Shown: piece after piece, positions 1-64,000 of the stretch
Numbering within the stretch: position 1 is the first letter of the stretch
How the letters are laid out: each line of letters begins with the position of its first letter
Source: Amycolatopsis sp. DSM 110486
GTDB taxonomy: Bacteria > Actinomycetota > Actinomycetes > Mycobacteriales > Pseudonocardiaceae
Direction of reading: 5' to 3'
Assembly (NCBI RefSeq): GCF_019468465.1
Contig: NZ_CP080519.1
Span: forward strand, 6,441,001 to 6,505,000
DNA: 64,000 bases
Notes under the pieces: model-generated
Told to the model about the DNA's origin: nothing
Database searches by the model: none
The model's input: the letters and a program-made list of their open reading frames with translations, nothing else
Program-made: the position numbers and the translations under genes

Positions 1-638
1 ACCTCGAGGTTCTCGCGGGTGCCCAGGATCGGGTGCAGGTATGACACCGAAGCCGAAGATCGCACGCCGTCCTCGCGCGCGTTGATCTGGAACCAGTTCG
101 CGCCGTGGGTCACCGTCTTGCCGGAGTTGAACTCCGTGGTCGGGATGCCTGCCTGCGCGCACGCGGCGAGCATCGCGACACCCGCCGGGTCGTGCGGCGG
201 CACGGACCGGATCGTGACGGGTCCGGAGCGGCCGTGGTGCTCGCCGGGGCCGTCGTTGGTCTCGAGTCGTTGGTACAGCGGGAAGATGTCGGCGGCCGAC
301 CAGCCCGGCAGGCCCAGCGCGGCCCACTCGTCGAGGTCCTCGGCCGGCGCCCAGAACGCGATGCACGAGTTGTGCGAAGAGCACCCGCCGAGCACCCGGG
401 CGCGGGCCTGGCGGAGGTAGGAGTTGCCGGCTTCCTGCGGCTCCACCAGGTAGTCCCAGTCGTAGCCGGATTCCAGCAGCGCCATCCAGTTCGTCAGCTC
501 GAGCACGGCGGCGTCGTCCACATCGGACGGTCCGGCTTCCAGCAGGCAGACGGTGACGTCCGGGTCCTCCGAAAGTCTCGCCGCCACCACCGCACCCGCC
601 GTGCCGCCGCCGACCACCACGTAGTCGAACTCGTTCAC
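1..638 (-). CDS. betA: GMC-family oxidoreductase, choline dehydrogenase-like (3' end beyond window)
   Basis: The first ~212 residues are present; the rest lies beyond the left edge. The N-terminus has the FAD dinucleotide-binding motif VVVGGGTAGAVVAARL (residues ~7-22), then EAG and the GMC signature region RARVLGGCSSHN. GMC flavoenzymes oxidise alcohols; choline dehydrogenase makes betaine aldehyde. The GTG start overlaps the permease stop by four bases (GTGA) and has AAGGAGGA upstream, so translation is probably coupled. The choline assignment rests mainly on the neighbouring betaine-aldehyde-type dehydrogenase and permease. Other GMC substrates are possible because the C-terminal catalytic part is not visible. 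Confidence 0.8.
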   Translation of the reverse strand, partial: MNEFDYVVVGGGTAGAVVAARLSEDPDVTVCLLEAGPSDVDDAAVLELTNWMALLESGYDWDYLVEPQEAGNSYLRQARARVLGGCSSHNSCIAFWAPAEDLDEWAALGLPGWSAADIFPLYQRLETNDGPGEHHGRSGPVTIRSVPPHDPAGVAMLAACAQAGIPTTEFNSGKTVTHGANWFQINAREDGVRSSASVSYLHPILGTRENLE

Positions 639-2188
639 CGGGACTCCTCCTTCTGAGACGACGGCACCGAGGCGTGGCCGGCCAGCACCCCGATGCGGTG
701 GCGCTGCACGAACCAGTAGTAGGCGAACCCGCCGGCCGCGAACACGCCGACGAAGAGCACCGAGCTCCAGCGCAGGTACCAGTGGAACGGCGGGGCCGCG
801 TTGTAGATCTCCGTTCGCGGCCACGCGAGGTTCACGGTCATCCCGATGCCCCACAGCACCGCGAGCACGTTCACCGGCAGGCCCCAGCGCCCGAGCGAGA
901 ACCGCCCCGGCGGGCAGTCCTTGCGCGGCCAGCCGCCGCGCAGGCGCTTGATCAGCATCGGGACCGTCACCAGCAGGTAGGCCAGGTAGATCAGGATGAT
1001 CGCGAGGCTCGTGACCGCCGAGAAGATCTGCGACGAGTTGATGTTCACCAGGAGCAGCGCGATCGCGATCACGCCGATCACGATCGCGGGCAGCACCGGC
1101 GTGCCGGTCTTCTTGCTCACCCGCGCGAGCCGCGAACCGCCGGGCAGCGCGTTGTCGCGCGCCATCGCGAACGCGATGCGGATCGCCGCCGTGTGCACGG
1201 CCAGCACGCACACGGTGATCGCGATGAACACCACGAACAGGAAGATCCGCCCGATCGCCGGACCGAGCGCGTCGGTGAGCACGAACTGCAGGCCGACCGT
1301 GCCGAGCTCCGGCGCGTGGATGTTGCCGACGGCCATGAGCGCGAACAGGATGATCAGCCCGCCGAGCAGAAAGGACGCCACGAGCGCCCGCATGATCGCC
1401 TTCGGCGCGTTGCGGTGCGGGTCCACCGACTCTTCACCGAGCGAGGCCGCCGTGTCGAACCCGTACATCACGTAGGACGACGCGATGGCCGCGATGAGGA
1501 ACGCGCCGAGGTAGCCGCCCGCGTGCCCGGCGCCGGTGCCGTTCGTCTCCGTGACCACGCCGGGACCGCGCACGAAGTGGAACGCCAGGAACACCACCAG
1601 CAGCACCGCGAACAGCAGCTCGATGAACACGCCCGCGCTGTTGATCCGCGCCATCAGCTTCACGCCGAACGCGTTGACCAGCGTGGTGAACACGATCAGG
1701 AAGGTGGCCAGCAGCACGCCGTTGGCCGCGTCGCTGGAGCCCGACCCGTCGCCGATGAACTGGAAGAACGAGGTGATCTGCGGCAGCGTGCGCTGGTACG
1801 CCAGCGCCGTCGCGGAGATGGACACGATCGAGGCCAGCAGCATCATCCAGCCCGCCAGCCACGCCACGTGCCCGTTGCCGAGCTTCTTCGCCCAGTTGTA
1901 GACCGACCCGGCCACCGGGTACTGCGCGGCCAGCTCCGCGAAGCTCAGCGCCACCATGAGCTGGCCGGCGAACACCATCGGCCACGACCACCAGTACGCC
2001 GGGCCGCCTTGCGAGATGCCCAGGTAGGAGAGCTGGAAGACGCCCGTGAGCACCGAGATGTAGCTGATGCCGGCGGCGAAGGTGTGGAAGCTGCCCAGCG
2101 TTCTCTTGAGCTGGTTGGTGTAGCCGAACTCGCCGAGTTCCTGATCGCTGGTGTCCGCGTTGCCACGGCCGCCGGTGTCGGTACTCAC
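635..2188 (-). CDS. APC-superfamily amino acid/choline permease
   Basis: About 517 residues with some 12 hydrophobic segments. It begins with a cytoplasmic region (ELGEFGYTNQLKRTLGSF), followed by FAELAAQYPVAGSVYNWAKK, typical of the amino-acid permease branch that includes GABA and choline-type carriers. GTG at 2188 is preferred because AAAGGA lies nine bases upstream; a GTG at 2194 is too close to it. It sits between aldehyde dehydrogenase and GMC oxidoreductase, so it probably imports their substrate. It is a clear paralogue of the permease at 25316-26815. Substrate is inferred from context only. Confidence 0.8.
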   Translation of the reverse strand: MSTDTGGRGNADTSDQELGEFGYTNQLKRTLGSFHTFAAGISYISVLTGVFQLSYLGISQGGPAYWWSWPMVFAGQLMVALSFAELAAQYPVAGSVYNWAKKLGNGHVAWLAGWMMLLASIVSISATALAYQRTLPQITSFFQFIGDGSGSSDAANGVLLATFLIVFTTLVNAFGVKLMARINSAGVFIELLFAVLLVVFLAFHFVRGPGVVTETNGTGAGHAGGYLGAFLIAAIASSYVMYGFDTAASLGEESVDPHRNAPKAIMRALVASFLLGGLIILFALMAVGNIHAPELGTVGLQFVLTDALGPAIGRIFLFVVFIAITVCVLAVHTAAIRIAFAMARDNALPGGSRLARVSKKTGTPVLPAIVIGVIAIALLLVNINSSQIFSAVTSLAIILIYLAYLLVTVPMLIKRLRGGWPRKDCPPGRFSLGRWGLPVNVLAVLWGIGMTVNLAWPRTEIYNAAPPFHWYLRWSSVLFVGVFAAGGFAYYWFVQRHRIGVLAGHASVPSSQKEESR

Positions 2189-2256
2189 GGGCACTGGTCC
2201 TTTCGGTGGTTCTCGATCGGACTAGGGCTTGAAAGCGCTTCTTCAGCGCGCGGGTG

Positions 2257-3726
2257 TCAGCCGGCGAACCACTTCTGCGGGCCGGGACGGAGGTTCTGGT
2301 AGATGTGCTTGGCCTCCGTGTACTCGGCCAGGCCGGTCGGGCCCAGCTCGCGGCCGAAGCCGGACTGCTTGTAGCCGCCCCACTCGGCCTGCGGCAGGTA
2401 CGGGTGGTAGTCGTTGATCCAGACCGTGCCGTGGCGCAAGCGGTTCGCCACGCGCTGTGCCTTGGCCGCGTCGTTGGTGAACACGCCGCCGGCCAGCCCG
2501 TAGTGGGTGTCGTTGGCGATGCGCACGGCGTCGTCCTCGTCGGTGAAGGTCTCGACCGTGAGCACCGGTCCGAACGACTCCTCGACCACGGCGTGGCTGC
2601 CCTGTGCGACGTTGTCGAGGATCGTCGGCAGGTAGTAGAAACCGTTCTGCAGCTCGGGGTCGTCGGGCCGCTTGCCGCCGGTCCGCAGCACCGCGCCCTC
2701 TGCCAGGGCCGTGGCGACGTAGCGCTCGACCTTTTCACGGTGGGCGGCCGAGATCAGCGGTCCGGTCTCGGCGTGGTCGTCGAACGGCCCGCCGAGGCGG
2801 ATCCGCTCGGCGCGGCGCACCAGCTCGTCGACGAACTCGTCGTGCCACTCGCGCTGCACGATCAGGCGCGCGCCCGCGGAGCAGACCTGGCCGGAGTGCA
2901 GGAACACGGCGGTGAGGGCGTAGTCCACGGCGGTCTCGAAGTCGGCGTCGGCGAACACCACGTTGGGGTTCTTGCCGCCGAGCTCCAGGGCCACCTTTTT
3001 CACCGTCGCGGCGGCGTTGGCGGCGATCACGCGGCCGGTGGCCAGGCCACCGGTGAACGAGACCAGGTCCACGTCCGGATGCTCCGAAAGCGGCGCGCCG
3101 GCTTCCGGGCCCGCGCCGAGCACCAGGTTGGCGACTCCGCCGGGCAGGCCTGCCTCGGTGAGCAGCTTCATGAGCAGGATCGACGTGTGCGGCGTCAGCT
3201 CGCTCGGCTTGAGCACGAACGTGTTGCCCGCGGCCAGCGCGGGCGCGACCTTCCAGGTGGTCTGGAGCAGCGGGTAGTTCCACGGCGTGATGAGCCCGCA
3301 CACACCCACCGGTTCGTGCACGATCCGGCTGAACGCGTCGGCGCTGCCGGTGTCGACCACGCGGCCCGCGTCGTTGGCCGCGAGCTTGCCGAAGTACCGC
3401 AGGCAGGCGGCGATGTCGGCCATGTCGTAGCGGCTCTCCACCAGGCGTTTGCCGGTGTCGAGCGATTCGGCGCGGGCGAAGGTCTCGGCGTCGCGGTCCA
3501 GCAGGTCGGCTGTGCGCAGCAGCAGGTCACCGCGCTGAGCGGCGGGCGTCGAGGGCCACGGGCCGGTGTCGAACGCGCGCCGGGCGGCGGCGATCGCGGC
3601 CTCGGTGTCCTCGCGCGTGGCCTCGGCCACCTCGGCGACCGGCGACCCGTCGGCCGGGCACCGGATTTCGCGCCGGCCACCTGCCTTCGCGTTCACCCAT
3701 TCGCCGCCGATGTACAGGTCCGCCAT
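2257..3726 (-). CDS. betB: Betaine-aldehyde-type aldehyde dehydrogenase
   Basis: A 489-residue NAD(P)-dependent aldehyde dehydrogenase of normal family length. Visible motifs are the cofactor-loop FTGGLATG, the general-base region LELGGKNPN, and the nucleophile region HSGQVCSAGARL (catalytic Cys). Sequence style matches betaine-aldehyde/gamma-aminobutyraldehyde dehydrogenases. Together with the downstream permease and GMC oxidoreductase it would complete uptake and two-step oxidation of choline to the osmoprotectant glycine betaine. ATG start with GAGAGGA upstream; first gene of the operon. Other amino-aldehydes remain possible. Confidence 0.82.
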   Translation of the reverse strand: MADLYIGGEWVNAKAGGRREIRCPADGSPVAEVAEATREDTEAAIAAARRAFDTGPWPSTPAAQRGDLLLRTADLLDRDAETFARAESLDTGKRLVESRYDMADIAACLRYFGKLAANDAGRVVDTGSADAFSRIVHEPVGVCGLITPWNYPLLQTTWKVAPALAAGNTFVLKPSELTPHTSILLMKLLTEAGLPGGVANLVLGAGPEAGAPLSEHPDVDLVSFTGGLATGRVIAANAAATVKKVALELGGKNPNVVFADADFETAVDYALTAVFLHSGQVCSAGARLIVQREWHDEFVDELVRRAERIRLGGPFDDHAETGPLISAAHREKVERYVATALAEGAVLRTGGKRPDDPELQNGFYYLPTILDNVAQGSHAVVEESFGPVLTVETFTDEDDAVRIANDTHYGLAGGVFTNDAAKAQRVANRLRHGTVWINDYHPYLPQAEWGGYKQSGFGRELGPTGLAEYTEAKHIYQNLRPGPQKWFAG

Positions 3727-3935
3727 GAGGTCCTCTCGATCTTGGTCCGGTTCGGATTATCGGGGCCACTCGCGGTAGCCGCGACTTGGCCGAAGACTCC
3801 ATGTTCACACCCGACCGTGGAGTTGCGCGGGGCCTCGGCGTGTGATCCGGGACGCGGGCGGCGCGGCGGTGGTGGCGCGGATCCGTAGACTGGCCCGAAC
3901 TGGCGGGAGCGAAGGGAACCAGGCGAGGTGGAGCT
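3727..3935. promoter_or_regulatory. Divergent intergenic region between betB and dxs
   Basis: This 209-base gap must hold promoters for both divergent genes. On the minus strand GATAAT (plus-strand 3756-3761) could be the -10 of the betB operon. On the plus strand TAGACT (3886-3891) could be the -10 of dxs, giving a leader of about 40 bases. No convincing -35 boxes or operator palindrome are visible. All calls here are by eye. Confidence 0.35.
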
Positions 3936-5855
3936 GTGACGATGCTGGACTCCGTGCACGGACCGGCGGACCTGAAGCGCATGAGCGTCGAGGACCTCGA
4001 CGAGCTGGCCGCCGAGATCAGGGATTTCCTCGTCGAGAAGGTGCGGCGGTCCGGGGGTCACCTGGGCCCGAACCTGGGTGTCGTGGAGCTCACGCTCGCG
4101 CTGCACCGGGTGTTCGACTCGCCACGCGACGCGATCGTGTGGGACGTCGGTCACCAGGCGTACGTGCACAAGATCGTGACGGGCCGGCACACCGAGTTCG
4201 ACAAGCTGCGCCAGCTCGGCGGGCCGACCGGGTACCCGTCGCGCGCCGAGAGCGAGCACGACCTGGTGGAGAACAGCCACGCGTCCACCGCGCTGTCCTA
4301 TGTGGACGGCCTGGCGAAGGCGTTCGAGCTGTCCGGCGGTGCCCCGCGCCACGCCGTGGCGGTCGTCGGCGACGGCGCGCTGACCGGCGGCATGTGCTGG
4401 GAGGCCCTGAACAACATCGCGGCGAACCGGGACCGCCCGGTCGTGATCGTGATCAACGACAACGGCCGCTCCTACTCGCCGACCATCGGCGGGCTCGCCG
4501 ACCACCTCGCGGCGCTGCGCCTGCAGCCCGGCTACGAGCGTCTGCTCGACGGCGGGCGCGAGATCCTGCGCAACACCCCCGTGGTGGGCAAGCCGATCTA
4601 CGCCGCGCTGCACGCCGCGAAGGCCGGCATCAAAGACGCGCTGAGCCCGCAGGTGATGTTCTCCGACCTGGGCCTGAAGTACCTCGGCCCGGTCGACGGC
4701 CACGACCTGGTGGCGCTGGAGAAGGCGTTGCAGAGCGCCCGCGCGTTCGGCGGCGCCGTGATCGTGCACGTGGTCACCGAGAAGGGCCATGGTTACGCGC
4801 CCGCGGTGAACCACCAGGCCGACCAGATGCACCAGACCGACCCGATCGACCCGGAGACCGGCCTGCCGCCGGTGAAGGGCCCCAGCTGGACCGGCGTGTT
4901 CGGCGACGAGCTGGCGAAGATCGGCGCCGAGCGCGAGGACGTGGTGGCGATCACCGCCGCGATGCTGCGCTCCACCGGCCTGGAGAAGTTCTCCGAGAAG
5001 TTCCCGGACCGCTGGTTCGACGTCGGCATCGCCGAGCAGCACGCCGTGACGTCGGCGGCGGGCCTCGCGATGGGCGGCTACCACCCGGTGGTGGCGGTCT
5101 ACTCCACGTTCCTCAACCGCGCGTTCGACCAGGTCCTGATGGACGTGGCGCTGCACCGCCAGCCGGTGACGTTCGTGCTCGACCGCGCCGGCATCACCGG
5201 TCCCGACGGCCCCAGCCACCACGGCATGTGGGACCTCTCGCTGCTCGGCATGGTGCCCGGCATGCGCGTGGCCGCGCCACGCGACCCGGGCACGCTGCGC
5301 GAGGAGCTGCGCGAGGCCGTCGCCGTACAGGACGGCCCGACCGCGTTGCGCTTCTCCAAGGGCACCGTCGGCGCCGACCTGCCCGCCGTGGAACGCCTCG
5401 GCACGGTCGACGTGCTGCGCCGCCCGCGCGAGTCCTGCACCCCCGACGTGCTGCTCGTCGCCGTCGGCTCGTTCGGCAAACTGGGCCTCGCGGCCGCCGA
5501 CCGCCTGGCCGACCAGGGCATCGGCGTCACGGTGGTCGACCCGCGCTGGGTCGTCCCGGTGCCGGCCGAACTGGTCGCCCTCGCGGAACAGCACAAGCTC
5601 GTGGTGACGGTCGAGGACAGCGGCCGCCATGGCGGCTTCGGCTCCGCCCTGGCCGCCGTCCTGCGCGACGCCGACTGCGACGTCCCGCTGCGCGACCTGG
5701 CCGTGCCGCAGAGCTTCCACGACCACGGTTCGCGGGACGAGGTGCTGGACCGGGTCGGACTGACCGCACAGGACGTGGCGCGCCGCATCACGGAGTGGGC
5801 GTCGGGTCGGTTGGGTGTGGCGCAGGATGTACCGGCGGAGAATCCGCGGGGCTGA
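3936..5855 (+). CDS. dxs: 1-deoxy-D-xylulose-5-phosphate synthase
   Basis: 639 residues, the usual length. ThDP enzyme joining pyruvate and glyceraldehyde 3-phosphate, first step of the MEP isoprenoid pathway; cytoplasmic. Visible are [17 protein letters not shown] (N-terminal region with the conserved His), the ThDP/Mg motif [16 protein letters not shown] near residues 143-158, and the transketolase central domain with [11 protein letters not shown] (Glu of the ThDP ring). GTG start with GAGGTGGAG just upstream; a following ATG two codons in is an alternative. A strong terminator follows, so it is probably monocistronic. Confidence 0.97.
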
Positions 5856-5870
5856 GTCTTTCGCTTTTCG

Positions 5871-5902
5871 ACGGCGGGTCCTTTCGTGAAGGGGCCCGCC
5901 GT
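5871..5902 (+). terminator. Rho-independent-type hairpin after dxs
   Basis: A 14-base-pair stem (ACGGCGGG arm to CCCGCCGT arm, with a few G-T pairs) and a CGTG loop lies 16 bases after the dxs stop. There is no long T-tract, as is common in actinomycetes. The gene on the other side (5996-7633) converges on it, so it may act in both directions. Confidence 0.75.
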
Positions 5903-5995
5903 TCGGCGTTCAGACCACTGCGGGCGTCCGGCGGTCATCGCCTTGTCGACTTCGGACTGTCCGGAGAGGTCGACCGTGCCGAATGCCCCCCGGGG

Positions 5996-7633
5996 TCACC
6001 GCCGCTCCAGGTGGGTCGGGGCGAACATCTTCAGCACGGCGGGCAGCACGACCACCGACGGTCCGGGCGTGCGCAGGGCCTTCGCCAGGTCGGCGCCGAC
6101 GGAGTCCGGTGTGGACAGCACGGCCGGAACCCCGAACGACTTCGCCAGCGCCACGAAGTCGGGCCGCGCCAGCTCGGTCGCGGTCGTCTCGCCGAAGGCG
6201 CCGGTGAGGTACTCGCGCAGGATGCCGTAACCGCCGTCGTCGATCACGAGCCACGTGACGTCGAGGGCGTGCTGCTTCGCGGTGGCGAGCTCGGCCAGGC
6301 CGTACATCGCGCCGCCGTCGCCGGAGACGGCCAGTGTGGGGATGCCCGTGACGGCCGCGCCGAGCGCGCCGGGCAGGCCGTAGCCGAGGCCGCCCGCACC
6401 CTGCGCGGTGTGGATCGGCGCGCCGTCCGGCTGCCACGCCGACCACGCCCAGTAGGCGGCGATCGTCATGTCCCAGAACGTCTGCGTGCCGTCCGGCACC
6501 GCCGCGCGGAGGTCGTCGACGAGCTTGCGTTCCGCCGCCAGGTTCTGACTGTCCAATCGCGACTCGACGCGGGCCAGCAGGTCCTCGACGGCGGCTTCGG
6601 CGCGTCCGTCCGCGGTCCTCGGGGGAACTTCCAGCGCCCGCAGGAACAGCCGCACGTCGGCGTGGATGCCCAGCGCGGGGTAGTTCGACTCCAGCTTCCC
6701 GAGGTCGGCCTCCACCTGGATCACCCGCCCGCGTGGCGCGAACTCGCGGTAGTTGCTCGACAGCTCGCCGAGCCCGGAACCGAGCACCAGCAGCACGTCC
6801 GCGCCGGCCAGGAACTCCGTGGTGTGCCAGTCCTCCAGCCACGAGCGCGCCGAAAGCTCGTGGTTCCACGGGAACACGCCCTTCCCGCCGAACGTCGACA
6901 CCACCGGCGCCCGCAACGCCTCGGCGAGCGCCTGCAATTCCGCACGCACACCGGACCGCAGGGCGCCACCGCCGGCGAGGATCACGGGGTTCTCGGCCGC
7001 GGCCAGCAGCCGGGAAGCTTCCGCCACCAGCTCCGGCAACGGTTCCAGCGGCACCGGCGTCGCCGTCACGTCGTGCAGCGGCGGCAAGGAAGCCGGCGCC
7101 AGCAGCACGTCCTGCGGGATCTCCACCCACACCGGCCCGTACGGCGCGGTTGCCGCCGCCGTCCACGCTTCGCGCAGCGCCGTCGGGATCTGGCCGGCGG
7201 TCCGGACCACGTGCACCGACTTCACGACGTCGCGGAAGCTCGCCTGCTGGTCCGGCAGTTCGTGCAGGTAACCGTGCCGCCCGCCGCCGAGCCCGGCGAC
7301 GGGGATCTGGCTGGAGATCCCCAGCACCGGCACCGACGCGGCGCGCGACTCCTGTAGTGAGGCCAGCGTCAGCAGCGCACCCGGGCCGGTCGACACGATC
7401 ATCGGCGTCACCGGCACCGGGCCGCGGGGGTCCGCGGCCAGCCGCGCGCGGGCGAACCCGTCGGCGGCGAACGCGAGGTTGTTCTCCACCCGCGAGCTCA
7501 CCACGCGCACGTCGTCCGCGCGCCGTAGCGCCTCGAACAACCCCAGCGCGTGCTGGCCCGGCAGGCCGAACACCGTGTCCGCACCGAGCGCTCGCAGCGT
7601 CTCGACGACGACGTCGCCCCCGATGCGCGTCAT
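5996..7633 (-). CDS. ThDP-dependent acetolactate synthase-like enzyme, AruI (2-ketoarginine decarboxylase)-like candidate
   Basis: 545 residues with the three-domain ThDP architecture of acetolactate synthase: N-terminal PYR domain ([29 protein letters not shown] with the catalytic Glu), a central domain, and a C-terminal PP domain with [21 protein letters not shown] at 7633 overlaps the upstream hydrolase stop (ATGA), so translation is probably coupled. Classical IlvB is unlikely: no ilvN follows and the neighbours concern guanidino compounds. In the Pseudomonas arginine transaminase pathway the acetolactate-synthase-like AruI decarboxylates 2-ketoarginine, and the product chain is finished by a ureohydrolase-family guanidinobutyrase. 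That pairing is what is seen here, but the substrate is inferred. Confidence 0.72.
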
Positions 7634-8583
7634 TCGCTCTTCTCCAGCGCCAGCAGGCTCACGAGGTCGTAGGCCACGTGCGAGGCCGCGATGGCGGTGA
7701 TCTCGGCGTGGTCGTACGCCGGGGCCAGCTCGACGACGTCGGCGCCCACCAGGTGCAGGTCGCGCAGCCCGCGCAGGATCTCCAGCAGCTCGCGGCTCGT
7801 CATCCCGCCCGCCTCGGGCGTGCCGGTGCCGGGTGCGTGCGCGGGGTCGAGCACGTCGATGTCCACCGAGATGTACAGCGGGCGGTCGCCGATGCGCTGC
7901 CGCAGCGCGTCGACGGTCTCGTCGATGCCGCGGCGCAGCACGTCGCCGGAGGTGACGATGCCGAAACCGAGCCGGCGGTCCTCCTCGAGGTCGCGCTTGC
8001 CGTACAGCGGGCCGCGCGTGCCGACGTGCGAAAGCGCTGCCGTGTCGAGGATTCCTTCCTCGACGGCGCGGCGGAACGGCGTGCCGTGCGTGTAGGGCTC
8101 GCCGAAGTAGGTGTCCCACGTGTCGAGGTGCGCGTCGAAGTGCAGCAGCGCGACGGGACCGTGCTGCTTCGCCGTCGCCCGCAGCAGCGGCAACGCGATG
8201 GTGTGGTCGCCGCCGACCGTCACGAGCCGCGTGCCGCCGGCCATGAGCGCCTCGGCGTCCTGCTGCACCTTCTCGATCGCTTCGCCGATGTGGAACGGGT
8301 TCGCCGCGATGTCACCCGCGTCCACGACCTGCCGTTCGGCGAACGGCGACACGTCCAGCGCCGGGTGGTACGGCCGCAGCAGCCGGCTCGCCTCGCGCAC
8401 GGCGGCGGGACCGAAGCGCGCGCCCGGCCGGTACGACACGCCGGAGTCGAACGGGACGCCGACCACGGCGACGTCGGCGCGCTCCACCTCGTCGATCCGC
8501 GGCAGCCGCGCGAAGGTCGCGAAGCCGGCGAAGCGCGGGACGCGCGACGAGTCGAGCGGGCCGATCGGGGGCAGGTCACTCAC
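7630..8583 (-). CDS. Ureohydrolase-family enzyme (agmatinase or guanidinobutyrase)
   Basis: 317 residues. Carries the binuclear manganese motifs of the arginase/agmatinase family: [21 protein letters not shown] and [22 protein letters not shown]. Such enzymes hydrolyse a guanidino group to release urea. GTG at 8583 has GAGGAG nine bases upstream; the longer open frame further upstream runs antisense through the symporter gene and is a shadow. Family motifs do not separate agmatinase from 4-guanidinobutyrase; the adjacent AruI-like enzyme favours the latter. The reading frame overlaps the next gene by four bases. Confidence 0.85.
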
Positions 8584-8612
8584 TGCGGTGTGCTCCTCGT
8601 GGTTGGGGGTGT

Positions 8613-10064
8613 TCAGGCCTTCGCGGCGGACGGGGTCTCCGCTGCCGCTTTCTCTTCGTCTGCCGCGGAACCGTTCAGGCGCCGCGTCCAGACCGACAGG
8701 ATGGCTTCGGGGGTGCGCGGCGTCGCGAGGCTCACCGCGACGTACACGATCAGGCTCGCGCCGAGGCCCCAGTAGATCGGGCTGTTGGCCGCGACCCCGT
8801 CGATGATCATGAACGCGACCACGAACCCGGTGCCGGCCACCATCGACGCGTACGCGCCCTGGCGGGTGCCGCGCTTCCAGAACAGCGCGCCGAGGATCGT
8901 GACCAGAAGGCCGCCGACGAGGATGTCGTAGGCGATGGTCAGCGCGTTGACGACGTCGTCCACGACCATCGCGATGCCGATGGCGACGATGCCCAGGACC
9001 AGCGTGGTGACGCGGTTGCGCAGCACCTCGCCGCCCTTGAGGCCGATCTTGCGCAGCAGGTCCGACGTCGTCGTGGTGGCGCACGCGATCAGCGCGCCGC
9101 TGGAGGTCGACATGAGCGCCGACAGCGCGGCGGCCAGCACCAGCCCGCGCACGCCGGTCGGCAGCAGGCGTTCGGCGATGGTGGCGAACGCGTCCTGCGC
9201 GCTGCCGAGGTCGGGGTAGAGCACCTTCGCGGCGGTGCCGATGAGCGCGCCGGCCACGCCGTAGACGAGGCAGTAGACGCCGGAGATGATGCCGCCGCCG
9301 GTCGCGATGCGCGGGGTGCGGGCGGTGAACACCCGCTGCCAGATGTCCTGCCCGATGAGCAGGCCGAAGGTGTAGATCAGGAAGTAGGTGAGGATGGTTT
9401 CGCCGCCGATCGAGGTGAACTCGAAGTAGGTGGCGTCGAGCTTCTCGGCCATCCCGCCGAAGCCGCCGGCGGAGACGAGGGCGATCGGCAGCAGCACGAA
9501 CAGGATGCCGATCGTCTTGATCACGAACTGCGCGATGTCGGTGAGCGTGATCGACCACATGCCGCCCAGCACCGAGTAGAGCACCACGATCGAGCCGCCG
9601 ATCGCGATGCCGGCCCAGCTCGGGATGGCGAACAGGACCTTGAAGATCGACGCGAACGCCAGCGTCGAGGTCACGGTGAGCATGAGCGTGTAGCCCCACA
9701 TGACGACCCCGGACACGGCGCTGGTGCGGCCGCCGTAGCGCAGGTCGAGCATCTCGCCGACGGTGTACACGCGCAGCTTCACCAGCCGCCGCGCGAACAC
9801 CGCGTGAAGCACGAGGATGCCGACGCCGATGGTGACCACGAGCCAAGCGCCTGAGACGCCGTAGGTGTAACCGAGCTTCACGCCGCCGACCGTGGACGCG
9901 CCGCCGAGCACGACGGCCGACATCGTGCCGGAGTACATGAACCAGCCCAGCCGCCGGCCCGCCACGAGGTAGTCGGACTTCGTCTTCGCCAGGCGCAGGC
10001 CGATCCAGCCCACTCCGATCATGCCCGCGATGTACAGCGCGATCACCGCGTAGTCGCCGCCCAC
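8613..10064 (-). CDS. Sodium:solute symporter (SSS family)
   Basis: 483 residues with roughly 13 hydrophobic segments. It opens with [20 protein letters not shown] and [16 protein letters not shown], typical of SSS carriers such as PutP/PanF. GTG at 10064 is chosen because GAGGAGGA precedes it by a normal distance; a longer frame to 10148 lacks such a site. As first gene of the operon with the guanidino hydrolase and the ThDP enzyme, it probably imports their substrate (arginine derivative, guanidinobutyrate or agmatine are candidates). Substrate unknown. Confidence 0.85.
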
Positions 10065-10171
10065 GGGGTCCTCCTCGGTTCTCTGCGGGGTTGTTCGGGC
10101 CACCGTAGGTTCGTGCGCCACCGCTGCGGCATGGGACGATCCGGCCAAGAACCTTCGAAAGCCGGGATGGA

Positions 10172-11653
10172 ATGACCCAGAATCTCGCGCACGAGTCCGC
10201 GGAAGTGAATGTTCCGTTACGGACGGTTGTCGGCAACCCGGAGCTCGCGCTCGACCTCGTGCGGGAGACGCTGCGGCCGGGTGCGCTCGACGCGCCCGTG
10301 CGCTGGGCCCACGTGAGCGAGCTCGACGATCCCGCGCCCTACCTGCTCGGCGCCGAGCTGGTGCTCACCGCCGGGGTGAACCTGCCGCGCGAGCCCGGGC
10401 ACTACGTCCGCCGCCTGCGCGACGCCGGCGTGACCGCGCTGGGCTTCGGCCTCACGCCGACGGTGTCGGAGACCCTGCCGGAGCCGCTGCGCGACGCGTG
10501 CGTGCGCCACGGCCTGCCGCTGGTCGTCGTGCCGCCGCGTACGCCGTTCCTCGCGATCAGCCGGGCCGTGGCCGTCGAGCTCGCCGAGGCGGGGCAACGC
10601 GAACAGCGCCGGACGGCCGTCGCGCGTGAGGCCCTCACGCGCGCTGCGGGCGACGGCATGGGGGCGCTCGTGACGACGCTGGCCGAGCGGCTGCGGGGCT
10701 GGGTGGCGCTCGTCGGGCCCGCGGACGCGCTCGTGGCGGGGCACGACGCGCCGCAGCCGTTGCCGCGCGAAGTCACGGACCTGCTCACGACGTTGCGCGC
10801 GGGCACCGGCATCCGCAGCGCGACCACCGAGCTGCCCGACAGCACGTACGTGGTGGCGCAGCCGGTGTACCCGCAGGCGACGGCGGCGCACCTGCTCGTG
10901 CTCGGGCGTCGCCGCCGGTTCGACGGTGGTGACCGCGCGATCCTCGCTGTCGGCGCGGCTTTGCTCGGGCTCGTCGGCCGCGCCGGGTCCGACACCGCGC
11001 AACTCGGCGCGGCGGCCACCGGGTTGTTGCTGGGGCAGGGCGGCGCGGACGTGCTGGCGACATTGCTGGGCACGGGGGAGTGCCGGCTCGTGGCCGGGGT
11101 CGCGCACCGCCGGGGTCCGGACGAGGTCGCCGTGCGCCACGACTGGCTGCGCGCGCGGCTCGACACCCCGCTCGTGCAGGTGCTGGCCGGGCCGCGGTTC
11201 CTGGCGGTGGTGGGTGCGTCGCCGGAGCTCGACGGGTTGCGCGAGCACGGCTGGCTCGCGGTGGCAGGCTCGCCCGTGACCGCGGACGGGCTGCCGGGCG
11301 CGCTCGCGGAGGCGGAGCTGCTGCTGGCCCGGGCGCAGGCCCTCGGGCGCCCGGTGGTGGCCGCGGATCCGCTGGGTTTCGACGCGCTCGTCGCGCCCGG
11401 TGCCGCGGCGGGGTTCGCCGAGCGGGTGCTGGCGCCGTTGCGGGAGCTGGACCGCGCGCACGACCGGGAGCTGGTGCCGACGCTGCGCACCTGGCTCGCG
11501 CACCACGGCGGCTGGGACCGCACGGCCGCCGAGCTCGGGGTGCACCGCAACAGCGTCCGGCACCGGATCGGGCAGGCCGAACGGGCGCTCGGCGTGGATC
11601 TTTCGGACCCGGAGACGAGGATGCGGCTCTGGTTCGCGTTGCGCTGGTCGTGA
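10172..11653 (+). CDS. PucR/CdaR-family transcriptional regulator
   Basis: 493 residues. The N-terminal PucR domain (residues ~25-130, including [12 protein letters not shown] and LPLVVVP) is followed by a GGDEF-like middle region and a C-terminal helix-turn-helix ([20 protein letters not shown] then [20 protein letters not shown]). PucR proteins commonly control purine, polyamine and amino-acid catabolism from a divergent position. Here it is divergent from the symporter operon with a 107-base shared region, so that operon is its likely target. ATG start preceded by GGGATGGA. Confidence 0.88.
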
Positions 11654-11704
11654 CGCCGGCTCGACGTTCGCCGTGAGCTGCGCGTGAGGTGACCGGAGTG
11701 TCCA

Positions 11705-11729
11705 TTCAGGTCTCTCAGGTGCTCTCAGG
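11705..11729 (+). promoter_or_regulatory. Triple TCAGG direct repeat upstream of the two-component operon
   Basis: TTCAGG (11705), CTCAGG (11714) and CTCAGG (11724) recur every 9-10 bases, just 22 bases before the response regulator start. Direct repeats near one helical turn apart are the usual binding sites of OmpR/PhoB-type dimers, so autoregulation is a reasonable inference. Confidence 0.4.
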
Positions 11730-11750
11730 AAACTGTGGGATTGTGGTCTC

Positions 11751-12425
11751 GTGCGTGTTCTGGTAGTCGAAGACGAAGAGCCCTTGGCCGACGCGATCGC
11801 CCGCGGCCTGCGCCGTGAGGGCATGGCGGTGGACGTCGCGTTGACCGGTGACGACGGGCATGAGAAGTCGTCCGTCACCCGGTACGACGTGGTGCTGCTC
11901 GACCGCGACCTGCCCGGGATGTCGGGCGACGAGCTGTGCCGCGAGATCGTCGCTTCGGGCGAGCTGACGCGGGTGCTCATGCTCACCGCGAGCAGTTCCG
12001 TCTCCGACCGGGTCGACGGGCTGTCCCTCGGTGCGGACGACTACCTCGCGAAGCCCTTCGCGTTCCCCGAGCTGGTCGCCCGCGTGCGCGCGCTCGGCCG
12101 CCGCGCGACGCCGGCCGCGCCACCGCTGCTCACGGCGGGCGACGTGGAGCTGGACCCGGCGAAGCGCATCGTGCGCCGCGCGAGCGGGCCGATCGACCTG
12201 ACGCGCAAGGAGTTCGGCGTGCTCGAGGTCCTGCTGTCGGCTTCGGGTTCGGTGGTCAGCAGCGAGGAGCTGCTGGAACGGGTGTGGGACGAGAACGCCG
12301 ACCCGTTCACCACGACGGTGCGGGTGACCGTGATGACCTTGCGCAAGAAGCTGGGTGAGCCGGGGATCATCGAGACCGTCGTGGGCTCGGGCTACCGCGT
12401 GCCGGTCGCGGAGGCCGGCGCGTAG
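11751..12425 (+). CDS. OmpR/PhoB-family response regulator
   Basis: 224 residues. Receiver domain: VVEDEEPL acidic pair, phospho-acceptor Asp in VVLLDRDLPG (about residue 51), Thr in LMLTAS, and Lys in YLAKPF. Winged-helix C-terminal half includes DLTRKEFGVLEVLL and RVTVMTLRKKLGE. GTG start. The stop codon shares one base with the GTG of the histidine kinase (TAGTG), so the pair is co-translated. The signal is unknown; downstream FtsX-like proteins suggest a cell-envelope link. Confidence 0.93.
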   Translation: MRVLVVEDEEPLADAIARGLRREGMAVDVALTGDDGHEKSSVTRYDVVLLDRDLPGMSGDELCREIVASGELTRVLMLTASSSVSDRVDGLSLGADDYLAKPFAFPELVARVRALGRRATPAAPPLLTAGDVELDPAKRIVRRASGPIDLTRKEFGVLEVLLSASGSVVSSEELLERVWDENADPFTTTVRVTVMTLRKKLGEPGIIETVVGSGYRVPVAEAGA

Positions 12426-13570
12426 TGAACCTGCCCGGCACACGCAGCCTGCGGGCCCGGGTCACGATCCTCGCGACCGTGCTGGTGGCCGCGGCCGGGC
12501 TGCTCCTGCTGTGGCTGGCGTGGTCGCTCGTGGGCGACGCGGTGGACGCCGTGCCGCACATGCCGCCCGGCACGATCGTGCGTGTGGACGGAGTCGACGT
12601 CGACGCGTCCACGCTCGCGCAGCACCTGCGCACGCACGCCGTGAACCGGGTGCTGATCTTCGGCTCGCTGGCGTTCTGCTTCGTCGTGGCCGCGGCGGCG
12701 ATCCTCGCGTGGACCTTCACTTCGCGCGTGCTGCTGCCGCTGCGCGAGATCACCGGCACCGCGCGGCGGCTGTCGGTGGAGTCGATGGGCGAGCGCATCG
12801 GCGAGATCCGCTCGCGCGACGAGCTGGCCGAGCTGGCCCAGACCTTCGACGACATGCTCGACCGCCTGCAGGCCGCGTTCGACGCGCAGCGCCACTTCGT
12901 CGCCAACGCGAGCCACGAGCTGCGCACGCCGCTTTCGGTCATCCGCACCGAGCTCGACGTCACGCTGTCTGACGAGGAAGCCGACGAGGCGGAACTCCGG
13001 CGGATGGGCGGCGTGGTCCGCGACGCCACGGAACGCGCGGGCCAGCTCGTGAACTCCCTGCTGCTCCTGGCCCGCACCGACGGCGCCGGCTTGGTGCTGC
13101 GGGAGCCGGTGGACTTGGCGGTGCTCGTCGGACGCGCGTGGGCGGCTGTGCGCGCGGAGGCTTCGGCGCGTGGCCTGCGGGCCGAGTTCGCCACCGTCGC
13201 CGCGCCCGCGTTCGGCGACCCCGCGCTCCTCGAACGCATCGCCGGCAACCTCGTCGAGAACGCTGTGCGCCACAACGTCGACAACGGCTGGCTCGAGGTC
13301 ACCACGACACCGGGCCCCCAGTGGTCCACGCTGCGCGTGCGCTCGTCGGGCGGCCTGTTGGACCCGGCGGCTGTGCCGGAGCTGTTCGAACCCTTCCGCC
13401 GCGCCGGCGTCGCCCGCACCGCCCGCTCCGGCGCGGGCCTGGGCCTCTCGATCGTCCGCGCCGCCGTCCAGGCCCACGGCGGCGCGATCTCCGCGGAACC
13501 TGTGGTGGGCGGCGGGTTGACGGTGACAGTGCACCTTCCGGCGGGTCCGCAAGGAGTTCCCGCCCGGTAA
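12425..13570 (+). CDS. Sensor histidine kinase
   Basis: 381 residues: transmembrane segment ~14-36, a short extracytoplasmic loop of ~40 residues, second transmembrane segment ~74-95, HAMP region, dimerisation helix with the phospho-accepting His in NASHELRTPLSVIRTELDV, then the ATP-binding domain with N-box NLVENAVRHN and glycine box GAGLGLSIVRA. The small external loop suggests sensing of membrane or envelope state rather than a large ligand. Cognate partner of the regulator immediately upstream. Confidence 0.93.
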   Translation: MNLPGTRSLRARVTILATVLVAAAGLLLLWLAWSLVGDAVDAVPHMPPGTIVRVDGVDVDASTLAQHLRTHAVNRVLIFGSLAFCFVVAAAAILAWTFTSRVLLPLREITGTARRLSVESMGERIGEIRSRDELAELAQTFDDMLDRLQAAFDAQRHFVANASHELRTPLSVIRTELDVTLSDEEADEAELRRMGGVVRDATERAGQLVNSLLLLARTDGAGLVLREPVDLAVLVGRAWAAVRAEASARGLRAEFATVAAPAFGDPALLERIAGNLVENAVRHNVDNGWLEVTTTPGPQWSTLRVRSSGGLLDPAAVPELFEPFRRAGVARTARSGAGLGLSIVRAAVQAHGGAISAEPVVGGGLTVTVHLPAGPQGVPAR

Positions 13571-13600
13571 CGTTCCCGCGCGCCGCGCTGATGATCGTGC

Positions 13601-14113
13601 GTGGGGATTCGCTTGTGGCGCTGGTTGGCGCCTGTTCTCGTGGCCGCGCTCGGCGCGGGTGTCGGCTTGGCCTTCGTGGTCGGCATGGCCGTGCGGCCGG
13701 ATCCGCTGCCGATCGACCGCACGCCGGTGCCGCTCGCCGCACACCAGCTGTGCCGGGATGTGCAGGCGTACTTCGACACCGACGAGCAGATGCGGCGCGC
13801 GGCCGGCTCGTTCCACGACGATCCCGACGCGCGGCTGGTCTTCGTCGAGACCAAACATGAGTCCTTCCTCTCTCTGCGCGACGGCTTCAAGGACCATCCG
13901 GAGATCCTGAACGGCCTGGGCGGCGAGGAGAGCTCGCCCGCGGTGGTCACCGTCGTGCCGCCGCCCGCCACCGACCTCGTCGCCTACACCGCCCGCCTGA
14001 AGACCCGCTTCCCGGACGCGCAGGAGGTCTACTCCCTCGACGTCAACGCCTTCAACGAGAAGTTCGGCAAACCTCGCGACGCCCCGACCTGCCCACGTGC
14101 GGGCGAGTACTGA
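13601..14113 (+). CDS. FtsX extracellular-domain-like single-pass protein, copy 1
   Basis: 170 residues. A signal-anchor (LAPVLVAALGAGVGLAFVV, residues ~9-27) is followed by an extracytoplasmic domain. The pattern QMRRAAGSFHDDPDARLVFV, then a Phe/Leu-rich helix (FLSLRDGFKDHPEIL) and an Ala-Tyr-x6-RFPDAQEV end resembles the extracellular domain of FtsX, the division permease that activates peptidoglycan hydrolases. The four-helix permease part is absent. Cys near the start of the domain and a terminal TCPRAGEY may form a disulfide. GTG start, 30 bases after the histidine kinase. First of three tandem paralogues. Confidence 0.75.
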   Translation: MGIRLWRWLAPVLVAALGAGVGLAFVVGMAVRPDPLPIDRTPVPLAAHQLCRDVQAYFDTDEQMRRAAGSFHDDPDARLVFVETKHESFLSLRDGFKDHPEILNGLGGEESSPAVVTVVPPPATDLVAYTARLKTRFPDAQEVYSLDVNAFNEKFGKPRDAPTCPRAGEY

Positions 14114-14151
14114 CGGGGACCGGTCCCGGCCGCGTGGGTGATGATCGAATG

Positions 14152-14682
14152 ATGGGGATTCGTATCTGGCGCTGGCTCGCCCCGGTGCTGGTGCTCGCAC
14201 TGGGCGCGGGCGTCGGGCTGGCGTTCGTCGTCGGGGCGGCCGTGCGGCCGGCTCCGCTGCCGGTGGATCGCACACCGGTGCCGCTGGCAGGGCATCGGCC
14301 GTGCGCGGCCGTTCAGGTGTTCTTCGACGCCGGTGCGCCCGGGCGGGATCTCGACCAGGAGATGCGGAGGGCCGCCGCCGCGCTCGCCGACGACCCGAAG
14401 GCGCGGCGCGTGTACACCGAGACCCAGGCCGAGGCGTGGGTGCGCTTCCAGGAGCTGTTCAAGGACCACCCCGATCTGCTGGCCGAGGCAGGCCCGGAGA
14501 ACATGCCGGCCTCGGTGACCGTGATCCCCGTGCCGGGCACCGACCTCACCGCCTACGCGACAGAGCTCGGCAAGCGGTTCCCGACCGCGAAGAACGCCCA
14601 GCCCTTCGACATCAATGCCGTCAGGGACAAGCTGGAGCCGGACAAAAGGGGCCCGGCCTGCCCGCGCGCGGGAGAGTTCTGA
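14152..14682 (+). CDS. FtsX extracellular-domain-like single-pass protein, copy 2
   Basis: 176 residues, same plan as copies 1 and 3: MGIRIWRWLAPVLVLALGAG signal-anchor, paired cysteines (HRPCAAVQVFF near the start and PACPRAGEF at the end), and the FtsX-like pattern DDPKARRVYTETQ...FQELFKDHPDLL. ATG at 14152 is chosen by alignment with its siblings; ATG at 14149 is equally possible. It carries a short insert (DAGAPGRDLDQ) relative to copy 1. Confidence 0.75.
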   Translation: MGIRIWRWLAPVLVLALGAGVGLAFVVGAAVRPAPLPVDRTPVPLAGHRPCAAVQVFFDAGAPGRDLDQEMRRAAAALADDPKARRVYTETQAEAWVRFQELFKDHPDLLAEAGPENMPASVTVIPVPGTDLTAYATELGKRFPTAKNAQPFDINAVRDKLEPDKRGPACPRAGEF

Positions 14683-14703
14683 CGGGTCAGGAAGAATCGG
14701 CGC

Positions 14704-15198
14704 ATGGGGATTCGTTTGTGGCGCTGGCTCGCGCCCGTCATGGTGGTTGCGCTCGGGGTGGGCGCCGGTGCCGCGTTCCTCGTCGCCGGGGCGGTGCGGC
14801 CCGTGGTGTTGGCGGCGAACCGGACATTGCCGCCGACAACCGGACATCAGTCTTGCATGGCCGTGCAGGTCTACTTCCGCGACGACGATGCGATGCGGAG
14901 CGCCGCCGCCGTGCTCCGGAACGACCCGAAGGCCCGCCGGGTCTACCTCGACACCCAGGCCCTGACCTGGATGGAGTTCAAGAAGATCTACCAGCAGGAT
15001 CCGGCGAAAATCGCCGCGACGAGTGAGAGCGCCATGCCGGCGACGGTGGCCGTGCTTCCGGTGCCGGGCACCGACCTCAATGCTTACGCCGCGGAGTTGA
15101 AGCAGCGGTTCCCGGACGCGCAGAAGACAAAGACGTTCGACCTCGAGGCCGCGCAGGAAAAGTACGCCCCGGAGGCACAGGGCGACGTCTGCGCGTAA
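14704..15198 (+). CDS. FtsX extracellular-domain-like single-pass protein, copy 3
   Basis: 164 residues: signal-anchor (RLWRWLAPVMVVALGVGAGA), then HQSCMAVQVYFRDDDAMRSA, NDPKARRVYLDTQ, and DLNAYAAELKQRFPDAQ, again like the external domain of FtsX without its permease. The first Cys is kept; the last Cys is four residues from the C-terminus (GDVCA). More diverged in the middle (KKIYQQDPAKI). Begins 21 bases after copy 2 and is followed by a hairpin terminator, closing the two-component operon. Confidence 0.75.
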   Translation: MGIRLWRWLAPVMVVALGVGAGAAFLVAGAVRPVVLAANRTLPPTTGHQSCMAVQVYFRDDDAMRSAAAVLRNDPKARRVYLDTQALTWMEFKKIYQQDPAKIAATSESAMPATVAVLPVPGTDLNAYAAELKQRFPDAQKTKTFDLEAAQEKYAPEAQGDVCA

Positions 15199-15207
15199 GC
15201 GCCGAAC

Positions 15208-15240
15208 CGGGGCGGCCGTCCACACAGGACAGCCGCCCCG
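15208..15240. terminator. Bidirectional terminator between FtsX-like copy 3 and fadB
   Basis: Perfect nine-base stem CGGGGCGGC / GCCGCCCCG, with an inner CGTCC/GGAC pairing, between two convergent genes. No T-tract. Confidence 0.7.
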
Positions 15241-15246
15241 AGAACA

Positions 15247-17358
15247 TCAAGCCACCGGCACCGAAGCCACACCCGGAGCCAGGAACGGCTTACCGTTCAC
15301 CCGCTCCGAAACCCCCGCGCGGTCCAGGTACGGCGTGATGCCGCCGTTCCAGAACGGCCAGCCCGCGCCCAGCAGCAGGCACAGGTCGATGTCCTGCGCT
15401 TCCGCGACCACGCCCTCGTCGAGCATGATGCGGATCTCCTCGGCGATCGCGTTCAGCGCGCGGTCACGCACCTGCTCGGCCGTGGAGGGCGACCCGCCGC
15501 GCGTCCAGAGGGCGTCGACCTCCGGGTCGACGGACGCGGTGCCCGAGGAGTCCCAGGTCCACACGCCCTTCTTGCCCGCCTGCACGAACTTGGCGAGGTT
15601 CTCGCTCACCGTGAAGCGGTCGGGGAACGAGCCGTGCAGCGTCTCGCCCACGTGCAGCGCGATGGCGGGGCCCACGAGCTGCATCAGGTTCAGCGGCGAC
15701 ATCGGCAGGCCGAGCGGCTCCAGCGCCGAGTCCGCGACCTCGAACGGCGTGCCCTCGTCGACGGACACCAGCACCTCGCCGAGGAAGCGCAGCAGGAGCC
15801 GGTTGACGACGAACGCCGTGGCGTCCTTTACCAGCACGCTCGACTTCTTCAGCTGCTTGCCGACCGAGAACGCCGTGGCGAGCGTGGCGTCATCGGTCTG
15901 CTCGCCGCGCACGATCTCCAGCAGCGGCAGCACGGCGACCGGGTTGAAGAAGTGGAAACCCACCACGCGCTCGGGGTGCTGCAGCTTCGAGGCCATCGCC
16001 GTGATCGACAGTGACGACGTGTTGGTCGCCAGGATCGCCTCGGGCGACACGTGCTGCTCCAGCTCCGCGAACACCGCCTGCTTCACGCCCAGCTCTTCGA
16101 ACACGGCCTCGATCACGAAGTCGGCGTCGGCGAACGCGGCCTTGTCGAGCGACCCGGTCACCAGCGCCTTGAGCCGGTTGGCGCCGTCCGGCGACACGCG
16201 CTTGCGGGCGAGCAGCTTGTCGATCTCGTCGTGGACGTAACCCACGCCCTTGTCGACGCGTGCCTGGTCGACGTCGGTGAGCACCACCGGCACCTTGAGA
16301 CGGCGCACGAACAGCAGCGCGAGCTGGCTCGCCATCAGGCCCGCGCCCACGATGCCGACCTTGTTCACCTTGCGCGCCAACGACTTGTCCGGCGCACCGG
16401 CCGGCCGCTTAGCGCGCTTGTTCACGAGGTTGAACGAGTACAGCCCGGCGCGCAGCACGTCGGACATCAGCAGCTCGGCCAGCCCGTCCGTCTCGGCGGC
16501 GTACCCGCGGTCGAGATCGTTCTCCCGCGCCAGCTCCAGCAGCTCCACGGCCTTCGTCGCGCCCGGCGACGCGCCGTGCGTGCGACCGTCCACGATGGAC
16601 TTCGCCCGCGCGACGGCCGCGTCCCAGCCGGCGCCCCGGTCGATGTCGCGCCGGGCCGGGGTGACTTCGCCGTTCACGACCTTGGCGAGCCACAGCAGCG
16701 ACTGCTCGAGGTAGTCGGCCGAGCCGAACACCTCGTCCACGATGCCGAGCTCGGCCGCCTGCTTGACGTTGAGCATCTTGTTCTGCGCCAGCGCGTTCTC
16801 GATGATCACGGTCACGGCGGCGTCGGCCCCGATGAGGTTCGGCAGCAGCTGCGTGCCGCCCCAGCCCGGGAACAGGCCGAGGAACACCTCGGGGAACGCG
16901 ATCGCGGCGGTGTTCTCCGACAGCGTGCGGTAGTGGCACGACAGCGCGAGCTCGAGCCCGCCGCCCATCACCGCGCCGTTGACGAAGCCGAACGTCGGGA
17001 TCGTCGACTCGGTGAGCCGGCGGAACACGTCGTGGCCGGTCTGCGCGATCTTGCGGGCCAGCGCCGGGTCCGACACGGCCTCCACACCGGACAGATCCGC
17101 GCCGACGGCAAAGATGAACGGCTTGCCGGTGACCGCGATCGCCGCGGGTTCGGCCTCGAATGCCACGTCGAGCGCGGCGTTGAGCGACACGAGGCCCTGC
17201 GGGCCGAACGTGCTCGGCCGGGTGTGGTCGTGGCCGTTGTCGAGCGTGATCAGCGCGACCGGCTTCGCGAGCCCGGGCACCTTCACCAGGCGCGTGACGG
17301 CGGTGGTCACGACCTCGTCGGGGAACGCGGCCTTGGCCTCTTCAGCGGTGAAAGTCAT
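15247..17358 (-). CDS. fadB: Fatty-acid oxidation multifunctional protein, alpha subunit
   Basis: 703 residues. The N-terminal enoyl-CoA hydratase domain (about 1-260) has VNGAVMGGGLELALSCHYRT and the acidic region AFPEVFLGLFPGWGGTQ. The 3-hydroxyacyl-CoA dehydrogenase part starts at KVGIVGAGLMASQLALLF (NAD Rossmann motif, ~residue 330) and includes GFHFFNPVAVLPLLEIV. Together they perform steps two and three of beta-oxidation. ATG directly abuts the stop of the thiolase gene (TAAATG), so the two form an operon and probably a complex. Confidence 0.95.
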   Translation of the reverse strand: MTFTAEEAKAAFPDEVVTTAVTRLVKVPGLAKPVALITLDNGHDHTRPSTFGPQGLVSLNAALDVAFEAEPAAIAVTGKPFIFAVGADLSGVEAVSDPALARKIAQTGHDVFRRLTESTIPTFGFVNGAVMGGGLELALSCHYRTLSENTAAIAFPEVFLGLFPGWGGTQLLPNLIGADAAVTVIIENALAQNKMLNVKQAAELGIVDEVFGSADYLEQSLLWLAKVVNGEVTPARRDIDRGAGWDAAVARAKSIVDGRTHGASPGATKAVELLELARENDLDRGYAAETDGLAELLMSDVLRAGLYSFNLVNKRAKRPAGAPDKSLARKVNKVGIVGAGLMASQLALLFVRRLKVPVVLTDVDQARVDKGVGYVHDEIDKLLARKRVSPDGANRLKALVTGSLDKAAFADADFVIEAVFEELGVKQAVFAELEQHVSPEAILATNTSSLSITAMASKLQHPERVVGFHFFNPVAVLPLLEIVRGEQTDDATLATAFSVGKQLKKSSVLVKDATAFVVNRLLLRFLGEVLVSVDEGTPFEVADSALEPLGLPMSPLNLMQLVGPAIALHVGETLHGSFPDRFTVSENLAKFVQAGKKGVWTWDSSGTASVDPEVDALWTRGGSPSTAEQVRDRALNAIAEEIRIMLDEGVVAEAQDIDLCLLLGAGWPFWNGGITPYLDRAGVSERVNGKPFLAPGVASVPVA

Positions 17359-18594
17359 TTACTTCGCCCCCTCGAACGCCGGGTTCTCCCAGATCACAGT
17401 GCCGCCCATGCCGATGCCGATGCACATGGTGGTCATGCCGTAGCGCACGTCGGGGCGCTCGGCGAACTGGCGCGCCAGCTGCGTCATCAGCCGCACGCCG
17501 GACGAGGCCAGCGGGTGCCCGCACGCGATCGCGCCGCCCCACTGGTTCACGCGCGGGTCGTCCTGGTCGATGCCGAAGTGGTCGAGGAAGGCGAGCACCT
17601 GCACGGCGAACGCCTCGTTGATCTCGAACAGGCCGATGTCGTCGATCGACAACCCGGTGCGCTTGAACAGCTTCTCCGTCGCCGGGATCGGGCCGATGCC
17701 CATGACCTCGGGCTCGACGCCGGCGAACGAGTAGCCGACCAGCCGCATCGCGACGGGCAGGCCCAGCTCGCGCGCGGTTTCCTCGTCGGCGAGGAGCGAC
17801 GCGGTGGCGCCGTCGTTGAGGCCCGCGGCGTTGCCCGCGGTGATGCGGCCGTGCGGCCGGAACGGCGTCTTCAGCTTCGCCAGCTGCTCCACGGTCGTGC
17901 CCGGGCGCGGCGGCTCGTCCTCGGTCGCGAGGCCCCAGCCCAGTTCCTTCGACCGGATCGCGACCGGCACGAGCTCCGGGCCGATCTTGCCGGTCTTCAC
18001 GGCCTCGGCGTAGCGCTCCTGGCTGCGCGCGGCGTAGGCGTCGGTGCGCTCCTTGGTGATCTCGGGGAACCGGTCGTGCAGGTTCTCCGCGGTCTGGCCC
18101 ATGACGAGCGCGGTCGGGTCCACGAGCTTGTCGGCGATGATGCGCGGGTTCGGGTCCACGCCCTCGCCCATCGGGTGGCGGCCCATGTGCTCGACGCCGC
18201 CGGCGATGGCGATGTCGTAGGCGCCGAAGCCGATGCCGCTCGCGACCGTGGTCACGGCCGTCATCGCGCCGGCGCACATGCGGTCGATCGCGAAACCCGG
18301 CACGGACTTCGGCAGGCCGGCCAGCAGGGCGGCCGTGCGCCCGATGGTCAGGCCCTGGTCGCCGATCTGGGTCGTCGCGGCGATGGCGACGTCGTCCACG
18401 CGCTCGGGCGGCAGCTCGGGGTGCCGCCGCAGCAGCTCACGGATGGCGTTGACGACCAGGTCGTCCGCGCGGGTCCCGGCGTAGATGCCCTTGTCACCCG
18501 CCTTGCCGAAGGGGGTGCGTACCCCTTCGACGAACACGACGTTGCGTACCCCACGCGCGGTCGGCGCAAGAGGCGGCGTTGCTGGTGCGGCCAC
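17359..18594 (-). CDS. fadA: Acetyl-CoA acyltransferase (thiolase), beta subunit
   Basis: 411 residues. Active-site Cys in AIDRMCAGAMTAV, catalytic His in GGAIACGHPLASSG (this variant of the GHP motif is slightly unusual), and second Cys near the end in TMCIGIGMGG. Performs the last, thiolytic step of beta-oxidation. GTG at 18594 is chosen because CAGGAG precedes it; the open frame continues to 18690 without a better site. Operon with fadB. Confidence 0.95.
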   Translation of the reverse strand: MAAPATPPLAPTARGVRNVVFVEGVRTPFGKAGDKGIYAGTRADDLVVNAIRELLRRHPELPPERVDDVAIAATTQIGDQGLTIGRTAALLAGLPKSVPGFAIDRMCAGAMTAVTTVASGIGFGAYDIAIAGGVEHMGRHPMGEGVDPNPRIIADKLVDPTALVMGQTAENLHDRFPEITKERTDAYAARSQERYAEAVKTGKIGPELVPVAIRSKELGWGLATEDEPPRPGTTVEQLAKLKTPFRPHGRITAGNAAGLNDGATASLLADEETARELGLPVAMRLVGYSFAGVEPEVMGIGPIPATEKLFKRTGLSIDDIGLFEINEAFAVQVLAFLDHFGIDQDDPRVNQWGGAIACGHPLASSGVRLMTQLARQFAERPDVRYGMTTMCIGIGMGGTVIWENPAFEGAK

Positions 18595-18711
18595 GAATGC
18601 TCCTGAAGTAGACAGAAATCCTGTCCGCACGATAGCCCTTGTTACCCACGGGTAACCAGGGGAGTGGCCCGGACGAGTGGGCGACGGCACACTCCCGGGC
18701 GGCCCCGGCCC

Positions 18712-20301
18712 TCAGGAACGCAGGTGGGCGAGCCAGCCACCTTTCGCCGAGATGTCCTCCGCGGCGGCGAGCGCCGCGGGCTCGCACAGGAACCCCGAGA
18801 CCTCCGAACCGTCGTGCAGGCGCACCCGTCCGATTGCCAGCGGTGCCGGGACCGCCGCCACGAACGCGCCGAAGCCGGCCACCGGGAGGTCCCACACTTC
18901 GGCCGCGATCGCGACACCGTCTTCGGCCACGCGCACGAGCCCCGGTTTCGGCGGGGTCGTGGCCAGCGCGTGCAGCCGGTACTCGGGCGCGGTCTCGGTT
19001 TCGGCGACGAAGCGGCCGCCGCGCGAGGTCAGCTCGTGGTTGAGCGGCTGCCCCCGCAGGTGCGCCCCGACGACGGCCAAGCGCACACGATTCTCGACGC
19101 CGCGGGCCAGCGCCGCCAGCTTCGAGTCCGCGTTGGCCGGGCCGACGAGCATCACCCCGAACGGTCGCCCGCCGACCGTCCCCGCGGGCACGGCGAGCGC
19201 GGACAAGCCGAGCAGGTTGGCGAAGTTCGTGAAGCGGCCGAGGGCGGCGTTCGTGCTGACCGGGTCCGCGGCCACCTCGGCGAGCGTCGGGTGCCCGGTG
19301 GTGGTCGGCAGCAACAGGGCGTCCACAGTGGAGAGCACGGCATCGGCCTCGCGCTTGAGCCCGGCGAGCGTGGCCCGGTCGGCGAACACCCGGTGCGCGG
19401 GGAGGTGGCGGGCGGCGGTGATGATGCCCGCGACGGTCGGGTCGACGTCGTCGCGGTGCTTCTCGACGAACTCGCCGACGGCGGTGTAACGCTCGGCGAC
19501 GAACGAACCCTCGTACAGCAGCCGCGCCGCGGCGAGAAAAGGCGACAAGTCCACAGTGGTCACCACCGCGCCGGCCGCGGCGTAGTCCGCCACCGCGGCG
19601 GCGTACGCCTCGGCCCAGCCGTCCTGCAGTGGGCCCAGGGAAGCCGGGACACCGATCCGGACCGCGCCCTCTTTCGACAGGCACCGCAGCGCGAGCTCCG
19701 CCTCGCCCACCGTGCGCGCGAAGATCGACACGCAGTCGATGCTCGCGCAGGCCGGCACAACGCCGTCCGTCGGCAGCAGCCCCGGCGTCGACTTCAGCCC
19801 GACGATCCCGTTGAACGCCGCCGGGACGCGGCCCGAGCCCGCCGTGTCCGTCCCGAGCGCGAGATCCGCGATCCCCAGCGCGACGGCGACCGCGGACCCC
19901 GAGCTCGACCCGCCCGACACGTACGCCGGATCGATCGCGTTGCGCACCGCGCCGTACGGGCTGCGCGTGCCGACCAGCCCGGTGGCGAACTGGTCGAGGT
20001 TCGTCGTGCCGAGCACCAGCGCACCCGCCGCCTTCAGCCGGGCGACGACGGGTGCGTCCGTTTCGGGCTCGTAGGCATACGCCGGGCACCCGGCGGTGGT
20101 CGGCAACCCGGCGACGTCGATGTTGCCCTTGACCGCGGCGAGCCGCCCGTAGAGCGGGAGCGGATCCCCGGCGGTGTACCGAACCTCGAGTGCTTCGGCT
20201 TCGGCCAGCAGTTCGGCCTCCGGGCGCAGGTCGACCCAGATTTCGGGCCGGTCGACCTGCTCGATCCGCCGGTAAGCGGCGTGCACGCGTTCGCGGATCA
20301 T
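18712..20301 (-). CDS. atzF: Allophanate hydrolase
   Basis: 529 residues. Amidase-signature enzyme: catalytic Lys in LAAVKGNIDVAG (about residue 57), Ser-rich loop YVSGGSSSGSAVAVALG with the nucleophile, and TDTAGSGRVPAA. The C-terminal domain after residue ~440 is the AtzF-specific region. Splits allophanate into CO2 and two ammonia. ATG overlaps the stop of the carboxylase gene (ATGA). Last gene of the five-gene operon that starts at 26815. Confidence 0.93.
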   Translation of the reverse strand: MIRERVHAAYRRIEQVDRPEIWVDLRPEAELLAEAEALEVRYTAGDPLPLYGRLAAVKGNIDVAGLPTTAGCPAYAYEPETDAPVVARLKAAGALVLGTTNLDQFATGLVGTRSPYGAVRNAIDPAYVSGGSSSGSAVAVALGIADLALGTDTAGSGRVPAAFNGIVGLKSTPGLLPTDGVVPACASIDCVSIFARTVGEAELALRCLSKEGAVRIGVPASLGPLQDGWAEAYAAAVADYAAAGAVVTTVDLSPFLAAARLLYEGSFVAERYTAVGEFVEKHRDDVDPTVAGIITAARHLPAHRVFADRATLAGLKREADAVLSTVDALLLPTTTGHPTLAEVAADPVSTNAALGRFTNFANLLGLSALAVPAGTVGGRPFGVMLVGPANADSKLAALARGVENRVRLAVVGAHLRGQPLNHELTSRGGRFVAETETAPEYRLHALATTPPKPGLVRVAEDGVAIAAEVWDLPVAGFGAFVAAVPAPLAIGRVRLHDGSEVSGFLCEPAALAAAEDISAKGGWLAHLRS

Positions 20302-23300
20302 CCGAGCACCACCAGCGGGGTACCGGGCGCGACCTGGTCACCGGGGGACACGAGCACCTCGAGCACCTTTCCGTCGGCGGGCGCGGGGATGCGCGCCTCG
20401 GTTTTCATGGCTTCCAGCGTGACCAGCGACTGCCTGTGGTCCACCCGCGTGCCGGGCTCGACGTCCACCCGCCAGACCGTGGCGGCGAACGGGGCCTCGA
20501 CGACGTGGCCGCCCGGCGGTGCCTGCACGCGGGCCGGCGGCCTCGTGACGGGTTCCGGCTTCGGGTCGAACTCGCCCGCGGCGGCCCACGCGCGGCGTTC
20601 CGCCTCGAACGCCGCCGACTGCGTGGCACGGAACCCGGCGATGCTCTCGGCGTTGTCGGCGAGGAACCGCTGGTAGTCGGCGAGGCGGAACTCCCCGTCG
20701 GTGATGTCGAGCTCCAGCTGCCCGGCGGAGCCGCGCGCCCGCAGGTCCAGCAGTTCGTCGGCCGACACCGGGTACCACGAGATCCGGTCGAAGAACCGCA
20801 GCAGCCACGGCGACCCCGGCTCGAACGCACCGCGCTGGTGCCAGCCGCTCCACACCTGCACGGTGCGGCCGACGAACTGGTACCCGCCCGGCCCTTCCAT
20901 TCCATAGATGCACAGGTAGGCGCCGCCGATGCCGACGGAGTTCTCGGCCGTCCACGTCCGGGCCGGGTTGTACTTCGTGGTCACCAGCCGATGCCGCGGG
21001 TCCAGCGGGGTGGCGACGGGCGCGCCGAGGTAGACGTCGCCGAGGCCGAGCACGAGGTACTCGGCGTCGAACACCGTGCGGTAGACCTCGTCCACAGTAG
21101 ACAGACCGTTGACGCGGCGGATGAACTCGATGTTCCACGGGCACCAAGGGGCGTCGTCGCGCACGCCCGTCATGTACCGCTCGATCGCCTCGCGCGTCGC
21201 CGGGTCGTCCCACGACAGCGGCAGCCGCACCCCGCGGCTGGGCACCACCAGGTCCGCGGTGCCCGGCAGGTCGCCTTCCAGCTCGCGCACCAGGCCGAGG
21301 GCCTTGCCGACCGGGAGCGCGTCCGGGTCGACGTGCACCTGCAGCGACCGGATGCCCGGCGTGAGGTCGACGATCCCCGGCACACCTTCGGCGGCCAGCC
21401 GCTCGGCCAGCGCGTGGACGCGCATCCGCAGCGCGAGGTCGAGGGTCATGTCGCCGTATTCGACGAGCAGGTTGTCGTCGCCGCTGCGCCGGTAGGTCAC
21501 CGACGGCTCGCCGTCCTGCGCGGTCCGCCGGGCGAGCACGCCGCCGTCGTCGAGGGCGTCTCGGCTGGCGAGCAGCGGCACCGCCGGTCGGCGGCGCAGG
21601 GCCGCGGCGTGGTCGGTGTCGATCGGGACGAAGCGCACGGTGTCACCCGGGCGCAGCTGGCCGAGTTTCCAGCGCTCGCCGGTGGCGACCGTCGCGGGGC
21701 ACACGAACCCGCCGAGGCTCGGGCCGTCCGGGCCCAGCAGGATCGGCAGGTCGCCGGTGTAGTCGACGGCGCCGATCGCGTAGGGCGTGTCGTGGATGTT
21801 GGACGGGTGCAGCCCGGCTTCACCACCGTCCTCCCGCGCCCACTGCGGGCGCGGCCCGACGAGCCGGACGCCGGTGCGCGCGGAGTTGAAGTGCACCTGC
21901 CAGTCGGTGCGGTAAAAGGTCTCGATGTCGGCCGGCGTGAAGAACTCCGGTGCGGCGTGCGGTCCTTCCAATGCGCCGATCGTCCACTGTGTACCCAGCC
22001 GCGGCCGGTCGCCGGCGGGGACGGCGCCGGCGACCGGGTCCGCGGGCTCGGCGCCGGGCGTGAGCACGTCGCCCGCCGCGAGCGCCCGGCCGCCGTGGCC
22101 GCCGAACCGGCCGAGCGTGAACGTCGCCGCGCTGCCGAGGAACTCGGGCACGGCGAGCCCGCCCCGCACGAGCACGTAGCTGCGCAGCCCGGCCGTGCCC
22201 GCGCCGACATCGAGCGTGCCGCCGGCCGGAACCACGATCGGCGTCCACCCGGGAGCCGGGGCGCCGTCGAGCAGCACGGGTGCGGTGGCGCCGGTGACGC
22301 AGACGGTGGTGTCGGTGGAGAACCGCAGCGTGACACCGTCCACAGTGCACTCCAGGCCGGCCGCGCCCTCGGGGTTGCCGAGCGCCAGGTTGCCCAGCCG
22401 CAGCGACAGGTCGTCCATCGGGCCGGACGGCGGCACCCCGACGTGCCAGAACCCGGTGCGGCCCGGCCACTCCTGCACGGTGGTCATCGTGCCCCCGCGC
22501 ACGACGTCGATCCGCGGCTCGTCGTCGGTGACGCCGTCGAGCGTGGCGGTGTCGTGAGTGGCGCTCGTGAACGCCGGATCGACGGCCGCGGCGCGGAGCT
22601 GGCCGAGGTTGGTGCGCAGCCCGCCGACAGCGGTGGCCGCGAGGGCCGCACGCAGGTTCGCCAGCGCGTCCGCGCGATCGGTTCCGGTGCAGATCACCTT
22701 GGCCAGCAGGGGATCGTAGTGCGTGGTGACGGTGGTGCCGGCCTCGATCCACGTGTCCACGCGGACGCCCGGCGGCAGCGAGACGCCGGTGACCAGTCCG
22801 GCGCTCGGCCGGTGGTTCGCGCTCGGGTCCTCGGCGTACACGCGGGCCTCGAACGCGTGCCCGCGCGGCTCGGGTGCGGTGGTTCCGGGTGCGGTGGCGA
22901 ACATCCCTCGGTCGCCCTGGGCGAGCCGCAGCATCCAGCCGACCAGGTCGATGCCGTACACCGCCTCGGTCACCGGGTGCTCGACCTGCAGCCGCGTGTT
23001 GACCTCGAGGAACGCGGCCTCCTCGCGGACGGGGTCGTAGACGAACTCGACCGTGCCGGCCGAGCGGTAGCGCACCGACGAGCACAGCGCCACGGCCGCG
23101 TCGGCGAGCTGCCGCCGCACCGCGTCCGGCAGATCCGGCGCCGGGCACTCCTCCACGACCTTCTGGTTGCGCCGCTGCAGCGAACAGTCGCGCGTGCCCA
23201 GCGCGAGGATCTCGCCGGCGCCGTCGCCGAAGACCTGCACCTCGACGTGCCGGGCGCTCGTCACCAGCCGCTCCAGGAACACGCCGGAGCTGGCAAAGCT

Positions 23301-23861
23301 CTTGGCTGCGACGCTGCGCACGGTGTCCCACGCGGCGGACAGCTCCTCGGCCGACGCGCACGCGCGCATCCCGATCCCGCCGCCGCCCCCGGTCGCCTTG
23401 AGCATCACCGGGTAGCCGATCCCGGCCGCTTCCGCCAGGGCTTCGTCGAGGTCGCCGAGCAGCCCGGTGCCGGGCAGCAACGGCACCCCGGCCGCGATCG
23501 CGGCCTCGCGCGCGGTGTGCTTGCTGCCGAACACCTCCAGGTGCTCCGGCGCCGGGCCGACGAACGCGATCCCGGCGCTCTCGCAGGCACGGGCGAACGC
23601 GGTGTCCTCGCTGAGGAAGCCGTACCCCGGGTGGATCGCGTCCGCCCCGGTGTCGAGCGCGGCCCGGATGATCGCGTCGGCCCGCAGGTAGCTTTCGGCC
23701 GCGGGTGCCGGGCCGAGCCGCACGGCCTCGTCGGCCAGGCGGACGTGGGGTGCGGTGCGGTCGGCGTCGGAGTACACGGCGACGGTGGGGATGCCCAGCT
23801 CGCGGGCTCCGCGCAGCAGGCGCACGGCGATCTCGCCGCGGTTGGCGACCAGCAGCTTCAC
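20298..23861 (-). CDS. uca: Urea carboxylase / guanidine carboxylase (biotin-dependent)
   Basis: 1187 residues. Order: biotin carboxylase (residues 1-~445; KATGGGGGIGMRACASAEEL ATP loop, EVNTRLQVEHPVTE), a long carboxyltransferase region with KipA/KipI-like halves (~480-1080), and a C-terminal biotin domain with the biotinyl Lys in LEAMKTEARIPAP. GTG start overlaps the upstream gene (GTGA). Urea carboxylase makes allophanate, but many homologues flanked by DUF1989 pairs are now known to prefer guanidine. I could not place the residue reported to tell them apart, so both substrates stay open. Confidence 0.92.
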   Translation of the reverse strand: MKLLVANRGEIAVRLLRGARELGIPTVAVYSDADRTAPHVRLADEAVRLGPAPAAESYLRADAIIRAALDTGADAIHPGYGFLSEDTAFARACESAGIAFVGPAPEHLEVFGSKHTAREAAIAAGVPLLPGTGLLGDLDEALAEAAGIGYPVMLKATGGGGGIGMRACASAEELSAAWDTVRSVAAKSFASSGVFLERLVTSARHVEVQVFGDGAGEILALGTRDCSLQRRNQKVVEECPAPDLPDAVRRQLADAAVALCSSVRYRSAGTVEFVYDPVREEAAFLEVNTRLQVEHPVTEAVYGIDLVGWMLRLAQGDRGMFATAPGTTAPEPRGHAFEARVYAEDPSANHRPSAGLVTGVSLPPGVRVDTWIEAGTTVTTHYDPLLAKVICTGTDRADALANLRAALAATAVGGLRTNLGQLRAAAVDPAFTSATHDTATLDGVTDDEPRIDVVRGGTMTTVQEWPGRTGFWHVGVPPSGPMDDLSLRLGNLALGNPEGAAGLECTVDGVTLRFSTDTTVCVTGATAPVLLDGAPAPGWTPIVVPAGGTLDVGAGTAGLRSYVLVRGGLAVPEFLGSAATFTLGRFGGHGGRALAAGDVLTPGAEPADPVAGAVPAGDRPRLGTQWTIGALEGPHAAPEFFTPADIETFYRTDWQVHFNSARTGVRLVGPRPQWAREDGGEAGLHPSNIHDTPYAIGAVDYTGDLPILLGPDGPSLGGFVCPATVATGERWKLGQLRPGDTVRFVPIDTDHAAALRRRPAVPLLASRDALDDGGVLARRTAQDGEPSVTYRRSGDDNLLVEYGDMTLDLALRMRVHALAERLAAEGVPGIVDLTPGIRSLQVHVDPDALPVGKALGLVRELEGDLPGTADLVVPSRGVRLPLSWDDPATREAIERYMTGVRDDAPWCPWNIEFIRRVNGLSTVDEVYRTVFDAEYLVLGLGDVYLGAPVATPLDPRHRLVTTKYNPARTWTAENSVGIGGAYLCIYGMEGPGGYQFVGRTVQVWSGWHQRGAFEPGSPWLLRFFDRISWYPVSADELLDLRARGSAGQLELDITDGEFRLADYQRFLADNAESIAGFRATQSAAFEAERRAWAAAGEFDPKPEPVTRPPARVQAPPGGHVVEAPFAATVWRVDVEPGTRVDHRQSLVTLEAMKTEARIPAPADGKVLEVLVSPGDQVAPGTPLVVLG

Positions 23862-24478
23862 GCCGCACGCTCCGGTTCGGTCACGACCATCCGCACCGGC
23901 GTCGGGTCGAACCCGTTGCAGGGGTTGTTGATCTGCGGGCAGTTGGACACGAGCACGAGCACGTCGGTCTCGGCGCGCAGCCGGACTTCCAGGCCCGGCG
24001 CGGAGAGGCCGTCGACGATGCCGAGCGTGCCGTCGGCCTCGACGGGCACGTTCATGTACCAGTTGACGTTGCTCACGAGGTCGCGTTTGCCGAGGCCCCA
24101 CTTGCTGCCCTCGATGAGGAAGTTGTCGGCGCAGGCGTGCTGGAACCGGGTGTGCTGGCCGTAGCGGAGGCTGTTGGACTCCTTGCTGCACGCGCCGCCG
24201 AGCGTGTCGTGGCGGCCGCAGGTGTCGGCGACGACGGTGACCAGCGGCGCGCCCTCGCCGGTGCGCAGCACGCTGCCCGTGGTGAGGAAGATGTTCCGCT
24301 GCGCGGCGATCGTCACCGCGGCGCTGTAGCGGCGGGAGGTGTCGTTCGCGTCGTAGCAGAGGAAGTCGACGGCCTGGTTGCCGCCGAGGTCGATGATCGT
24401 GAGCTCCTGGCCGCGGCGCAGCACGGTGGAGAACGGCGCCCGCGCGGGCACTTCGACGTCGAGCACGGTCGTGGTCAT
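23858..24478 (-). CDS. Urea carboxylase-associated protein 2 (DUF1989); carboxyguanidine deiminase subunit candidate
   Basis: 206 residues, DUF1989. Conserved Cys/His-rich features such as VVADTCGRHDTLGGACSKES and SNCPQINNPCNGFDPTP are visible. In guanidine-degrading operons, paired DUF1989 proteins form the carboxyguanidine deiminase CgdAB that yields allophanate. Both members are here, side by side and translationally coupled (ATGA at 24475-24478, GTGA at 23858-23861). Function by analogy; the old label is urea amidolyase-associated protein. Confidence 0.85.
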   Translation of the reverse strand: MTTTVLDVEVPARAPFSTVLRRGQELTIIDLGGNQAVDFLCYDANDTSRRYSAAVTIAAQRNIFLTTGSVLRTGEGAPLVTVVADTCGRHDTLGGACSKESNSLRYGQHTRFQHACADNFLIEGSKWGLGKRDLVSNVNWYMNVPVEADGTLGIVDGLSAPGLEVRLRAETDVLVLVSNCPQINNPCNGFDPTPVRMVVTEPERAA

Positions 24479-25305
24479 GCGAGCCCCCGGGCGGTGAGGT
24501 AGTCGGCGGTGTTCTCGAAGGCCCGCCGAGCTTCCGGAGTGTGGGTCCACTCCGGACTGTCCGGAGTGCTGGGCCGGTCCCGCCAGGCGAGGATGCGCAG
24601 CGGCGTCACGGTGTAGTCCTCGCGCGGGTCGAGCGGATGCGCGGTGTTGGCCAGGAGCACGACCACCGGCAGTTCGACGCGCAGGTCGACCGAGGCCCCG
24701 GCGCCCGCGGAGCCGGTGAACTCGAGCCCGCCCTCCGCGTCGACCCGCACGCCCTGGAAGAACGACAGGCTGGGCGGCAGATCCCGTGGCCCCAGGCCGT
24801 TTTTCGCCGCCGCCAGCGTGAACAGCGGTACCCCGGCCGGCGAGGGTCCTTCAGGTGCGCCGTCGCCGTAGCGCTCGGTGTTGCCGTCCACAGTGGACGT
24901 GCCGCACAACGCGTCGTGCCGGCCGCCGGTGTCGGCCACGACGGTCGCGAGCACCCGGGCCTGGTCCGAGAGCAGTGCGACGGATTCCCCGAGGTAGGCG
25001 TTCCACTGCACCTTCACGGTGTCGGCGACGTTGAGCCGTTCCCAGGGCCCGTCGGCGTTGAACAGCAGGAGGTGCGCGCAGGCGTCGCCCTCGAGGTCGG
25101 TGAGCCGCAGCCGGGTGCCGCGGGCGAGGACCTTGTGCGTGTAGCCGCCGCCCGCCACGGTCTCGGCCCAGGTCAGCGTGGCGGGCTCGACTCCGGGCGG
25201 CGCGGGCCACCCGGTCGCCGGGATCGTCGGCATCGTGTCGACGACCGTGCCGGCTTGGGCGCGGGCGTGGTCGCGCGCACCGTGCGTGGTTGCTGTGGTG
25301 CTCAT
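24475..25305 (-). CDS. Urea carboxylase-associated protein 1 (DUF1989); carboxyguanidine deiminase subunit candidate
   Basis: 276 residues, the larger DUF1989 partner. Contains GDACAHLLLFNAD, VVADTGGRHDALCGTST and ANTAHPLDPREDY, matching the paralogue next to it in layout (Cys/His/Asp positions that could bind a metal). ATG at 25305 follows GAGAGGACGTCC. Separated by ten bases from the permease gene upstream. Expected to form a heteromer with the product of 23858-24478. Confidence 0.85.
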   Translation of the reverse strand: MSTTATTHGARDHARAQAGTVVDTMPTIPATGWPAPPGVEPATLTWAETVAGGGYTHKVLARGTRLRLTDLEGDACAHLLLFNADGPWERLNVADTVKVQWNAYLGESVALLSDQARVLATVVADTGGRHDALCGTSTVDGNTERYGDGAPEGPSPAGVPLFTLAAAKNGLGPRDLPPSLSFFQGVRVDAEGGLEFTGSAGAGASVDLRVELPVVVLLANTAHPLDPREDYTVTPLRILAWRDRPSTPDSPEWTHTPEARRAFENTADYLTARGLA

Positions 25306-25315
25306 GGACGTCCTC

Positions 25316-26815
25316 TCAGACCGCGGGTTCGAGGGCGGGGGCGGTGGTCCGGCGCAGCCGCAGCCAGCAGAACCAGCCGATCAGCAGGGCGGCGCCGACG
25401 AACTCGACGGGGAACAGCAGCAGCCAGGGCGAACCCGAACCGGCGAGGTCGTAGATCTCCGCGCGGGGCCAGGCGATGTTCACGATCATCACCACGCCGT
25501 AGGCGACCGCGGCGACGTTCACCGGGACCGCCCAGCGTCCCAGCGAGAACAGACCCGGCTCGGCGGGGAAGCGCCCGCGCAGCCGGCGCACCAGCAACGG
25601 GCCGGTGACCAGCAGGTACGCGAGGTAGACCACGACCACCGAGGTGCCGGTGATCGTGCTGAACAGCGTCGGGTTGCCGACGTTCACGCCGAGCAGCGCG
25701 ATCGCCAGCGCGCCGGAGATGACGGCGGGCCACAGCGGGGTGCCGGTGCGCGGGTTGACGCCGGACAGGCGTGCGGAGAACGGCAACGCGTTGTCGCGGG
25801 CCATCGCGTAGATCAGCCGGATAGTGCCGGTCTGGATGGTGAGCGTGCAGACGATCACTGCGATCGCGACGTCGGCGAGGAAGACCCGGCCGAAGGTGTC
25901 GCCGAAGACGGCCGTGATCACGTACGGCAGGCCGTGTCCGGCGAGCTCGCCGTCGGTGAGGCTCGGTGCGGCCATGAGCGCGGTGAGCACCACGGCGAGG
26001 CCGCCGAGGCCGGACACCAGCACCGCGCGCAGCACGGCTCGCGGTGCGGCCCGGCGGGCGTCGCGCGTCTCCTCCGCGACCGAGGCCGCGGTGTCGAACC
26101 CGTACAGCACGTACGCGGCCATCAGCGCCGAAGCGAGCACGCCGCCGATCCCGGCCGCGGAGGCGCCGTCGCTCACCGGGACGCTGTGCACCACGACCTG
26201 CGGCCCGCGCACGGCGAACAGCGCCAGGCCGCCGATGAGCACGACGACGCCGATCAGCTCCGCGGCGACCCCGACGTCGTTGATCCGGGCCATCACGCGG
26301 ACTCCGGCGGCGTTGACCACCGTGGTGAAGACGATTAGCAGCGTGCCGAGCAGCACGGCGTTCGTGGCACCGGTCGGCGACGTCACCGACGGGTCGCCGC
26401 CGACGAGCTGGAACCCGCTCCACACCGAGGGGAGCACGATCTGCAGCGCGATCGCCGCGGCGGCGAGCGCGACGACGCAGCCGAGCAGCATCATCCAGCC
26501 GGCGAGCCAGCCGGCGAAACCGCGCGCGAGCTGCTTGGCCCACTGGTAGACGGATCCGGCGAGCGGGTAGCGGGCGGCCAGCTCCGCGAAGACGAGCGCG
26601 ACGAGGATCTGCCCGGCGAGCACGAACGGCCACGACCAGAAGAACAGCGGGCCGCCGAAGGTGTAGCCGAAGCCGAAGAGCTGGAAGACGGTGGTGAGGA
26701 TCGAGACGAAGGAGAAGCCGGCCGCGAAGGCGGAAAAGCCGCCCAAGCTGCGGCGGAGCTCCTGGCGATAGCCGAACTGCGTGAGGTCGTCGGAGGGGAC
26801 CGAGGGCGCGGGCAT
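25316..26815 (-). CDS. APC-superfamily permease of the urea/guanidine operon
   Basis: 499 residues, about 12 transmembrane helices. Starts with LTQFGYRQELRRSLGGFSAF, then VFAELAARYPLAGSVYQWAK; highly similar to the permease at 635-2188, so the two are paralogues placed in different catabolic operons. First gene of the operon; ATG preceded by GGGAGCC. Probably imports the substrate of the carboxylase (urea, guanidine or another small nitrogen compound). No substrate motif can be read from sequence alone. Confidence 0.82.
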   Translation of the reverse strand: MPAPSVPSDDLTQFGYRQELRRSLGGFSAFAAGFSFVSILTTVFQLFGFGYTFGGPLFFWSWPFVLAGQILVALVFAELAARYPLAGSVYQWAKQLARGFAGWLAGWMMLLGCVVALAAAAIALQIVLPSVWSGFQLVGGDPSVTSPTGATNAVLLGTLLIVFTTVVNAAGVRVMARINDVGVAAELIGVVVLIGGLALFAVRGPQVVVHSVPVSDGASAAGIGGVLASALMAAYVLYGFDTAASVAEETRDARRAAPRAVLRAVLVSGLGGLAVVLTALMAAPSLTDGELAGHGLPYVITAVFGDTFGRVFLADVAIAVIVCTLTIQTGTIRLIYAMARDNALPFSARLSGVNPRTGTPLWPAVISGALAIALLGVNVGNPTLFSTITGTSVVVVYLAYLLVTGPLLVRRLRGRFPAEPGLFSLGRWAVPVNVAAVAYGVVMIVNIAWPRAEIYDLAGSGSPWLLLFPVEFVGAALLIGWFCWLRLRRTTAPALEPAV

Positions 26816-26840
26816 GCGAGGCTCCCGTCTGCTGGCGGGT

Positions 26841-26862
26841 ATTTCGATCGGTTGACCGAAAT
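26841..26862. promoter_or_regulatory. Palindromic operator candidate for the divergent TetR regulator
   Basis: A 22-base near-palindrome with arms ATTTCG and CGAAAT and inner TC/GA pairs; 16 of 22 positions are symmetric. It lies 26 bases upstream of the permease start and about 110 bases from the TetR gene, in the 159-base divergent gap. Size and symmetry fit a TetR dimer. Confidence 0.6.
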
Positions 26863-26974
26863 TAAGCCGCCGGTGGGTCGCTGCCGTCTCGCCCGCGTAA
26901 GGCGAGTGTTAACGCGTGTTTCCGGAAGGGGCTGTCGCGCGTAACACGGCGGGGCGCCTGGCAGGATCGGTCGG

Positions 26975-27640
26975 GTGGGCGGGAAGGCGACGGGAGTGGG
27001 GCGGCCCCGCGCGAGCGGCGCGGCGGCGAGCCGCCAGGACGCGCGCGAGGCGGTGCTCGACGCGGCGGGGGAGCTGTTCACCGGCGCCGGGTACGCGGCG
27101 ACCACCACCCGCGCGATCGCCGAGCGGGCGGGCCTGCGGCAGGCGTCGCTGTATTACCACTTCCCGGCCAAGGAGGACATCCTGGCCGAGCTGCTGGCGG
27201 CCACGGTCCGGCCTTCCCTGGCGGTCGCGGTCGGGCTGGTCTCGTCGCCCTCGGCTGAGCCGGCGAGCGTGCGGCTGTGGGCGCTGGCCTACGCGGACGT
27301 GCGGCTGCTCGGCGGGGCGCGGCACAACATCGGCGCGCTGTACCTGCTGCCCGAGGTGTCGTCGCCGAACCTCGCGGGGTTCCGCGCGGAGCGGGCCGAG
27401 CTCAAGGCCGCGTACGGCACGCTCGTGCGGATCGCCGGTGCGCCCGCGATCCGCACTGACCTGGTGTTCGGCCTGGTGGAGAGCACCGCGATCACGCGCC
27501 GCGACGACCCGGCGCTCGACGTCGAGGCCCACGCCCGCGAAGCGGCCGACGCCGTCGTCCGGCTGGCCGGCCTCGGCGAACCGGACGACACGCTGCGAGC
27601 GGCGGCCCGCGCGCTGCTCAATCCGCCTGGTCGGACATAA
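26975..27640 (+). CDS. TetR-family transcriptional regulator
   Basis: 221 residues. N-terminal helix-turn-helix: VLDAAGELFTGAGYAATTTR, then AIAERAGLRQASLYYHFPAK (residues ~30-70), the standard TetR fold; the C-terminal part is a variable ligand-binding domain. Divergent from the permease-DUF1989-carboxylase-hydrolase operon, with a palindrome between them, so it probably represses that operon and responds to its substrate. GTG start; no clear ribosome site, so it may be leaderless. Confidence 0.88.
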   Translation: MGGKATGVGRPRASGAAASRQDAREAVLDAAGELFTGAGYAATTTRAIAERAGLRQASLYYHFPAKEDILAELLAATVRPSLAVAVGLVSSPSAEPASVRLWALAYADVRLLGGARHNIGALYLLPEVSSPNLAGFRAERAELKAAYGTLVRIAGAPAIRTDLVFGLVESTAITRRDDPALDVEAHAREAADAVVRLAGLGEPDDTLRAAARALLNPPGRT

Positions 27641-27674
27641 TGCGCATTGTGGACACGTCGTGGGGGTGGCGCTC

Positions 27675-28616
27675 GTGAAGTTCTTCCGCTCGCGGCCGGT
27701 GGACGAGGCGTCCGCGCTGCGTGGATCGGTCGCGTGGTCGCGCGGCCGGGAAGGCGCGCGTGACCTGCTGGAGCGCTTCGGGGTCGCCGTCCGGCTGGGC
27801 GAACTGGGCGAATGGCGCGACGCGGAGCCGGTCTTCCGCGAGCTGGTCCCGCCCATGACCCGCGAGTTCGGCCCGCGCAGCAAGGAGACGCTGGGCCTCT
27901 GGGTGCAGCTCGCGATGTCGTGGTCCGGGCAGGGCCGCCCCGACGAGGCCGTGCCGCTGCTGGCCGAGACCGAGGACGTCTACGAGCAGACCTGGGGCGC
28001 CGAGGCTGCCACGATCTGGTGCCGCCGCATGCTCGTCGAGGCCCTCGGCGTGGCCAACCGCATGGACGAACGCGTCGCCGCGTCGGCGTCGGTGGTTCGC
28101 TACTGCGCCGCCGAACTCGGCGACGCCGACCCGCTCACCCGCGAAGCCCGCTTCGGCGACCTCATCGCCCTGTGCGACGTCGACCGCCAGGACGAGGCGC
28201 TGCGCGAGCTGGCCGAGAAGATCGTGCCGTTCTTGAAGAAGCCCTTCGACCTCGACTGGGCGGAGGCCGCGCGCCTGGAGATCACCGCCGAGCAGGGCGA
28301 CCCTGCCCTTGCGGTACCGCCATTGCGCGAACTCGCCGCCCGGCACCCGCGCCACGGCTTCTTCCGCCAATGCCTCGCCGACGTGCTGGTTCTGACCGAC
28401 GACCACCCCGAAGCGGCCTCCCTGCTGACGTCCCTGGTCGCCGAGTCCTGGAGTGGCTGGCGCCAGACGCTGCGCAACCGGGGGACCCTGGCCCAGATTC
28501 ACCCGGACCCGGAAGTGGCGGCGTTCCACGCCCGCGCGGTCCTCGCGGCGGTGGCGTGGCCGGTGGGCCATCCGGAAGTCGTTGCGGCGCAGGAGGTTCT
28601 GGACCGCCTGGGCTGA
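27675..28616 (+). CDS. TPR-like helical repeat protein, function unknown
   Basis: 313 residues, no recognised catalytic motif. Runs of alpha-helix with tetratricopeptide-like spacing (WVQLAMSWSGQGRPDEAVPL; LCDVDRQDEALRELAEKI; LADVLVLTDDHPEAASLL) suggest a scaffold or protein-interaction role. GTG at 27675 is preferred, with GGGGGTGG just upstream; GTG at 27660 and 27666 are in frame too. Sits 34 bases after the TetR gene and may be co-transcribed with it. Its stop is only two bases from the stop of the convergent gene. Confidence 0.65.
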   Translation: MKFFRSRPVDEASALRGSVAWSRGREGARDLLERFGVAVRLGELGEWRDAEPVFRELVPPMTREFGPRSKETLGLWVQLAMSWSGQGRPDEAVPLLAETEDVYEQTWGAEAATIWCRRMLVEALGVANRMDERVAASASVVRYCAAELGDADPLTREARFGDLIALCDVDRQDEALRELAEKIVPFLKKPFDLDWAEAARLEITAEQGDPALAVPPLRELAARHPRHGFFRQCLADVLVLTDDHPEAASLLTSLVAESWSGWRQTLRNRGTLAQIHPDPEVAAFHARAVLAAVAWPVGHPEVVAAQEVLDRLG

Positions 28617-28618
28617 GG

Positions 28619-29833
28619 TCAGCGGGTCCACACGCGAAGGGCCCCGTCGCGCAGCTCGGCGAACCGGCCGGTGCGGGGATCGGCCGCGGTGGGCCGAAAC
28701 CCGGGGACGAACGCGATCCGGGCGCCGTCAGCGGGGTCCCAGACTTCGAAGCCGCCGGCTGCGGTCACGTAAAGCAGGTTCTCGACCGCCCACATCGGAC
28801 CGTTCGGCCCCGCGAACAGCCCGCGGCTTTCCTGCGTGACCGGGTCGAACAGCTCGACTCCGTCGATCGTCTCGCCCTCGTCCGGGCCGGGTTTCTGCAG
28901 GGCGAGCAGGTCGTCGGAGATCCAGGCCATCGGCGTGTCCCACACGTATCCACGGTCGGTGAGCACGGGCAGGTCGCGGGGTGCCCGTGCATCGCCGCCG
29001 AGCCAGGCCGAAAGGTCGATCACGGCCGGGACGCCGGCCGGGTGCCATACCCAACCGTCGTCCACGAGCCAGCGGCCCGACGGACTCGCGGTGAGACGGC
29101 CGTGGAAGTAGTCCGGGTCTTCGTCGTCCAGCGGCAGCCGGTCTCCGGTGGCGGCGTCGTACAGGTCGAGCCGGTTCCACGCGCTCGCGGCGACGAAATA
29201 CCCCGGGAGAAAGGTGAACGGGAAGGGCACCTGCTCGCTGTTGTAGTCCCCGATGTCGAGCCACCGGATTACCTCGCCGGTGCGCGTCGCGAGAACCACT
29301 CCGTGGCTGCCGTAGTCGGTCACCACCGCGGTGCGTTCGCCGTCGGCCGACGTGGACAGCGCTGGACGCGGTTCGCGCATCCGCAGCGCCTTGTGCTTCT
29401 CGGCGGGCAACTGGATCGGACCGGTCAGTGGTTCGGGATCGCCGTCGTCCGGCAGAGCCACGAGGCCCTCGGCGGTCAGCGCGAGCCAGCCGTCGGGCAG
29501 GGGCGCGAGGCACTCGTCACCCCACAGCACGACCGCGCACGGGCGGGTGCACCAGGTGCCGCCGAGAGGTGAATCGCGATGGATCGGCTGCGGGGTGCCG
29601 ACGAGGCGTTCGACGTGGATGGGCTGGTGCGTGGCCGCGACACAGCGCGGGCAGATGGTTCGGAGCTCGGCGGCAGGCCCGTCGGCGCAGGGCTCACAGA
29701 GCAGGTCGAATTCACTGGCGACTCCAGTGAAGACCAGACAATGGCGCGGGGAATCAGGAAAACCCAGGTGCGGGCACCGGCGGGTGGCCGAAGCCGGACC
29801 CGGGTGCCCGCAGGAAAGCACGTTCACAGCCAT
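28619..29833 (-). CDS. Zinc-ribbon plus beta-propeller-like protein, function unknown
   Basis: 404 residues. The first ~70 residues hold cysteines in pairs that could bind zinc (VLSCGHPGP, RRCPHLG, LLCEPCAD, ICPRCVAA). The remainder has repeated WD/YVTN-like strands (DIGDYNSEQ, LYDAATGDRL, VWHPAGVPAVIDL, FEVWDPADGARIAFV), consistent with a beta-propeller. No enzyme motif. Converges on the TPR-like gene. I do not recognise a named family. Confidence 0.6.
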   Translation of the reverse strand: MAVNVLSCGHPGPASATRRCPHLGFPDSPRHCLVFTGVASEFDLLCEPCADGPAAELRTICPRCVAATHQPIHVERLVGTPQPIHRDSPLGGTWCTRPCAVVLWGDECLAPLPDGWLALTAEGLVALPDDGDPEPLTGPIQLPAEKHKALRMREPRPALSTSADGERTAVVTDYGSHGVVLATRTGEVIRWLDIGDYNSEQVPFPFTFLPGYFVAASAWNRLDLYDAATGDRLPLDDEDPDYFHGRLTASPSGRWLVDDGWVWHPAGVPAVIDLSAWLGGDARAPRDLPVLTDRGYVWDTPMAWISDDLLALQKPGPDEGETIDGVELFDPVTQESRGLFAGPNGPMWAVENLLYVTAAGGFEVWDPADGARIAFVPGFRPTAADPRTGRFAELRDGALRVWTR

Positions 29834-29871
29834 GAGCGTGGTAGCTCACGAGCCACCGGCGCACGTGAATT

Positions 29872-31137
29872 TCAGGCCGCAGCCGTCGTGTGCAACGCCT
29901 TGCTCAGCGCCCCCACCGTCAGCTCCACCTGCCACGGCCGGGCCCCACCGGCCTGCAGCACCGCGGCCACCCCGTCTTCCGACAGGTCGGCCGGCGGGCG
30001 CCAGCAGGTGCGGCGCACGAGGTCGGGCAGCATGAGGTTCTCCACCGGCAGCCGGCGGTCCTCGGCGATGGCGGCAAGGGCCGCGCGCGCTGCGGAGAGG
30101 CGGGCGGCCGCGTCGGGATCCTTGTCGGCCCAGCGGTTGACCGGGGGTGGGCCGTCGGACGGCTGGGTGGGGCTGGGGAGCTCGCTCGCGGGCAGCGTCT
30201 TGGCCGCCTGCAGGTGCCGCAGCCAGCTGGCGGTGTACTTGCGCTGCACGCGGCCGCTGAACACCGGCAGGGCCTGCAGCTCCTCGACGGTCTTCGGGTC
30301 GGAAGTCACGGCGTTGACGATGGCGCTGTCGGGCAGGATGCGGCTGGGCGCGCGGTCGCGTTTGCGGGCCAGCTCGTCGCGGGCCTGCCACAGCTCGCGC
30401 ACGGCGGCGAGGCCGCGCGGGCTGCGGATCTTGTGCACGCCCGACGTGCGGCGCCAGGGTTCGGCGCGCGGGGCGGGCGGCGGCGCGGTGCGCACGGCCT
30501 CGAACTCCTGCCGTGCCCACTCGAGCTTGCCCTGGGACTCCAGCTCGACCTCGAGGCGTTCGCGCAGCTCGTTGAGGAGCTCGACGTCGAGGGCGGCGTA
30601 GTTGAGCCAGTCGACGGGCAGCGGCCGCTTCGACCAGTCGGCGGCGCTGTGGCCCTTCTCGAGCGTGTAGCCGAGCAGCAGTTCGACGAGCGTGCCCAGC
30701 GCCACGCGTTCGTAGCCCGCCAGCCGGCCGGCCAGCTCGGTGTCGAAGAGGCTCTTGGGGTGCAGGTCCAGCTCGGCCAGGCACGGCAGGTCCTGGGACG
30801 CGGCGTGGAGCACCCACTCGGTGTCGTTGAGGACTTCGCGCAGGGGCGCGAGGTCGTCGGCCAGCGCGATCGGGTCGAGCAGCACCGTGCCGGAGCCTTC
30901 GCGGCGCAGCTGCACGAGGTAGGCCTTGGGGAAGTAGCGGTAGCCGGACGCCCGTTCGGTGTCCACGGCCACGGCACCGGTTCCGGCGGTGAGCCGCGCG
31001 CACGCCTCGGCGAGCGCCGCCGGATCGGTCACCACGGGGGGTGTGCCTTCGGCGGGCTCGCGTAGCAGCACGGGCGATCCGGCGTCCTCGGTGGTGGTCT
31101 CTCCGGTCCGGGCGCCGTCCGCCTGTGCACTTCCCAT
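29872..31137 (-). CDS. rnd: Ribonuclease D-family 3'-5' exonuclease with HRDC domain
   Basis: 421 residues. DEDD-type exonuclease motifs are complete: AVAVDTERASGY (motif I Asp/Glu), LHAASQDLPCL (motif II Asp) and DWLNYAALDVELL (motif III Tyr/Asp). One HRDC domain follows at ~215-300 (ELWQARDELARKRDRAPSRI) and a second helical region ends the protein. Processes RNA 3' ends. Start ATG at 31137 has TAGGGT eight bases upstream, so a leaderless transcript is possible. In S. coelicolor the equivalent gene lies beside whiI, as here. Confidence 0.9.
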   Translation of the reverse strand: MGSAQADGARTGETTTEDAGSPVLLREPAEGTPPVVTDPAALAEACARLTAGTGAVAVDTERASGYRYFPKAYLVQLRREGSGTVLLDPIALADDLAPLREVLNDTEWVLHAASQDLPCLAELDLHPKSLFDTELAGRLAGYERVALGTLVELLLGYTLEKGHSAADWSKRPLPVDWLNYAALDVELLNELRERLEVELESQGKLEWARQEFEAVRTAPPPAPRAEPWRRTSGVHKIRSPRGLAAVRELWQARDELARKRDRAPSRILPDSAIVNAVTSDPKTVEELQALPVFSGRVQRKYTASWLRHLQAAKTLPASELPSPTQPSDGPPPVNRWADKDPDAAARLSAARAALAAIAEDRRLPVENLMLPDLVRRTCWRPPADLSEDGVAAVLQAGGARPWQVELTVGALSKALHTTAAA

Positions 31138-31208
31138 AGCTGACGACCCTACGGGACGGGCGTACCGCGCCTGGTCCGCCCGCCCCGCAGGGCCTCTGTC
31201 TGCCTTCG

Positions 31209-31925
31209 TCAGCGGATCACACCGGCGCGCATAGCCAATGCGACCATCTGTGCCCGGTCACCCGTGCCGAGCTTGCGCCCGATGCGGGAGAGGTGCGACT
31301 TCACGGTGAGCGCGGAGAGGGAAAGCTCCTCCCCGATCTCCTTGTTCGACTGCCCGTCGGCGACGAGCTGGAGCACCTCGACCTCACGGGCGGAGAGCTC
31401 ACGCGGGGTGTTGTCGGTACCCGCGACCCGCGTGCCGGTCGCCAAAACCGGGGCCACGCTCGGGTCGGCGTATACGCCGCCTTCCAGGACCCTGCGCACG
31501 CCGTCGGTGACAACCACCGGCGACGCGGACTTCAGCAGGTACGCCTGGGCACCGGCCTGGAACGCCGACCGAACCGCGTACGGGTCGTCGGACGATGCGA
31601 GCACCACCACGCGCGGCCATCCGTGGCTACGGAGTTCCGTAACCAGCTCGATGCCGCTGCCGTCCGGCAGTCCGAGATCGAGGATCGCCAGGTCGCACGG
31701 GCCGGTGGCCTGTGCTCGCGCCCTCGCCTCGGCCACCGTGGCGGCTTCGTGGACCGTGCCCGCACCCATCTGTGCGAGTCGTGCTGCGATTGCCTCCCTC
31801 AACAGCGGGTGGTCATCGACCACCAACACGGAAAAAAGCTCTTCCCGCGGGTGCGGAACCATGCTCGCCGGCAATGCACCGGCTGGCGTGGATCGAACGG
31901 CCTGAGAAATGCCGACGGTAGCCAC
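31209..31925 (-). CDS. LuxR/NarL-family response regulator, WhiI-like
   Basis: 238 residues. Receiver (LVVDDHPLLREAI; phospho-acceptor Asp in AILDLGLPDGSG; YLLKSAS with the conserved Lys) and LuxR helix-turn-helix (LSAREVEVLQLVADGQSNKE, then IGEELSLSALTVKSHLSRIG). Between RNase D and DUF3000, the place of the sporulation regulator whiI in S. coelicolor. No kinase gene adjoins, so it is an orphan. The phosphorylation pocket looks intact, whereas S. coelicolor WhiI has been described as atypical. GTG at 31925 chosen for AGGGAGG upstream; 15-40 residues of N-terminal tail before the receiver are unusual. Confidence 0.82.
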   Translation of the reverse strand: MATVGISQAVRSTPAGALPASMVPHPREELFSVLVVDDHPLLREAIAARLAQMGAGTVHEAATVAEARARAQATGPCDLAILDLGLPDGSGIELVTELRSHGWPRVVVLASSDDPYAVRSAFQAGAQAYLLKSASPVVVTDGVRRVLEGGVYADPSVAPVLATGTRVAGTDNTPRELSAREVEVLQLVADGQSNKEIGEELSLSALTVKSHLSRIGRKLGTGDRAQMVALAMRAGVIR

Positions 31926-32566
31926 GTCACTACCTCCCTGGAGTCGGTCGTGCCCCCCGACCGGCACCGGGACCTTCGGCCGTTCAGCCGCGCCAGCTTT
32001 AGACCGAAAGTGGTGTCGTCGAAGGCACTGTAGCCGCCCCAGGGCCGTTACGGGGGGATCGAATGGGTATCTATCTGAAACGACTCGTCACTCAGGGCGT
32101 TCACCGTCACACGATCGGGCTAGTGCTGAGCCCGTTGCTAACGGAACGGCTTCCGGAGGCGATGCAACAGAGTTACCGAACCCGAAACGCCCGTGCAGGT
32201 GGGCCGTGCACCTGCGGGTGCTTCCGCTCGGACGTCTCGTGAGCAGTCCACCAGACACCGGAAATCGCCCTCCTCCGGGGCAAGATCAACTTTCTTCACG
32301 TTTGCACAGAGGGTCTTCGAGGGGCTCCGGGCGAGGCTGTGTCGGGGGCTCCGGGGGTCTCGGGTGGCTTTGTGGGCGTGACCAGGGCATGACAGCCCGT
32401 GATCATGGGGTCTTCACGAACGTGGGCGTCCGCGCGTGCTAGCGCGTGCGGTCCCAGGTGGACGGATGTGAACGGCTCTCAGAATCGCGTTCGGTCCGCC
32501 GCCGGTGCCGTCGGTTGTCCAGACCACTTCGGGCGCTTCTGAACGTTCTGAGGGCGCGAGAAGGCG
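31926..32566. other. Long intergenic region upstream of the WhiI-like gene
   Basis: About 640 bases without a supported gene. It should contain the promoter and leader of the WhiI-like gene (minus strand), perhaps with developmental control sites. I see one small hairpin (GCAGGTG...CACCTGC near 32195-32215) and nothing else convincing; open frames here lack ribosome sites and family resemblance. Confidence 0.5.
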
Positions 32567-32587
32567 CCGGACGGGCGGCCCGTCCGG
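32567..32587 (-). terminator. Hairpin terminator after the DUF3000 gene
   Basis: Perfect nine-base stem CCGGACGGG / CCCGTCCGG with a three-base loop, 15 bases beyond the stop of the minus-strand gene. No T-tract. Confidence 0.6.
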
Positions 32588-32602
32588 GTGAACTTCGGTG
32601 GA

Positions 32603-33166
32603 TCAGGAGCTCTGGCGCTGTTCGAACAGCGTTACGCCGACCGGCGGCAGCCCCACGACGCTCGCCATCACCTGGCAGAACGCGTAGCCGTGGGCGCGCA
32701 GCGCGGCGTCGGTGGGCGTCCAGGACGCCCGCAGCTCGAGGTCGTCGGTGCGCGAGGGTCCGGAGATTTCGCCGAACCGCGCCGACGAGGTTTCCGTGAC
32801 CGTGCCGCCCAGTGCCGTCCACGAGGCGCCCGAAGATTCCAGCGCATCGGTCAGCCACGACCAGCCGACGGCCGGCAGGAACGGATCGGTCGCCAGCTCG
32901 CGGTCGAGCTCCGCCCGCACGTACATGACCAGCCGCAGGACGCCGTCCCAGCCTTCTTGGCCGTCGGGGTCGTGCAGCAGCACCAGCCGCCCCGACGCCA
33001 GCACGTCCGCCGGCCCCTCCACCTCACAGCTCACGGCGAACGACCACGGCGCCAGCCGCTGCGGCGCCCGCATGGTCTCCAGCCGCACCTCGGGACGCGG
33101 CCGCACGGACTTCAGCGCCGCGACAGCTTCGCGGAAGAGTTCGGGCACTGGCGTCATCGCGGTCAC
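32603..33166 (-). CDS. DUF3000 family protein
   Basis: 187 residues, the actinobacterial DUF3000 family (PELFREAVAALKSVRPRPEV; PWSFAVSCEVEG; GWSWLTDALES; RASWTPTDAALRAHGYAF). Cytoplasmic, no known reaction. Position between the WhiI-like regulator and hemE is conserved with Streptomyces from memory. GTG start; an internal ATG four codons later is possible. Confidence 0.85.
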   Translation of the reverse strand: MTAMTPVPELFREAVAALKSVRPRPEVRLETMRAPQRLAPWSFAVSCEVEGPADVLASGRLVLLHDPDGQEGWDGVLRLVMYVRAELDRELATDPFLPAVGWSWLTDALESSGASWTALGGTVTETSSARFGEISGPSRTDDLELRASWTPTDAALRAHGYAFCQVMASVVGLPPVGVTLFEQRQSS

Positions 33167-33235
33167 GCAACGACTGTAGGGCGGCGACGCCCCGTTGCGG
33201 ACGCAGGCGCGCCGAGGGACGACCCGACCGGCCCA

Positions 33236-33930
33236 GTGGTCCGCCGGGGCGTCGCCAGGGCGGACGAATCGGGTGCGGAGGCTTGATCAGGACGGCTTTC
33301 GCGGCAGTGCTGGTCGGAGCTTCGTCGTGGCGGGAACCGCGTCTGTGTGCTGACCGAACTCCTGCGATCGGATCCGATGCGCCCGGACTGCGTCGTCCGC
33401 CGGCCGCTTGTCCGGCGGGGTGATTCGGGCGCGGCGGCTTGAACCGGCCGGAAGGCTGGTCGAACTTCGCCGGGGCAGGCCGGCGGAGCGCGAGGACCGC
33501 GTGTGTGGGCAGGCGTGGCTTGACCGGAGGTCAGCGGCCGCTTGCGGCCGGAGCGCCGGTTGGGGTTGTGCGGCCGGTCCGGTGGCGTGATCGGTGCCGG
33601 CCGGCCGAACCTTCCGGCCGCTCGGTTGGCCCGACCACCACTCCGGCCGCCGCGGCTTGTATCCGGCCGGAGTGGTGGTCGGGCGGCCGGTCCGACAGCA
33701 CGACCCCGGAGGCCACCGAGTGGCCCGCCGGCGCGTCGCCGGGGCGGACGAATCGGGCGCGGAGGCTTGAGCAGGCCGGCAGTGCTGGTCGCGGCTTCGG
33801 CGGTCGGGCCGAGGGGGTCGGGGAACAATGGGAGCCGACCCGGCGAGGGCGGAACGCAGCTCGGCGACCGGATCCGAAGGGCTGGGCGCGCAGGCCGCCG
33901 AGTGGCCCGCCGGCTGCTCGCCGCCCGCGA
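33236..33930. repeat. Degenerate direct-repeat cluster upstream of hemE
   Basis: The 850 bases between DUF3000 and hemE hold no supported gene. Instead a unit around GGGCGGACGAATCGGG, GCGGAGGCTTGA and GTGCTGGTCG recurs: copy A about 33236-33324, copy B about 33410-33469 (more diverged), copy C about 33720-33800, and a partial copy D about 33892-33925 (GGCCGCCGAGTGGCCCGCCG only). Copies A and B are also followed by related ACCGCGT(C/G)TGTG segments, so the ancestral unit may be near 170 bases. Origin unknown. Confidence 0.65.
33629..33684. repeat. Perfect 21-bp inverted repeat within the hemE upstream repeat cluster
   Basis: Arms at 33629-33649 (starting GCCCGACCACCACTCC) and 33664-33684 (ending GGAGTGGTGGTCGGGC) are exact reverse complements around a 14-base loop. 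Much more stable than the other hairpins here, but without a T-tract and 330 bases from the nearest start codon, so it is not an obvious terminator or operator. Confidence 0.8.
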
Positions 33931-34013
33931 GCAACGGAGGACGAACGCGCCCGAACCCGGCGCTGGGGCCGCCCCGCCCAGGCGGGAGCACCAGGCGTGG
34001 GACGATGGGCTTC

Positions 34014-35102
34014 GTGCCTGAGCTTTCGTCTGTGTCTGAGTCCTTCGCGTCCGAAACCGCCCCGGCTGTCGCCGCGCGGCGTGTGCTGGCGGAGTCGCCG
34101 TTCCTGGCCGCGGCGCGCGGGGAGAAGCCCGTGCGCACGCCCGTGTGGTTCATGCGCCAGGCCGGGCGGTCGCTGCCGGAGTACCGGAAGCTGCGCGAGG
34201 GCGTCGCGATGCTCGACGCGTGCTTCGACCCTGAGATGCTCGCCGAGATCACGCTGCAGCCGGTGCGCCGGCACGGCGTGGACGCGGCGATCCTGTTCAG
34301 CGACATCGTCGTACCGCTGAAGGCCGCGGGCCTGGACATCGACATCGTGCCCGGCACGGGGCCCGTGGTGGCCGAGCCGGTGCGCGACCGCAAAGCCGTG
34401 CGGGGGATTCCGCTGCTGGAGACCGAGCAGGTCGAGCGTGTGGCCGAGGGCGTGGGCCTGCTGGTGGAACGCCTGGGCGACACGCCGTTGATCGGCTTCG
34501 CCGGCGCGCCGTTCACGCTGGCCAGCTACCTGATCGAGGGCGGCCCGAGCCGCAACCACGAGCACACCAAGGCGCTCATGCACGCCGAACCCGAGCTCTG
34601 GCACGAGCTCGCCGGCCGCCTCGCCGACATCGCGCTCACGTTTCTCCGTGCGCAGCTCGACGCGGGCGCCGACGCCATCCAGTTGTTCGACTCGTGGGCC
34701 GGCGCGCTGTCCGAGCGCGACTACCGCGAGTTCGTCCAGCCGCACTCGGCGAAGGTGCTGGCCGGCGTCGCGGGCTACGGCGTGCCGCGGATCCACTTCG
34801 GCGTCGGCACGGGCGAGCTGCTCGTGGCGATGCGCGACGCGGGCGCCGACGTCGTCGGGGTCGACTGGCGCGTGCCGCTCGACGAGGCCGTGCGCCGGCT
34901 CGGCGGCACGGCCGTGGTGCAGGGCAACCTCGACCCGGCGCTGCTCTACGCGGGCTGGCCGGTGATCGAGGCCGAGGTCCGCCGGATCGTCGACGAGGGC
35001 CGCGCGGCCGACGGGCACATCTTCAACCTCGGCCACGGCGTGCTGCCGAGCGTCGAGCCCGAGGTCCTCACCCGCGTCGCAGAGCTGGTGCACTCGCTGT
35101 GA
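34014..35102 (+). CDS. hemE: Uroporphyrinogen III decarboxylase
   Basis: 362 residues. Signature [20 protein letters not shown] near the N-terminus (Arg and Asp clamp), [13 protein letters not shown], and the second signature [17 protein letters not shown]. Removes four carboxyls from uroporphyrinogen III to give coproporphyrinogen III. Start: GTG at 34014 with GACGAT seven bases upstream fits the leaderless pattern seen elsewhere in the window; in-frame ATG at 34005 is the alternative. The stop overlaps hemY by four bases. Confidence 0.95.
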
Positions 35103-36508
35103 AGCACGTCGCCGTCGTCGGCGGCGGCATCTCCGGCCTGACCGCGGCCTACCGCCTGCGGACGCTGCTCGGCGACGCCGTCGCGATCACCGTCTTCGAA
35201 GCCGCCCCCGCAGTCGGCGGCAAGCTCCGCACGGCCGAGGTCGGCGGCGTGCCCTACGACGTCGGCGCCGAAGCCTTCCTCGCCCGCCGGCCCGAGGTCA
35301 CGGCGCTGGTCGCCGAGGTCGGGCTGGGCGAGCACCTGGTCCACCCCACGAAGGCGCGCGCCAAGATCCACGCCGGCGGCACCGTCACGGGCCTCCCGCC
35401 CGGCACGGTCATGGGCGTGCCCGCCTCCGCCGACGCCGTGGCCGGCGTGCTCTCGGAAGACGGCCGCCTCGCCGTCGAGAAGGAACGCTCCCTCGGCCCC
35501 GTCGAGCTCACCGCCGCCGACGTGGCCCTCGGCCCGCTGCTGCGCACCCGCTTCGGCGACGAGCTCGTCGACCGGCTCGTCGACCCGCTGCTCGGCGGTG
35601 TCTACGCGGGCGGCGCCGACGGCCTCGGCCTGCGCGCGACCATGCCCGGCCTGGCCAAGGCCGTCGCCGAGGGCGCCGGGTCGCTCACCGACGCCGCGGC
35701 CGCCCTGCTGCCGAAGACCCCCGGCATCGCGCCCGTGTTCGGCACGCTGACCGGCGGCCTGACCACACTCCTGGACCGCCTGCGCGAGCTGTCCCGCGCG
35801 ACCGTGCGCACTTCCGCCACCGTCCGCGCCCTGACCCGCACCGCGAACGGCTGGCGCCTCGACGTGGGCGCCGCCGCCCCGGCCCACGCTCCCGAGGACA
35901 CCCCGGTGGACGTCGACGCCGTCGTGCTCGCCGTGCCCGCCCCCGCCGCGCGCAAGCTGCTCGCCGACCTCGTCCCGGCCGCGTCCCAGGCGTTCGGCGA
36001 GGTCGAGCTGGCGTCGATGGCCGTGGTCGCCCTCGCGCTGCCGCCCGGCACCGACCTGCCCGACGCGTCGGGGATCCTCATCGGCGCAGGCGAGAAGGAC
36101 GCCGAGGGCGTGCCCTACGCGTCGAAGGCCTTCACTTTCTCCGCCAACAAGTGGGCCCACTACGGCGCCGCCGGCCCGGTGCTCGTCCGCGGCTCCGTCG
36201 GCCGTTTCCGCGAGCCGGGCGCGCTGAACGGCGACGACGAAGCCCTGGTGCACGCCGTCCGCGACGACCTCGCCCGCCTCACCGGCGTCACCGCCGCGCC
36301 GCTCGACACGCTGGTCACCCGCTGGGGCGGCGGCCTGCCGCAGTACGGCGCCGGGCACCTCGAGCGCGTGACGCGCATCGAAACCGCCGTCAACGAGCTC
36401 CCGGGCCTGGCCGTCGCGGGCGCGACGCTGCACGGCGTCGGGCTGCCGGCGTGCGTCGCCACCGCCGACGCCGCCGCGAAGCGGATCGCGGCGAGCTTCA
36501 CAGTGTGA
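35099..36508 (+). CDS. hemY: Coproporphyrinogen III / protoporphyrinogen oxidase
   Basis: 469 residues. FAD motif [17 protein letters not shown], then [17 protein letters not shown], and the C-terminal FAD-contacting region [20 protein letters not shown]. Oxidises the porphyrinogen ring by six electrons. Because hemQ follows, the coproporphyrin-dependent route is likely, so the physiological product is coproporphyrin III (CgoX activity). GTG start overlaps the hemE stop (GTGA). Confidence 0.93.
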
Positions 36509-36559
36509 CGTGACGGAGGCGCTTGGCGCCCGAATGCCGCGCGGTGCGAGGATGGAGCC

Positions 36560-37252
36560 ATGGCGCGGCTGAACTACAACGAGCTCAACGACAGCATCCG
36601 CTACACCGCCTGGTCGGTCTTCCGGGTCGAGCCCGGCCGCCTCGGCGAGGACCGCGGGACCGCGGGGCAGGAGACGGCGGAGTTCCTCGACGGGCTCGCC
36701 GACAAGGGCGTGGTGGTGCGCGGCGTCTACGACCTGTCCGTGCTCCGGGCCGACGCCGACTACATGGTCTGGTGGCACGCCGAGGAGATCGAGCAGGTCC
36801 AGGCCGCCTACAACGGCTTCCGGCGCACGCCGCTGGGCCGCGCGTCGACCCCGGTGTGGAGCCAGGTCGCGCTGCACCGCCCGGCGGAGTTCAACAAGAG
36901 CCACATCCCGGCGTTCCTCGCCGGCGAGGAAGCGCGCAAGTACATCTGCGTGTACCCGTTCGTCCGCTCCTACGAGTGGTACCTGCTGCCGGACGAGGAG
37001 CGGCGCAAGATGCTCGCCGACCACGGCAAGGAAGCCCGTGACTACCCGGACGTGCGCGCCAACACCGTGGCGTCGTTCGCGCTCGGCGATTACGAGTGGA
37101 TCCTCGCGTTCGAGGCCGACGAGCTGCACCGCATCGTCGACCTGATGCGCCACCTGCGCGCGACGGAGGCCCGTCGCCACGTGCGCGAGGAGATCCCGTT
37201 CTACACCGGCACGCGCGTGGCGCCCGCCGAGCTCGTCGCGGCACTGCCGTAA
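36560..37252 (+). CDS. hemQ: Coproheme decarboxylase, HemQ (chlorite dismutase family)
   Basis: 230 residues. Actinobacterial Hem[21 protein letters not shown], then [17 protein letters not shown] containing the Tyr that drives decarboxylation, and [15 protein letters not shown] with the proximal heme His. Converts coproheme to heme b, the last step of the coproporphyrin-dependent pathway. 52 bases after hemY; ATG with GAGGAT six bases upstream, so possibly its own leaderless transcript. Ferrochelatase (hemH/cpfC) is not in the window. Confidence 0.94.
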
Positions 37253-37257
37253 CCGCC

Positions 37258-38634
37258 GTGCAGGACGTGCTGGCCGGGGTGTGGCAGACGCTCACCGGAG
37301 AATCCCTCCCGGCCGTGTCCTTGACCGGCGACGAATCCTTGCTGCCCGGCACTTTCCGGGTCGAGGCCGCCGCGACGGCGGGCATCGCGGCCGCCACGCT
37401 CGCCGCAGGTGAGCTGCTGCGCCTGCGCGGCATCGACCCCGGCACGGTGGGCGCCGACACGCGCCACGCCGCGGCCGCCGTGCGCAGCGAAGCCTTCGTG
37501 CGCGTGAACGGCGAGCTGCCTCCGAGCCCGTGGGGTCCGATCGCCGGCGACTACCTCGCGTCCGACGGCTGGGTCAAGCTCCACGCGAACTACCCGCGCC
37601 ACGAGGCCGCCGTGTGCTGGTCGCTCGGCGTGCCCGCGCAGCGCGAGTCCGTCGCGAAGACCGTGGCCGCCAAGACGGCCGCCGAGGTCGAGTCCGCCGT
37701 GGTGACAGCGGGCGGCGCGGCCGCGCTCATGCGTTCGCGCGACGAGTGGCTCGCGCACCCGCAGGGCCAGGCCGTCGCAGGCCTGCCGCTCGCCGAGATC
37801 CGGCAGATCGGCGACGCGCCGAAGAACACGCTGTTCGACTCCGACCGGCCGCTGGGCGGGGTCCGGGTGCTGGAGCTGACGCACGTGCTCGCCGGGCCCG
37901 TCGCCGGTCGCGTGCTCGCGGCCCACGGCGCGAACGTGCTGCACGTCGGCGCCGCGCACCTGCCGCGCATCCCCGCGCTCACGATGGACACCGGCCACGG
38001 CAAGCGTTCGGGGTTCGTCGCGCTCGACACCGAGGGCGGCCGCGCGCGGCTGAAGAAGCTCATCGCGCGCGCCGACGTGGTGCTGCAGTCGTTCCGCCCC
38101 GGCGCGCTGGAGCGAATCGGATTCGGTCCGGAGGTGTTGGCCGAGCTGAGGCCGGGTCTCGTCACGGTCGACCTGTCGGCCTACGGCTGGGCCGGCCCGT
38201 GGGCCCGCCGTCGCGGGTTCGACAGCCTGGTGCAGATGGCGTCGGGCATCGCCGAGGAAGGCGCTCGCGTCGCCGGCACAGACCGGCCGACGCCGCTGCC
38301 CGCGCAGGCGCTCGACCACACCACGGGCTGGCTCGCGGCCGCGGCGATCATGACGGCGGTGCGCCGCACGGTCGTCGAGGGTGGCAGCTGGAACGTGCGG
38401 TTGTCGCTCGCGGGAACGGGCCGGTGGCTGGATTCGCTGGGGCGCAAGGAGTCGGCTGTGTCCAGTGTGGACTCAGCGGATTACGGCGACCTCGTCGAAG
38501 AAGTCGACAGCGACTTCGGCAAGCTCACCCGCGTGAAGATGGCGGGCGACCTGCCGGGCGCCCAGCCGCACTGGGACCACGCGTCACACCTGCCCGGAGC
38601 CGACAGCGCGGTGTGGCACCCGGTCAGCTCCTGA
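37258..38634 (+). CDS. CoA-transferase family III (CaiB/BaiF-like) protein
   Basis: 458 residues. The second half holds the family III fold (GVRVLELTHVLAGPVAGRVL; LKKLIARADVVLQSFRPGAL; LVTVDLSAYGWAGPWA), while the first ~190 residues are a degenerate copy of the same fold. The nucleophilic Asp usually seen after ...HGKRS... cannot be placed with certainty, so activity is unproven. GTG start six bases after the hemQ stop region, so probably co-transcribed with it. Its stop overlaps the convergent gene by 11 bases. Confidence 0.72.
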   Translation: MQDVLAGVWQTLTGESLPAVSLTGDESLLPGTFRVEAAATAGIAAATLAAGELLRLRGIDPGTVGADTRHAAAAVRSEAFVRVNGELPPSPWGPIAGDYLASDGWVKLHANYPRHEAAVCWSLGVPAQRESVAKTVAAKTAAEVESAVVTAGGAAALMRSRDEWLAHPQGQAVAGLPLAEIRQIGDAPKNTLFDSDRPLGGVRVLELTHVLAGPVAGRVLAAHGANVLHVGAAHLPRIPALTMDTGHGKRSGFVALDTEGGRARLKKLIARADVVLQSFRPGALERIGFGPEVLAELRPGLVTVDLSAYGWAGPWARRRGFDSLVQMASGIAEEGARVAGTDRPTPLPAQALDHTTGWLAAAAIMTAVRRTVVEGGSWNVRLSLAGTGRWLDSLGRKESAVSSVDSADYGDLVEEVDSDFGKLTRVKMAGDLPGAQPHWDHASHLPGADSAVWHPVSS

Positions 38635-38944
38635 ACCAGCGCCGCCGCTTCGCGGGTTCTCGGGCGGCGACCCAGGCCGCGAACGCGTCGGCGTACTCGC
38701 GCGCCCGGATCGCGTCGGTTTTCGGGTGCGCGCCGGCGTAGGCGTCGAAGAGCGGGCCGAAGCGCTCGCCCAGGCTTTCGGCCAGGTCGGGGCGCAGATA
38801 CGCTATGAGCCGGCGGCGTTTGGTGAGCAGGACGTCGGCTTCGACGCGCAGCCGGTCCGGCGCGAAACCCGGCGGGGGCGGGGCGCCGGTGAGCAACGCG
38901 TCGAGCAGCGCGGCCTGCCGAGCGGCGAGCTCCTCGCGGCTCAC
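38624..38944 (-). CDS. Small SCO6045-like partner protein of the DUF692 enzyme
   Basis: 106 residues. VLLTKRRRLIAYLRPDLAES then LGERFGPLFDAYAGAHP recall the small proteins encoded beside DUF692 enzymes, in Streptomyces the SCO6045 family, and loosely the N-terminal DNA-binding-like domain of other MNIO partner proteins. MNIO enzymes normally need a partner that recruits the substrate peptide. GTG start overlaps the DUF692 stop (GTGA), so the two are made together. Role inferred from context. Confidence 0.7.
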   Translation of the reverse strand: MSREELAARQAALLDALLTGAPPPPGFAPDRLRVEADVLLTKRRRLIAYLRPDLAESLGERFGPLFDAYAGAHPKTDAIRAREYADAFAAWVAAREPAKRRRWFRS

Positions 38945-39744
38945 GCCGTCACCGTCGCGCGCAATGCGGCGAGCTCCGCGGCCAGCTCGGTGTCGGTGGG
39001 GTAGTCGTCGTCGCGTTCCAGCAGCACGCCCGGCGGGTCGGTGCGGCGGCGCAGCTCGGCGAGCAGGTCGAGCACCTCGGGCAGCACCGGGTGCGCGTGC
39101 GTGTCGTGGTAGACGCCGTCGCGCTCGACGCCGCCCGCCATGTGCACGTAGGCCAGGCGTTCCCAGGGAATCCCGTCGAGGAACGCCACCGGGTCGGTGC
39201 CGACGTTGCGCGCGTTGGCATACAGGTTCGCCACGTCGATGATCAGCAGGCACCCCGTGCGCTCGGTCAGCTCGGCGAGGAACTGCTCCTCCGACAACGT
39301 GTTCTCCGGCCACTGGAGCACGGCCGCGATGTTCTCCAGTGCCAAGGGGACGTCCACAATGGACTGGGCGAGGCGGACGTTGGCCACGAGCACGTCGAGC
39401 GCTTCGCGCGTGCGGGGTAGCGGCATGAGGTGCCCGGAGTCGAGCCCGCCCGCGCGGACGAAGCACACGTGGTCGCTCGCGAGCGGCGCGTCGAGCGCCC
39501 GGGCCAGCTCGGCGAGGTGCTCGACGCGCTTCGTATCCAGCGGCTCCGCCCCGCCGAGCGAGAGCGACACGGCGTGCGGCAGCACGGGCAGGCCGCGTTC
39601 CCGCAACGCCAGCAGGCTCTCGGGCAGGTGCGGCGCGTGAAGGTTCTCGGCGACGACCTCGACCCAGTCGACGCCCGGCAGCCGCGCGATCGACAGGTCC
39701 AGCTCGGCCCGCCAGCCGATGCCGACGCCCAGCCGGTCAACCAC
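38941..39744 (-). CDS. DUF692-family multinuclear iron oxidative enzyme (MNIO)
   Basis: 267 residues, typical family size. TIM-barrel DUF692 relatives (MbnB, TglH) bind two or three irons and oxidise cysteine-containing peptides. Candidate ligands are visible: LPHAVSLSLGG, ASDHVCFV, LENIAAVLQW, LIIDVANLYANARN, YVHMAGG and DTHAHPV. GTG at 39744 overlaps the end of the membrane-protein gene by eight bases; the longer open frame to 39879 is a shadow of that gene's Cys-rich tail. Neighbours with Cys-repeat tails are the obvious substrates. Confidence 0.85.
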   Translation of the reverse strand: MVDRLGVGIGWRAELDLSIARLPGVDWVEVVAENLHAPHLPESLLALRERGLPVLPHAVSLSLGGAEPLDTKRVEHLAELARALDAPLASDHVCFVRAGGLDSGHLMPLPRTREALDVLVANVRLAQSIVDVPLALENIAAVLQWPENTLSEEQFLAELTERTGCLLIIDVANLYANARNVGTDPVAFLDGIPWERLAYVHMAGGVERDGVYHDTHAHPVLPEVLDLLAELRRRTDPPGVLLERDDDYPTDTELAAELAALRATVTA

Positions 39745-40672
39745 CGCAACCCCCGCCACCGCATGAGGAACCACTGCTGCACGAGGAACCACTGCTGCAC
39801 GAGGAACCACCGCTGCACGAAGACCCGCTGCTGCAGGAGGACGAGGTGCTGCACGACGAACCACCGCTCGACGAGCCACCGCCGGACCCGGCGAACGGCT
39901 GGAACGGCGGGATCAGCGCCGCACTCAGCTCGTCGTCCGGATACATCGCGAGCCCGCCCAGCGCCACGGCGCCGGCCGCTCCGGCGAGCAGCAAGGCCGG
40001 CCGCACCGCACCCTGCGTGCGGCTCGAGAACCGGGCGTGCGTCAGAGCCCCCTGGCCCCTCGGCGTGATCCCCACGCGCTTGCGGCCGCGCACGACGGAG
40101 GCGACCACCGTCAGCACGAGGGCCACCACGAGCAGCAGGAAGAGCCAGCCGACAGGCCGGCCGTGCGACGCACCCGTCACGAACCGCACGGCGCCGATCG
40201 CCAGGAGAACCAGGAAGGCCAGCAAGATCGTGGTGTGGAACGGACGCGCTTCGCTGCCGGAGGTGAGCAGGCCGGCGCGCTGCATCTCGGCCTCGAGGTC
40301 GCTCATCGCCTTCGACCGGGCGGCCTTGGCCCGCAGGCTGCGCGTGGTACCGCCCTTGGCACCCTTGGCGCCTTCGTGCACCGAGCGTTCGATCTTGTGC
40401 CACGGGTGTTTCCCCGCGGCCGTCACGAGCCCTTCGCTGTTCACGCGCAGCAGGCCGCGGTCCACCAGCGCCGCGATCGCCGTGTCGGCCACGCGCTCGG
40501 GCCCGCCGGCGAGGTACGCGAGGTGGTAGACGTCCGGCAGTTCACCGGTGTGCTCGACCGCCCGCGTGCGCGCGACGCGCGGCCACACCACCTGCACCGC
40601 GAGCACGAGAGCCAGCGCTATTCCGTACCACGCCAGGAACTGCGGTCCTGAAATCCCCCAGGTTTCGTCCAC
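39737..40672 (-). CDS. TIGR04222-type membrane protein with Cys-repeat tail
   Basis: 311 residues. Transmembrane segment ~10-28, a cytoplasmic helical part (GGPERVADTAIAALVDRGLL), two more transmembrane segments (~150-168, ~176-196) and one near 226-245. The last ~49 residues are only Ser, Gly, Thr and Cys, with cysteines at about 274, 280, 286, 292, 298, 304 and 309. GTG start with AGGGAGG upstream. The even spacing and the adjacent DUF692 enzyme suggest that this tail is modified or metal-loaded. Without the tail the fold matches the TIGR04222 membrane family, whose function is unknown. Confidence 0.78.
   Translation of the reverse strand: MDETWGISGPQFLAWYGIALALVLAVQVVWPRVARTRAVEHTGELPDVYHLAYLAGGPERVADTAIAALVDRGLLRVNSEGLVTAAGKHPWHKIERSVHEGAKGAKGGTTRSLRAKAARSKAMSDLEAEMQRAGLLTSGSEARPFHTTILLAFLVLLAIGAVRFVTGASHGRPVGWLFLLLVVALVLTVVASVVRGRKRVGITPRGQGALTHARFSSRTQGAVRPALLLAGAAGAVALGGLAMYPDDELSAALIPPFQPFAGSGGGSSSGGSSCSTSSSCSSGSSCSGGSSCSSGSSCSSGSSCGGGGCGG
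39761..39853 (-). repeat. 18-bp tandem repeat encoding the Cys hexads
   Basis: On the plus strand the pattern CCACTGCTGCACGAGGAA and close variants repeats about five times. On the coding strand each unit gives SSGSSC-like hexapeptides. Repeat-unit length equals one hexad, so the tail probably grew by duplication. Confidence 0.75.
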
Positions 40673-40769
40673 GGTGTGCCTCCCTCACCCTCGCGATCGC
40701 CGGACCCTACCGACCCGGTTCACCGGGTGGGTCGGCACAACTGACGCCGTCCGCGGCGCCTCGGTTCCG

Positions 40770-41009
40770 TCAACAGCTGCCGGAACCGCCGCCGCACCCC
40801 GAGCCGCCACCGCAGCTTGAGCCGAGGTAAAGCCTGCCACCGCCGAGACGGGCGGGCCGGTAACCGATCTGAAGGGGCTTGGGTTTCCGGCCGGGCGGAG
40901 GAGACGTTCCGTGGCGCGGCCTGCCGCCGGCTCGCGGCTCGAGAACAGCGGAGGCCGCGCACCTGGGCACGCCGATCACAGTCCCGGCGATGGTGGCGAT
41001 GAGTGTCAT
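40770..41009 (-). CDS. Small Cys-tailed protein, candidate precursor peptide
   Basis: 79 residues. Hydrophobic N-terminus (MTLIATIAGTVIGVP), a Pro/Arg-rich middle, and a C-terminal tail LGSSCGGGSGCGGGSGSC with cysteines at about 66, 72 and 79, the last being the final residue. A strong ribosome site (GGGGAGG, five bases before ATG) supports translation, and it follows the msrB terminator, so it likely has its own promoter and leads the operon. The tail mimics that of the downstream membrane protein. No family recognised; precursor role is inference. Confidence 0.6.
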   Translation of the reverse strand: MTLIATIAGTVIGVPRCAASAVLEPRAGGRPRHGTSPPPGRKPKPLQIGYRPARLGGGRLYLGSSCGGGSGCGGGSGSC

Positions 41010-41074
41010 GGCGCCTCCCCGGTGCGTCGTGCCTGATGCACGCGGGAGAAAGCGCTGTGGTTGCCCGAAGACAG

Positions 41075-41106
41075 AAAAAAGCGCCCTCCCGGTGGGGGAG
41101 GGCGCT
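41075..41106 (-). terminator. Rho-independent terminator after msrB
   Basis: Eleven-base stem AGCGCCCTCCC / GGGAGGGCGCT followed, on the minus strand, by six T residues. The most classical terminator in the window. It separates msrB from the Cys-tailed gene cluster. Confidence 0.9.
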
Positions 41107-41124
41107 CTTCGGTGATCGTCGGTG

Positions 41125-41568
41125 TTACTCGGTCTCGGGAACGAGCTTCAGCGAGATCGAGTTGATGCAGTAGCGCTGGTCGGTCGGCGTGTCGTAGCCC
41201 TCGCCCTCGAAGACGTGGCCGAGGTGGCTGTGGCACGAGGCGCAGAGCACCTCGATGCGTTTCATGCCGAGTGTGCGATCTTCGCGCAGCAGCACGGCGT
41301 CGGAGTCCGCCGGGTCGAAGAACGACGGCCAGCCGCAGTGGCTTTCGAACTTCGTGTCGCTGCGGAACAGCTCGGCACCACAGGCGCGGCACTCGTACGC
41401 GCCGGTGGTCTTGGTGTCGGTGTACTCGCCGACGAACGGCCGCTCGGTGCCGGCCTGGCGAAGCACCGCGTACTCCTCGGGGTTGAGCTGCTCGCGCCAC
41501 TCCTGCTCGGACTTCACCACACGGGGCGTGGTGCCGACCACGGGTTTCATACCTTTCACGTCGCCCAC
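41125..41568 (-). CDS. msrB: Peptide-methionine (R)-S-oxide reductase
   Basis: 147 residues. Two zinc CxxC pairs (YECRACGAEL and VLCASCHSHLG), the fold motif FESHCGWPSFFDP, and the catalytic Cys in RYCINSISLKL. Repairs oxidised methionine, cytoplasmic. GTG at 41568 lies one base after the stop of the upstream small gene, suggesting coupling; ATG at 41550 is the other choice and nearer the usual length. Confidence 0.95.
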   Translation of the reverse strand: MGDVKGMKPVVGTTPRVVKSEQEWREQLNPEEYAVLRQAGTERPFVGEYTDTKTTGAYECRACGAELFRSDTKFESHCGWPSFFDPADSDAVLLREDRTLGMKRIEVLCASCHSHLGHVFEGEGYDTPTDQRYCINSISLKLVPETE

Positions 41569-41569
41569 G

Positions 41570-41875
41570 TTACCCCGCCAGGAAAGCGATCGCGTGGGTC
41601 ACGATCTGCCATGCGGTCACGATCACCCCGAGCACGATCAACGCCGCGATGAGCGCCGAAACCCAGTAGCGCAGCCCGCCCGCGCGGCTGCTGGAATCGG
41701 CGAAGTCGGAGACCTGGTCGAGGCACGCTTCGACGGTGAACGTCGGGCCCGTGCGCTCCATCCGGTCGAGGTGCGCGGCGAACGCGCGCGCCTCCGGGTC
41801 GTACGGATCCAGCCCGACGAGATCCTCGTGGAACCGAGGATTCCAGCCCGGCTGTACAGCTCCGCTCTCGGCCAT
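41570..41875 (-). CDS. Small membrane-anchored protein, function unknown
   Basis: 101 residues: soluble N-terminal part (NPRFHEDLVGLDPYDPEARA) and a C-terminal transmembrane helix (WVSALIAALIVLGVIVTAW). Its tail-anchored layout is common in actinobacteria, without known role. ATG at 41875 has TACCGT seven bases upstream, the leaderless pattern. Directly precedes msrB. Confidence 0.7.
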   Translation of the reverse strand: MAESGAVQPGWNPRFHEDLVGLDPYDPEARAFAAHLDRMERTGPTFTVEACLDQVSDFADSSSRAGGLRYWVSALIAALIVLGVIVTAWQIVTHAIAFLAG

Positions 41876-41980
41876 GGCTCCACGGTAGGCCATCACCCCT
41901 GTTCACCACACTCCCCGCGCGGCGAGTCTCACTGGTTCGCCACCGTGGTGTAGCTCCTGGTGACGGCGGTGCCCGGCGCG

Positions 41981-42388
41981 TCAAGGGCACTGAGCGCCTA
42001 CGGGCATTCCGCCCAGAGAATCGCCTTTGAGGTAAACGGCACTGATGAAAAAGGAATGCACGCCGTTCTCGACGCCGGTGGAAACCCAGACGTCATTTCT
42101 CACGACACCATTGTCCGAAATGGGTTCCCCGTGTGCCCAGCAGATGCCGAACACCGTGTAGTTGGCGGGGTAACTGCCTTGTTTCTTGCTGGTCGACCAC
42201 GGAGTTTGCCGGATGTTGACGGCCTCGTAGGTGGTCACCATTGTGCCCGGAGCTCCGCTGGTCACGGCGTGGGGCGAGGCGTCGGCCTGGCTGCTGAGGC
42301 CGACCGTCAGCGCGGCGGCCGAAAGTGCGACAGCCAATGCCCGCTTTGCGAGGGATCTACGGTTTCGGGAATTCGTCCGATTGATCAC
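41981..42388 (-). CDS. Secreted SH3-like domain protein
   Basis: 135 residues with a classical signal peptide (RSLAKRALAVALSAAALTVG, cleavage near ADAS) and a small domain like bacterial SH3 (EAVNIRQTPWSTSKKQGSYP, VYLKGD) with two cysteines. Secreted, perhaps wall-associated. GTG at 42388 or TTG at 42391; neither has a clear ribosome site. Base composition is visibly less GC-rich than its neighbours, hinting at later acquisition. Confidence 0.72.
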   Translation of the reverse strand: MINRTNSRNRRSLAKRALAVALSAAALTVGLSSQADASPHAVTSGAPGTMVTTYEAVNIRQTPWSTSKKQGSYPANYTVFGICWAHGEPISDNGVVRNDVWVSTGVENGVHSFFISAVYLKGDSLGGMPVGAQCP

Positions 42389-42493
42389 CAAATGAAGCTA
42401 TTGCATCGAGCTGTAGCGGCGTAAGTCGTCGGACGGGTGACAATTCCGATTTGTGTCGCGGTCAGCGGAATCCCGTGTCGGCGCGGGCGCGAA

Positions 42494-44227
42494 TCAGCCC
42501 TGGGTGGCGTCCTTCTGACTCTTCGTGTTCGAGTCGATCAGGATCTGCCCGCCGGAGTTGACGACGCGGAACACGCGGGGCTCCGAGTGGTCGGGGAACA
42601 CCACGGTGACCGAGATGGTCACCGAGTTGTCGGCGTTGTAACTGCCACGGGCGACCCTGCTGTTCACGTTGCCGAACTGCTGCCAGTACTGGCCGAACGC
42701 CGCCTGGTTGCCGTAGACCTGCTGGGCGGCCGGGGTGAGCATCGCCCACGCCGCCGCCGTGTCCTGCGGGAAGCTGTAGAAGTCGATCACCCGCTGGCCG
42801 GCGGGTGAGAGCGCGAGCTTGCCGCCGTCGTTCGGCGTCTGGCCGAGCCCGGCGACCGGCGGCGATGCGGACGGGCCGGCGCTGGGGGTGTTCGGCGCGC
42901 CGGTCGAGTTCGTCTGCTGCGGCTGGTTCGCGGTGTTCGAACCACCCGGGTCATCGCTGCCCGAGCTCAGCACCAGGAACACCACCACCGCGATCACGAC
43001 CACGGCCGCGGCACCGCCCGCGAGCAGGGCGAACTTGCGCTTGTTGTCCGACGGCGGAGGCGGCGGCGTGCTCGACGCGTTGCGGTAGTTCGGCGCGGCG
43101 GCCGTGGGGGCCGGGCGGGGCTGCTGCTGCGTCGGCCGGACCGGGGGAGCCGGCTGGGGCCGCGGCGGCGTGTTGGGCGGCGCGGCGGGCGAGCGCATCG
43201 GCATGAACGCCGCCGTCGGGGTGCGCGGCGGGTTCGACGGGGCCTTCTGCGCGGGGATCGGGGCGCCGGGCTTCGGGCCGTCGACGCGCTGCCAGGGCGG
43301 ACGTGAGCCGCCGCGGTCGAGGCGTTCGGTGGGGCCCGACGACAGCAGCTCGGGGCCGGCCGGCTCGCCCGACGCGAGCTTCGCCAGGCCTTCGCGGGCT
43401 TCGGCCATGCTCGGGCGCTCGCCGGGCTCGCTGCGCAGCAGGCTCATCAGCAGCGCGGTGGCCGGGCCGGCCTGGGTCGGCGGGTTGATCTGGCCGTTGG
43501 CGGCCGCGTAGAGCAGCGCGAGCTGGTTGGTGGTGTTGCCGTAGGGCGTCTGGCCCTCGATGGCCTGGTAGAGCGTGGCGCCGAGCGCGAACACGTCGGA
43601 GCTGGGCACCGGGTCGGCGCCGCGCGCCAGCTCGGGCGCGAGGTATGCCGGGGTGCCGCCGATGAGGCCGGTCTGCGTGAGCGTCATGTCGCCGGCCGCG
43701 CGCGAGATGCCGAAGTCGGTGATCTTCGCGGTGCCGGTCTCGTCGATGAGGATGTTGCCGGGCTTCACGTCGCGGTGCACGATCCCGGAGCGGTGTGCGG
43801 CGACGAGCGCGGCGGCCACCTGCTCCCCGATGCGCGCGACCTGGCCGACGGGCAGCGTGCCCTGCTCGGCCAGCACGGCCGAGAGGCTCGGGCCGTCGAG
43901 GAACTCCATCACGAGGCAGGGGTCGCCGCCGTGTTCGGCGATGTCGAAGACCACGATCGCGTTGGGGTGCTGGAAGCGGGCCGCGTTCTTGGCCTCGCGC
44001 ATGGCGCGCTGGCGCATGTTGTCGCGTTCGGCCTCGGAGACGCCCGGCTGGGGGAGGATCTGCTTGATCGCCACCGACCGTTCCAGGCGCACGTCGACGG
44101 CGCGCCACACCACACCCATGGCACCGCTACCAATGTGCTCGACGAGGCGGTAGTGCCCCGCGATCAGCTGACCGGTGTCGATGGCGACCGCTCCTGACGA
44201 AATCCCGGTGATCGTGGCCTTACTCAG
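42494..44227 (-). CDS. Transmembrane Ser/Thr protein kinase (Hanks type)
   Basis: Kinase domain complete only if the frame extends past the first ATG: the glycine loop HIGSGAMGVVW begins before ATG 44119. VAIKQ Lys, HRDVKPGN catalytic loop, DFG in ITDFGISRA, and GTPAYLAPE follow. After the kinase (to ~290) comes a Pro-rich linker, one transmembrane helix (FALLAGGAAAVVVIAVVVFL), and an external domain of ~130 residues. No ATG, GTG or TTG exists upstream in frame; CTG at 44227 with GAGGGG eight bases before it is my best start (577 residues). Start uncertain, product firm. Confidence 0.8.
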   Translation of the reverse strand: MSKATITGISSGAVAIDTGQLIAGHYRLVEHIGSGAMGVVWRAVDVRLERSVAIKQILPQPGVSEAERDNMRQRAMREAKNAARFQHPNAIVVFDIAEHGGDPCLVMEFLDGPSLSAVLAEQGTLPVGQVARIGEQVAAALVAAHRSGIVHRDVKPGNILIDETGTAKITDFGISRAAGDMTLTQTGLIGGTPAYLAPELARGADPVPSSDVFALGATLYQAIEGQTPYGNTTNQLALLYAAANGQINPPTQAGPATALLMSLLRSEPGERPSMAEAREGLAKLASGEPAGPELLSSGPTERLDRGGSRPPWQRVDGPKPGAPIPAQKAPSNPPRTPTAAFMPMRSPAAPPNTPPRPQPAPPVRPTQQQPRPAPTAAAPNYRNASSTPPPPPSDNKRKFALLAGGAAAVVVIAVVVFLVLSSGSDDPGGSNTANQPQQTNSTGAPNTPSAGPSASPPVAGLGQTPNDGGKLALSPAGQRVIDFYSFPQDTAAAWAMLTPAAQQVYGNQAAFGQYWQQFGNVNSRVARGSYNADNSVTISVTVVFPDHSEPRVFRVVNSGGQILIDSNTKSQKDATQG

Positions 44228-44284
44228 CGCGGATACCCCTCGCGCACCCGAACGAGTGTAGCGGTCGAGTGGATGTTGCCGCCG

Positions 44285-44968
44285 TCAGCCAGCCGGTGCG
44301 GAGACGGCGGGCTCTTCCTCGCCGACGGCGGGAGTGCGCTTCTTCAGCACCCTGACCAGGCCGACGGCTCCGGCCGCGGCGAAAACGGCGTAGCAAGCCA
44401 GGAGCACGGGCGGCGTGTCGCCGGTCAGCGCGTCGGCCAGCACCACCACGGCGACCGTGCCCGGCACGCTCCCCAGCAGCGTGCCGACGAGGTACGGCAC
44501 CAGCTTCACCGTCGACACTCCGCACAGGTAGCTCAGCGGCGCGAAGGGGACGACGGGGATCAGCCGCAGCGAGGTGATCGCCAGCACACCGCCGCCGGAG
44601 AGCCGTTCGTTCACGATGCGCACGGGCGCCCGGTGCAGGTGGCGCAGCACGAGGTCCCGGCCCAGCAGCCGCGCGAGCGCGAACGACAGGCCCGCCGCGA
44701 TCGTCGTCGCCACCAGGCCGATCGCGATCCCCGCGACGCTGCCGACGAGCAGCCCGGCCGCGAGGTTGAACACGGTGCGCGGAATGGGTGCAACGGTGAG
44801 CAACGAGTACGCGACCAGCAGCACCAGCGGCGTCGCCGGACCGGTCGCCTGGGCCCAGCGGCGCAGGTCCGACGGGCCGGGGATCGGCAGGAACACCGCG
44901 GCCGCCGCGAGGAGGGCGAGCACGGTGAGCGCGAGGATCAGCTTGGTTCTGCCGGACACCCGGTCCAC
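44285..44968 (-). CDS. TVP38/TMEM64-family membrane protein
   Basis: 227 residues, six or so hydrophobic segments, family core GLLVGSVAGIAIGLVATTIA then SLRLIPVVPFAPLSYLCGV and GTLLGSVPGTVAVVVL (VTT/DedA-like fold, linked to lipid movement across membranes). ATG at 44968. Upstream of and co-directional with the kinase, 57 bases apart. Confidence 0.88.
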   Translation of the reverse strand: MDRVSGRTKLILALTVLALLAAAAVFLPIPGPSDLRRWAQATGPATPLVLLVAYSLLTVAPIPRTVFNLAAGLLVGSVAGIAIGLVATTIAAGLSFALARLLGRDLVLRHLHRAPVRIVNERLSGGGVLAITSLRLIPVVPFAPLSYLCGVSTVKLVPYLVGTLLGSVPGTVAVVVLADALTGDTPPVLLACYAVFAAAGAVGLVRVLKKRTPAVGEEEPAVSAPAG

Positions 44969-45024
44969 GGTAGAGGAAAGCGTGATCGGCAGGCGCGCAG
45001 CGTGGATCCGGCTACGGTGGGCCC

Positions 45025-46047
45025 ATGCCCAAGAACGGCGATCCGGTCGAGTACCAGGTGGGGGAGCGCACCGTCAGGGTCACGAGCCCGGACAAGGTGT
45101 ACTTCCCGGAGCGCGGCATCACGAAGCGGCAGGTGGTGGAGCACTACCTCGCGGTGGGCGAGCCGTTGCTGCGCGCGATCGGCGAGCGGCCCACCACGCT
45201 CAAGCGCTACGTCGACGGCGTGGCGGGCGAGTGGTTCTACGCCAAGCGCGTGCCCAAGGGCGCGCCGGACTGGGTCCAGACCGCGCGGATCACGTTCCCG
45301 TCCGGACGGACCGCTGACGAGGTCTGCCCGACCGAACCCGCCGTGTTCGCGTGGGCGGCGAACCTCGGCACGTTCGACTTCCACCCGTGGCCCGTTCGGC
45401 GGTCCGATGTGGACCATCCGGACGAGCTGCGCATCGACGTCGACCCGCCGGACTCGGCCGGCTTCGACGACGCCGTCGCGGTGGCGCGCGTGGTCCGCGA
45501 GGTGCTGGCCGCCGCGGGGCTCACCGGCTACCCCAAGACGTCCGGCGGACGCGGGGTCCACGTGCTCGTGCGCATCCGGCCGGAGTGGGACTTCATCGCC
45601 GTGCGCCACGCGGTGATCGCGCTCGGGCGCGAGGTCGAACGCCGCATCCCGGACAAGGCCACCGTTTCCTGGTGGAAGGAGGAACGCGGCGGCCGCGTGT
45701 TCCTCGACTACAACCAGGCGGCGCGCGACCGCACCGTCGCCTCCACGTGGTCGGTCCGCGGGACGCAGCGCGCGACCGTGTCCACGCCCCTGACCTGGGC
45801 AATGCTCGACGACGTGCACCCGGACGACTTCGACGTGCTCACCGTGCCGGCCTTCCTGGCCGAGCACGGCGACCTCCATGCGCCGATGGACGAAACGGCG
45901 TTCGGCCTCGAAACCCTGCTGGAGTGGTACGAACGCGACGACCGCGACCTCGGCGGCGCGGAACTGCCGTACCCGCCGGACTACCCGAAGATGCCGGGTG
46001 AGCCCAAGCGCGTGCAGCCGAGCAAGGCGCGGCCCGACACCGAGTGA
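45025..46047 (+). CDS. Stand-alone LigD-type polymerase/primase domain
   Basis: 340 residues, the archaeo-eukaryotic primase-type polymerase of bacterial non-homologous end joining. Catalytic Asp pair in LRIDVDPPD, KTSGGRGVHVLV, and DYNQAARDRTVAS are visible. There is no attached ligase or phosphoesterase domain, unlike mycobacterial LigD; a separate ligase is at 57479-58558. ATG preceded by TACGGT seven bases upstream, so leaderless. Ku is not in the window. Confidence 0.9.
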   Translation: MPKNGDPVEYQVGERTVRVTSPDKVYFPERGITKRQVVEHYLAVGEPLLRAIGERPTTLKRYVDGVAGEWFYAKRVPKGAPDWVQTARITFPSGRTADEVCPTEPAVFAWAANLGTFDFHPWPVRRSDVDHPDELRIDVDPPDSAGFDDAVAVARVVREVLAAAGLTGYPKTSGGRGVHVLVRIRPEWDFIAVRHAVIALGREVERRIPDKATVSWWKEERGGRVFLDYNQAARDRTVASTWSVRGTQRATVSTPLTWAMLDDVHPDDFDVLTVPAFLAEHGDLHAPMDETAFGLETLLEWYERDDRDLGGAELPYPPDYPKMPGEPKRVQPSKARPDTE

Positions 46048-46270
46048 TCGTCTCGTCGCCGCGGGTGCTCACCGTCCGTGATCAACTTCGGCGAACGCGA
46101 AGAATTCCCACCTTTACGGCTGCGTAACGTTCCCGCAGGTCAGGCTGGGAGTGGAGTAGCGTCCGGCGGGCTCGGGTTGTCCCCTGCGGCACATCCGGCG
46201 CGTAACGCCCCGGCGCCGCGCGGCGACTATCCCGCGCCGGAGGAGTCCGGCTCGAGGAGGGAGGCCTTTC

Positions 46271-46663
46271 GTGGACGACCTGATCGCGTTCCTCGCCGCG
46301 CGGGTGGGTCAGCGGCAGGCGCTGATCATGCAGGCGGTGCAGAAGGCGAAGACCGGCGAGGCGCTCAACCGCGGCGAGACGAAGGTCGCGGTCGAACAAC
46401 GCGTGCGCGCGCTCGGCGACACCGACCTCGACGTCGTCAACCAGATGATCAACGAGGTCGAGGTCACGCGCCGCATCATGCTCGCCCACCGCACTACGGT
46501 GTCGGAAAAGGTCCCCGGTTTTCCTTTGTACGGCAGCGAATACTGGTGCGAGACCTGTCACGTCCCGGCCGACGAGGCGGGTTCGAACTGGTGTCTGACG
46601 CTGCGGCTGCTCGCCCTGCCGCACGCCGAGCACCCGGACTACAGCGAACGCTGGCGGCCGTAG
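46271..46663 (+). CDS. DUF6221-like protein
   Basis: 130 residues. Short actinobacterial/phage-type protein: MDDLIAFLAARVGQRQALIM at the N-terminus and CETCHVPADEAGSNWCLTLR then LLALPHAEHPDYSERW at the C-terminus. Cysteines in the middle could bind a metal. GTG start with GAGGAGGGAGG upstream. Function unknown. Confidence 0.7.
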   Translation: MDDLIAFLAARVGQRQALIMQAVQKAKTGEALNRGETKVAVEQRVRALGDTDLDVVNQMINEVEVTRRIMLAHRTTVSEKVPGFPLYGSEYWCETCHVPADEAGSNWCLTLRLLALPHAEHPDYSERWRP

Positions 46664-46711
46664 CTCGTCACGCCGGGGAATCCGCGGCCACGCGGCCGTG
46701 TTGATCCAAGC

Positions 46712-47707
46712 GTGACGTTCCGGATCTCCGTGCTCGACCGTTCGCCCGCCAGGCGCGGGCGGGGTAGCGCGCAGGCGCTGCGGGACACCGTCGCGTTCGC
46801 GCGGGACATCGAGGGGCTCGGGTACCACCGCTTCTGGGTGTCGGAGCACCACAGCGTGCCCGGGGTGGCCGGGTCGGCGCCGACGGTGCTGGTCGCGGCG
46901 GTCGCTTCGGTGACGTCGCGGATCCGCGTCGGCACGGGCGGCGTGATGTTGCCGAACCACCGGCCGCTGGTGGTCGCGGAGCAGTTCGGGGTGTTGGAAT
47001 CGCTGTTCCCGGGTCGGATCGATCTGGGGCTGGGCCGGTCCGTGGGCTTCACCGACGGCGTGCGGCAAGCGCTCGGGCAGGGGCGCGAGGCGGCCGAGGA
47101 CTTCGGCGGCCAGGTGCGCGAGCTGCTCGCGTTCTTCAGCGGCGACCAGACGGCCTACCCCGGCGTGCACGCGATCCCGGCCGAAGGGCTGAGCCTGCCG
47201 ACGTTTCTGCTGGCCACCGGCTCCGGCGCGGACCTCGCCGCCGAGCTGGGCCTGCCGCTGGTGATCGCGCCGGCGCGCGGGGAGCGGGCGATGGTCGAGG
47301 CCATCCGTCGGTACCGGGACACATTCGCAGGAGCGGGAACCGAGCCGTATGTCGTCGTGTCGACATCGGTCGCCGTCGCCGATACCCACGAACAGGCGCG
47401 CCGGCTGCTGGTGCCCGAGGCGTGGTCGACGGTGTACTCGCGCAGCCACGGCGTCTTCCCGCCGCTCTCGCCCGTCGACGAGATCCTGGCGCTGCCCAAG
47501 ACCGACCGCGAACGCACGCGCCTCGACGACATCGTCGCGAGCCAGATCGGCGGCACCCCCGCCGAGGTGACCGGCCGGCTCGGCGAGCTGGTCGAGGCCA
47601 CCGGGGCCGACGAGCTCCTGGTCAGCACGAGCACCTACGACCAGGTTGCCCGCGTCGAATCGTTCGCCGCGCTCGCGGAGCTGGCCGGGCTTTCGGTCTC
47701 AGCCTAA
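46712..47707 (+). CDS. LLM-class flavin-dependent oxidoreductase
   Basis: 331 residues of the bacterial luciferase-like monooxygenase fold: YHRFWVSEHHSVPGVAGSAP, TSRIRVGTGGVMLPNHRPLV, RIDLGLGRSVG, and a late DELLVSTSTYD. Uses reduced FMN or F420; substrate not predictable. GTG start. No co-directional partner nearby. Confidence 0.9.
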   Translation: MTFRISVLDRSPARRGRGSAQALRDTVAFARDIEGLGYHRFWVSEHHSVPGVAGSAPTVLVAAVASVTSRIRVGTGGVMLPNHRPLVVAEQFGVLESLFPGRIDLGLGRSVGFTDGVRQALGQGREAAEDFGGQVRELLAFFSGDQTAYPGVHAIPAEGLSLPTFLLATGSGADLAAELGLPLVIAPARGERAMVEAIRRYRDTFAGAGTEPYVVVSTSVAVADTHEQARRLLVPEAWSTVYSRSHGVFPPLSPVDEILALPKTDRERTRLDDIVASQIGGTPAEVTGRLGELVEATGADELLVSTSTYDQVARVESFAALAELAGLSVSA

Positions 47708-47736
47708 AAACGCTTACCCGCGGCGGAACACACTGC

Positions 47737-47742
47737 TACGGT
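47737..47742 (+). promoter_or_regulatory. -10-like element for the S1-domain leader transcript
   Basis: TACGGT, six bases before ATG 47749, with CTTACC (47713-47718) eighteen bases upstream as a possible -35. Spacing fits a leaderless transcript beginning at the ATG. Confidence 0.5.
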
Positions 47743-47748
47743 GAACGC

Positions 47749-47805
47749 ATGACTGCCGGGTCGGCCGAGAGCCGTGAGCAGACGGGGTACCCGGCCTTGC
47801 CGTGA
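47749..47805 (+). CDS. Possible 18-residue leader peptide upstream of the S1-domain gene
   Basis: ATG to TGA encodes MTAGSAESREQTGYPALP. A -10-like box six bases upstream suggests that transcription starts at this ATG, so the ribosome would meet it first. A hairpin follows seven bases after the stop and the S1-domain gene starts 83 bases after it. Could be an attenuating or simply an incidental short frame. Confidence 0.4.
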   Translation: MTAGSAESREQTGYPALP

Positions 47806-47811
47806 CCCCCC

Positions 47812-47830
47812 GGTGGGCCCGTGGCCCACC
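47812..47830 (+). promoter_or_regulatory. Leader hairpin before the S1-domain gene
   Basis: Seven-base stem GGTGGGC / GCCCACC with CCGTG loop, between the short leader frame and the S1-domain gene. No T-tract. May be part of an mRNA-level control of the downstream RNA-binding protein. Confidence 0.4.
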
Positions 47831-47887
47831 CTCCTGAAGCGAACTTCCGAGGACATTCCTGCGGTTCGCGAAGGGAGGTGAAATCGT

Positions 47888-48139
47888 TTGTCCACATCGG
47901 AAACCAGCGCCGCGGAAACCACTTGGCGCTCCTGGCTGTCCGAGCACGCCACGGGCGGAGTGCTCGACGGCGTGGTCGTGCAGCAGTTGCCGTTCGGCGC
48001 GTTCGTCGAGGTGGCGCCCGGCATCCAGGGCCTGCTCGTGACCGACCGCGGCGCCGCTCCTGAAGTCGGTGCGAGCCTGTCGGTGCGCATCGAGCAGATC
48101 GACGTCGAACGCCGCCGGTTCAGCCTCGTCACGGCGTGA
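47888..48139 (+). CDS. Small S1 RNA-binding domain protein
   Basis: 83 residues, nearly one S1 (OB-fold) domain: VLDGVVVQQLPFGAFVEVAP, GIQGLLVTDRG, VRIEQIDVERRRFSLV. Likely binds RNA or ribosomes. TTG start with a strong GGGAGGTGA site. The 5' leader is unusually structured for so small a gene. Followed by a terminator shared with the convergent pseudogene. Confidence 0.82.
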   Translation: MSTSETSAAETTWRSWLSEHATGGVLDGVVVQQLPFGAFVEVAPGIQGLLVTDRGAAPEVGASLSVRIEQIDVERRRFSLVTA

Positions 48140-48145
48140 CGCGCG

Positions 48146-48177
48146 GGGCTGGGGCAGAAGTGCTGCTGCCCCAGCCC
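48146..48177. terminator. Bidirectional terminator after the S1-domain gene
   Basis: Perfect twelve-base stem GGGCTGGGGCAG / CTGCCCCAGCCC with an eight-base loop between convergent genes. Confidence 0.75.
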
Positions 48178-48191
48178 TCAGCTCACCTTCT

Positions 48192-48557
48192 TCAGTTCAC
48201 CGCGGCCGAAATCGTGCGCGCCACCTCGGCCGGCGGCGTGCCCGCCGTGTCGACCACTGTGGCCGATTTCTCAAGCCACGGCAGGGCTTTCTCGTACGCG
48301 TCGAGGTGATCGAGCCGCCACTGCCGAATACCCGGCTCGTCGGCCTCGATGCGCCGGCGCAGCTCGTCGCGGTCGGCGTGCAGCACGAAGTGGTGCACCG
48401 TTATGCCGCTTGCGGCCAGCCCGTCGAAGATCTCCCGCGCGTACCGCTCGACGAGGATCGTCTGCGGCGCCACGAGCGGTCAATCCAGCTGCCCGGCGAG
48501 CTCACGCGCGGTCGTGGTCTTGCAGGCGCCGAACGTGCCGTTCAATCAGACGATCAT
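48192..48557 (-). pseudogene. Decayed P-loop kinase/ATPase gene
   Basis: Reading from ATG 48557 gives MIV-stop-LNGTFGACKTTTARELAG, then a second stop, then an intact tail (LVAPQTILVERYAREIFDGL ... RQWRLDHLDAYEKALPWLEK). Functional relatives start MIVWLNGTFGAGKTTTA: the Trp codon has become TGA and the second Gly of the Walker A motif is Cys. The block between the P-loop and LVAPQT (around 50-60 codons by comparison with remembered relatives) is missing, with a TGA at the join. ATG still overlaps the stop of the upstream gene. Three independent lesions make this a genuine pseudogene. Confidence 0.82.
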
Positions 48558-49183
48558 CCCAGCGCCACCGGCCCGAAACCGTCCCACGACGGCGGAGCGG
48601 GCAGCCGGCCCGTCGCATACAGCAGCGCTTCCCGGTCGTCTTCCGACGGCAATGGCTGACCGGCGACGCCCTCCACGATCGCCCGCGTCGCAGCCAGTGT
48701 CGACGCCGGCGGACCGTCCACACCGGACAGGTGCAGCGTCAGGTCGAGGTGGTGCAGCGTCGCTTCGACCACGTACGTCGTGAGGAAGTCCGCGACCGTC
48801 AGCACTTCGTCGCGGGTTTGCACGCGAGTGGCGGGATCCGCGGCCGCCGCGGCTTTCCCGGCGGCGACGGCCAGGTCGTCGAAGTGGTGCGTGAGCGAGG
48901 CCGGCCCGGAGTACGCGACGGCGCCGCGGCGGACGAACGCCGACTCCGCGTCCGTGCCGGCACCCGGTTCGCCGGGCTCCCAGTAGGTCACGGCGTCGCG
49001 TGTCGCGGGCGCGTCGGTGGTCGTCACGAGCGTGACGAGGATGTCCTGCGCACCGATGACCAGGTGGAACACGAGGTCCTGCACCAGCCACCCGGCGCAG
49101 CCGGACGGCGCGACCCACTGCGCGTCGTCGAGGGAGTGGACGGCTTCCTGCAGGGCGCCCCAGGCCCGGGGGAAAAGATCCAT
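48554..49183 (-). CDS. Maleylpyruvate isomerase/DinB-like family protein
   Basis: 209 residues, four-helix DinB/mycothiol-dependent family: SLDDAQWVAPSGCAGWLVQD and LVFHLVIGAQD near the N-terminus, VVEATLHHLDLTLHLSG later, with His residues that in relatives bind a metal. Mycothiol-linked function is plausible, but the reaction is unknown. ATG with TAGGGT five bases upstream, so leaderless. Its stop overlaps the start of the decayed P-loop gene. Confidence 0.75.
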   Translation of the reverse strand: MDLFPRAWGALQEAVHSLDDAQWVAPSGCAGWLVQDLVFHLVIGAQDILVTLVTTTDAPATRDAVTYWEPGEPGAGTDAESAFVRRGAVAYSGPASLTHHFDDLAVAAGKAAAAADPATRVQTRDEVLTVADFLTTYVVEATLHHLDLTLHLSGVDGPPASTLAATRAIVEGVAGQPLPSEDDREALLYATGRLPAPPSWDGFGPVALG

Positions 49184-49225
49184 GCCGCACCCTAGCGAGG
49201 CCGCACTCCGCCCCGCACAAGGTTT

Positions 49226-50821
49226 CTACAGCCGCAGCTGCAGCTGTGTGAGCAGCCGCTGAGCCGGATCCCCGAGATCGACACCGGATACCTCCGCTGC
49301 CCGCCGCACGCGGTACCGCACGGTGTTCGGGTGGATGTTCAACGCCTTCGCGGCCGCGCGCGCATCCCCGAACGCGTCGAGGTACGCGAGCACCGCCGGC
49401 ACGAGGATGCCGCCGTGGTCGGCGTCGTGCGCCAGCAGTTCGGTCAGCCGCGGGTCGCGGATGCGCGGCTGGTCCGCGAGGTACGCCAGCACCTCCGACA
49501 GCAGCACGTCGGCGCGCACATCCGCCAGCGACGCGACGGCTTCGGGCCAGCGCCCGCGCGCCATCGCGAGCAGCACGCGGTCCGCGTCACCGCGAGACGC
49601 GACCGCCTCGGACAGCCGGGGGACCACGCCGCCGAGCGCGGCACGCACCGGCACGTCGAGGTGCCGCTCCGCCGCCGTCACGATCTCCTTGGCCAGAGCC
49701 AGAACCGCCGCGTCCGAATGCTCCGGCAGGTCGGGCAGCAACGCGTAGACGCGCGCGCCCAGCACGCTCACCAGGGCACTGCGCCGGTACGCGGCGGTGT
49801 GCACCGCGATCAGGTGCACCAGCTCCGCGCGCCGCAGCAGCCGGTCCGACGCGGCGGGACCGGTCGACGACAACGCGAACGTCAGCACCTGCGCGGGCCG
49901 CGCGGGATCGGCGCCGATGTCGTCGGCCACCGACTCGGCGTCGACGCGGCCTTCAAGCAGCCCGGCCAGCAGGTCTTCGCGCAGCCGCAGCTGGGGGCTC
50001 GGCAGCGTGCGGGCCCGGATGAGCTGCGGCGCCAGCGTGCGGCTCGCGCCGAGCAGCGCCACCTCCGCCTGTTCGGTGAGCGGCGTGGCGCCCTCCTGCA
50101 CCCAGATCGTGCCCAGGGGCTGCGACCCCGCGTGGATGCCGGCCGCGATGCGCCGGCGGATGCCCAGCTCGGGCCGTTCGTCGATCCGCACGATCCCCTC
50201 GCCCGCGCGCAGCCGCTGGTAGACGCCCCATTCCCGCAGCATCGCCAGGTACCGCTCGGGTCCCTCGCGCCCGAGGATCGACAGCCGGCGCAGCTCGTCG
50301 ACCTCGTCCGACGATCGCGAGTACGCCAGCACGCGGCTCGCGGTGTCCTCGATGCTGACCAGGCCGCCGGTGAGCGTCGCGACTGTCTGGGCCAGGGCGA
50401 ACAGGTCGCCCAGCACCTCGCCGGTCTCGGCCTCGCCGCCGGCGCGGGCCGCGTCGACGACCCCGCGCGCCAGCGCCTCCACCTGCTCCCACCGCGCCTC
50501 GGCCCCCACCGTGAGCAGTGCGACGCCCGCGTCGGCCGCCACGTCCGTGCCGCCCTCGCCCTTCACCGCCACCGCGGCCGCGCCGCCGCGCCCGGCCGCT
50601 CGGATGGCCGCGGCCGCCGCCCGGCCGCGCGCGCCGATCACCAGCACGAGGTCACCCGGGTGGGCTTCCGGCGGGTCTTCGGGGTCGAGGATCACCACGT
50701 CGTCGACCCGCACGCCCAGCCCCTGAGGCGCCACGAGCACCCGTACGAGCGGCTCGCCCAGCGTCGCCAGCACGTGGCGCAGCGAGGTGGCGGGCAGGCC
50801 ATCGGAAGCTTCGGCTGTCAC
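49226..50821 (-). CDS. PucR-family regulator of proline catabolism
   Basis: 531 residues. N-terminal sensing region, a central GGDEF-like part, and the C-terminal PucR helix-turn-helix (VLAYLDAFGDARAAAKALNI then HPNTVRYRVRRAAEVSGVDL). Divergent from pruA-putA with a 156-base gap carrying paired direct repeats, so it probably activates that operon in response to proline; this arrangement is seen in several actinomycetes. GTG start with GAAGGTGG upstream. Confidence 0.88.
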   Translation of the reverse strand: MTAEASDGLPATSLRHVLATLGEPLVRVLVAPQGLGVRVDDVVILDPEDPPEAHPGDLVLVIGARGRAAAAAIRAAGRGGAAAVAVKGEGGTDVAADAGVALLTVGAEARWEQVEALARGVVDAARAGGEAETGEVLGDLFALAQTVATLTGGLVSIEDTASRVLAYSRSSDEVDELRRLSILGREGPERYLAMLREWGVYQRLRAGEGIVRIDERPELGIRRRIAAGIHAGSQPLGTIWVQEGATPLTEQAEVALLGASRTLAPQLIRARTLPSPQLRLREDLLAGLLEGRVDAESVADDIGADPARPAQVLTFALSSTGPAASDRLLRRAELVHLIAVHTAAYRRSALVSVLGARVYALLPDLPEHSDAAVLALAKEIVTAAERHLDVPVRAALGGVVPRLSEAVASRGDADRVLLAMARGRWPEAVASLADVRADVLLSEVLAYLADQPRIRDPRLTELLAHDADHGGILVPAVLAYLDAFGDARAAAKALNIHPNTVRYRVRRAAEVSGVDLGDPAQRLLTQLQLRL

Positions 50822-50835
50822 CGGGCCACCTTCAT

Positions 50836-50879
50836 CCGATCGGACAAGTTCATCACCCTGATTCTAGCCGGTCGGACAA
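50836..50879. promoter_or_regulatory. Paired CCGRTCGGACAA direct repeats between pucR and pruA
   Basis: CCGATCGGACAA (50836-50847) and CCGGTCGGACAA (50868-50879) differ at one base and are 32 bases apart, about three helical turns. They lie in the divergent promoter region and are the best candidate binding sites for the PucR protein. Confidence 0.55.
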
Positions 50880-50977
50880 ACCTGCCGGCGCGTTACGGAG
50901 TTACCGTTCGGGCATCCCAGCAGTACAGAGCACCAGTACCTAGAAGCACCGCAGAAGAAAGACCCGAGGGAGCCGCC

Positions 50978-52606
50978 GTGGACGCCGTGACCCAGACACC
51001 CACCCCGAAGAACGAGCCGGTGTACACCTACGCACCGGGCAGCGCCGAGCGCGCCGAGCTGGAAGGGGCGCTGAAGAAACTGGGTCAGGCCGGTCCGGTC
51101 GACCTGACCGTGACCGTCGGCGGCGAGCAGCGCGCCGGGGGCGGCGAGAAGATCGACGTCGTCGAGCCGCACAACCACAGCCACGTGCTCGGCACCATCA
51201 CCAGCGCGTCGAAGGAAGACACGCAGGACGCCATCGCCGCCGCCGGCAAGGCCGCCCCGGAGTGGCGCGCGCTGTCGTTCGACGACCGCGCCGCCGTGCT
51301 GCTGCGCGCCGCCGACCTGCTCACCGGCCCGTGGCGCGCCACGCTCAACGCCGCCACCATGCTCGGCCAGTCGAAGACCGCCACACAGGCCGAGATCGAC
51401 GCCGCGTGCGAGCTCGCCGACTTCTGGCGCTTCAACGTCGAGTTCGGCCGACGCATCCTCGCCGAGCAGCCCTCCAGCTCGCCCGGCGTGTGGAACCGCA
51501 TGGAGCACCGCCCGCTCGAGGGCTTCGTCTACGCGATCACGCCGTTCAACTTCACCGCGATCGCCGGCAACCTGCCCACCGCGCCCGCGCTCATGGGCAA
51601 CACCGTGCTGTGGAAGCCCTCGCCGACGCAGAGCTTCGCCGCGCACTTGACCATGCGGGTGCTCGAAGAAGCCGGCATGCCGCCGGGCGTGATCAACCTG
51701 CTCCCCGGCGACGGCAAGGCCGTGTCCGAGGTGGCGCTGACGCACCGTGACCTGGCAGGCATCCACTTCACCGGTTCCACGCCGACGTTCCAGCACCTGT
51801 GGAGCACGGTCGGCGCGAACATCGCCGGCTACCGCGGCTACCCGCGTCTGGTCGGCGAGACCGGCGGCAAGGACTTCGTGCTCGCGCACCCGTCGGCCGA
51901 CCTCGACGTGCTGCGCACGGCGCTGGTCCGCGGCGCCTTCGAGTACCAGGGCCAGAAGTGCTCCGCGGCTTCGCGTGCGTACGTGCCGCGCAGCCTGTGG
52001 GAGCAGCTGAAGGACGGCCTGGTCAGCGAGACCGAAGCCATCACCTACGGCGACGTCAGCGACCTGTCGCACTTCGGTGGCGCTGTGATCGACCGTCGCG
52101 CGTTCGACAAGCACGCGTCGCTGTTCGAGCGGGTGAAGGGCGACGCCGAGGTCGAGATCCTCACCGGCGGTACCGCCGACGACAGCGTGGGCTACTTCGT
52201 GCAGCCGACCATCCTCGTGTCGGGCAACCCGAAGCACGAGATCTTCAGCACCGAGTACTTCGGCCCGATCCTGTCGGTCCACGTGTACGAAGACGCGCAG
52301 TTCGACGACCTGCTCAAGGTCATCGACGAGACGGCCTCGTACGCGCTCACCGGTTCCGTGATCGCCAACGACCGCACCGCCGTCGCCAAGGCCTCGCAGG
52401 CGCTGCGCTACACGGCGGGCAACTTCTACGTCAACGACAAGCCGACCGGTGCCGTCGTCGGGCAGCAGCCGTTCGGCGGGGCCCGCGCTTCGGGCACCAA
52501 CGACAAGGCCGGCTCGATCTTCAACCTGCTCCGCTGGACGAGCCCACGCTCGATCAAGGAGACGTTCGTGCCGCCGACCACCGTGCGCTACCCGCACCAG
52601 GGCTGA
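50978..52606 (+). CDS. pruA: 1-pyrroline-5-carboxylate dehydrogenase
   Basis: 542 residues, normal for the P5C dehydrogenase branch of aldehyde dehydrogenases. YAITPFNFTAIAGNLPTAPA, IHFTGSTPTFQHLW, LVGETGGKDFVLAHP (Glu general base) and the catalytic Cys in YQGQKCSAASRAY are all present. Oxidises P5C/glutamate semialdehyde to glutamate, step two of proline use. GTG start with CGAGGGAG upstream. The long open frame that precedes it is antisense to pucR. Confidence 0.95.
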   Translation: MDAVTQTPTPKNEPVYTYAPGSAERAELEGALKKLGQAGPVDLTVTVGGEQRAGGGEKIDVVEPHNHSHVLGTITSASKEDTQDAIAAAGKAAPEWRALSFDDRAAVLLRAADLLTGPWRATLNAATMLGQSKTATQAEIDAACELADFWRFNVEFGRRILAEQPSSSPGVWNRMEHRPLEGFVYAITPFNFTAIAGNLPTAPALMGNTVLWKPSPTQSFAAHLTMRVLEEAGMPPGVINLLPGDGKAVSEVALTHRDLAGIHFTGSTPTFQHLWSTVGANIAGYRGYPRLVGETGGKDFVLAHPSADLDVLRTALVRGAFEYQGQKCSAASRAYVPRSLWEQLKDGLVSETEAITYGDVSDLSHFGGAVIDRRAFDKHASLFERVKGDAEVEILTGGTADDSVGYFVQPTILVSGNPKHEIFSTEYFGPILSVHVYEDAQFDDLLKVIDETASYALTGSVIANDRTAVAKASQALRYTAGNFYVNDKPTGAVVGQQPFGGARASGTNDKAGSIFNLLRWTSPRSIKETFVPPTTVRYPHQG

Positions 52607-52619
52607 GGGAGAGACCGCC

Positions 52620-53549
52620 ATGCTGCGTGCCCCGCTGCTCGCCGCCGCCCGATCCCGGCGGATGCGCGCGTTGATCGAAGCAGTGCCCGCGACGCGATCC
52701 GTCGTGCGCCGCTTCGTCTCCGGGTCCACGACCGCCGACGCCGTGCGCGCCGCGCGCGAGCTGGCCGCCGACGGCCGGTCGATCACCATCGACCATCTCG
52801 GTGAGGACACGACCGACGCCACCCAGGCGGCCACCACGGTCCGGGCCTACGAGGACCTGCTCTCGGCGCTCGCCGATCAGGGCCTCGCCGCCGGTGCCGA
52901 CGTCTCGGTGAAGCTCTCCGCCGTCGGGCAGTTCCTGCCCGGTGACGGCGAGGGCGTGGCGCTGGAGAACGCGCGCAAGATCTGCGCGGCGGCCGAGGCG
53001 GTCGGCGCGACGGTGACGCTCGACATGGAGGACCACACCACCACGGACTCGACGCTCGCGATCCTGCGGGAGCTGCGCGGCGAGTACCCGTGGGTCGGTG
53101 CGGTGCTGCAGGCCTACCTCAAGCGCACCGAGCAGGACTGCCGCGAGCTGTCCGGCCCGGGGTCGCGCGTGCGGCTGTGCAAGGGCGCCTACGCGGAGCC
53201 TTCGTCGGTGGCGTTCGAGGACAAGGCCGAGGTCGACACGTCCTACGTGCGCTGCCTGCGCGTGCTGATGGCGGGCGAGGGCTACCCCATGGTGGCCTCG
53301 CACGACCCGCGGATGATCGCCATCGCGAAGAAGCTGGCCGCCGACAACGGCCGCAAGCCCGGCGACCACGAGTTCCAGATGCTCTACGGCATCCGCCCGG
53401 AGGAGCAGAAGAACCTCGCGGCCGAGGGGCGCACGATGCGCGTGTACGTGCCGTGCGGCGACGAGTGGTACGGCTACTTCATGCGCCGGCTCGCCGAGCG
53501 TCCGGCCAACCTGGCGTTCTTCCTGCGCGGGCTCGTCACCCGCTCCTGA
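52620..53549 (+). CDS. putA: Proline dehydrogenase (monofunctional)
   Basis: 309 residues, the one-domain actinobacterial/Gram-positive type. FAD/proline-site motifs: SVKLSAVGQFLP, LDMEDHTTTDSTL, AVLQAYLKRTEQDC, VRLCKGAYAEP and FMRRLAERPANLAFFLRGL. Oxidises proline to P5C, passing electrons to the membrane chain. ATG at 52620 follows GAGGGAGAGACCGCC, 13 bases after pruA, so the two genes form one operon. Confidence 0.95.
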   Translation: MLRAPLLAAARSRRMRALIEAVPATRSVVRRFVSGSTTADAVRAARELAADGRSITIDHLGEDTTDATQAATTVRAYEDLLSALADQGLAAGADVSVKLSAVGQFLPGDGEGVALENARKICAAAEAVGATVTLDMEDHTTTDSTLAILRELRGEYPWVGAVLQAYLKRTEQDCRELSGPGSRVRLCKGAYAEPSSVAFEDKAEVDTSYVRCLRVLMAGEGYPMVASHDPRMIAIAKKLAADNGRKPGDHEFQMLYGIRPEEQKNLAAEGRTMRVYVPCGDEWYGYFMRRLAERPANLAFFLRGLVTRS

Positions 53550-53556
53550 GGACCTG

Positions 53557-53601
53557 CGAAGGCCCCCTCCACCACGTCATCCGTGGTTGAGGGGGCCTTC
53601 G
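53557..53601. terminator. Strong bidirectional terminator, putA / thioredoxin
   Basis: Twenty-base stem (CGAAGGCCCCCTC... to ...GAGGGGGCCTTCG) with one mismatch and a five-base loop between convergent genes. Confidence 0.85.
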
Positions 53602-53633
53602 TCGTTCGTGGCCCCTTGCTCGGGGGTGGTGCG

Positions 53634-54017
53634 TCAGGCCTGCTCCGGGGCGGCCTGCTCGGCCTGCTCTGCGGCGGCCTTCTTGACCTCGTCCATGTCG
53701 ACCTCGCGGGCCTGGCGGATGAGGTCCTCCAGCGCCGGCTCCGGCAGCGAGCCCGGCTGCGCGTAGATCAGCGTCTTGTCGCGGATCACGGCCAGCGTCG
53801 GGATCGACCGGATGTCGAACGCGGCGGCCAGCTGCTGCTCGGCCTCCGTGTCGACCTTGGCGAAGACGATGTCGGAGTGCTTCTCCGACGACTTGTCATA
53901 CACCGGCGCGAACTGGCGACACGGCCCGCACCAGCTCGCCCAGAAGTCGATCAGGACGAAGTCGTTGTCGGTCACGGTCTGGTCGAAGTTGGCGGTGGTC
54001 AGCTCAACGGTGCTCAT
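53634..54017 (-). CDS. trxA: Thioredoxin
   Basis: 127 residues. Redox motif in FWASWCGPCRQFAPVY and the cis-Pro region RSIPTLAVIRD. An alpha-helical Ala/Glu-rich extension of ~20 residues (EVKKAAAEQAEQAAPEQA) follows the standard fold. Reduces protein disulfides in the cytoplasm. ATG at 54017, divergent from the DUF2630 gene. Confidence 0.93.
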   Translation of the reverse strand: MSTVELTTANFDQTVTDNDFVLIDFWASWCGPCRQFAPVYDKSSEKHSDIVFAKVDTEAEQQLAAAFDIRSIPTLAVIRDKTLIYAQPGSLPEPALEDLIRQAREVDMDEVKKAAAEQAEQAAPEQA

Positions 54018-54105
54018 GATGGGGTCAACGGACGGCGCCGGGCGGGAATTCCCCGGCGGCGGGTAGCGTCATGGGCCGGTTAGTACGAGGTGAGGAGGAC
54101 CACCC

Positions 54106-54348
54106 ATGGCGAACGGCGAGATCCTGGGCCGCATCGACGAGCTCATCGCGGAAGAGCACCAGCTGCGGTCGCGTTCAGTCGGTACCGGGCTGTCCGGTGA
54201 CGACCAGACGAAGCTGACGAAGGTGGAGCAGGAGCTCGACCAGTGCTGGGACCTGTTGAGGCAGCGGCGCGCTCGGACGGAGTTCCACGAGAACCCGGAT
54301 GAGGCGTCGGTGCGGTCTGTGGGTGAGGTTGAGGGGTATCGGCAGTAG
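54106..54348 (+). CDS. DUF2630 family protein
   Basis: 80 residues, largely helical: ILGRIDELIAEEHQLRSRSV, LTKVEQELDQCWDLLRQRRA. Short actinobacterial family without known role. ATG with GAGGAGGA upstream. An inverted-repeat element starts about ten bases after its stop. Confidence 0.85.
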   Translation: MANGEILGRIDELIAEEHQLRSRSVGTGLSGDDQTKLTKVEQELDQCWDLLRQRRARTEFHENPDEASVRSVGEVEGYRQ

Positions 54349-54435
54349 GTTTTTGGGTGCCGGCTCGGCGCGCGGAGCGCACCATTGCCGGATATAAGGG
54401 TGTGTGGGTGGGCACCCCGATTATTAATTGTCACT

Positions 54436-54495
54436 ACGGTCTGGGTCGGTTTGTCAAGGCGGGAAAGAGTACCTTGACAAACCGACCCAGACCGT
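54436..54495. repeat. Perfect 24-bp hairpin inside the left arm
   Basis: Arms 54436-54459 (ACGGTCTGGGTCGGTTTGTC...) and 54472-54495 are exact reverse complements with loop CGGGAAAGAGTA. It interrupts the otherwise matching arms of the larger inverted repeat, so it may be a separate insertion. It could also serve as a terminator for DUF2630. Confidence 0.8.
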
Positions 54496-54545
54496 GTTGT
54501 GGAAAAGAATCGGGGGGCCGGCCGGGGGAAGGTTGCGGGGAGGGG

Positions 54546-55035
54546 ATAGGTGGGCTGGTGGGTTGCGCTGCCGGGTGGTGGTTGACTGGGGGCAAGAGCG
54601 GCGCAATTCGGGTGGTGTGGTTGCCTTTGAAATCGCGCGCAGTTATGCGGCCCCGGTTCGCTCAATTCTGAGTATTTTCGCCGCTTCCGGCTGGTGATGC
54701 GCCCTTCGGCTAGCCGGACGTCTAGCGCCGAAACGCTGAGTCCCAGTCCCAGCCCATACCCTGCGCCCCGCCTGCCGCCCGCCTGCACCGCACCTACCTC
54801 GGCGGCTTTTGCGACCTCTCAGTTCCCGGCCGCACATAGAACCCGCCACCCCCTCAATCCTGCGGGCTCTGGCCTCTACCCGCCTGCCTCGCGGCCGCGC
54901 GACTCACCCTCCACCCAAGCCCCCCTCGCTCTTGCCTCTACTCACCCTCAGCCCGGCGACGCAACTCACCGCCTACCTGACCTCCCCGCGTTCTTGCCTC
55001 TACCCAACCCCCACCCGGCAACGCAAACGAAGCTC
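54546..55035. other. Centre of the inverted-repeat element
   Basis: 490 bases with no gene that I can support. The right half of the plus strand is strikingly pyrimidine-rich (CTCTTGCCTCTACTCACCCTC and similar), a strand asymmetry not seen elsewhere in the window. Short phrases such as CTTGCCTCTAC recur (near 54931 and 54992). No ribosome site or codon bias. Confidence 0.5.
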
Positions 55036-55162
55036 TCCCAACCCCTCCCCGCAACCTTCCCCCGCCCGGCCCCCCGATCTCTACCGTAGTGACGATCAAA
55101 AATCGGGGTGCCCATCTCCGCCCCCGATATCCGGCAATGGTGCGCTCCGCGCCGAGCCGTCC

Positions 55163-55831
55163 CTACTTGGCTTTCCGAGAAACCATCTCCGCAATCCAGA
55201 CCGGCGCATACGGCGACGTACAATTCGCCGGCGTCGGATAATCCTTCAAAACCCCCAACCGCTCCCCAATCCCCACCGCGCGACCCCTCAAACCCGGATG
55301 CTCAATCCCAATCTCCGCAAGACAATGATTCATCGCCCACTGCAACCGCTCGGGCGAATCCTTCATCTCACCCTCAATAACATCCAGCAACCCACCAAGA
55401 TCCAGCCCATCAGGAGCCTTCGCCACAAGATCAGTAGTCAACGCCCACCCAGCACTGGCCACCACCGGATCCGAATCACCGAACCACGCAACCCGCAGCT
55501 CCTCAACATGAGGACACTTCTTCACGACATACCCCACCAGCCAGTCATGCACCTTCGGCGTCCGAGCCCCGCGCAGCATCGCGTCCAACTCAACAGGCTC
55601 AAACAACTTCGGCCGGCAAATCAGCACCGCCACCAGCCTCGCAGCACTGTCCCCAGTAGCCCAAAGCTCAACAGCAAGCTCATGCTGCGTCTTCAACCTC
55701 TTGGCCAGCGCACGCAACTTACCGAGATTCACCCCATGGTCATCACCATGTTTCTCGTTCACCGCACGAGATCTCGGGTCCTCGAGGGCGGCCAATTCGG
55801 CCAGCACCTCGGCCACAGTGCTGTCGGTCAC
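55163..55831 (-). CDS. AlkD-like DNA alkylation repair protein
   Basis: 222 residues of HEAT-like helical repeats, family start VNLGKLRALAKRLKTQHELA, then ELWATGDSAARLVAVLIC and GYVVKKCPHVEELRVAWFGD. AlkD-type glycosylases excise bulky alkylated bases; whether this branch is catalytic is unknown. GTG at 55831 with GGGGG upstream; a longer frame reaches 55885 but would overlap the upstream gene. Third codon positions are less GC-rich than in neighbours, and an inverted-repeat element abuts its stop. Confidence 0.75.
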   Translation of the reverse strand: MTDSTVAEVLAELAALEDPRSRAVNEKHGDDHGVNLGKLRALAKRLKTQHELAVELWATGDSAARLVAVLICRPKLFEPVELDAMLRGARTPKVHDWLVGYVVKKCPHVEELRVAWFGDSDPVVASAGWALTTDLVAKAPDGLDLGGLLDVIEGEMKDSPERLQWAMNHCLAEIGIEHPGLRGRAVGIGERLGVLKDYPTPANCTSPYAPVWIAEMVSRKAK

Positions 55832-55844
55832 GGTGAACCCCCTG

Positions 55845-57410
55845 TCAAGCCGGGCACAGAGTCCCGTCAGTCGGAACCTTCCCATCGATCAAAAACGCCT
55901 GAACAGCCGATGTCACACACGGCGACTGCCCGACCGCCCCATGCCCAGCGCCCTGCCACGAAATGGTCACCGCACTCGGCATCTGATCCGCAGCCCGCGT
56001 GGTCCCGATCTCCGGCGTCACCGGGTCAGCAGCCGTCGCAGCGACCAAAATCGGCGGTGCGCCAGGTGCCCCGGCAGCAGGCAACGGCTCCCGACGCACC
56101 GGCCACGCCCCACACCACGCGAGCTCCTGCGCAACAGCCGACCCGAACTGCGGATACTTGGCCCGCATGCCCTCGTCGACCTTGTTGATCTGATCAGCAG
56201 GCAGCCGGGTAGCCGCGTCGTTGCACCGAGTCGCCATCACGCCGCCGATCCGCGACGTACGCCCCTGCGCATCGACGATCACCGGGTCCGCGAACGACTC
56301 CAGCGCAGTCACGTCGCCGGACTTGGCCGCAGCCAGCGCATCGGCAAGCGCAGGCCACCGCGTGCGGTCAGCCAACCCGAGATACACGGCGTAAGTCGCG
56401 ATACCGGGAGTCACCGTGACCCCGTCCGGAGTCGTCTCCGGCGCCGCGCGCAAGCGGTCGGTCACGGCCTTCAACGCCGCCTTCGGATCCCCCATCGAAC
56501 ACCCACGAGCCGCGCAATCAGCCCCGAACGCATCCAACGTCGCCTGCGCACCCGCCGCGACAGCGTCCAGCACCGCAGCACGATCCTGTCCAGGATCCGG
56601 CAGGCCGTCCAGAACCATCCGCCCCACCTGCGCGGGATAGCGCACGGCGTACTCCGACAGCACCTTCGAGCCATCACCGCGCCCGAGGGCGTTGAGGTGC
56701 GGCACGCCGAGCTGGGTCCGCAGCACCTCGAGATCGCCCGCGGTGCGCCAGCTGTCCAGCGCCGTCTGGGCCGTGTCGAGGTCGATGGCGCACTGCTGGC
56801 CGGCGCGGCGAGACGCGTCGAGGACGTCCGAGAGGTCGCCCTGGGCCGGGTCGGCGCCGAGCAGCGCTTCGCGTGCTTCCGGGGGCACGCATTGCACGCC
56901 GCCCGAAAGGCCGGTGCCGCGGCGGTCCACGCCGATCAGCGAGAACTTCTGCAGGAACGCGGGTGGCAGCTGCGAGGCCAGGCGCGCGGCGAAGACGGAG
57001 CCGGGTTCGCCGCCGATGTCGTTCACGACCACGAGCGGGATCGGGCCGTCGCCGGCCTTGAGCACGAGGATGCGCGCGAGCAGGTGCTGTGTGTCGTCGG
57101 GCGCGTCGAGCGGGCTGGTCAGGCGCGCGCACGTGAAGTGCAGCGAGTCCGGCGCGGCGGGGGAGCCCATGCGCTGGCGGGTGTCGTCGTCGCAGTCGGT
57201 CCAGCGCAGGCTGGACCCCTGCGGTTGCGCGAGCGGCGGCAGCGGCACGGGCGCGGCGCTGGGGGCCGGCGGCTGCGTGGCCTGACCGTCGTTGTCCACC
57301 ACCGCCGGGCGCACCGACGGTCCCGTGGTGCAGCCCGCGACGGTCAACGCCGCCACCAGCACTGCCACCAGTGCACGCAGACGGGGGCGGCTGGTGGAAC
57401 GGCGGCGCAC
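55845..57410 (-). CDS. Lipoprotein alpha/beta-hydrolase (tripeptidyl-aminopeptidase-like)
   Basis: 521 residues. Lipoprotein signal with lipobox VAGC (ALVAVLVAALTVAGCTTG), so membrane-anchored outside. The alpha/beta-hydrolase fold shows IGVDRRGTGLSGGVQC. The nucleophile elbow reads ALGRGDGSK, where secreted TAP-like peptidases have G-x-S-x-G, so the Ser is not in its usual place and activity is doubtful. A C-terminal TAP-like domain has ILVAATAADPVTPE and WQGAGHGAVG. GTG at 57410 with AGGA upstream. Confidence 0.78.
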   Translation of the reverse strand: MRRRSTSRPRLRALVAVLVAALTVAGCTTGPSVRPAVVDNDGQATQPPAPSAAPVPLPPLAQPQGSSLRWTDCDDDTRQRMGSPAAPDSLHFTCARLTSPLDAPDDTQHLLARILVLKAGDGPIPLVVVNDIGGEPGSVFAARLASQLPPAFLQKFSLIGVDRRGTGLSGGVQCVPPEAREALLGADPAQGDLSDVLDASRRAGQQCAIDLDTAQTALDSWRTAGDLEVLRTQLGVPHLNALGRGDGSKVLSEYAVRYPAQVGRMVLDGLPDPGQDRAAVLDAVAAGAQATLDAFGADCAARGCSMGDPKAALKAVTDRLRAAPETTPDGVTVTPGIATYAVYLGLADRTRWPALADALAAAKSGDVTALESFADPVIVDAQGRTSRIGGVMATRCNDAATRLPADQINKVDEGMRAKYPQFGSAVAQELAWCGAWPVRREPLPAAGAPGAPPILVAATAADPVTPEIGTTRAADQMPSAVTISWQGAGHGAVGQSPCVTSAVQAFLIDGKVPTDGTLCPA

Positions 57411-57478
57411 GGGCTGGTCCTCACGTGGTATCGGTGGAGCTGTCCGACGAGCTTGGCACGCCGGGTGTGACGCGGAAG

Positions 57479-58558
57479 TTAGCGGGTCCGCACGACTTCG
57501 CCGCGGAACACCGCCGACAGGTCGTAGCGCGCCGGTTCGTCCAGCTGCGCGTAGCCGCACGACGCCGGTTCCCGGTCCGGGCGCCACCGCTTGAACTGCG
57601 CGGTGTGCCGGAACCGCGCGGGCTCGCCGCCCTCGGTGTGCTCGTAACCCACCTCGACCACGCGCTCCAGCTTCAGCGGTACCCACGCGTGCTCGGTCGA
57701 GCGCCAGCGCGTAATGCCGCCGGGGATCCGCTGGCCCTCGCGCACGGCGTCGCCCACCCACGGGTGCCCCTCGCCGTCGGTGATCAGCGGGGCCAGCTCC
57801 TCGGCCAGCTCACGGCGCCGCTTGACCGGGAACGAGCCGACCACGCCGACGTGGTGCAGCAGCCCGTCGGCGTCGTACAGCCCGAGCAGGAACGACCCGA
57901 CGGCCTCACCCGGCTCGCCGTCGACGTGCCAGCGCAGCCCGGCCAGCACGCAGTCCGCCGTGCGAGAGTGCTTGTACTTGAACAGCACGCGCTTGCCCGG
58001 CGAGTACGGCTCGTCGAGCGGCTTGCCGATCACGCCGTCGAGCCCCGCGCCCTCGAACAGCTCGAACCAGTGCCGCGCGGTGTCCGGGTCGGTCGTGGCC
58101 GGCGTGAGGTGCACGCCTTCACCCGCGATGCCCTCCAGCCGCGCACGCCGCGCCGACGTCGGTTCGTCCATGAACGACTCCGAGCCCAGCGCGAGCACGT
58201 CGAATGCCACGAACTCGGCGGGCGTCTCCTTCGCCAGCAGCTGCACGCGGGAGTCGGCCGGGTGGATGCGCTCGGTCAGCGCGTCGAAGTCGAGCTTGCC
58301 GCCGCGGCCCACGACCAGCTCGCCGTCGAGCACGACCTGCTCGGGCAGCGTCGCCAGCAGCCGCTCCACGACCTCCGGGAAGTAGCGGTTGAGCGGCTTT
58401 TCGGCGCGCGACTGCAGGGTGAGCTCGTCGCCGTCGCGGAAGACCAGGCAGCGGAACCCGTCCCACTTGGGCTCGAACAGCAGCCCGCCGGTGTCGGGGA
58501 TCGCCTTCGCCGGCTTGGCGAGCATGGGCTTGATCGGAGCCTGCACGGGGAGGGCCAT
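57479..58558 (-). CDS. ligC: ATP-dependent DNA ligase (LigC type)
   Basis: 359 residues. Nucleotidyl Lys in LLFEPKWDGFRCLVFRDG, motif III region VVLDGELVVG, motif IV LDGVIGKPLDEPYSPGKR and motif V KYKHSRTADCVLAG, followed by the OB domain. Length and start (MALPVQAPIKPMLAKP) match mycobacterial LigC. Backup end-joining or excision-repair ligase; could act with the stand-alone polymerase at 45025-46047. Its neighbour is the envelope-stress cluster, apparently by chance. Confidence 0.9.
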   Translation of the reverse strand: MALPVQAPIKPMLAKPAKAIPDTGGLLFEPKWDGFRCLVFRDGDELTLQSRAEKPLNRYFPEVVERLLATLPEQVVLDGELVVGRGGKLDFDALTERIHPADSRVQLLAKETPAEFVAFDVLALGSESFMDEPTSARRARLEGIAGEGVHLTPATTDPDTARHWFELFEGAGLDGVIGKPLDEPYSPGKRVLFKYKHSRTADCVLAGLRWHVDGEPGEAVGSFLLGLYDADGLLHHVGVVGSFPVKRRRELAEELAPLITDGEGHPWVGDAVREGQRIPGGITRWRSTEHAWVPLKLERVVEVGYEHTEGGEPARFRHTAQFKRWRPDREPASCGYAQLDEPARYDLSAVFRGEVVRTR

Positions 58559-58584
58559 GCGGGCATTCTGTGCGAAACGCGCGG

Positions 58585-59196
58585 TCAGCGCACGCGTGCC
58601 GGGCCCGTCGTGTCGAGTTCGAGCCGCACGGCCGTGGGCAGCGAGTCGAGCCCGAGCGCCTCGCGGGCGCGGGCGAGCACGTACGTGTCGAGGTCGGTCC
58701 AGATGCGCCGGACGTCGGTGCCTTCGCTCAGCCACAGCGTCACGCGCAGCGCCGGCTCGGCGGACGTGCCGACCGCGCGCGCCCTCGCCCGGGTGACGCC
58801 GGCGATGGTTTCGGCGTCGGTCTGCACCGCGCCGGCGAGCGCGCCGGCGGTCACGGTGAGCTCGGCGCCCGGCGTCTCGTCGAGCGCCAGGTCGGGACGG
58901 CGTTCGGGGCGCAGCGAGCGGAAGAACCACCACAGCCCCAGCACGAACAGCAGCACGCCGAGCACGACGGCGCCGATCCGCGCGGACAGCTGGTGCCCGG
59001 CCAGCCAGCTCACGGCCATCGGGTCGAGCAGCGGCCGCTGTGCGCGGAACTCGCCGAGCCAGCCCTGTCCGACCACGAGCGCGGCCGCGCCCGCGAGGAC
59101 CGCGACCAGTCCGAGCAGGAACGTCAGCGTGCGCTCGGCGCTGTGTGAACGGGCCAGCGCACGGGCCGATGTACGGCTTGCGGTGGAGCCTGTCAT
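58585..59196 (-). CDS. DUF6286 membrane protein of the Asp23 cluster
   Basis: 203 residues with two transmembrane helices (LTFLLGLVAVLAGAAALVVG and RIGAVVLGVLLFVLGLWWFF) and a C-terminal soluble domain similar to Asp23 (VTAGALAGAVQTDAETIAGV, RVTLWLSEGTDVRRI). ATG overlaps the upstream stop (ATGA). Last gene of the envelope-stress operon. Confidence 0.82.
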   Translation of the reverse strand: MTGSTASRTSARALARSHSAERTLTFLLGLVAVLAGAAALVVGQGWLGEFRAQRPLLDPMAVSWLAGHQLSARIGAVVLGVLLFVLGLWWFFRSLRPERRPDLALDETPGAELTVTAGALAGAVQTDAETIAGVTRARARAVGTSAEPALRVTLWLSEGTDVRRIWTDLDTYVLARAREALGLDSLPTAVRLELDTTGPARVR

Positions 59197-59729
59197 CGGC
59201 GGTCCTTCGGTGAGTCGACGACCACGGACACCTTCGGCCGGCGCTCGAGCGGGACGTCGTCCAGCACCGTCGCGACGGTCTCCAGCAGCCGCGGCCGCAG
59301 CTGTTCCTCGTTCTCCAGCCGGCTGGTCGCACGCACGCGCACCTTCCGGGCGCTCGCCGTCACGCTCGCGCCGGTGACATTGGCCTGCGCGCGCACGGCG
59401 AGCCCGACCAGGCGCGCGAGTGCCCGCGGCGACGTGCTCACGCAGATCCCGTCGGCCGGGTCGGCCATCCGCACGGCCTGGCTGCCCGCGGTGAGGGCGA
59501 ACAGCACGAACAGCAGCCCGGCCACGAGCACGACCACCGCCGTGACCCGCACGGACGTGCTGGTCCACGACAGCGCGGCGAGGTCTTCGCGCCAGCGTTC
59601 CCACGGCACGATCAGCGGTGCCCGGCCCGGCTGCCACCAGCGCCACCCGACCTCGATCGCCAGCAGGGCCCCGCCGACCGCGACTGCCAGACCGAGCACA
59701 GTGGACAGGAACCGCACGAGGAACCGCAT
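59193..59729 (-). CDS. AmaP-like alkaline-shock membrane anchor
   Basis: 178 residues with two N-terminal transmembrane segments (~5-25 and ~60-82) and a cytoplasmic domain (VRAQANVTGASVTASARKVR). AmaP anchors Asp23-family proteins to the membrane in Gram-positives. ATG shares a base with the preceding stop (TGATG). Confidence 0.82.
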   Translation of the reverse strand: MRFLVRFLSTVLGLAVAVGGALLAIEVGWRWWQPGRAPLIVPWERWREDLAALSWTSTSVRVTAVVVLVAGLLFVLFALTAGSQAVRMADPADGICVSTSPRALARLVGLAVRAQANVTGASVTASARKVRVRATSRLENEEQLRPRLLETVATVLDDVPLERRPKVSVVVDSPKDRR

Positions 59730-60118
59730 CAGCGCACCCGCGCCCGGACGTCGGGCAGCAGCGCGGAAACCGTCACGGCGATCGAGCGCACGTGGTACGC
59801 CGTGATCCGCTCGACCTCCTCGGTCACCTTCGCGCGCACGTCACCCGTCACGGTCCGGACCGGCGCCGGGTACCGCAACGCGAGCTCCAGCGCCAGGTCC
59901 ACGTCGTTGTCCTCGCCGTCGACCTTCGCGCTCGCGCCGGATCGGCCCCGGGTGAGGCCGGCGACGCGGCGTTCGGTCTGCACCGTGCCGGGCACGAGGT
60001 CCGCGGCGTGCTGCGCGACCTTGCGCACCACGGCGTGGGCGATGCTGAGGCTGCCGCGCTCCTCGGGTTCGGCCAGGTCGCCGCGCGGCAGGTCGACCGG
60101 GAGCGGCTGCCCGGTCAC
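59729..60118 (-). CDS. Asp23/Gls24-family protein, copy 2 of the operon
   Basis: 129 residues: SIAHAVVRKVAQHAADLVPG, DVDLALELALRYPAPV and VTEEVERITAYHVRSIAVTV are the Asp23 core. Envelope-stress protein thought to coat the inner membrane face. GTG overlaps the stop of the small gene before it (GTGA). Confidence 0.88.
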   Translation of the reverse strand: MTGQPLPVDLPRGDLAEPEERGSLSIAHAVVRKVAQHAADLVPGTVQTERRVAGLTRGRSGASAKVDGEDNDVDLALELALRYPAPVRTVTGDVRAKVTEEVERITAYHVRSIAVTVSALLPDVRARVR

Positions 60119-60291
60119 TTGTCGCGGCCCCGGCCGAAGAGGTCGCCGAGGTCGAGCTCACCGTCGACGACGCGGCCGATGACCAGCCCCACGACCCCCA
60201 CGGCGAACGTGACCAGGAAGGCGGTGAACCCCTGGGTTGCGGCGAGGCCGAGAATCAGCCCGGCGAGGATCCCGGTCTGCGTTGCGTTCAA
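60115..60291 (-). CDS. Small two-helix membrane protein of the Asp23 operon (DUF2273-like)
   Basis: 58 residues starting at TTG 60291 with a strong GGAGGAAACG site: NATQTGILAGLILGLAATQG then TAFLVTFAVGVVGLVIGRVV and a charged end DGELDLGDLFGRGRDK. The hydrophobic hairpin and the place between two Asp23 genes match the small membrane proteins of such operons. Too short for usual ORF cut-offs. Confidence 0.8.
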   Translation of the reverse strand: MNATQTGILAGLILGLAATQGFTAFLVTFAVGVVGLVIGRVVDGELDLGDLFGRGRDK

Positions 60292-60332
60292 CGTTTCCTC
60301 CTGGTGCTGGGTGGTCGGAGAGTCGCGCGGCG

Positions 60333-60785
60333 CTATTCCACGCGAGAGGACTCGGGTTCGTCGTCCTCGTCGGGCAGGTGGACGTCGTTGACCGCGATGT
60401 TCACCTCGATCACCTCGAGCGCGGTGATTTGTTCCACGGCCTCGATCACGTTGCGCCGCACGGCTCGTGACACCTCGACGATCCGCGCGCCGTACTCCAC
60501 GACCAGGTCGAGGTCGATCGCCGTCTGCTTCTCGCCCACCTCCACGGCGACGCCCGCGGTGGACGTCGTGCCGGAGCCGGGAATCCGCTCCTTCAGCGCG
60601 CCGAACGCGCGCGACACCCCGCCGCCCAGCGCGTGGACGCCGGCGATCTCGCGTGCCGCGAGCCCGGCGACCTTCTGCACCACCAGCGACGAGATCGTGG
60701 TCCGGCCGGCGGACCCCTCCTCGTTGAGCGGTGTGGTGATCGCGGTTCCCGGAACATCGGTCCGGCGGGGGCTCGGCTGCACCAT
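60333..60785 (-). CDS. Asp23/Gls24-family envelope stress protein, copy 1
   Basis: 150 residues: TTISSLVVQKVAGLAAREIA, GVHALGGG, GVAVEVGEKQTAIDLDLVVE, and VIEAVEQITALEVIEVNIAV are canonical. First gene of the five-gene cluster running to 58585. ATG at 60785 with GAGGAG upstream. Probably under the control of the ECF sigma gene located upstream. Confidence 0.92.
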   Translation of the reverse strand: MVQPSPRRTDVPGTAITTPLNEEGSAGRTTISSLVVQKVAGLAAREIAGVHALGGGVSRAFGALKERIPGSGTTSTAGVAVEVGEKQTAIDLDLVVEYGARIVEVSRAVRRNVIEAVEQITALEVIEVNIAVNDVHLPDEDDEPESSRVE

Positions 60786-60989
60786 GGAGTTCGCTCCTCG
60801 CTGTCGGTGGGGGACGGCGCCGCTGGTGTCGGCGCCGGAAGCTTGCCCACTCCTACGATGTCCGAACCGGGGAAAAGCTCACGGCGGGTCACTCGAACGG
60901 GTGAGTTCGGCCCGGTGAGCGGTCGGTTCGGGGCGAGGGAACGACCGTGGCCGCCAGGGGATGCGGCCTCGGAACAGCGATTCGGAGAT

Positions 60990-61779
60990 TCAGAGCTTGC
61001 GCGCCACGCCACCCGCGATGATCTGCTGCGCGATCGTCGGCTTCGTGTACCGCGGGCCGTCGGGCCACCACTCGGCCACGGGCACGATGTCGGCCTCGCC
61101 GACGGCGCTGGACGGGATGATCTCCAGCTCGTGGAACAGCTCGCGGATCTCGGTCTTGGTGCGCGCGGTGATGTCCCGCATGGAGCCCCGGCGGATGACC
61201 TCGAGGGTCGCCTGGAGCGTCGAGTCGTACTCGGAGCCGTCGTCCGGGTCGAGCACGTGGCTGATCACCACGAACGAGCCCGGCGGCAGGCGGTCGATGA
61301 ACTGCTTGGTCACCTCGGCCGGGCGGCCCCGGTCGCCCTTGTAGTGGTGCAGCGCGGCCACGAACAGCAGCGCGATCGGCTGCGACCAGTCGAGCGCGCC
61401 GAGCACCTCGGGGTTGTCGAGGATGCTTTCGGGCTCGAAGATGTCGGCCCGCACGAACTTCGTGTTGTTGTTCTCCTCCAGCAGCGCGCGCCCGTGGGCG
61501 GCCACGACCGGGTCGTAGTCGACGTAGACGACCTTCGCCTCGGGGTGGATCCGCTGCACCACTGGTGCACGTTCTCGGCGGTCGGCAGGCCCGAGCCGCA
61601 GTCGAGGAACTGGCGCACCTCGGTGTTGTTCGCGAGGAAGCGGCACACGCGGGTCAGGAAGTTGCGGTTCTCCCAGGCAACGTCGGGCACCTCGGGCATC
61701 GCGGCGATGATCCGCTCGGCCTCGTGGCGGAAAGTCGACCGCGCGGGGTTGCTCCGCTTGGCCGGTGAGCGCTGGTTGT
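60990..61779 (-). pseudogene. SAM-dependent methyltransferase (DUF574 type), truncated and frameshifted
   Basis: Two frames together give one protein. The first holds FLDCGSGLPTAENVHQ, the second resumes VQRIHPEAKVVYVDYDPVVA. One missing G in CACCAG(G)TGGTGC near 61561 joins them. The usual N-terminal region (a YDYxLGGKxN-type motif) is unrecognisable: only noise separates the previous stop (61780) from HEAERIIAAMPEVPDVAWEN. C-terminal half is intact to PTIAQQIIAGG. Either an old inactive gene or a locus with sequence errors; the missing start argues for the former. Confidence 0.75.
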
Positions 61780-62223
61780 TCAGCCGGGACGCACGTCGAC
61801 GACGTGGACGTTGACCCGCGGCGGCCGAGCTCGCAGCAGCCGGGTGAGCTCCGCGGTCAGGCAGTGCTGCAGCACGCGCGCGGCTTCGTCGGCGATCACG
61901 CCGAACCGGATCGTGGCCAGGATCTGCAGCTCGCCGTCGGCCAGGGCGACGGCGGAAACCGTGACGCCGTCGACGTCTTCGGCTTGATCGGTGGCCACGG
62001 TGCGGGCCAAGCGGACCAGCGCGGCTTCCGAAACGGTCAGCACGCCGTCGTCGCACGGCAGCTGGAGCGGCGGGCCCTGGCGGACGGCGGTCAGCGAGCG
62101 GAGCACGCGGCCGACCAGGCCGGGCGGCGTCGCGACGTGACGGCGGGCGGCGGCACGCACGAGGTCCCAGCGAGGATCCCGTTCGGGGTCCTCCGGGCCG
62201 CCGGCGCCCTCGTCCGTCATCAC
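61780..62223 (-). CDS. Asp23/Gls24-like protein next to the ECF sigma gene
   Basis: 147 residues. Ala/Arg-rich N-terminus, then LTVSEAALVRLARTVATDQA, DVDGVTVSAVALADGELQIL and ELTRLLRARPPRVNVHVVDV, an Asp23-like core. GTG 62223 or ATG 62220, both overlapping the sigma gene stop. Coupling to the sigma gene suggests a regulatory partner (it may sense or restrain the sigma factor). Confidence 0.72.
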   Translation of the reverse strand: MMTDEGAGGPEDPERDPRWDLVRAAARRHVATPPGLVGRVLRSLTAVRQGPPLQLPCDDGVLTVSEAALVRLARTVATDQAEDVDGVTVSAVALADGELQILATIRFGVIADEAARVLQHCLTAELTRLLRARPPRVNVHVVDVRPG

Positions 62224-62761
62224 CGCTCCCTCAGCTGGCCGAGCAGCGCCACCCTGGCCCGGTGCAGGCGCGAGCGCAAGGCCGGGACGCCGACTTCGAG
62301 CACTTCGGCCACTTCTTCATAGCTGAGGCCTCGAGTTCGCGCAGCACGAGCGGTACGCGCTGCGCCACGTCGAGCCGGGCGATCGCCCGCAGCACGGCGT
62401 CCACCTGCTCGGCGTGCACGACCTGGCGTTCGGGCGTGCCGTCGGCGACGAGGTCCGGTGCCTCGGCGATCGACACGCTTTCGATCGACACGGTGGGGCG
62501 GTGGCGGCGCAGCAGATCGAGGGCGCCGTTGGTGACCACGCGGTAGAGCCACGTGGACACCGCCGACTCGTGCCGGAACGTCGCGAGGGACCGCCACGCG
62601 GCCAGCCACGCCTCCTGCACCACGTCCTCGGCCTCGGCCGGGCTGCCGGTGATGCGCAGCGCGACGCGGTACATCATCGGCGTGTGCCGGCGCACCAGCG
62701 TGTCGAACGCGGCGTGGTCACCCGCCGCCGCGGCCGCGACGAGCGCCTCGCTGTCGGCCAT
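62220..62761 (-). pseudogene. ECF-type sigma-70 factor gene with a one-base frameshift
   Basis: From ATG 62761: MADSEALVAAAAAGDHAAFD, the region 2 core TGSPAEAEDVVQEAWLAAWR and VPLVLRELE. The expected continuation GLSYEEVAEVLEVGVPALRS (region 4 helix-turn-helix) lies in another frame. Adding one G to GAGGCC near 62330 restores a single ~180-residue protein ending at 62220. Everything else is intact, so a sequencing or assembly error is quite possible. ATG overlaps the upstream reductase stop by one base. Likely controls the Asp23 operon. Confidence 0.75.
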
Positions 62762-63519
62762 CAGCCGCGGCCCCGCCGGTAGCGCAGCAGCGTGAAGCCG
62801 TCGTCCACGAGGATCGACGCGAGCTCCATCCGGCGCGGCGGCCGCGCGGCCGGTCCCGCCGCGATCCGGCTCGCGTCGCCGCCGACGAGCAGCGGGGCGA
62901 CGGTGAGGCAAAGCTGGTCGACGAGGTCGGCCGCGATCATCGCCGCGAACAACCCGGGCCCACCTTCGCAGTCCACGCGCCGCAGGCCGCGTTCGGCCAG
63001 CATCGCCAGTGCTCTCGGCAGATCCACGTCTTCGTCACCGGCCACGAGCACGTCGGCTCCGGCCTCCCGCACCGCAGCGGTGTCGGCGCGCGAAGTGGTG
63101 ACGACCAACGGCGGCACGCGCGTGTCGGTGAACAGCGGGCCCGCCGGGTCGAGTGAACCCGTCCGCGTGACGACGGCGATGGGCGGCGCCGGCGCCAGAC
63201 CCAGCCGCGCGCGCCGGGCCGAGCGCACCGCGTTGGTCCGGGCGCCGCGGTAGTTCTCGGCGCGCGCGGTGCCGCCGCCGACGAGGATCACGTCGGCGAG
63301 GTCGCGCGCGAGCAGGAACACACGGCGGTCGGCCGGGTGCGAAAGGCCCTTCGACAGCTCGTCCACGGCTACCGCGCCGTCGGCCGACGCCACGAAGTTG
63401 ACCTGCACGAACGGGCCGGCCAGGTCGGTCAGGTCTTCGGGGTAGCCGTAGACGCGCTCCAGATCCTCGTCGGACAAGGGCCCGGTCCCGCCCGGTGATG
63501 GTGGCCACACGCTCCGCAC
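62761..63519 (-). CDS. RibD C-terminal-type pyrimidine reductase family protein
   Basis: 252 residues of the dihydrofolate-reductase-like RibD reductase fold: VNFVASADGAVAVDELSKGL, LADVILVGGGTARAENYRGA, LRRVDCEGGPGLFAAMIAAD and LVDQLCLTVAPLLVGG. Lacks the deaminase half. Reduces a ribosylaminopyrimidine or a related compound with NADPH. GTG at 63519 with GATAGC upstream; longer frames lack support. Divergent from zapE. Confidence 0.85.
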   Translation of the reverse strand: MRSVWPPSPGGTGPLSDEDLERVYGYPEDLTDLAGPFVQVNFVASADGAVAVDELSKGLSHPADRRVFLLARDLADVILVGGGTARAENYRGARTNAVRSARRARLGLAPAPPIAVVTRTGSLDPAGPLFTDTRVPPLVVTTSRADTAAVREAGADVLVAGDEDVDLPRALAMLAERGLRRVDCEGGPGLFAAMIAADLVDQLCLTVAPLLVGGDASRIAAGPAARPPRRMELASILVDDGFTLLRYRRGRG

Positions 63520-63622
63520 GTCCGCTATCCCAGCACGGGCACCGACCCCGCCCCGACCGGGGGATACGCGGGTGCGGACACCCGGACCGCCCGCGCGCGG
63601 GGCCTGGTTAGGCTCTGCAGCC

Positions 63623-64000
63623 ATGCCCGCAGCTGCCCTGACGGACCGGTTTCCCGAGCTCGGGGCCGACGAGCTGATCTCCTCGCTGGTGCCGCCGCCG
63701 CGGTTCGGCGAGGCCCGGTTCTCCACGTACCTGCCGAACCCCGACGAGCCGAGCCAGGCCGCCGCCGTGAAGTCGTGTTCGGCGTTCGCCGGGCGCATCG
63801 GGGACCGGCCGGCGAAGAAGTCGCGGCTGCGTTCGCTCTTCGGCGGCGGCGAGGCGGCCCCGGCCGGGCCGATGGGCCTCTACCTCGACGGCGGGTTCGG
63901 GGTGGGCAAGACCCACCTGCTCGCGTCGGTGTGGCACGACGCGCCTTCGCCCAAGGCGTACGGCACCTTCGTGGAGCTCACGCACCTGGTCGGCGCGCTC
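63623..64000 (+). CDS. zapE: Cell division protein ZapE/AFG1-like ATPase (5' part only)
   Basis: The first 126 residues, cut by the window edge. FSTYLPNPDEPSQAAAVKSC then the P-loop GLYLDGGFGVGKTHLLASVW identify the AFG1/ZapE ATPase family, which in E. coli affects Z-ring stability. ATG at 63623, with TAGGCT in the preceding 20 bases as a possible -10. Confidence 0.9.
   Translation, partial: MPAAALTDRFPELGADELISSLVPPPRFGEARFSTYLPNPDEPSQAAAVKSCSAFAGRIGDRPAKKSRLRSLFGGGEAAPAGPMGLYLDGGFGVGKTHLLASVWHDAPSPKAYGTFVELTHLVGAL

Follow-up and report, generated by a model that had tools for sequence, protein, structure and literature searches.

An enzyme of the MNIO (DUF692) family and a small helical partner protein, encoded side by side in Amycolatopsis sp. 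DSM 110486, probably oxidise a portable cysteine tail in the cytosol and so give rise to a membrane-tethered metal or redox buffer; we put the chance of this at roughly two in three. The window analysed is a stretch of 64,000 nucleotides (contig NZ_CP080519.1, positions 6,441,001 to 6,505,000). The relevant features, in coordinates of the window and in the order of transcription, are as follows.

40770..41009, minus strand: 79-residue ORF, deletion relic (start and Cys tail retained) of a tandem TIGR04222 copy

39737..40672, minus strand: TIGR04222 membrane protein, candidate substrate (311 residues; TIGR04222.1, 146.3 bits against a cut-off of 43; structure model)

39740..39889, minus strand: C-terminal Ser/Gly tail, the last 50 residues of the TIGR04222 protein (seven Cys, ends CGG)

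38941..39744, minus strand: MNIO (DUF692) enzyme (267 residues; PF05114, 279.9 bits; nine TglH iron ligands by alignment)

38624..38944, minus strand: small helical partner protein, PME-type 2-like (106 residues)

The TIGR04222 stop overlaps the MNIO start by 8 bases (39744-39737), and the MNIO stop overlaps the partner start by 4 bases (38944-38941). Gene order, coordinates, tail and both overlaps are thus as described in an earlier note on this DNA, and the domain adjoining the enzyme is well over the NCBIfam cut-off. As proposed here, the MNIO and its partner would act in the cytosol on the Cys of the TIGR04222 protein's Gly/Ser tail; elsewhere among actinobacteria, a tail of this kind would be offered by an unrelated membrane protein with a single helix, whose gene may adjoin that of the enzyme or lie at another place in the genome. 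The most likely chemistry would be Cys oxidation as in bufferins, with rings of the thiooxazole type, and the product would be a membrane-tethered array of repeated groups that bind metal or are redox-active.

Clusters of the type TIGR04222-MNIO-PME-type 2 were published in 2025, mostly from Actinomycetota (Antoine et al., PMC12452194). As presented in the parts of that article considered here, they have the same genes: a TIGR04222 protein with Cys in its C-terminal Ser/Gly part, an MNIO and a small helical partner, with no DUF2063. Those parts treat the tail as periplasmic and hold no table of tail against MNIO (PMC12452194). New here are the tight link between tail and enzyme, the tandem copies and the relic, the occurrence of such tails on unrelated single-helix proteins, in cis as well as in trans, and the likely cytosolic side.

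The enzyme of the window is a clear member of its family (PF05114, curated cut-off 25) and the only PF05114 match of the whole genome. In alignment it has nine of the nine TglH iron ligands, each of which is kept in 180-188 of 194 rows, the remainder being mostly gaps; loss of these ligands, which the earlier note had named as evidence against its proposal, is not seen. The second-shell Asn73 of TglH is replaced by Val. The nearest NCBIfam model is MNIO_BufB, at 202.9 bits below its cut-off of 310, and the MbnB model scores 42.3 bits against a cut-off of 325.

Up to E 0.1 the partner matched nothing in NCBIfam or Pfam, and Pfam returned no DUF2063 (PME-type 1) for it or for the scanned neighbours. 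It is predicted to be helical, and in structure it best matches one chain of the MbnABC complex; in a second structural comparison NGO1945 (3dee) and TglI were not among the matches listed. Enzyme and partner form one fused reading frame in 30 of 35 loci of g20 (a Streptomyces-like genus), in 15 of the 17 loci from named Streptomyces and, in the remainder of the class, in 14 of 53. The ligands, the predicted fold and the fusions together uphold the pairing of enzyme and partner suggested earlier. SCO6045, a candidate orthologue of the partner, is reported in one part of a Streptomyces coelicolor study to rise 3-fold with H2O2 in the wild type, together with cysteine synthesis genes, and not to respond in an hsr mutant (PMC4991794). 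This peroxide response may serve as a weak lead.

The TIGR04222 protein has seven Cys, all of them in its tail, at spacings of 6, 6, 6, 6, 6 and 5. Related loci and the window together give 171 unique Cys tails with 705 gaps, in which a spacing of 6 accounts for 227 gaps (32%, vs 6% after shuffling) and spacings of 1-2 for two (0.3%, vs 19.5%). This excess and dearth relative to shuffled tails indicate that the spacing of the tail Cys did not arise by chance. A profile search of TIGR04222 against PDB sequences returned low-complexity and unrelated matches. The TIGR04222 domain may have a GPP34/GOLPH3 fold, for which the criterion applied was a structural match covering its two halves.

The co-variation of tail and enzyme, proposed earlier as a check, was surveyed at 127 TIGR04222 places in 394 genomes. 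Left out before counting were the window's own TIGR04222 place, places below 43 bits, two short fragments of one broken MNIO (G277) and one MNIO place lacking a retrieved locus (G330); genomes of one genus are not independent in these counts. Of 43 TIGR04222 proteins encoded immediately upstream of an MNIO, 41 have a Cys tail, across 21 genera. In genomes in which no MNIO was found, 2 of 26 TIGR04222 places have one; one of these two has an adjoining MNIO ORF after all, and the other looks artefactual. When only Gly/Ser-rich tails are considered, Cys is found in 56/56 linked to an MNIO vs 1/8 in genomes without one. Outside g20, a Cys tail lies within 4 kb of 50 of 54 main-clade MNIO loci, on a TIGR04222 protein in 39 and on a different protein in 11. 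Counter-cases are a TIGR04222 protein that adjoins an MNIO and has no Cys (L169), a Cys-tailed membrane protein in a genome with no MNIO found (G248) and a fragmented draft, also with no MNIO found, with three Cys close to the end of its TIGR04222 (G568). Cys tails track the MNIO across genera, and by these counts the link turns out to be tight.

Clusters without a Cys tail, which the earlier note had regarded as damaging to its proposal, do occur: none lies nearby at 20 of 35 main-clade MNIO loci of g20 and at 4 of 54 elsewhere. Such tails are also found on unrelated single-helix membrane proteins, within the MNIO operon or unlinked to it, and of the 20 g20 genomes with no Cys-tailed TIGR04222 protein at the MNIO locus, 18 have such a tail on an unlinked single-helix protein. 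In g20 genomes of 10 contigs or fewer, this carrier is present in 63 of 78 with an MNIO vs 0 of 5 without. It also occurs in 3 of 12 g20 genomes lacking the enzyme, two of which are drafts (740 and 1,420 contigs), while for one a contamination of 6% is listed. The profile used for this second carrier contains Cys and therefore favours Cys-bearing tails. The tail would thus be a portable substrate module, as judged from sequence. The unlinked g20 carriers have neighbours in common, including a gene judged by eye to be aminotransferase-like; these gave no lead to function.

The earlier note had counted two Cys-tailed proteins in the cluster. The 79-residue ORF exists. Its start corresponds to one end of a TIGR04222 copy in a near relative (G010), where the tandem copy is still present, and its tail to the other end; about 600 bp of the TIGR04222 body are missing from it. 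Searched for as a gene in 79 other genomes of the genus, it had, among the matches listed, no homologue apart from one weak match that ran across a stop codon, and it had none in a set of 5.8 billion proteins. The G010 comparison and the homologue searches rule out an independent second precursor; by sequence comparison the ORF is what a deletion has left of a tandem TIGR04222 copy.

The neighbouring heme synthesis genes and msrB had been taken as a possible pointer to redox or metal handling. HemQ lies within the retrieved flanks of 26 of 29 f19 loci and of 14 of 17 loci from named Streptomyces; in named Pseudonocardiaceae it does so at 33 of 63 loci, and MsrB at 51 of the 63. MsrB also lies near the one f1 locus. 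Neither was found near any of 39 loci in seven other families, so a general link is rejected; the context is local synteny and does not support that pointer. Clustering of the neighbours in 35 loci disclosed no further recurrent one, and none of these neighbours named a metal. A conserved fourth operon gene was considered and rejected: two groups spanning all families look like reverse-frame reads of the cluster itself, and the other groups span few families.

A rather unlikely alternative is that the tail is modified and faces outward, as a membrane-anchored, bufferin-like metal chelator, the N-terminal part helping it out (Antoine et al.). A topology prediction for two TIGR04222 proteins in the published text agrees with this (PMC12452194), and in the window protein a fourth membrane helix could lie at residues 221-245, which are weakly hydrophobic. 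The structure model (pLDDT 81.5), however, has three membrane helices (9-36, 139-169 and 175-197) and in that region only short helices at 232-239 and 247-253. The charges of the window protein place the domain and the post-helix region inside, and all 38 of 38 single-helix carriers have positive charge after the helix. Because of this charge pattern and the three-helix model, we favour a cytosolic tail over the published periplasmic prediction.

That the tail is a substrate has been put forward in print, also as an inference, in the published portion considered here (PMC12452194); the tracking of the MNIO by Cys tails speaks for it. It is improbable that the tail is left unmodified as a plain Cys polymer, for metal binding or disulfides, while the MNIO modifies another, unseen peptide. 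No product is known, and MNIO loci with no nearby Cys tail exist, but tail Cys are nearly confined to MNIO genomes, even among Gly/Ser-rich tails alone, the same confinement holds for a second, unrelated carrier, and clustering of the neighbours in 35 loci brought up no other recurrent gene. Slightly more improbable still is an accessory role for the TIGR04222 protein, with small carriers of the single-helix kind as the real substrates. This would suit the 13 of 35 g20 loci that keep an MNIO with only a Cys-less TIGR04222, and the TIGR04222 domains present in genomes without an MNIO; against it, the linked TIGR04222 protein is itself Cys-tailed in the 21 genera, and two to four TIGR04222 ORFs precede one MNIO in 40 of 63 Pseudonocardiaceae loci.

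Oxidation of the tail by the MNIO and its partner would set this system beside several known ones. It resembles the bufferins (BufB/BufC) in its candidate Cys-rich product and nearest enzyme model, and differs in the sub-threshold BufB score, the lack of a DUF2063 partner and the use of a membrane protein as carrier in place of a small precursor that is exported. Methanobactin synthesis (MbnB/MbnC) likewise pairs an MNIO with a helical partner, the type to which the present partner is structurally closest, but the MbnB score is far too low, and here the tail of a large membrane protein is the candidate substrate. All nine iron ligands are common to TglH of the TglH/TglI system for 3-thiaglutamate, which, unlike the proposed pathway, acts on a terminal Cys of a peptide scaffold and has Asn73 in place of Val. 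In the microcin B17 precursor, repeated Cys and Ser of a Gly-rich stretch are turned into rings by other enzymes; the product is a released peptide toxin, with no membrane carrier.

Should the tails be modified, MNIO chemistry, known from peptide pathways, would extend to full membrane proteins and act there at many repeated sites, and mining around the enzyme gene would miss a substrate that is encoded in trans. The single-helix carriers are short substrates (about 80-120 residues) in hosts of the Streptomyces type, and the question is therefore directly testable. Only tentatively, and at somewhat less than even odds, do we extend the proposal to one MNIO/partner pair serving the portable Cys/Gly/Ser tail of unrelated, cytosol-facing membrane proteins, encoded near or far; the outcome, in most streptomycetes and in many further actinobacteria, would be an intracellular metal or redox polymer tethered to the membrane. 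If true, this would be a system for modifying protein tails and not a pathway to a released peptide. Modification of the tails would also give a large group of TIGR04222 proteins their first function.

MNIO (DUF692, PF05114) enzymes have been found next to TIGR04222 proteins that carry Cys in their C-terminal Ser/Gly regions (Antoine et al., 2025, PMC12452194). This type of cluster is thus already in print, and the system is not of a new kind. In that paper, PME-type 2 partners are described for at least 10% of TIGR04222-MNIO clusters, such C-terminal Cys are absent from over a quarter of the TIGR04222 proteins, one-third of genomes have TIGR04222 without an MNIO, and a subset of TIGR04222 proteins was proposed to be MNIO substrates.

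The gene row described in the earlier note, from the 79-residue ORF to the small partner, was recovered on the minus strand at 41009-38624.

Genes of the cluster in the window
41568-41125, minus strand: msrB, first in the row, before the 79-residue ORF
41009-40770, minus strand: 79-residue ORF, after msrB
40672-39737, minus strand: TIGR04222 protein, scoring 146 bits (cut-off 43)
39744-38941, minus strand: MNIO enzyme, PF05114 at 280 bits against a cut-off of 25
38944-38624, minus strand: small partner, last of the cluster

The cluster enzyme was the only PF05114 match in a profile search of the genome. Among named loci, those nearest to the enzyme's come from Amycolatopsis, the probable genus of this genome. 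Its nearest NCBIfam model was BufB, yet the score of 203 bits lies below the cut-off of 310; HvfB followed (164 bits, cut-off 360), and MbnB, also a known MNIO type, was far off (42 bits, cut-off 325). The fold of the TIGR04222 domain (39737-40672) may be of the GOLPH3/Vps74 type, interrupted by a membrane hairpin, with weak sequence support. Plus-strand genes at 33828-38634 converge on the cluster; judged from their sequence, they include hemE-like and protoporphyrinogen-oxidase-like genes and a HemQ-like gene (36560-37252). The gene that ends at 38634 belongs to CoA-transferase family III. Heme genes and msrB had been taken as possible pointers to function; the adjacency of HemQ and MsrB is local synteny.

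A second Cys-tailed protein, the 79-residue ORF, had also been claimed. No counterpart was found in a large protein set or, among the matches listed, in 79 further congeneric genomes, bar one weak match across a stop codon. In a near relative (G010), whose cluster shares about 90% DNA identity with this one, a longer copy of TIGR04222, itself split over two frames, occupies the slot; the ORF corresponds to the start and Cys tail of that copy with about 600 bp of the body gone. The missing homologues and the match to both ends argue against a second precursor. Tandem copies are common: two to four TIGR04222 ORFs precede one MNIO in 40 of 63 named Pseudonocardiaceae loci (two in 24, three in 14, four in 2; one in 20, none in 3). 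Since the ORF matches the ends of the G010 copy and such copies are frequent, it is best read as the relic of a tandem TIGR04222 copy.

Co-variation of tail and enzyme was examined in 394 genomes of the class, searched with TIGR04222 (at least 135 genomes, the best seven candidates per genome being scored) and PF05114 (94 genomes). Surroundings were fetched for the 127 TIGR04222 places of at least 43 bits among the matches listed, excluding the window's own. To count as a Cys tail, the last 60 residues had to contain 3 Cys or more and to be 40% or more G, S or C. Among these 127 places, such a tail was present in 41 of 43 TIGR04222 proteins whose gene directly precedes an MNIO on the same strand, no more than 3 kb away (21 genera), in 15 of 33 where the MNIO lies upstream, an order confined to g20, in 7 of 25 with the MNIO elsewhere in the genome, and in 2 of 26 from genomes with no MNIO found. 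Genus counts weigh more than p-values here because genomes of one genus are not independent. Of the two upstream exceptions, L169 is devoid of Cys; the other is the second copy in L152, where another frame holds a Cys-rich ORF. As for the two tails without an MNIO, an MNIO ORF missed by the genome search adjoins L139, and the L172 tail looks like a reading artefact. Among Gly/Ser-rich tails alone, L139 set aside, Cys was present in 56 of 56 with a linked MNIO, 7 of 12 with an unlinked one and 1 of 8 with none (L172), which removes composition as a cause of the link. In genus g72 (L142, L148, L178, L216, L225) Cys-tailed TIGR04222 proteins are distant from any MNIO, the MNIO of these genomes being elsewhere.

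The 171 unique Cys tails share a design to which the window tail conforms: 227 of 705 Cys-Cys gaps (32%) are 6, compared to 6% after shuffling, gaps of 1-2 hardly occur, and CGG closes 99 of the tails. Proteins around the tails diverge fast. Median identity to the window across Amycolatopsis loci is 90% for MNIO (33 loci), MsrB (29) and HemQ (30), 60% for the partner (33) and 42% for TIGR04222 (32), a figure that comparison of paralogues may have lowered.

MNIO loci without TIGR04222 were fetched as well; of all MNIO loci, 89 scored above 300 bits with our own MNIO profile (main clade). Clusters without a Cys tail, named earlier as evidence against a substrate role, do occur. Outside g20 a tail lies within 4 kb in 50 of 54 main-clade loci, the other four having a Cys-less TIGR04222 alone (1) or none (3); in g20 it is found in 15 of 35, with a Cys-less TIGR04222 alone in 13 and none in 7 (one at a contig edge). 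Seventeen more places below 300 bits had no tail. In named Pseudonocardiaceae, 59 of 63 loci have a tail upstream; of the exceptions, one lies at the edge of a contig, and in three the tail is Gly-rich but holds two Cys, just below threshold. Named loci that share the g20 layout belong to Streptomyces, and one carrier in a database is from Streptomyces spinoverrucosus; hence the label Streptomyces-like for the genus g20. L040, recorded as Rhodococcus rhodnii NRRL B-16535, has almost exactly the Kibdelosporangium layout; the record name may be wrong.

The tail can change carrier. Of the 50 tailed loci outside g20, 39 (window included) have it on TIGR04222 and 11 on a different protein. In nine loci this is a small carrier (83-119 residues) that has a single hydrophobic helix, a stretch rich in Arg and a Cys/Gly/Ser tail, which in most cases also contains His. 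Its gene lies between MNIO and partner in 8, and in 7 the start codon coincides with the MNIO end or is no more than about 25 bases from it. In two other loci, a larger protein with a similar tail lies upstream of the MNIO. The small "adjamnio-V" proteins of PMC12452194 may overlap with these carriers. MNIO and partner share one open reading frame, a natural fusion, in L344 and many g20 loci.

Carriers also occur in trans. A first small-carrier profile matched 26 of 394 genomes, including ten g20 genomes with unlinked copies. A second, built mainly from g20 carriers and searched in 80 chosen genomes, matched 30 of 37 g20 genomes; of 43 genomes from other genera that are MNIO-less, it matched one (G200, without Cys). 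Where the g20 MNIO locus has no Cys-tailed TIGR04222, a carrier matched in 18 of 20 genomes (all but G435 and G450). In 17 of the 18, three or more Cys fall within its last 60 residues, and in G356 there are 2; G435 has a Cys-tailed TIGR04222 unlinked to its MNIO. Across 199 g20 genomes, profile matches irrespective of Cys (best candidates per genome scored) were present in at least 124 of 187 with MNIO versus at least 3 of 12 without, and, in assemblies of 10 contigs or fewer, in at least 63 of 78 versus 0 of 5 among the matches listed. Apart from weak hits, for instance to a glycine-rich family, Pfam and NCBIfam gave the g20 carriers no family. The unlinked genes (L288-L293, L307-L334) encode single-helix proteins of about 76-121 residues that have a WW motif and end in a Cys tail; the place where they lie has neighbours in common across g20. 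In MNIO-less g20 genomes, six of seven TIGR04222 places over the cut-off have no Cys tail; G568, a 1,420-contig draft, has three Cys near the end. Outside g20, G248 has no MNIO found, yet a Cys-tailed membrane protein, and is a plain exception; its carrier (L294) is longer, with a tail in the same style.

Taken together, co-variation in sequence supports well the Cys tail as a candidate MNIO substrate. Products of the overlapping genes would be made together, the partner would present the tail, and the MNIO would oxidize its Cys, most plausibly by the same kind of chemistry as in bufferins. The predicted product, a flexible tail tethered to the membrane and bearing modified Cys in a row, may bind metal or handle redox stress. 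We infer the modification, the metal role and the side of the membrane alike; the tail is likely cytosolic here, in contrast to the periplasmic tails proposed in the available text of Antoine et al. (PMC12452194). No statement on the tight Cys-MNIO link, carrier swap, trans carriers, fusions or cytosolic side was found in that text, nor any other paper on them in a literature search. With these features the published proposal becomes testable with short substrates.
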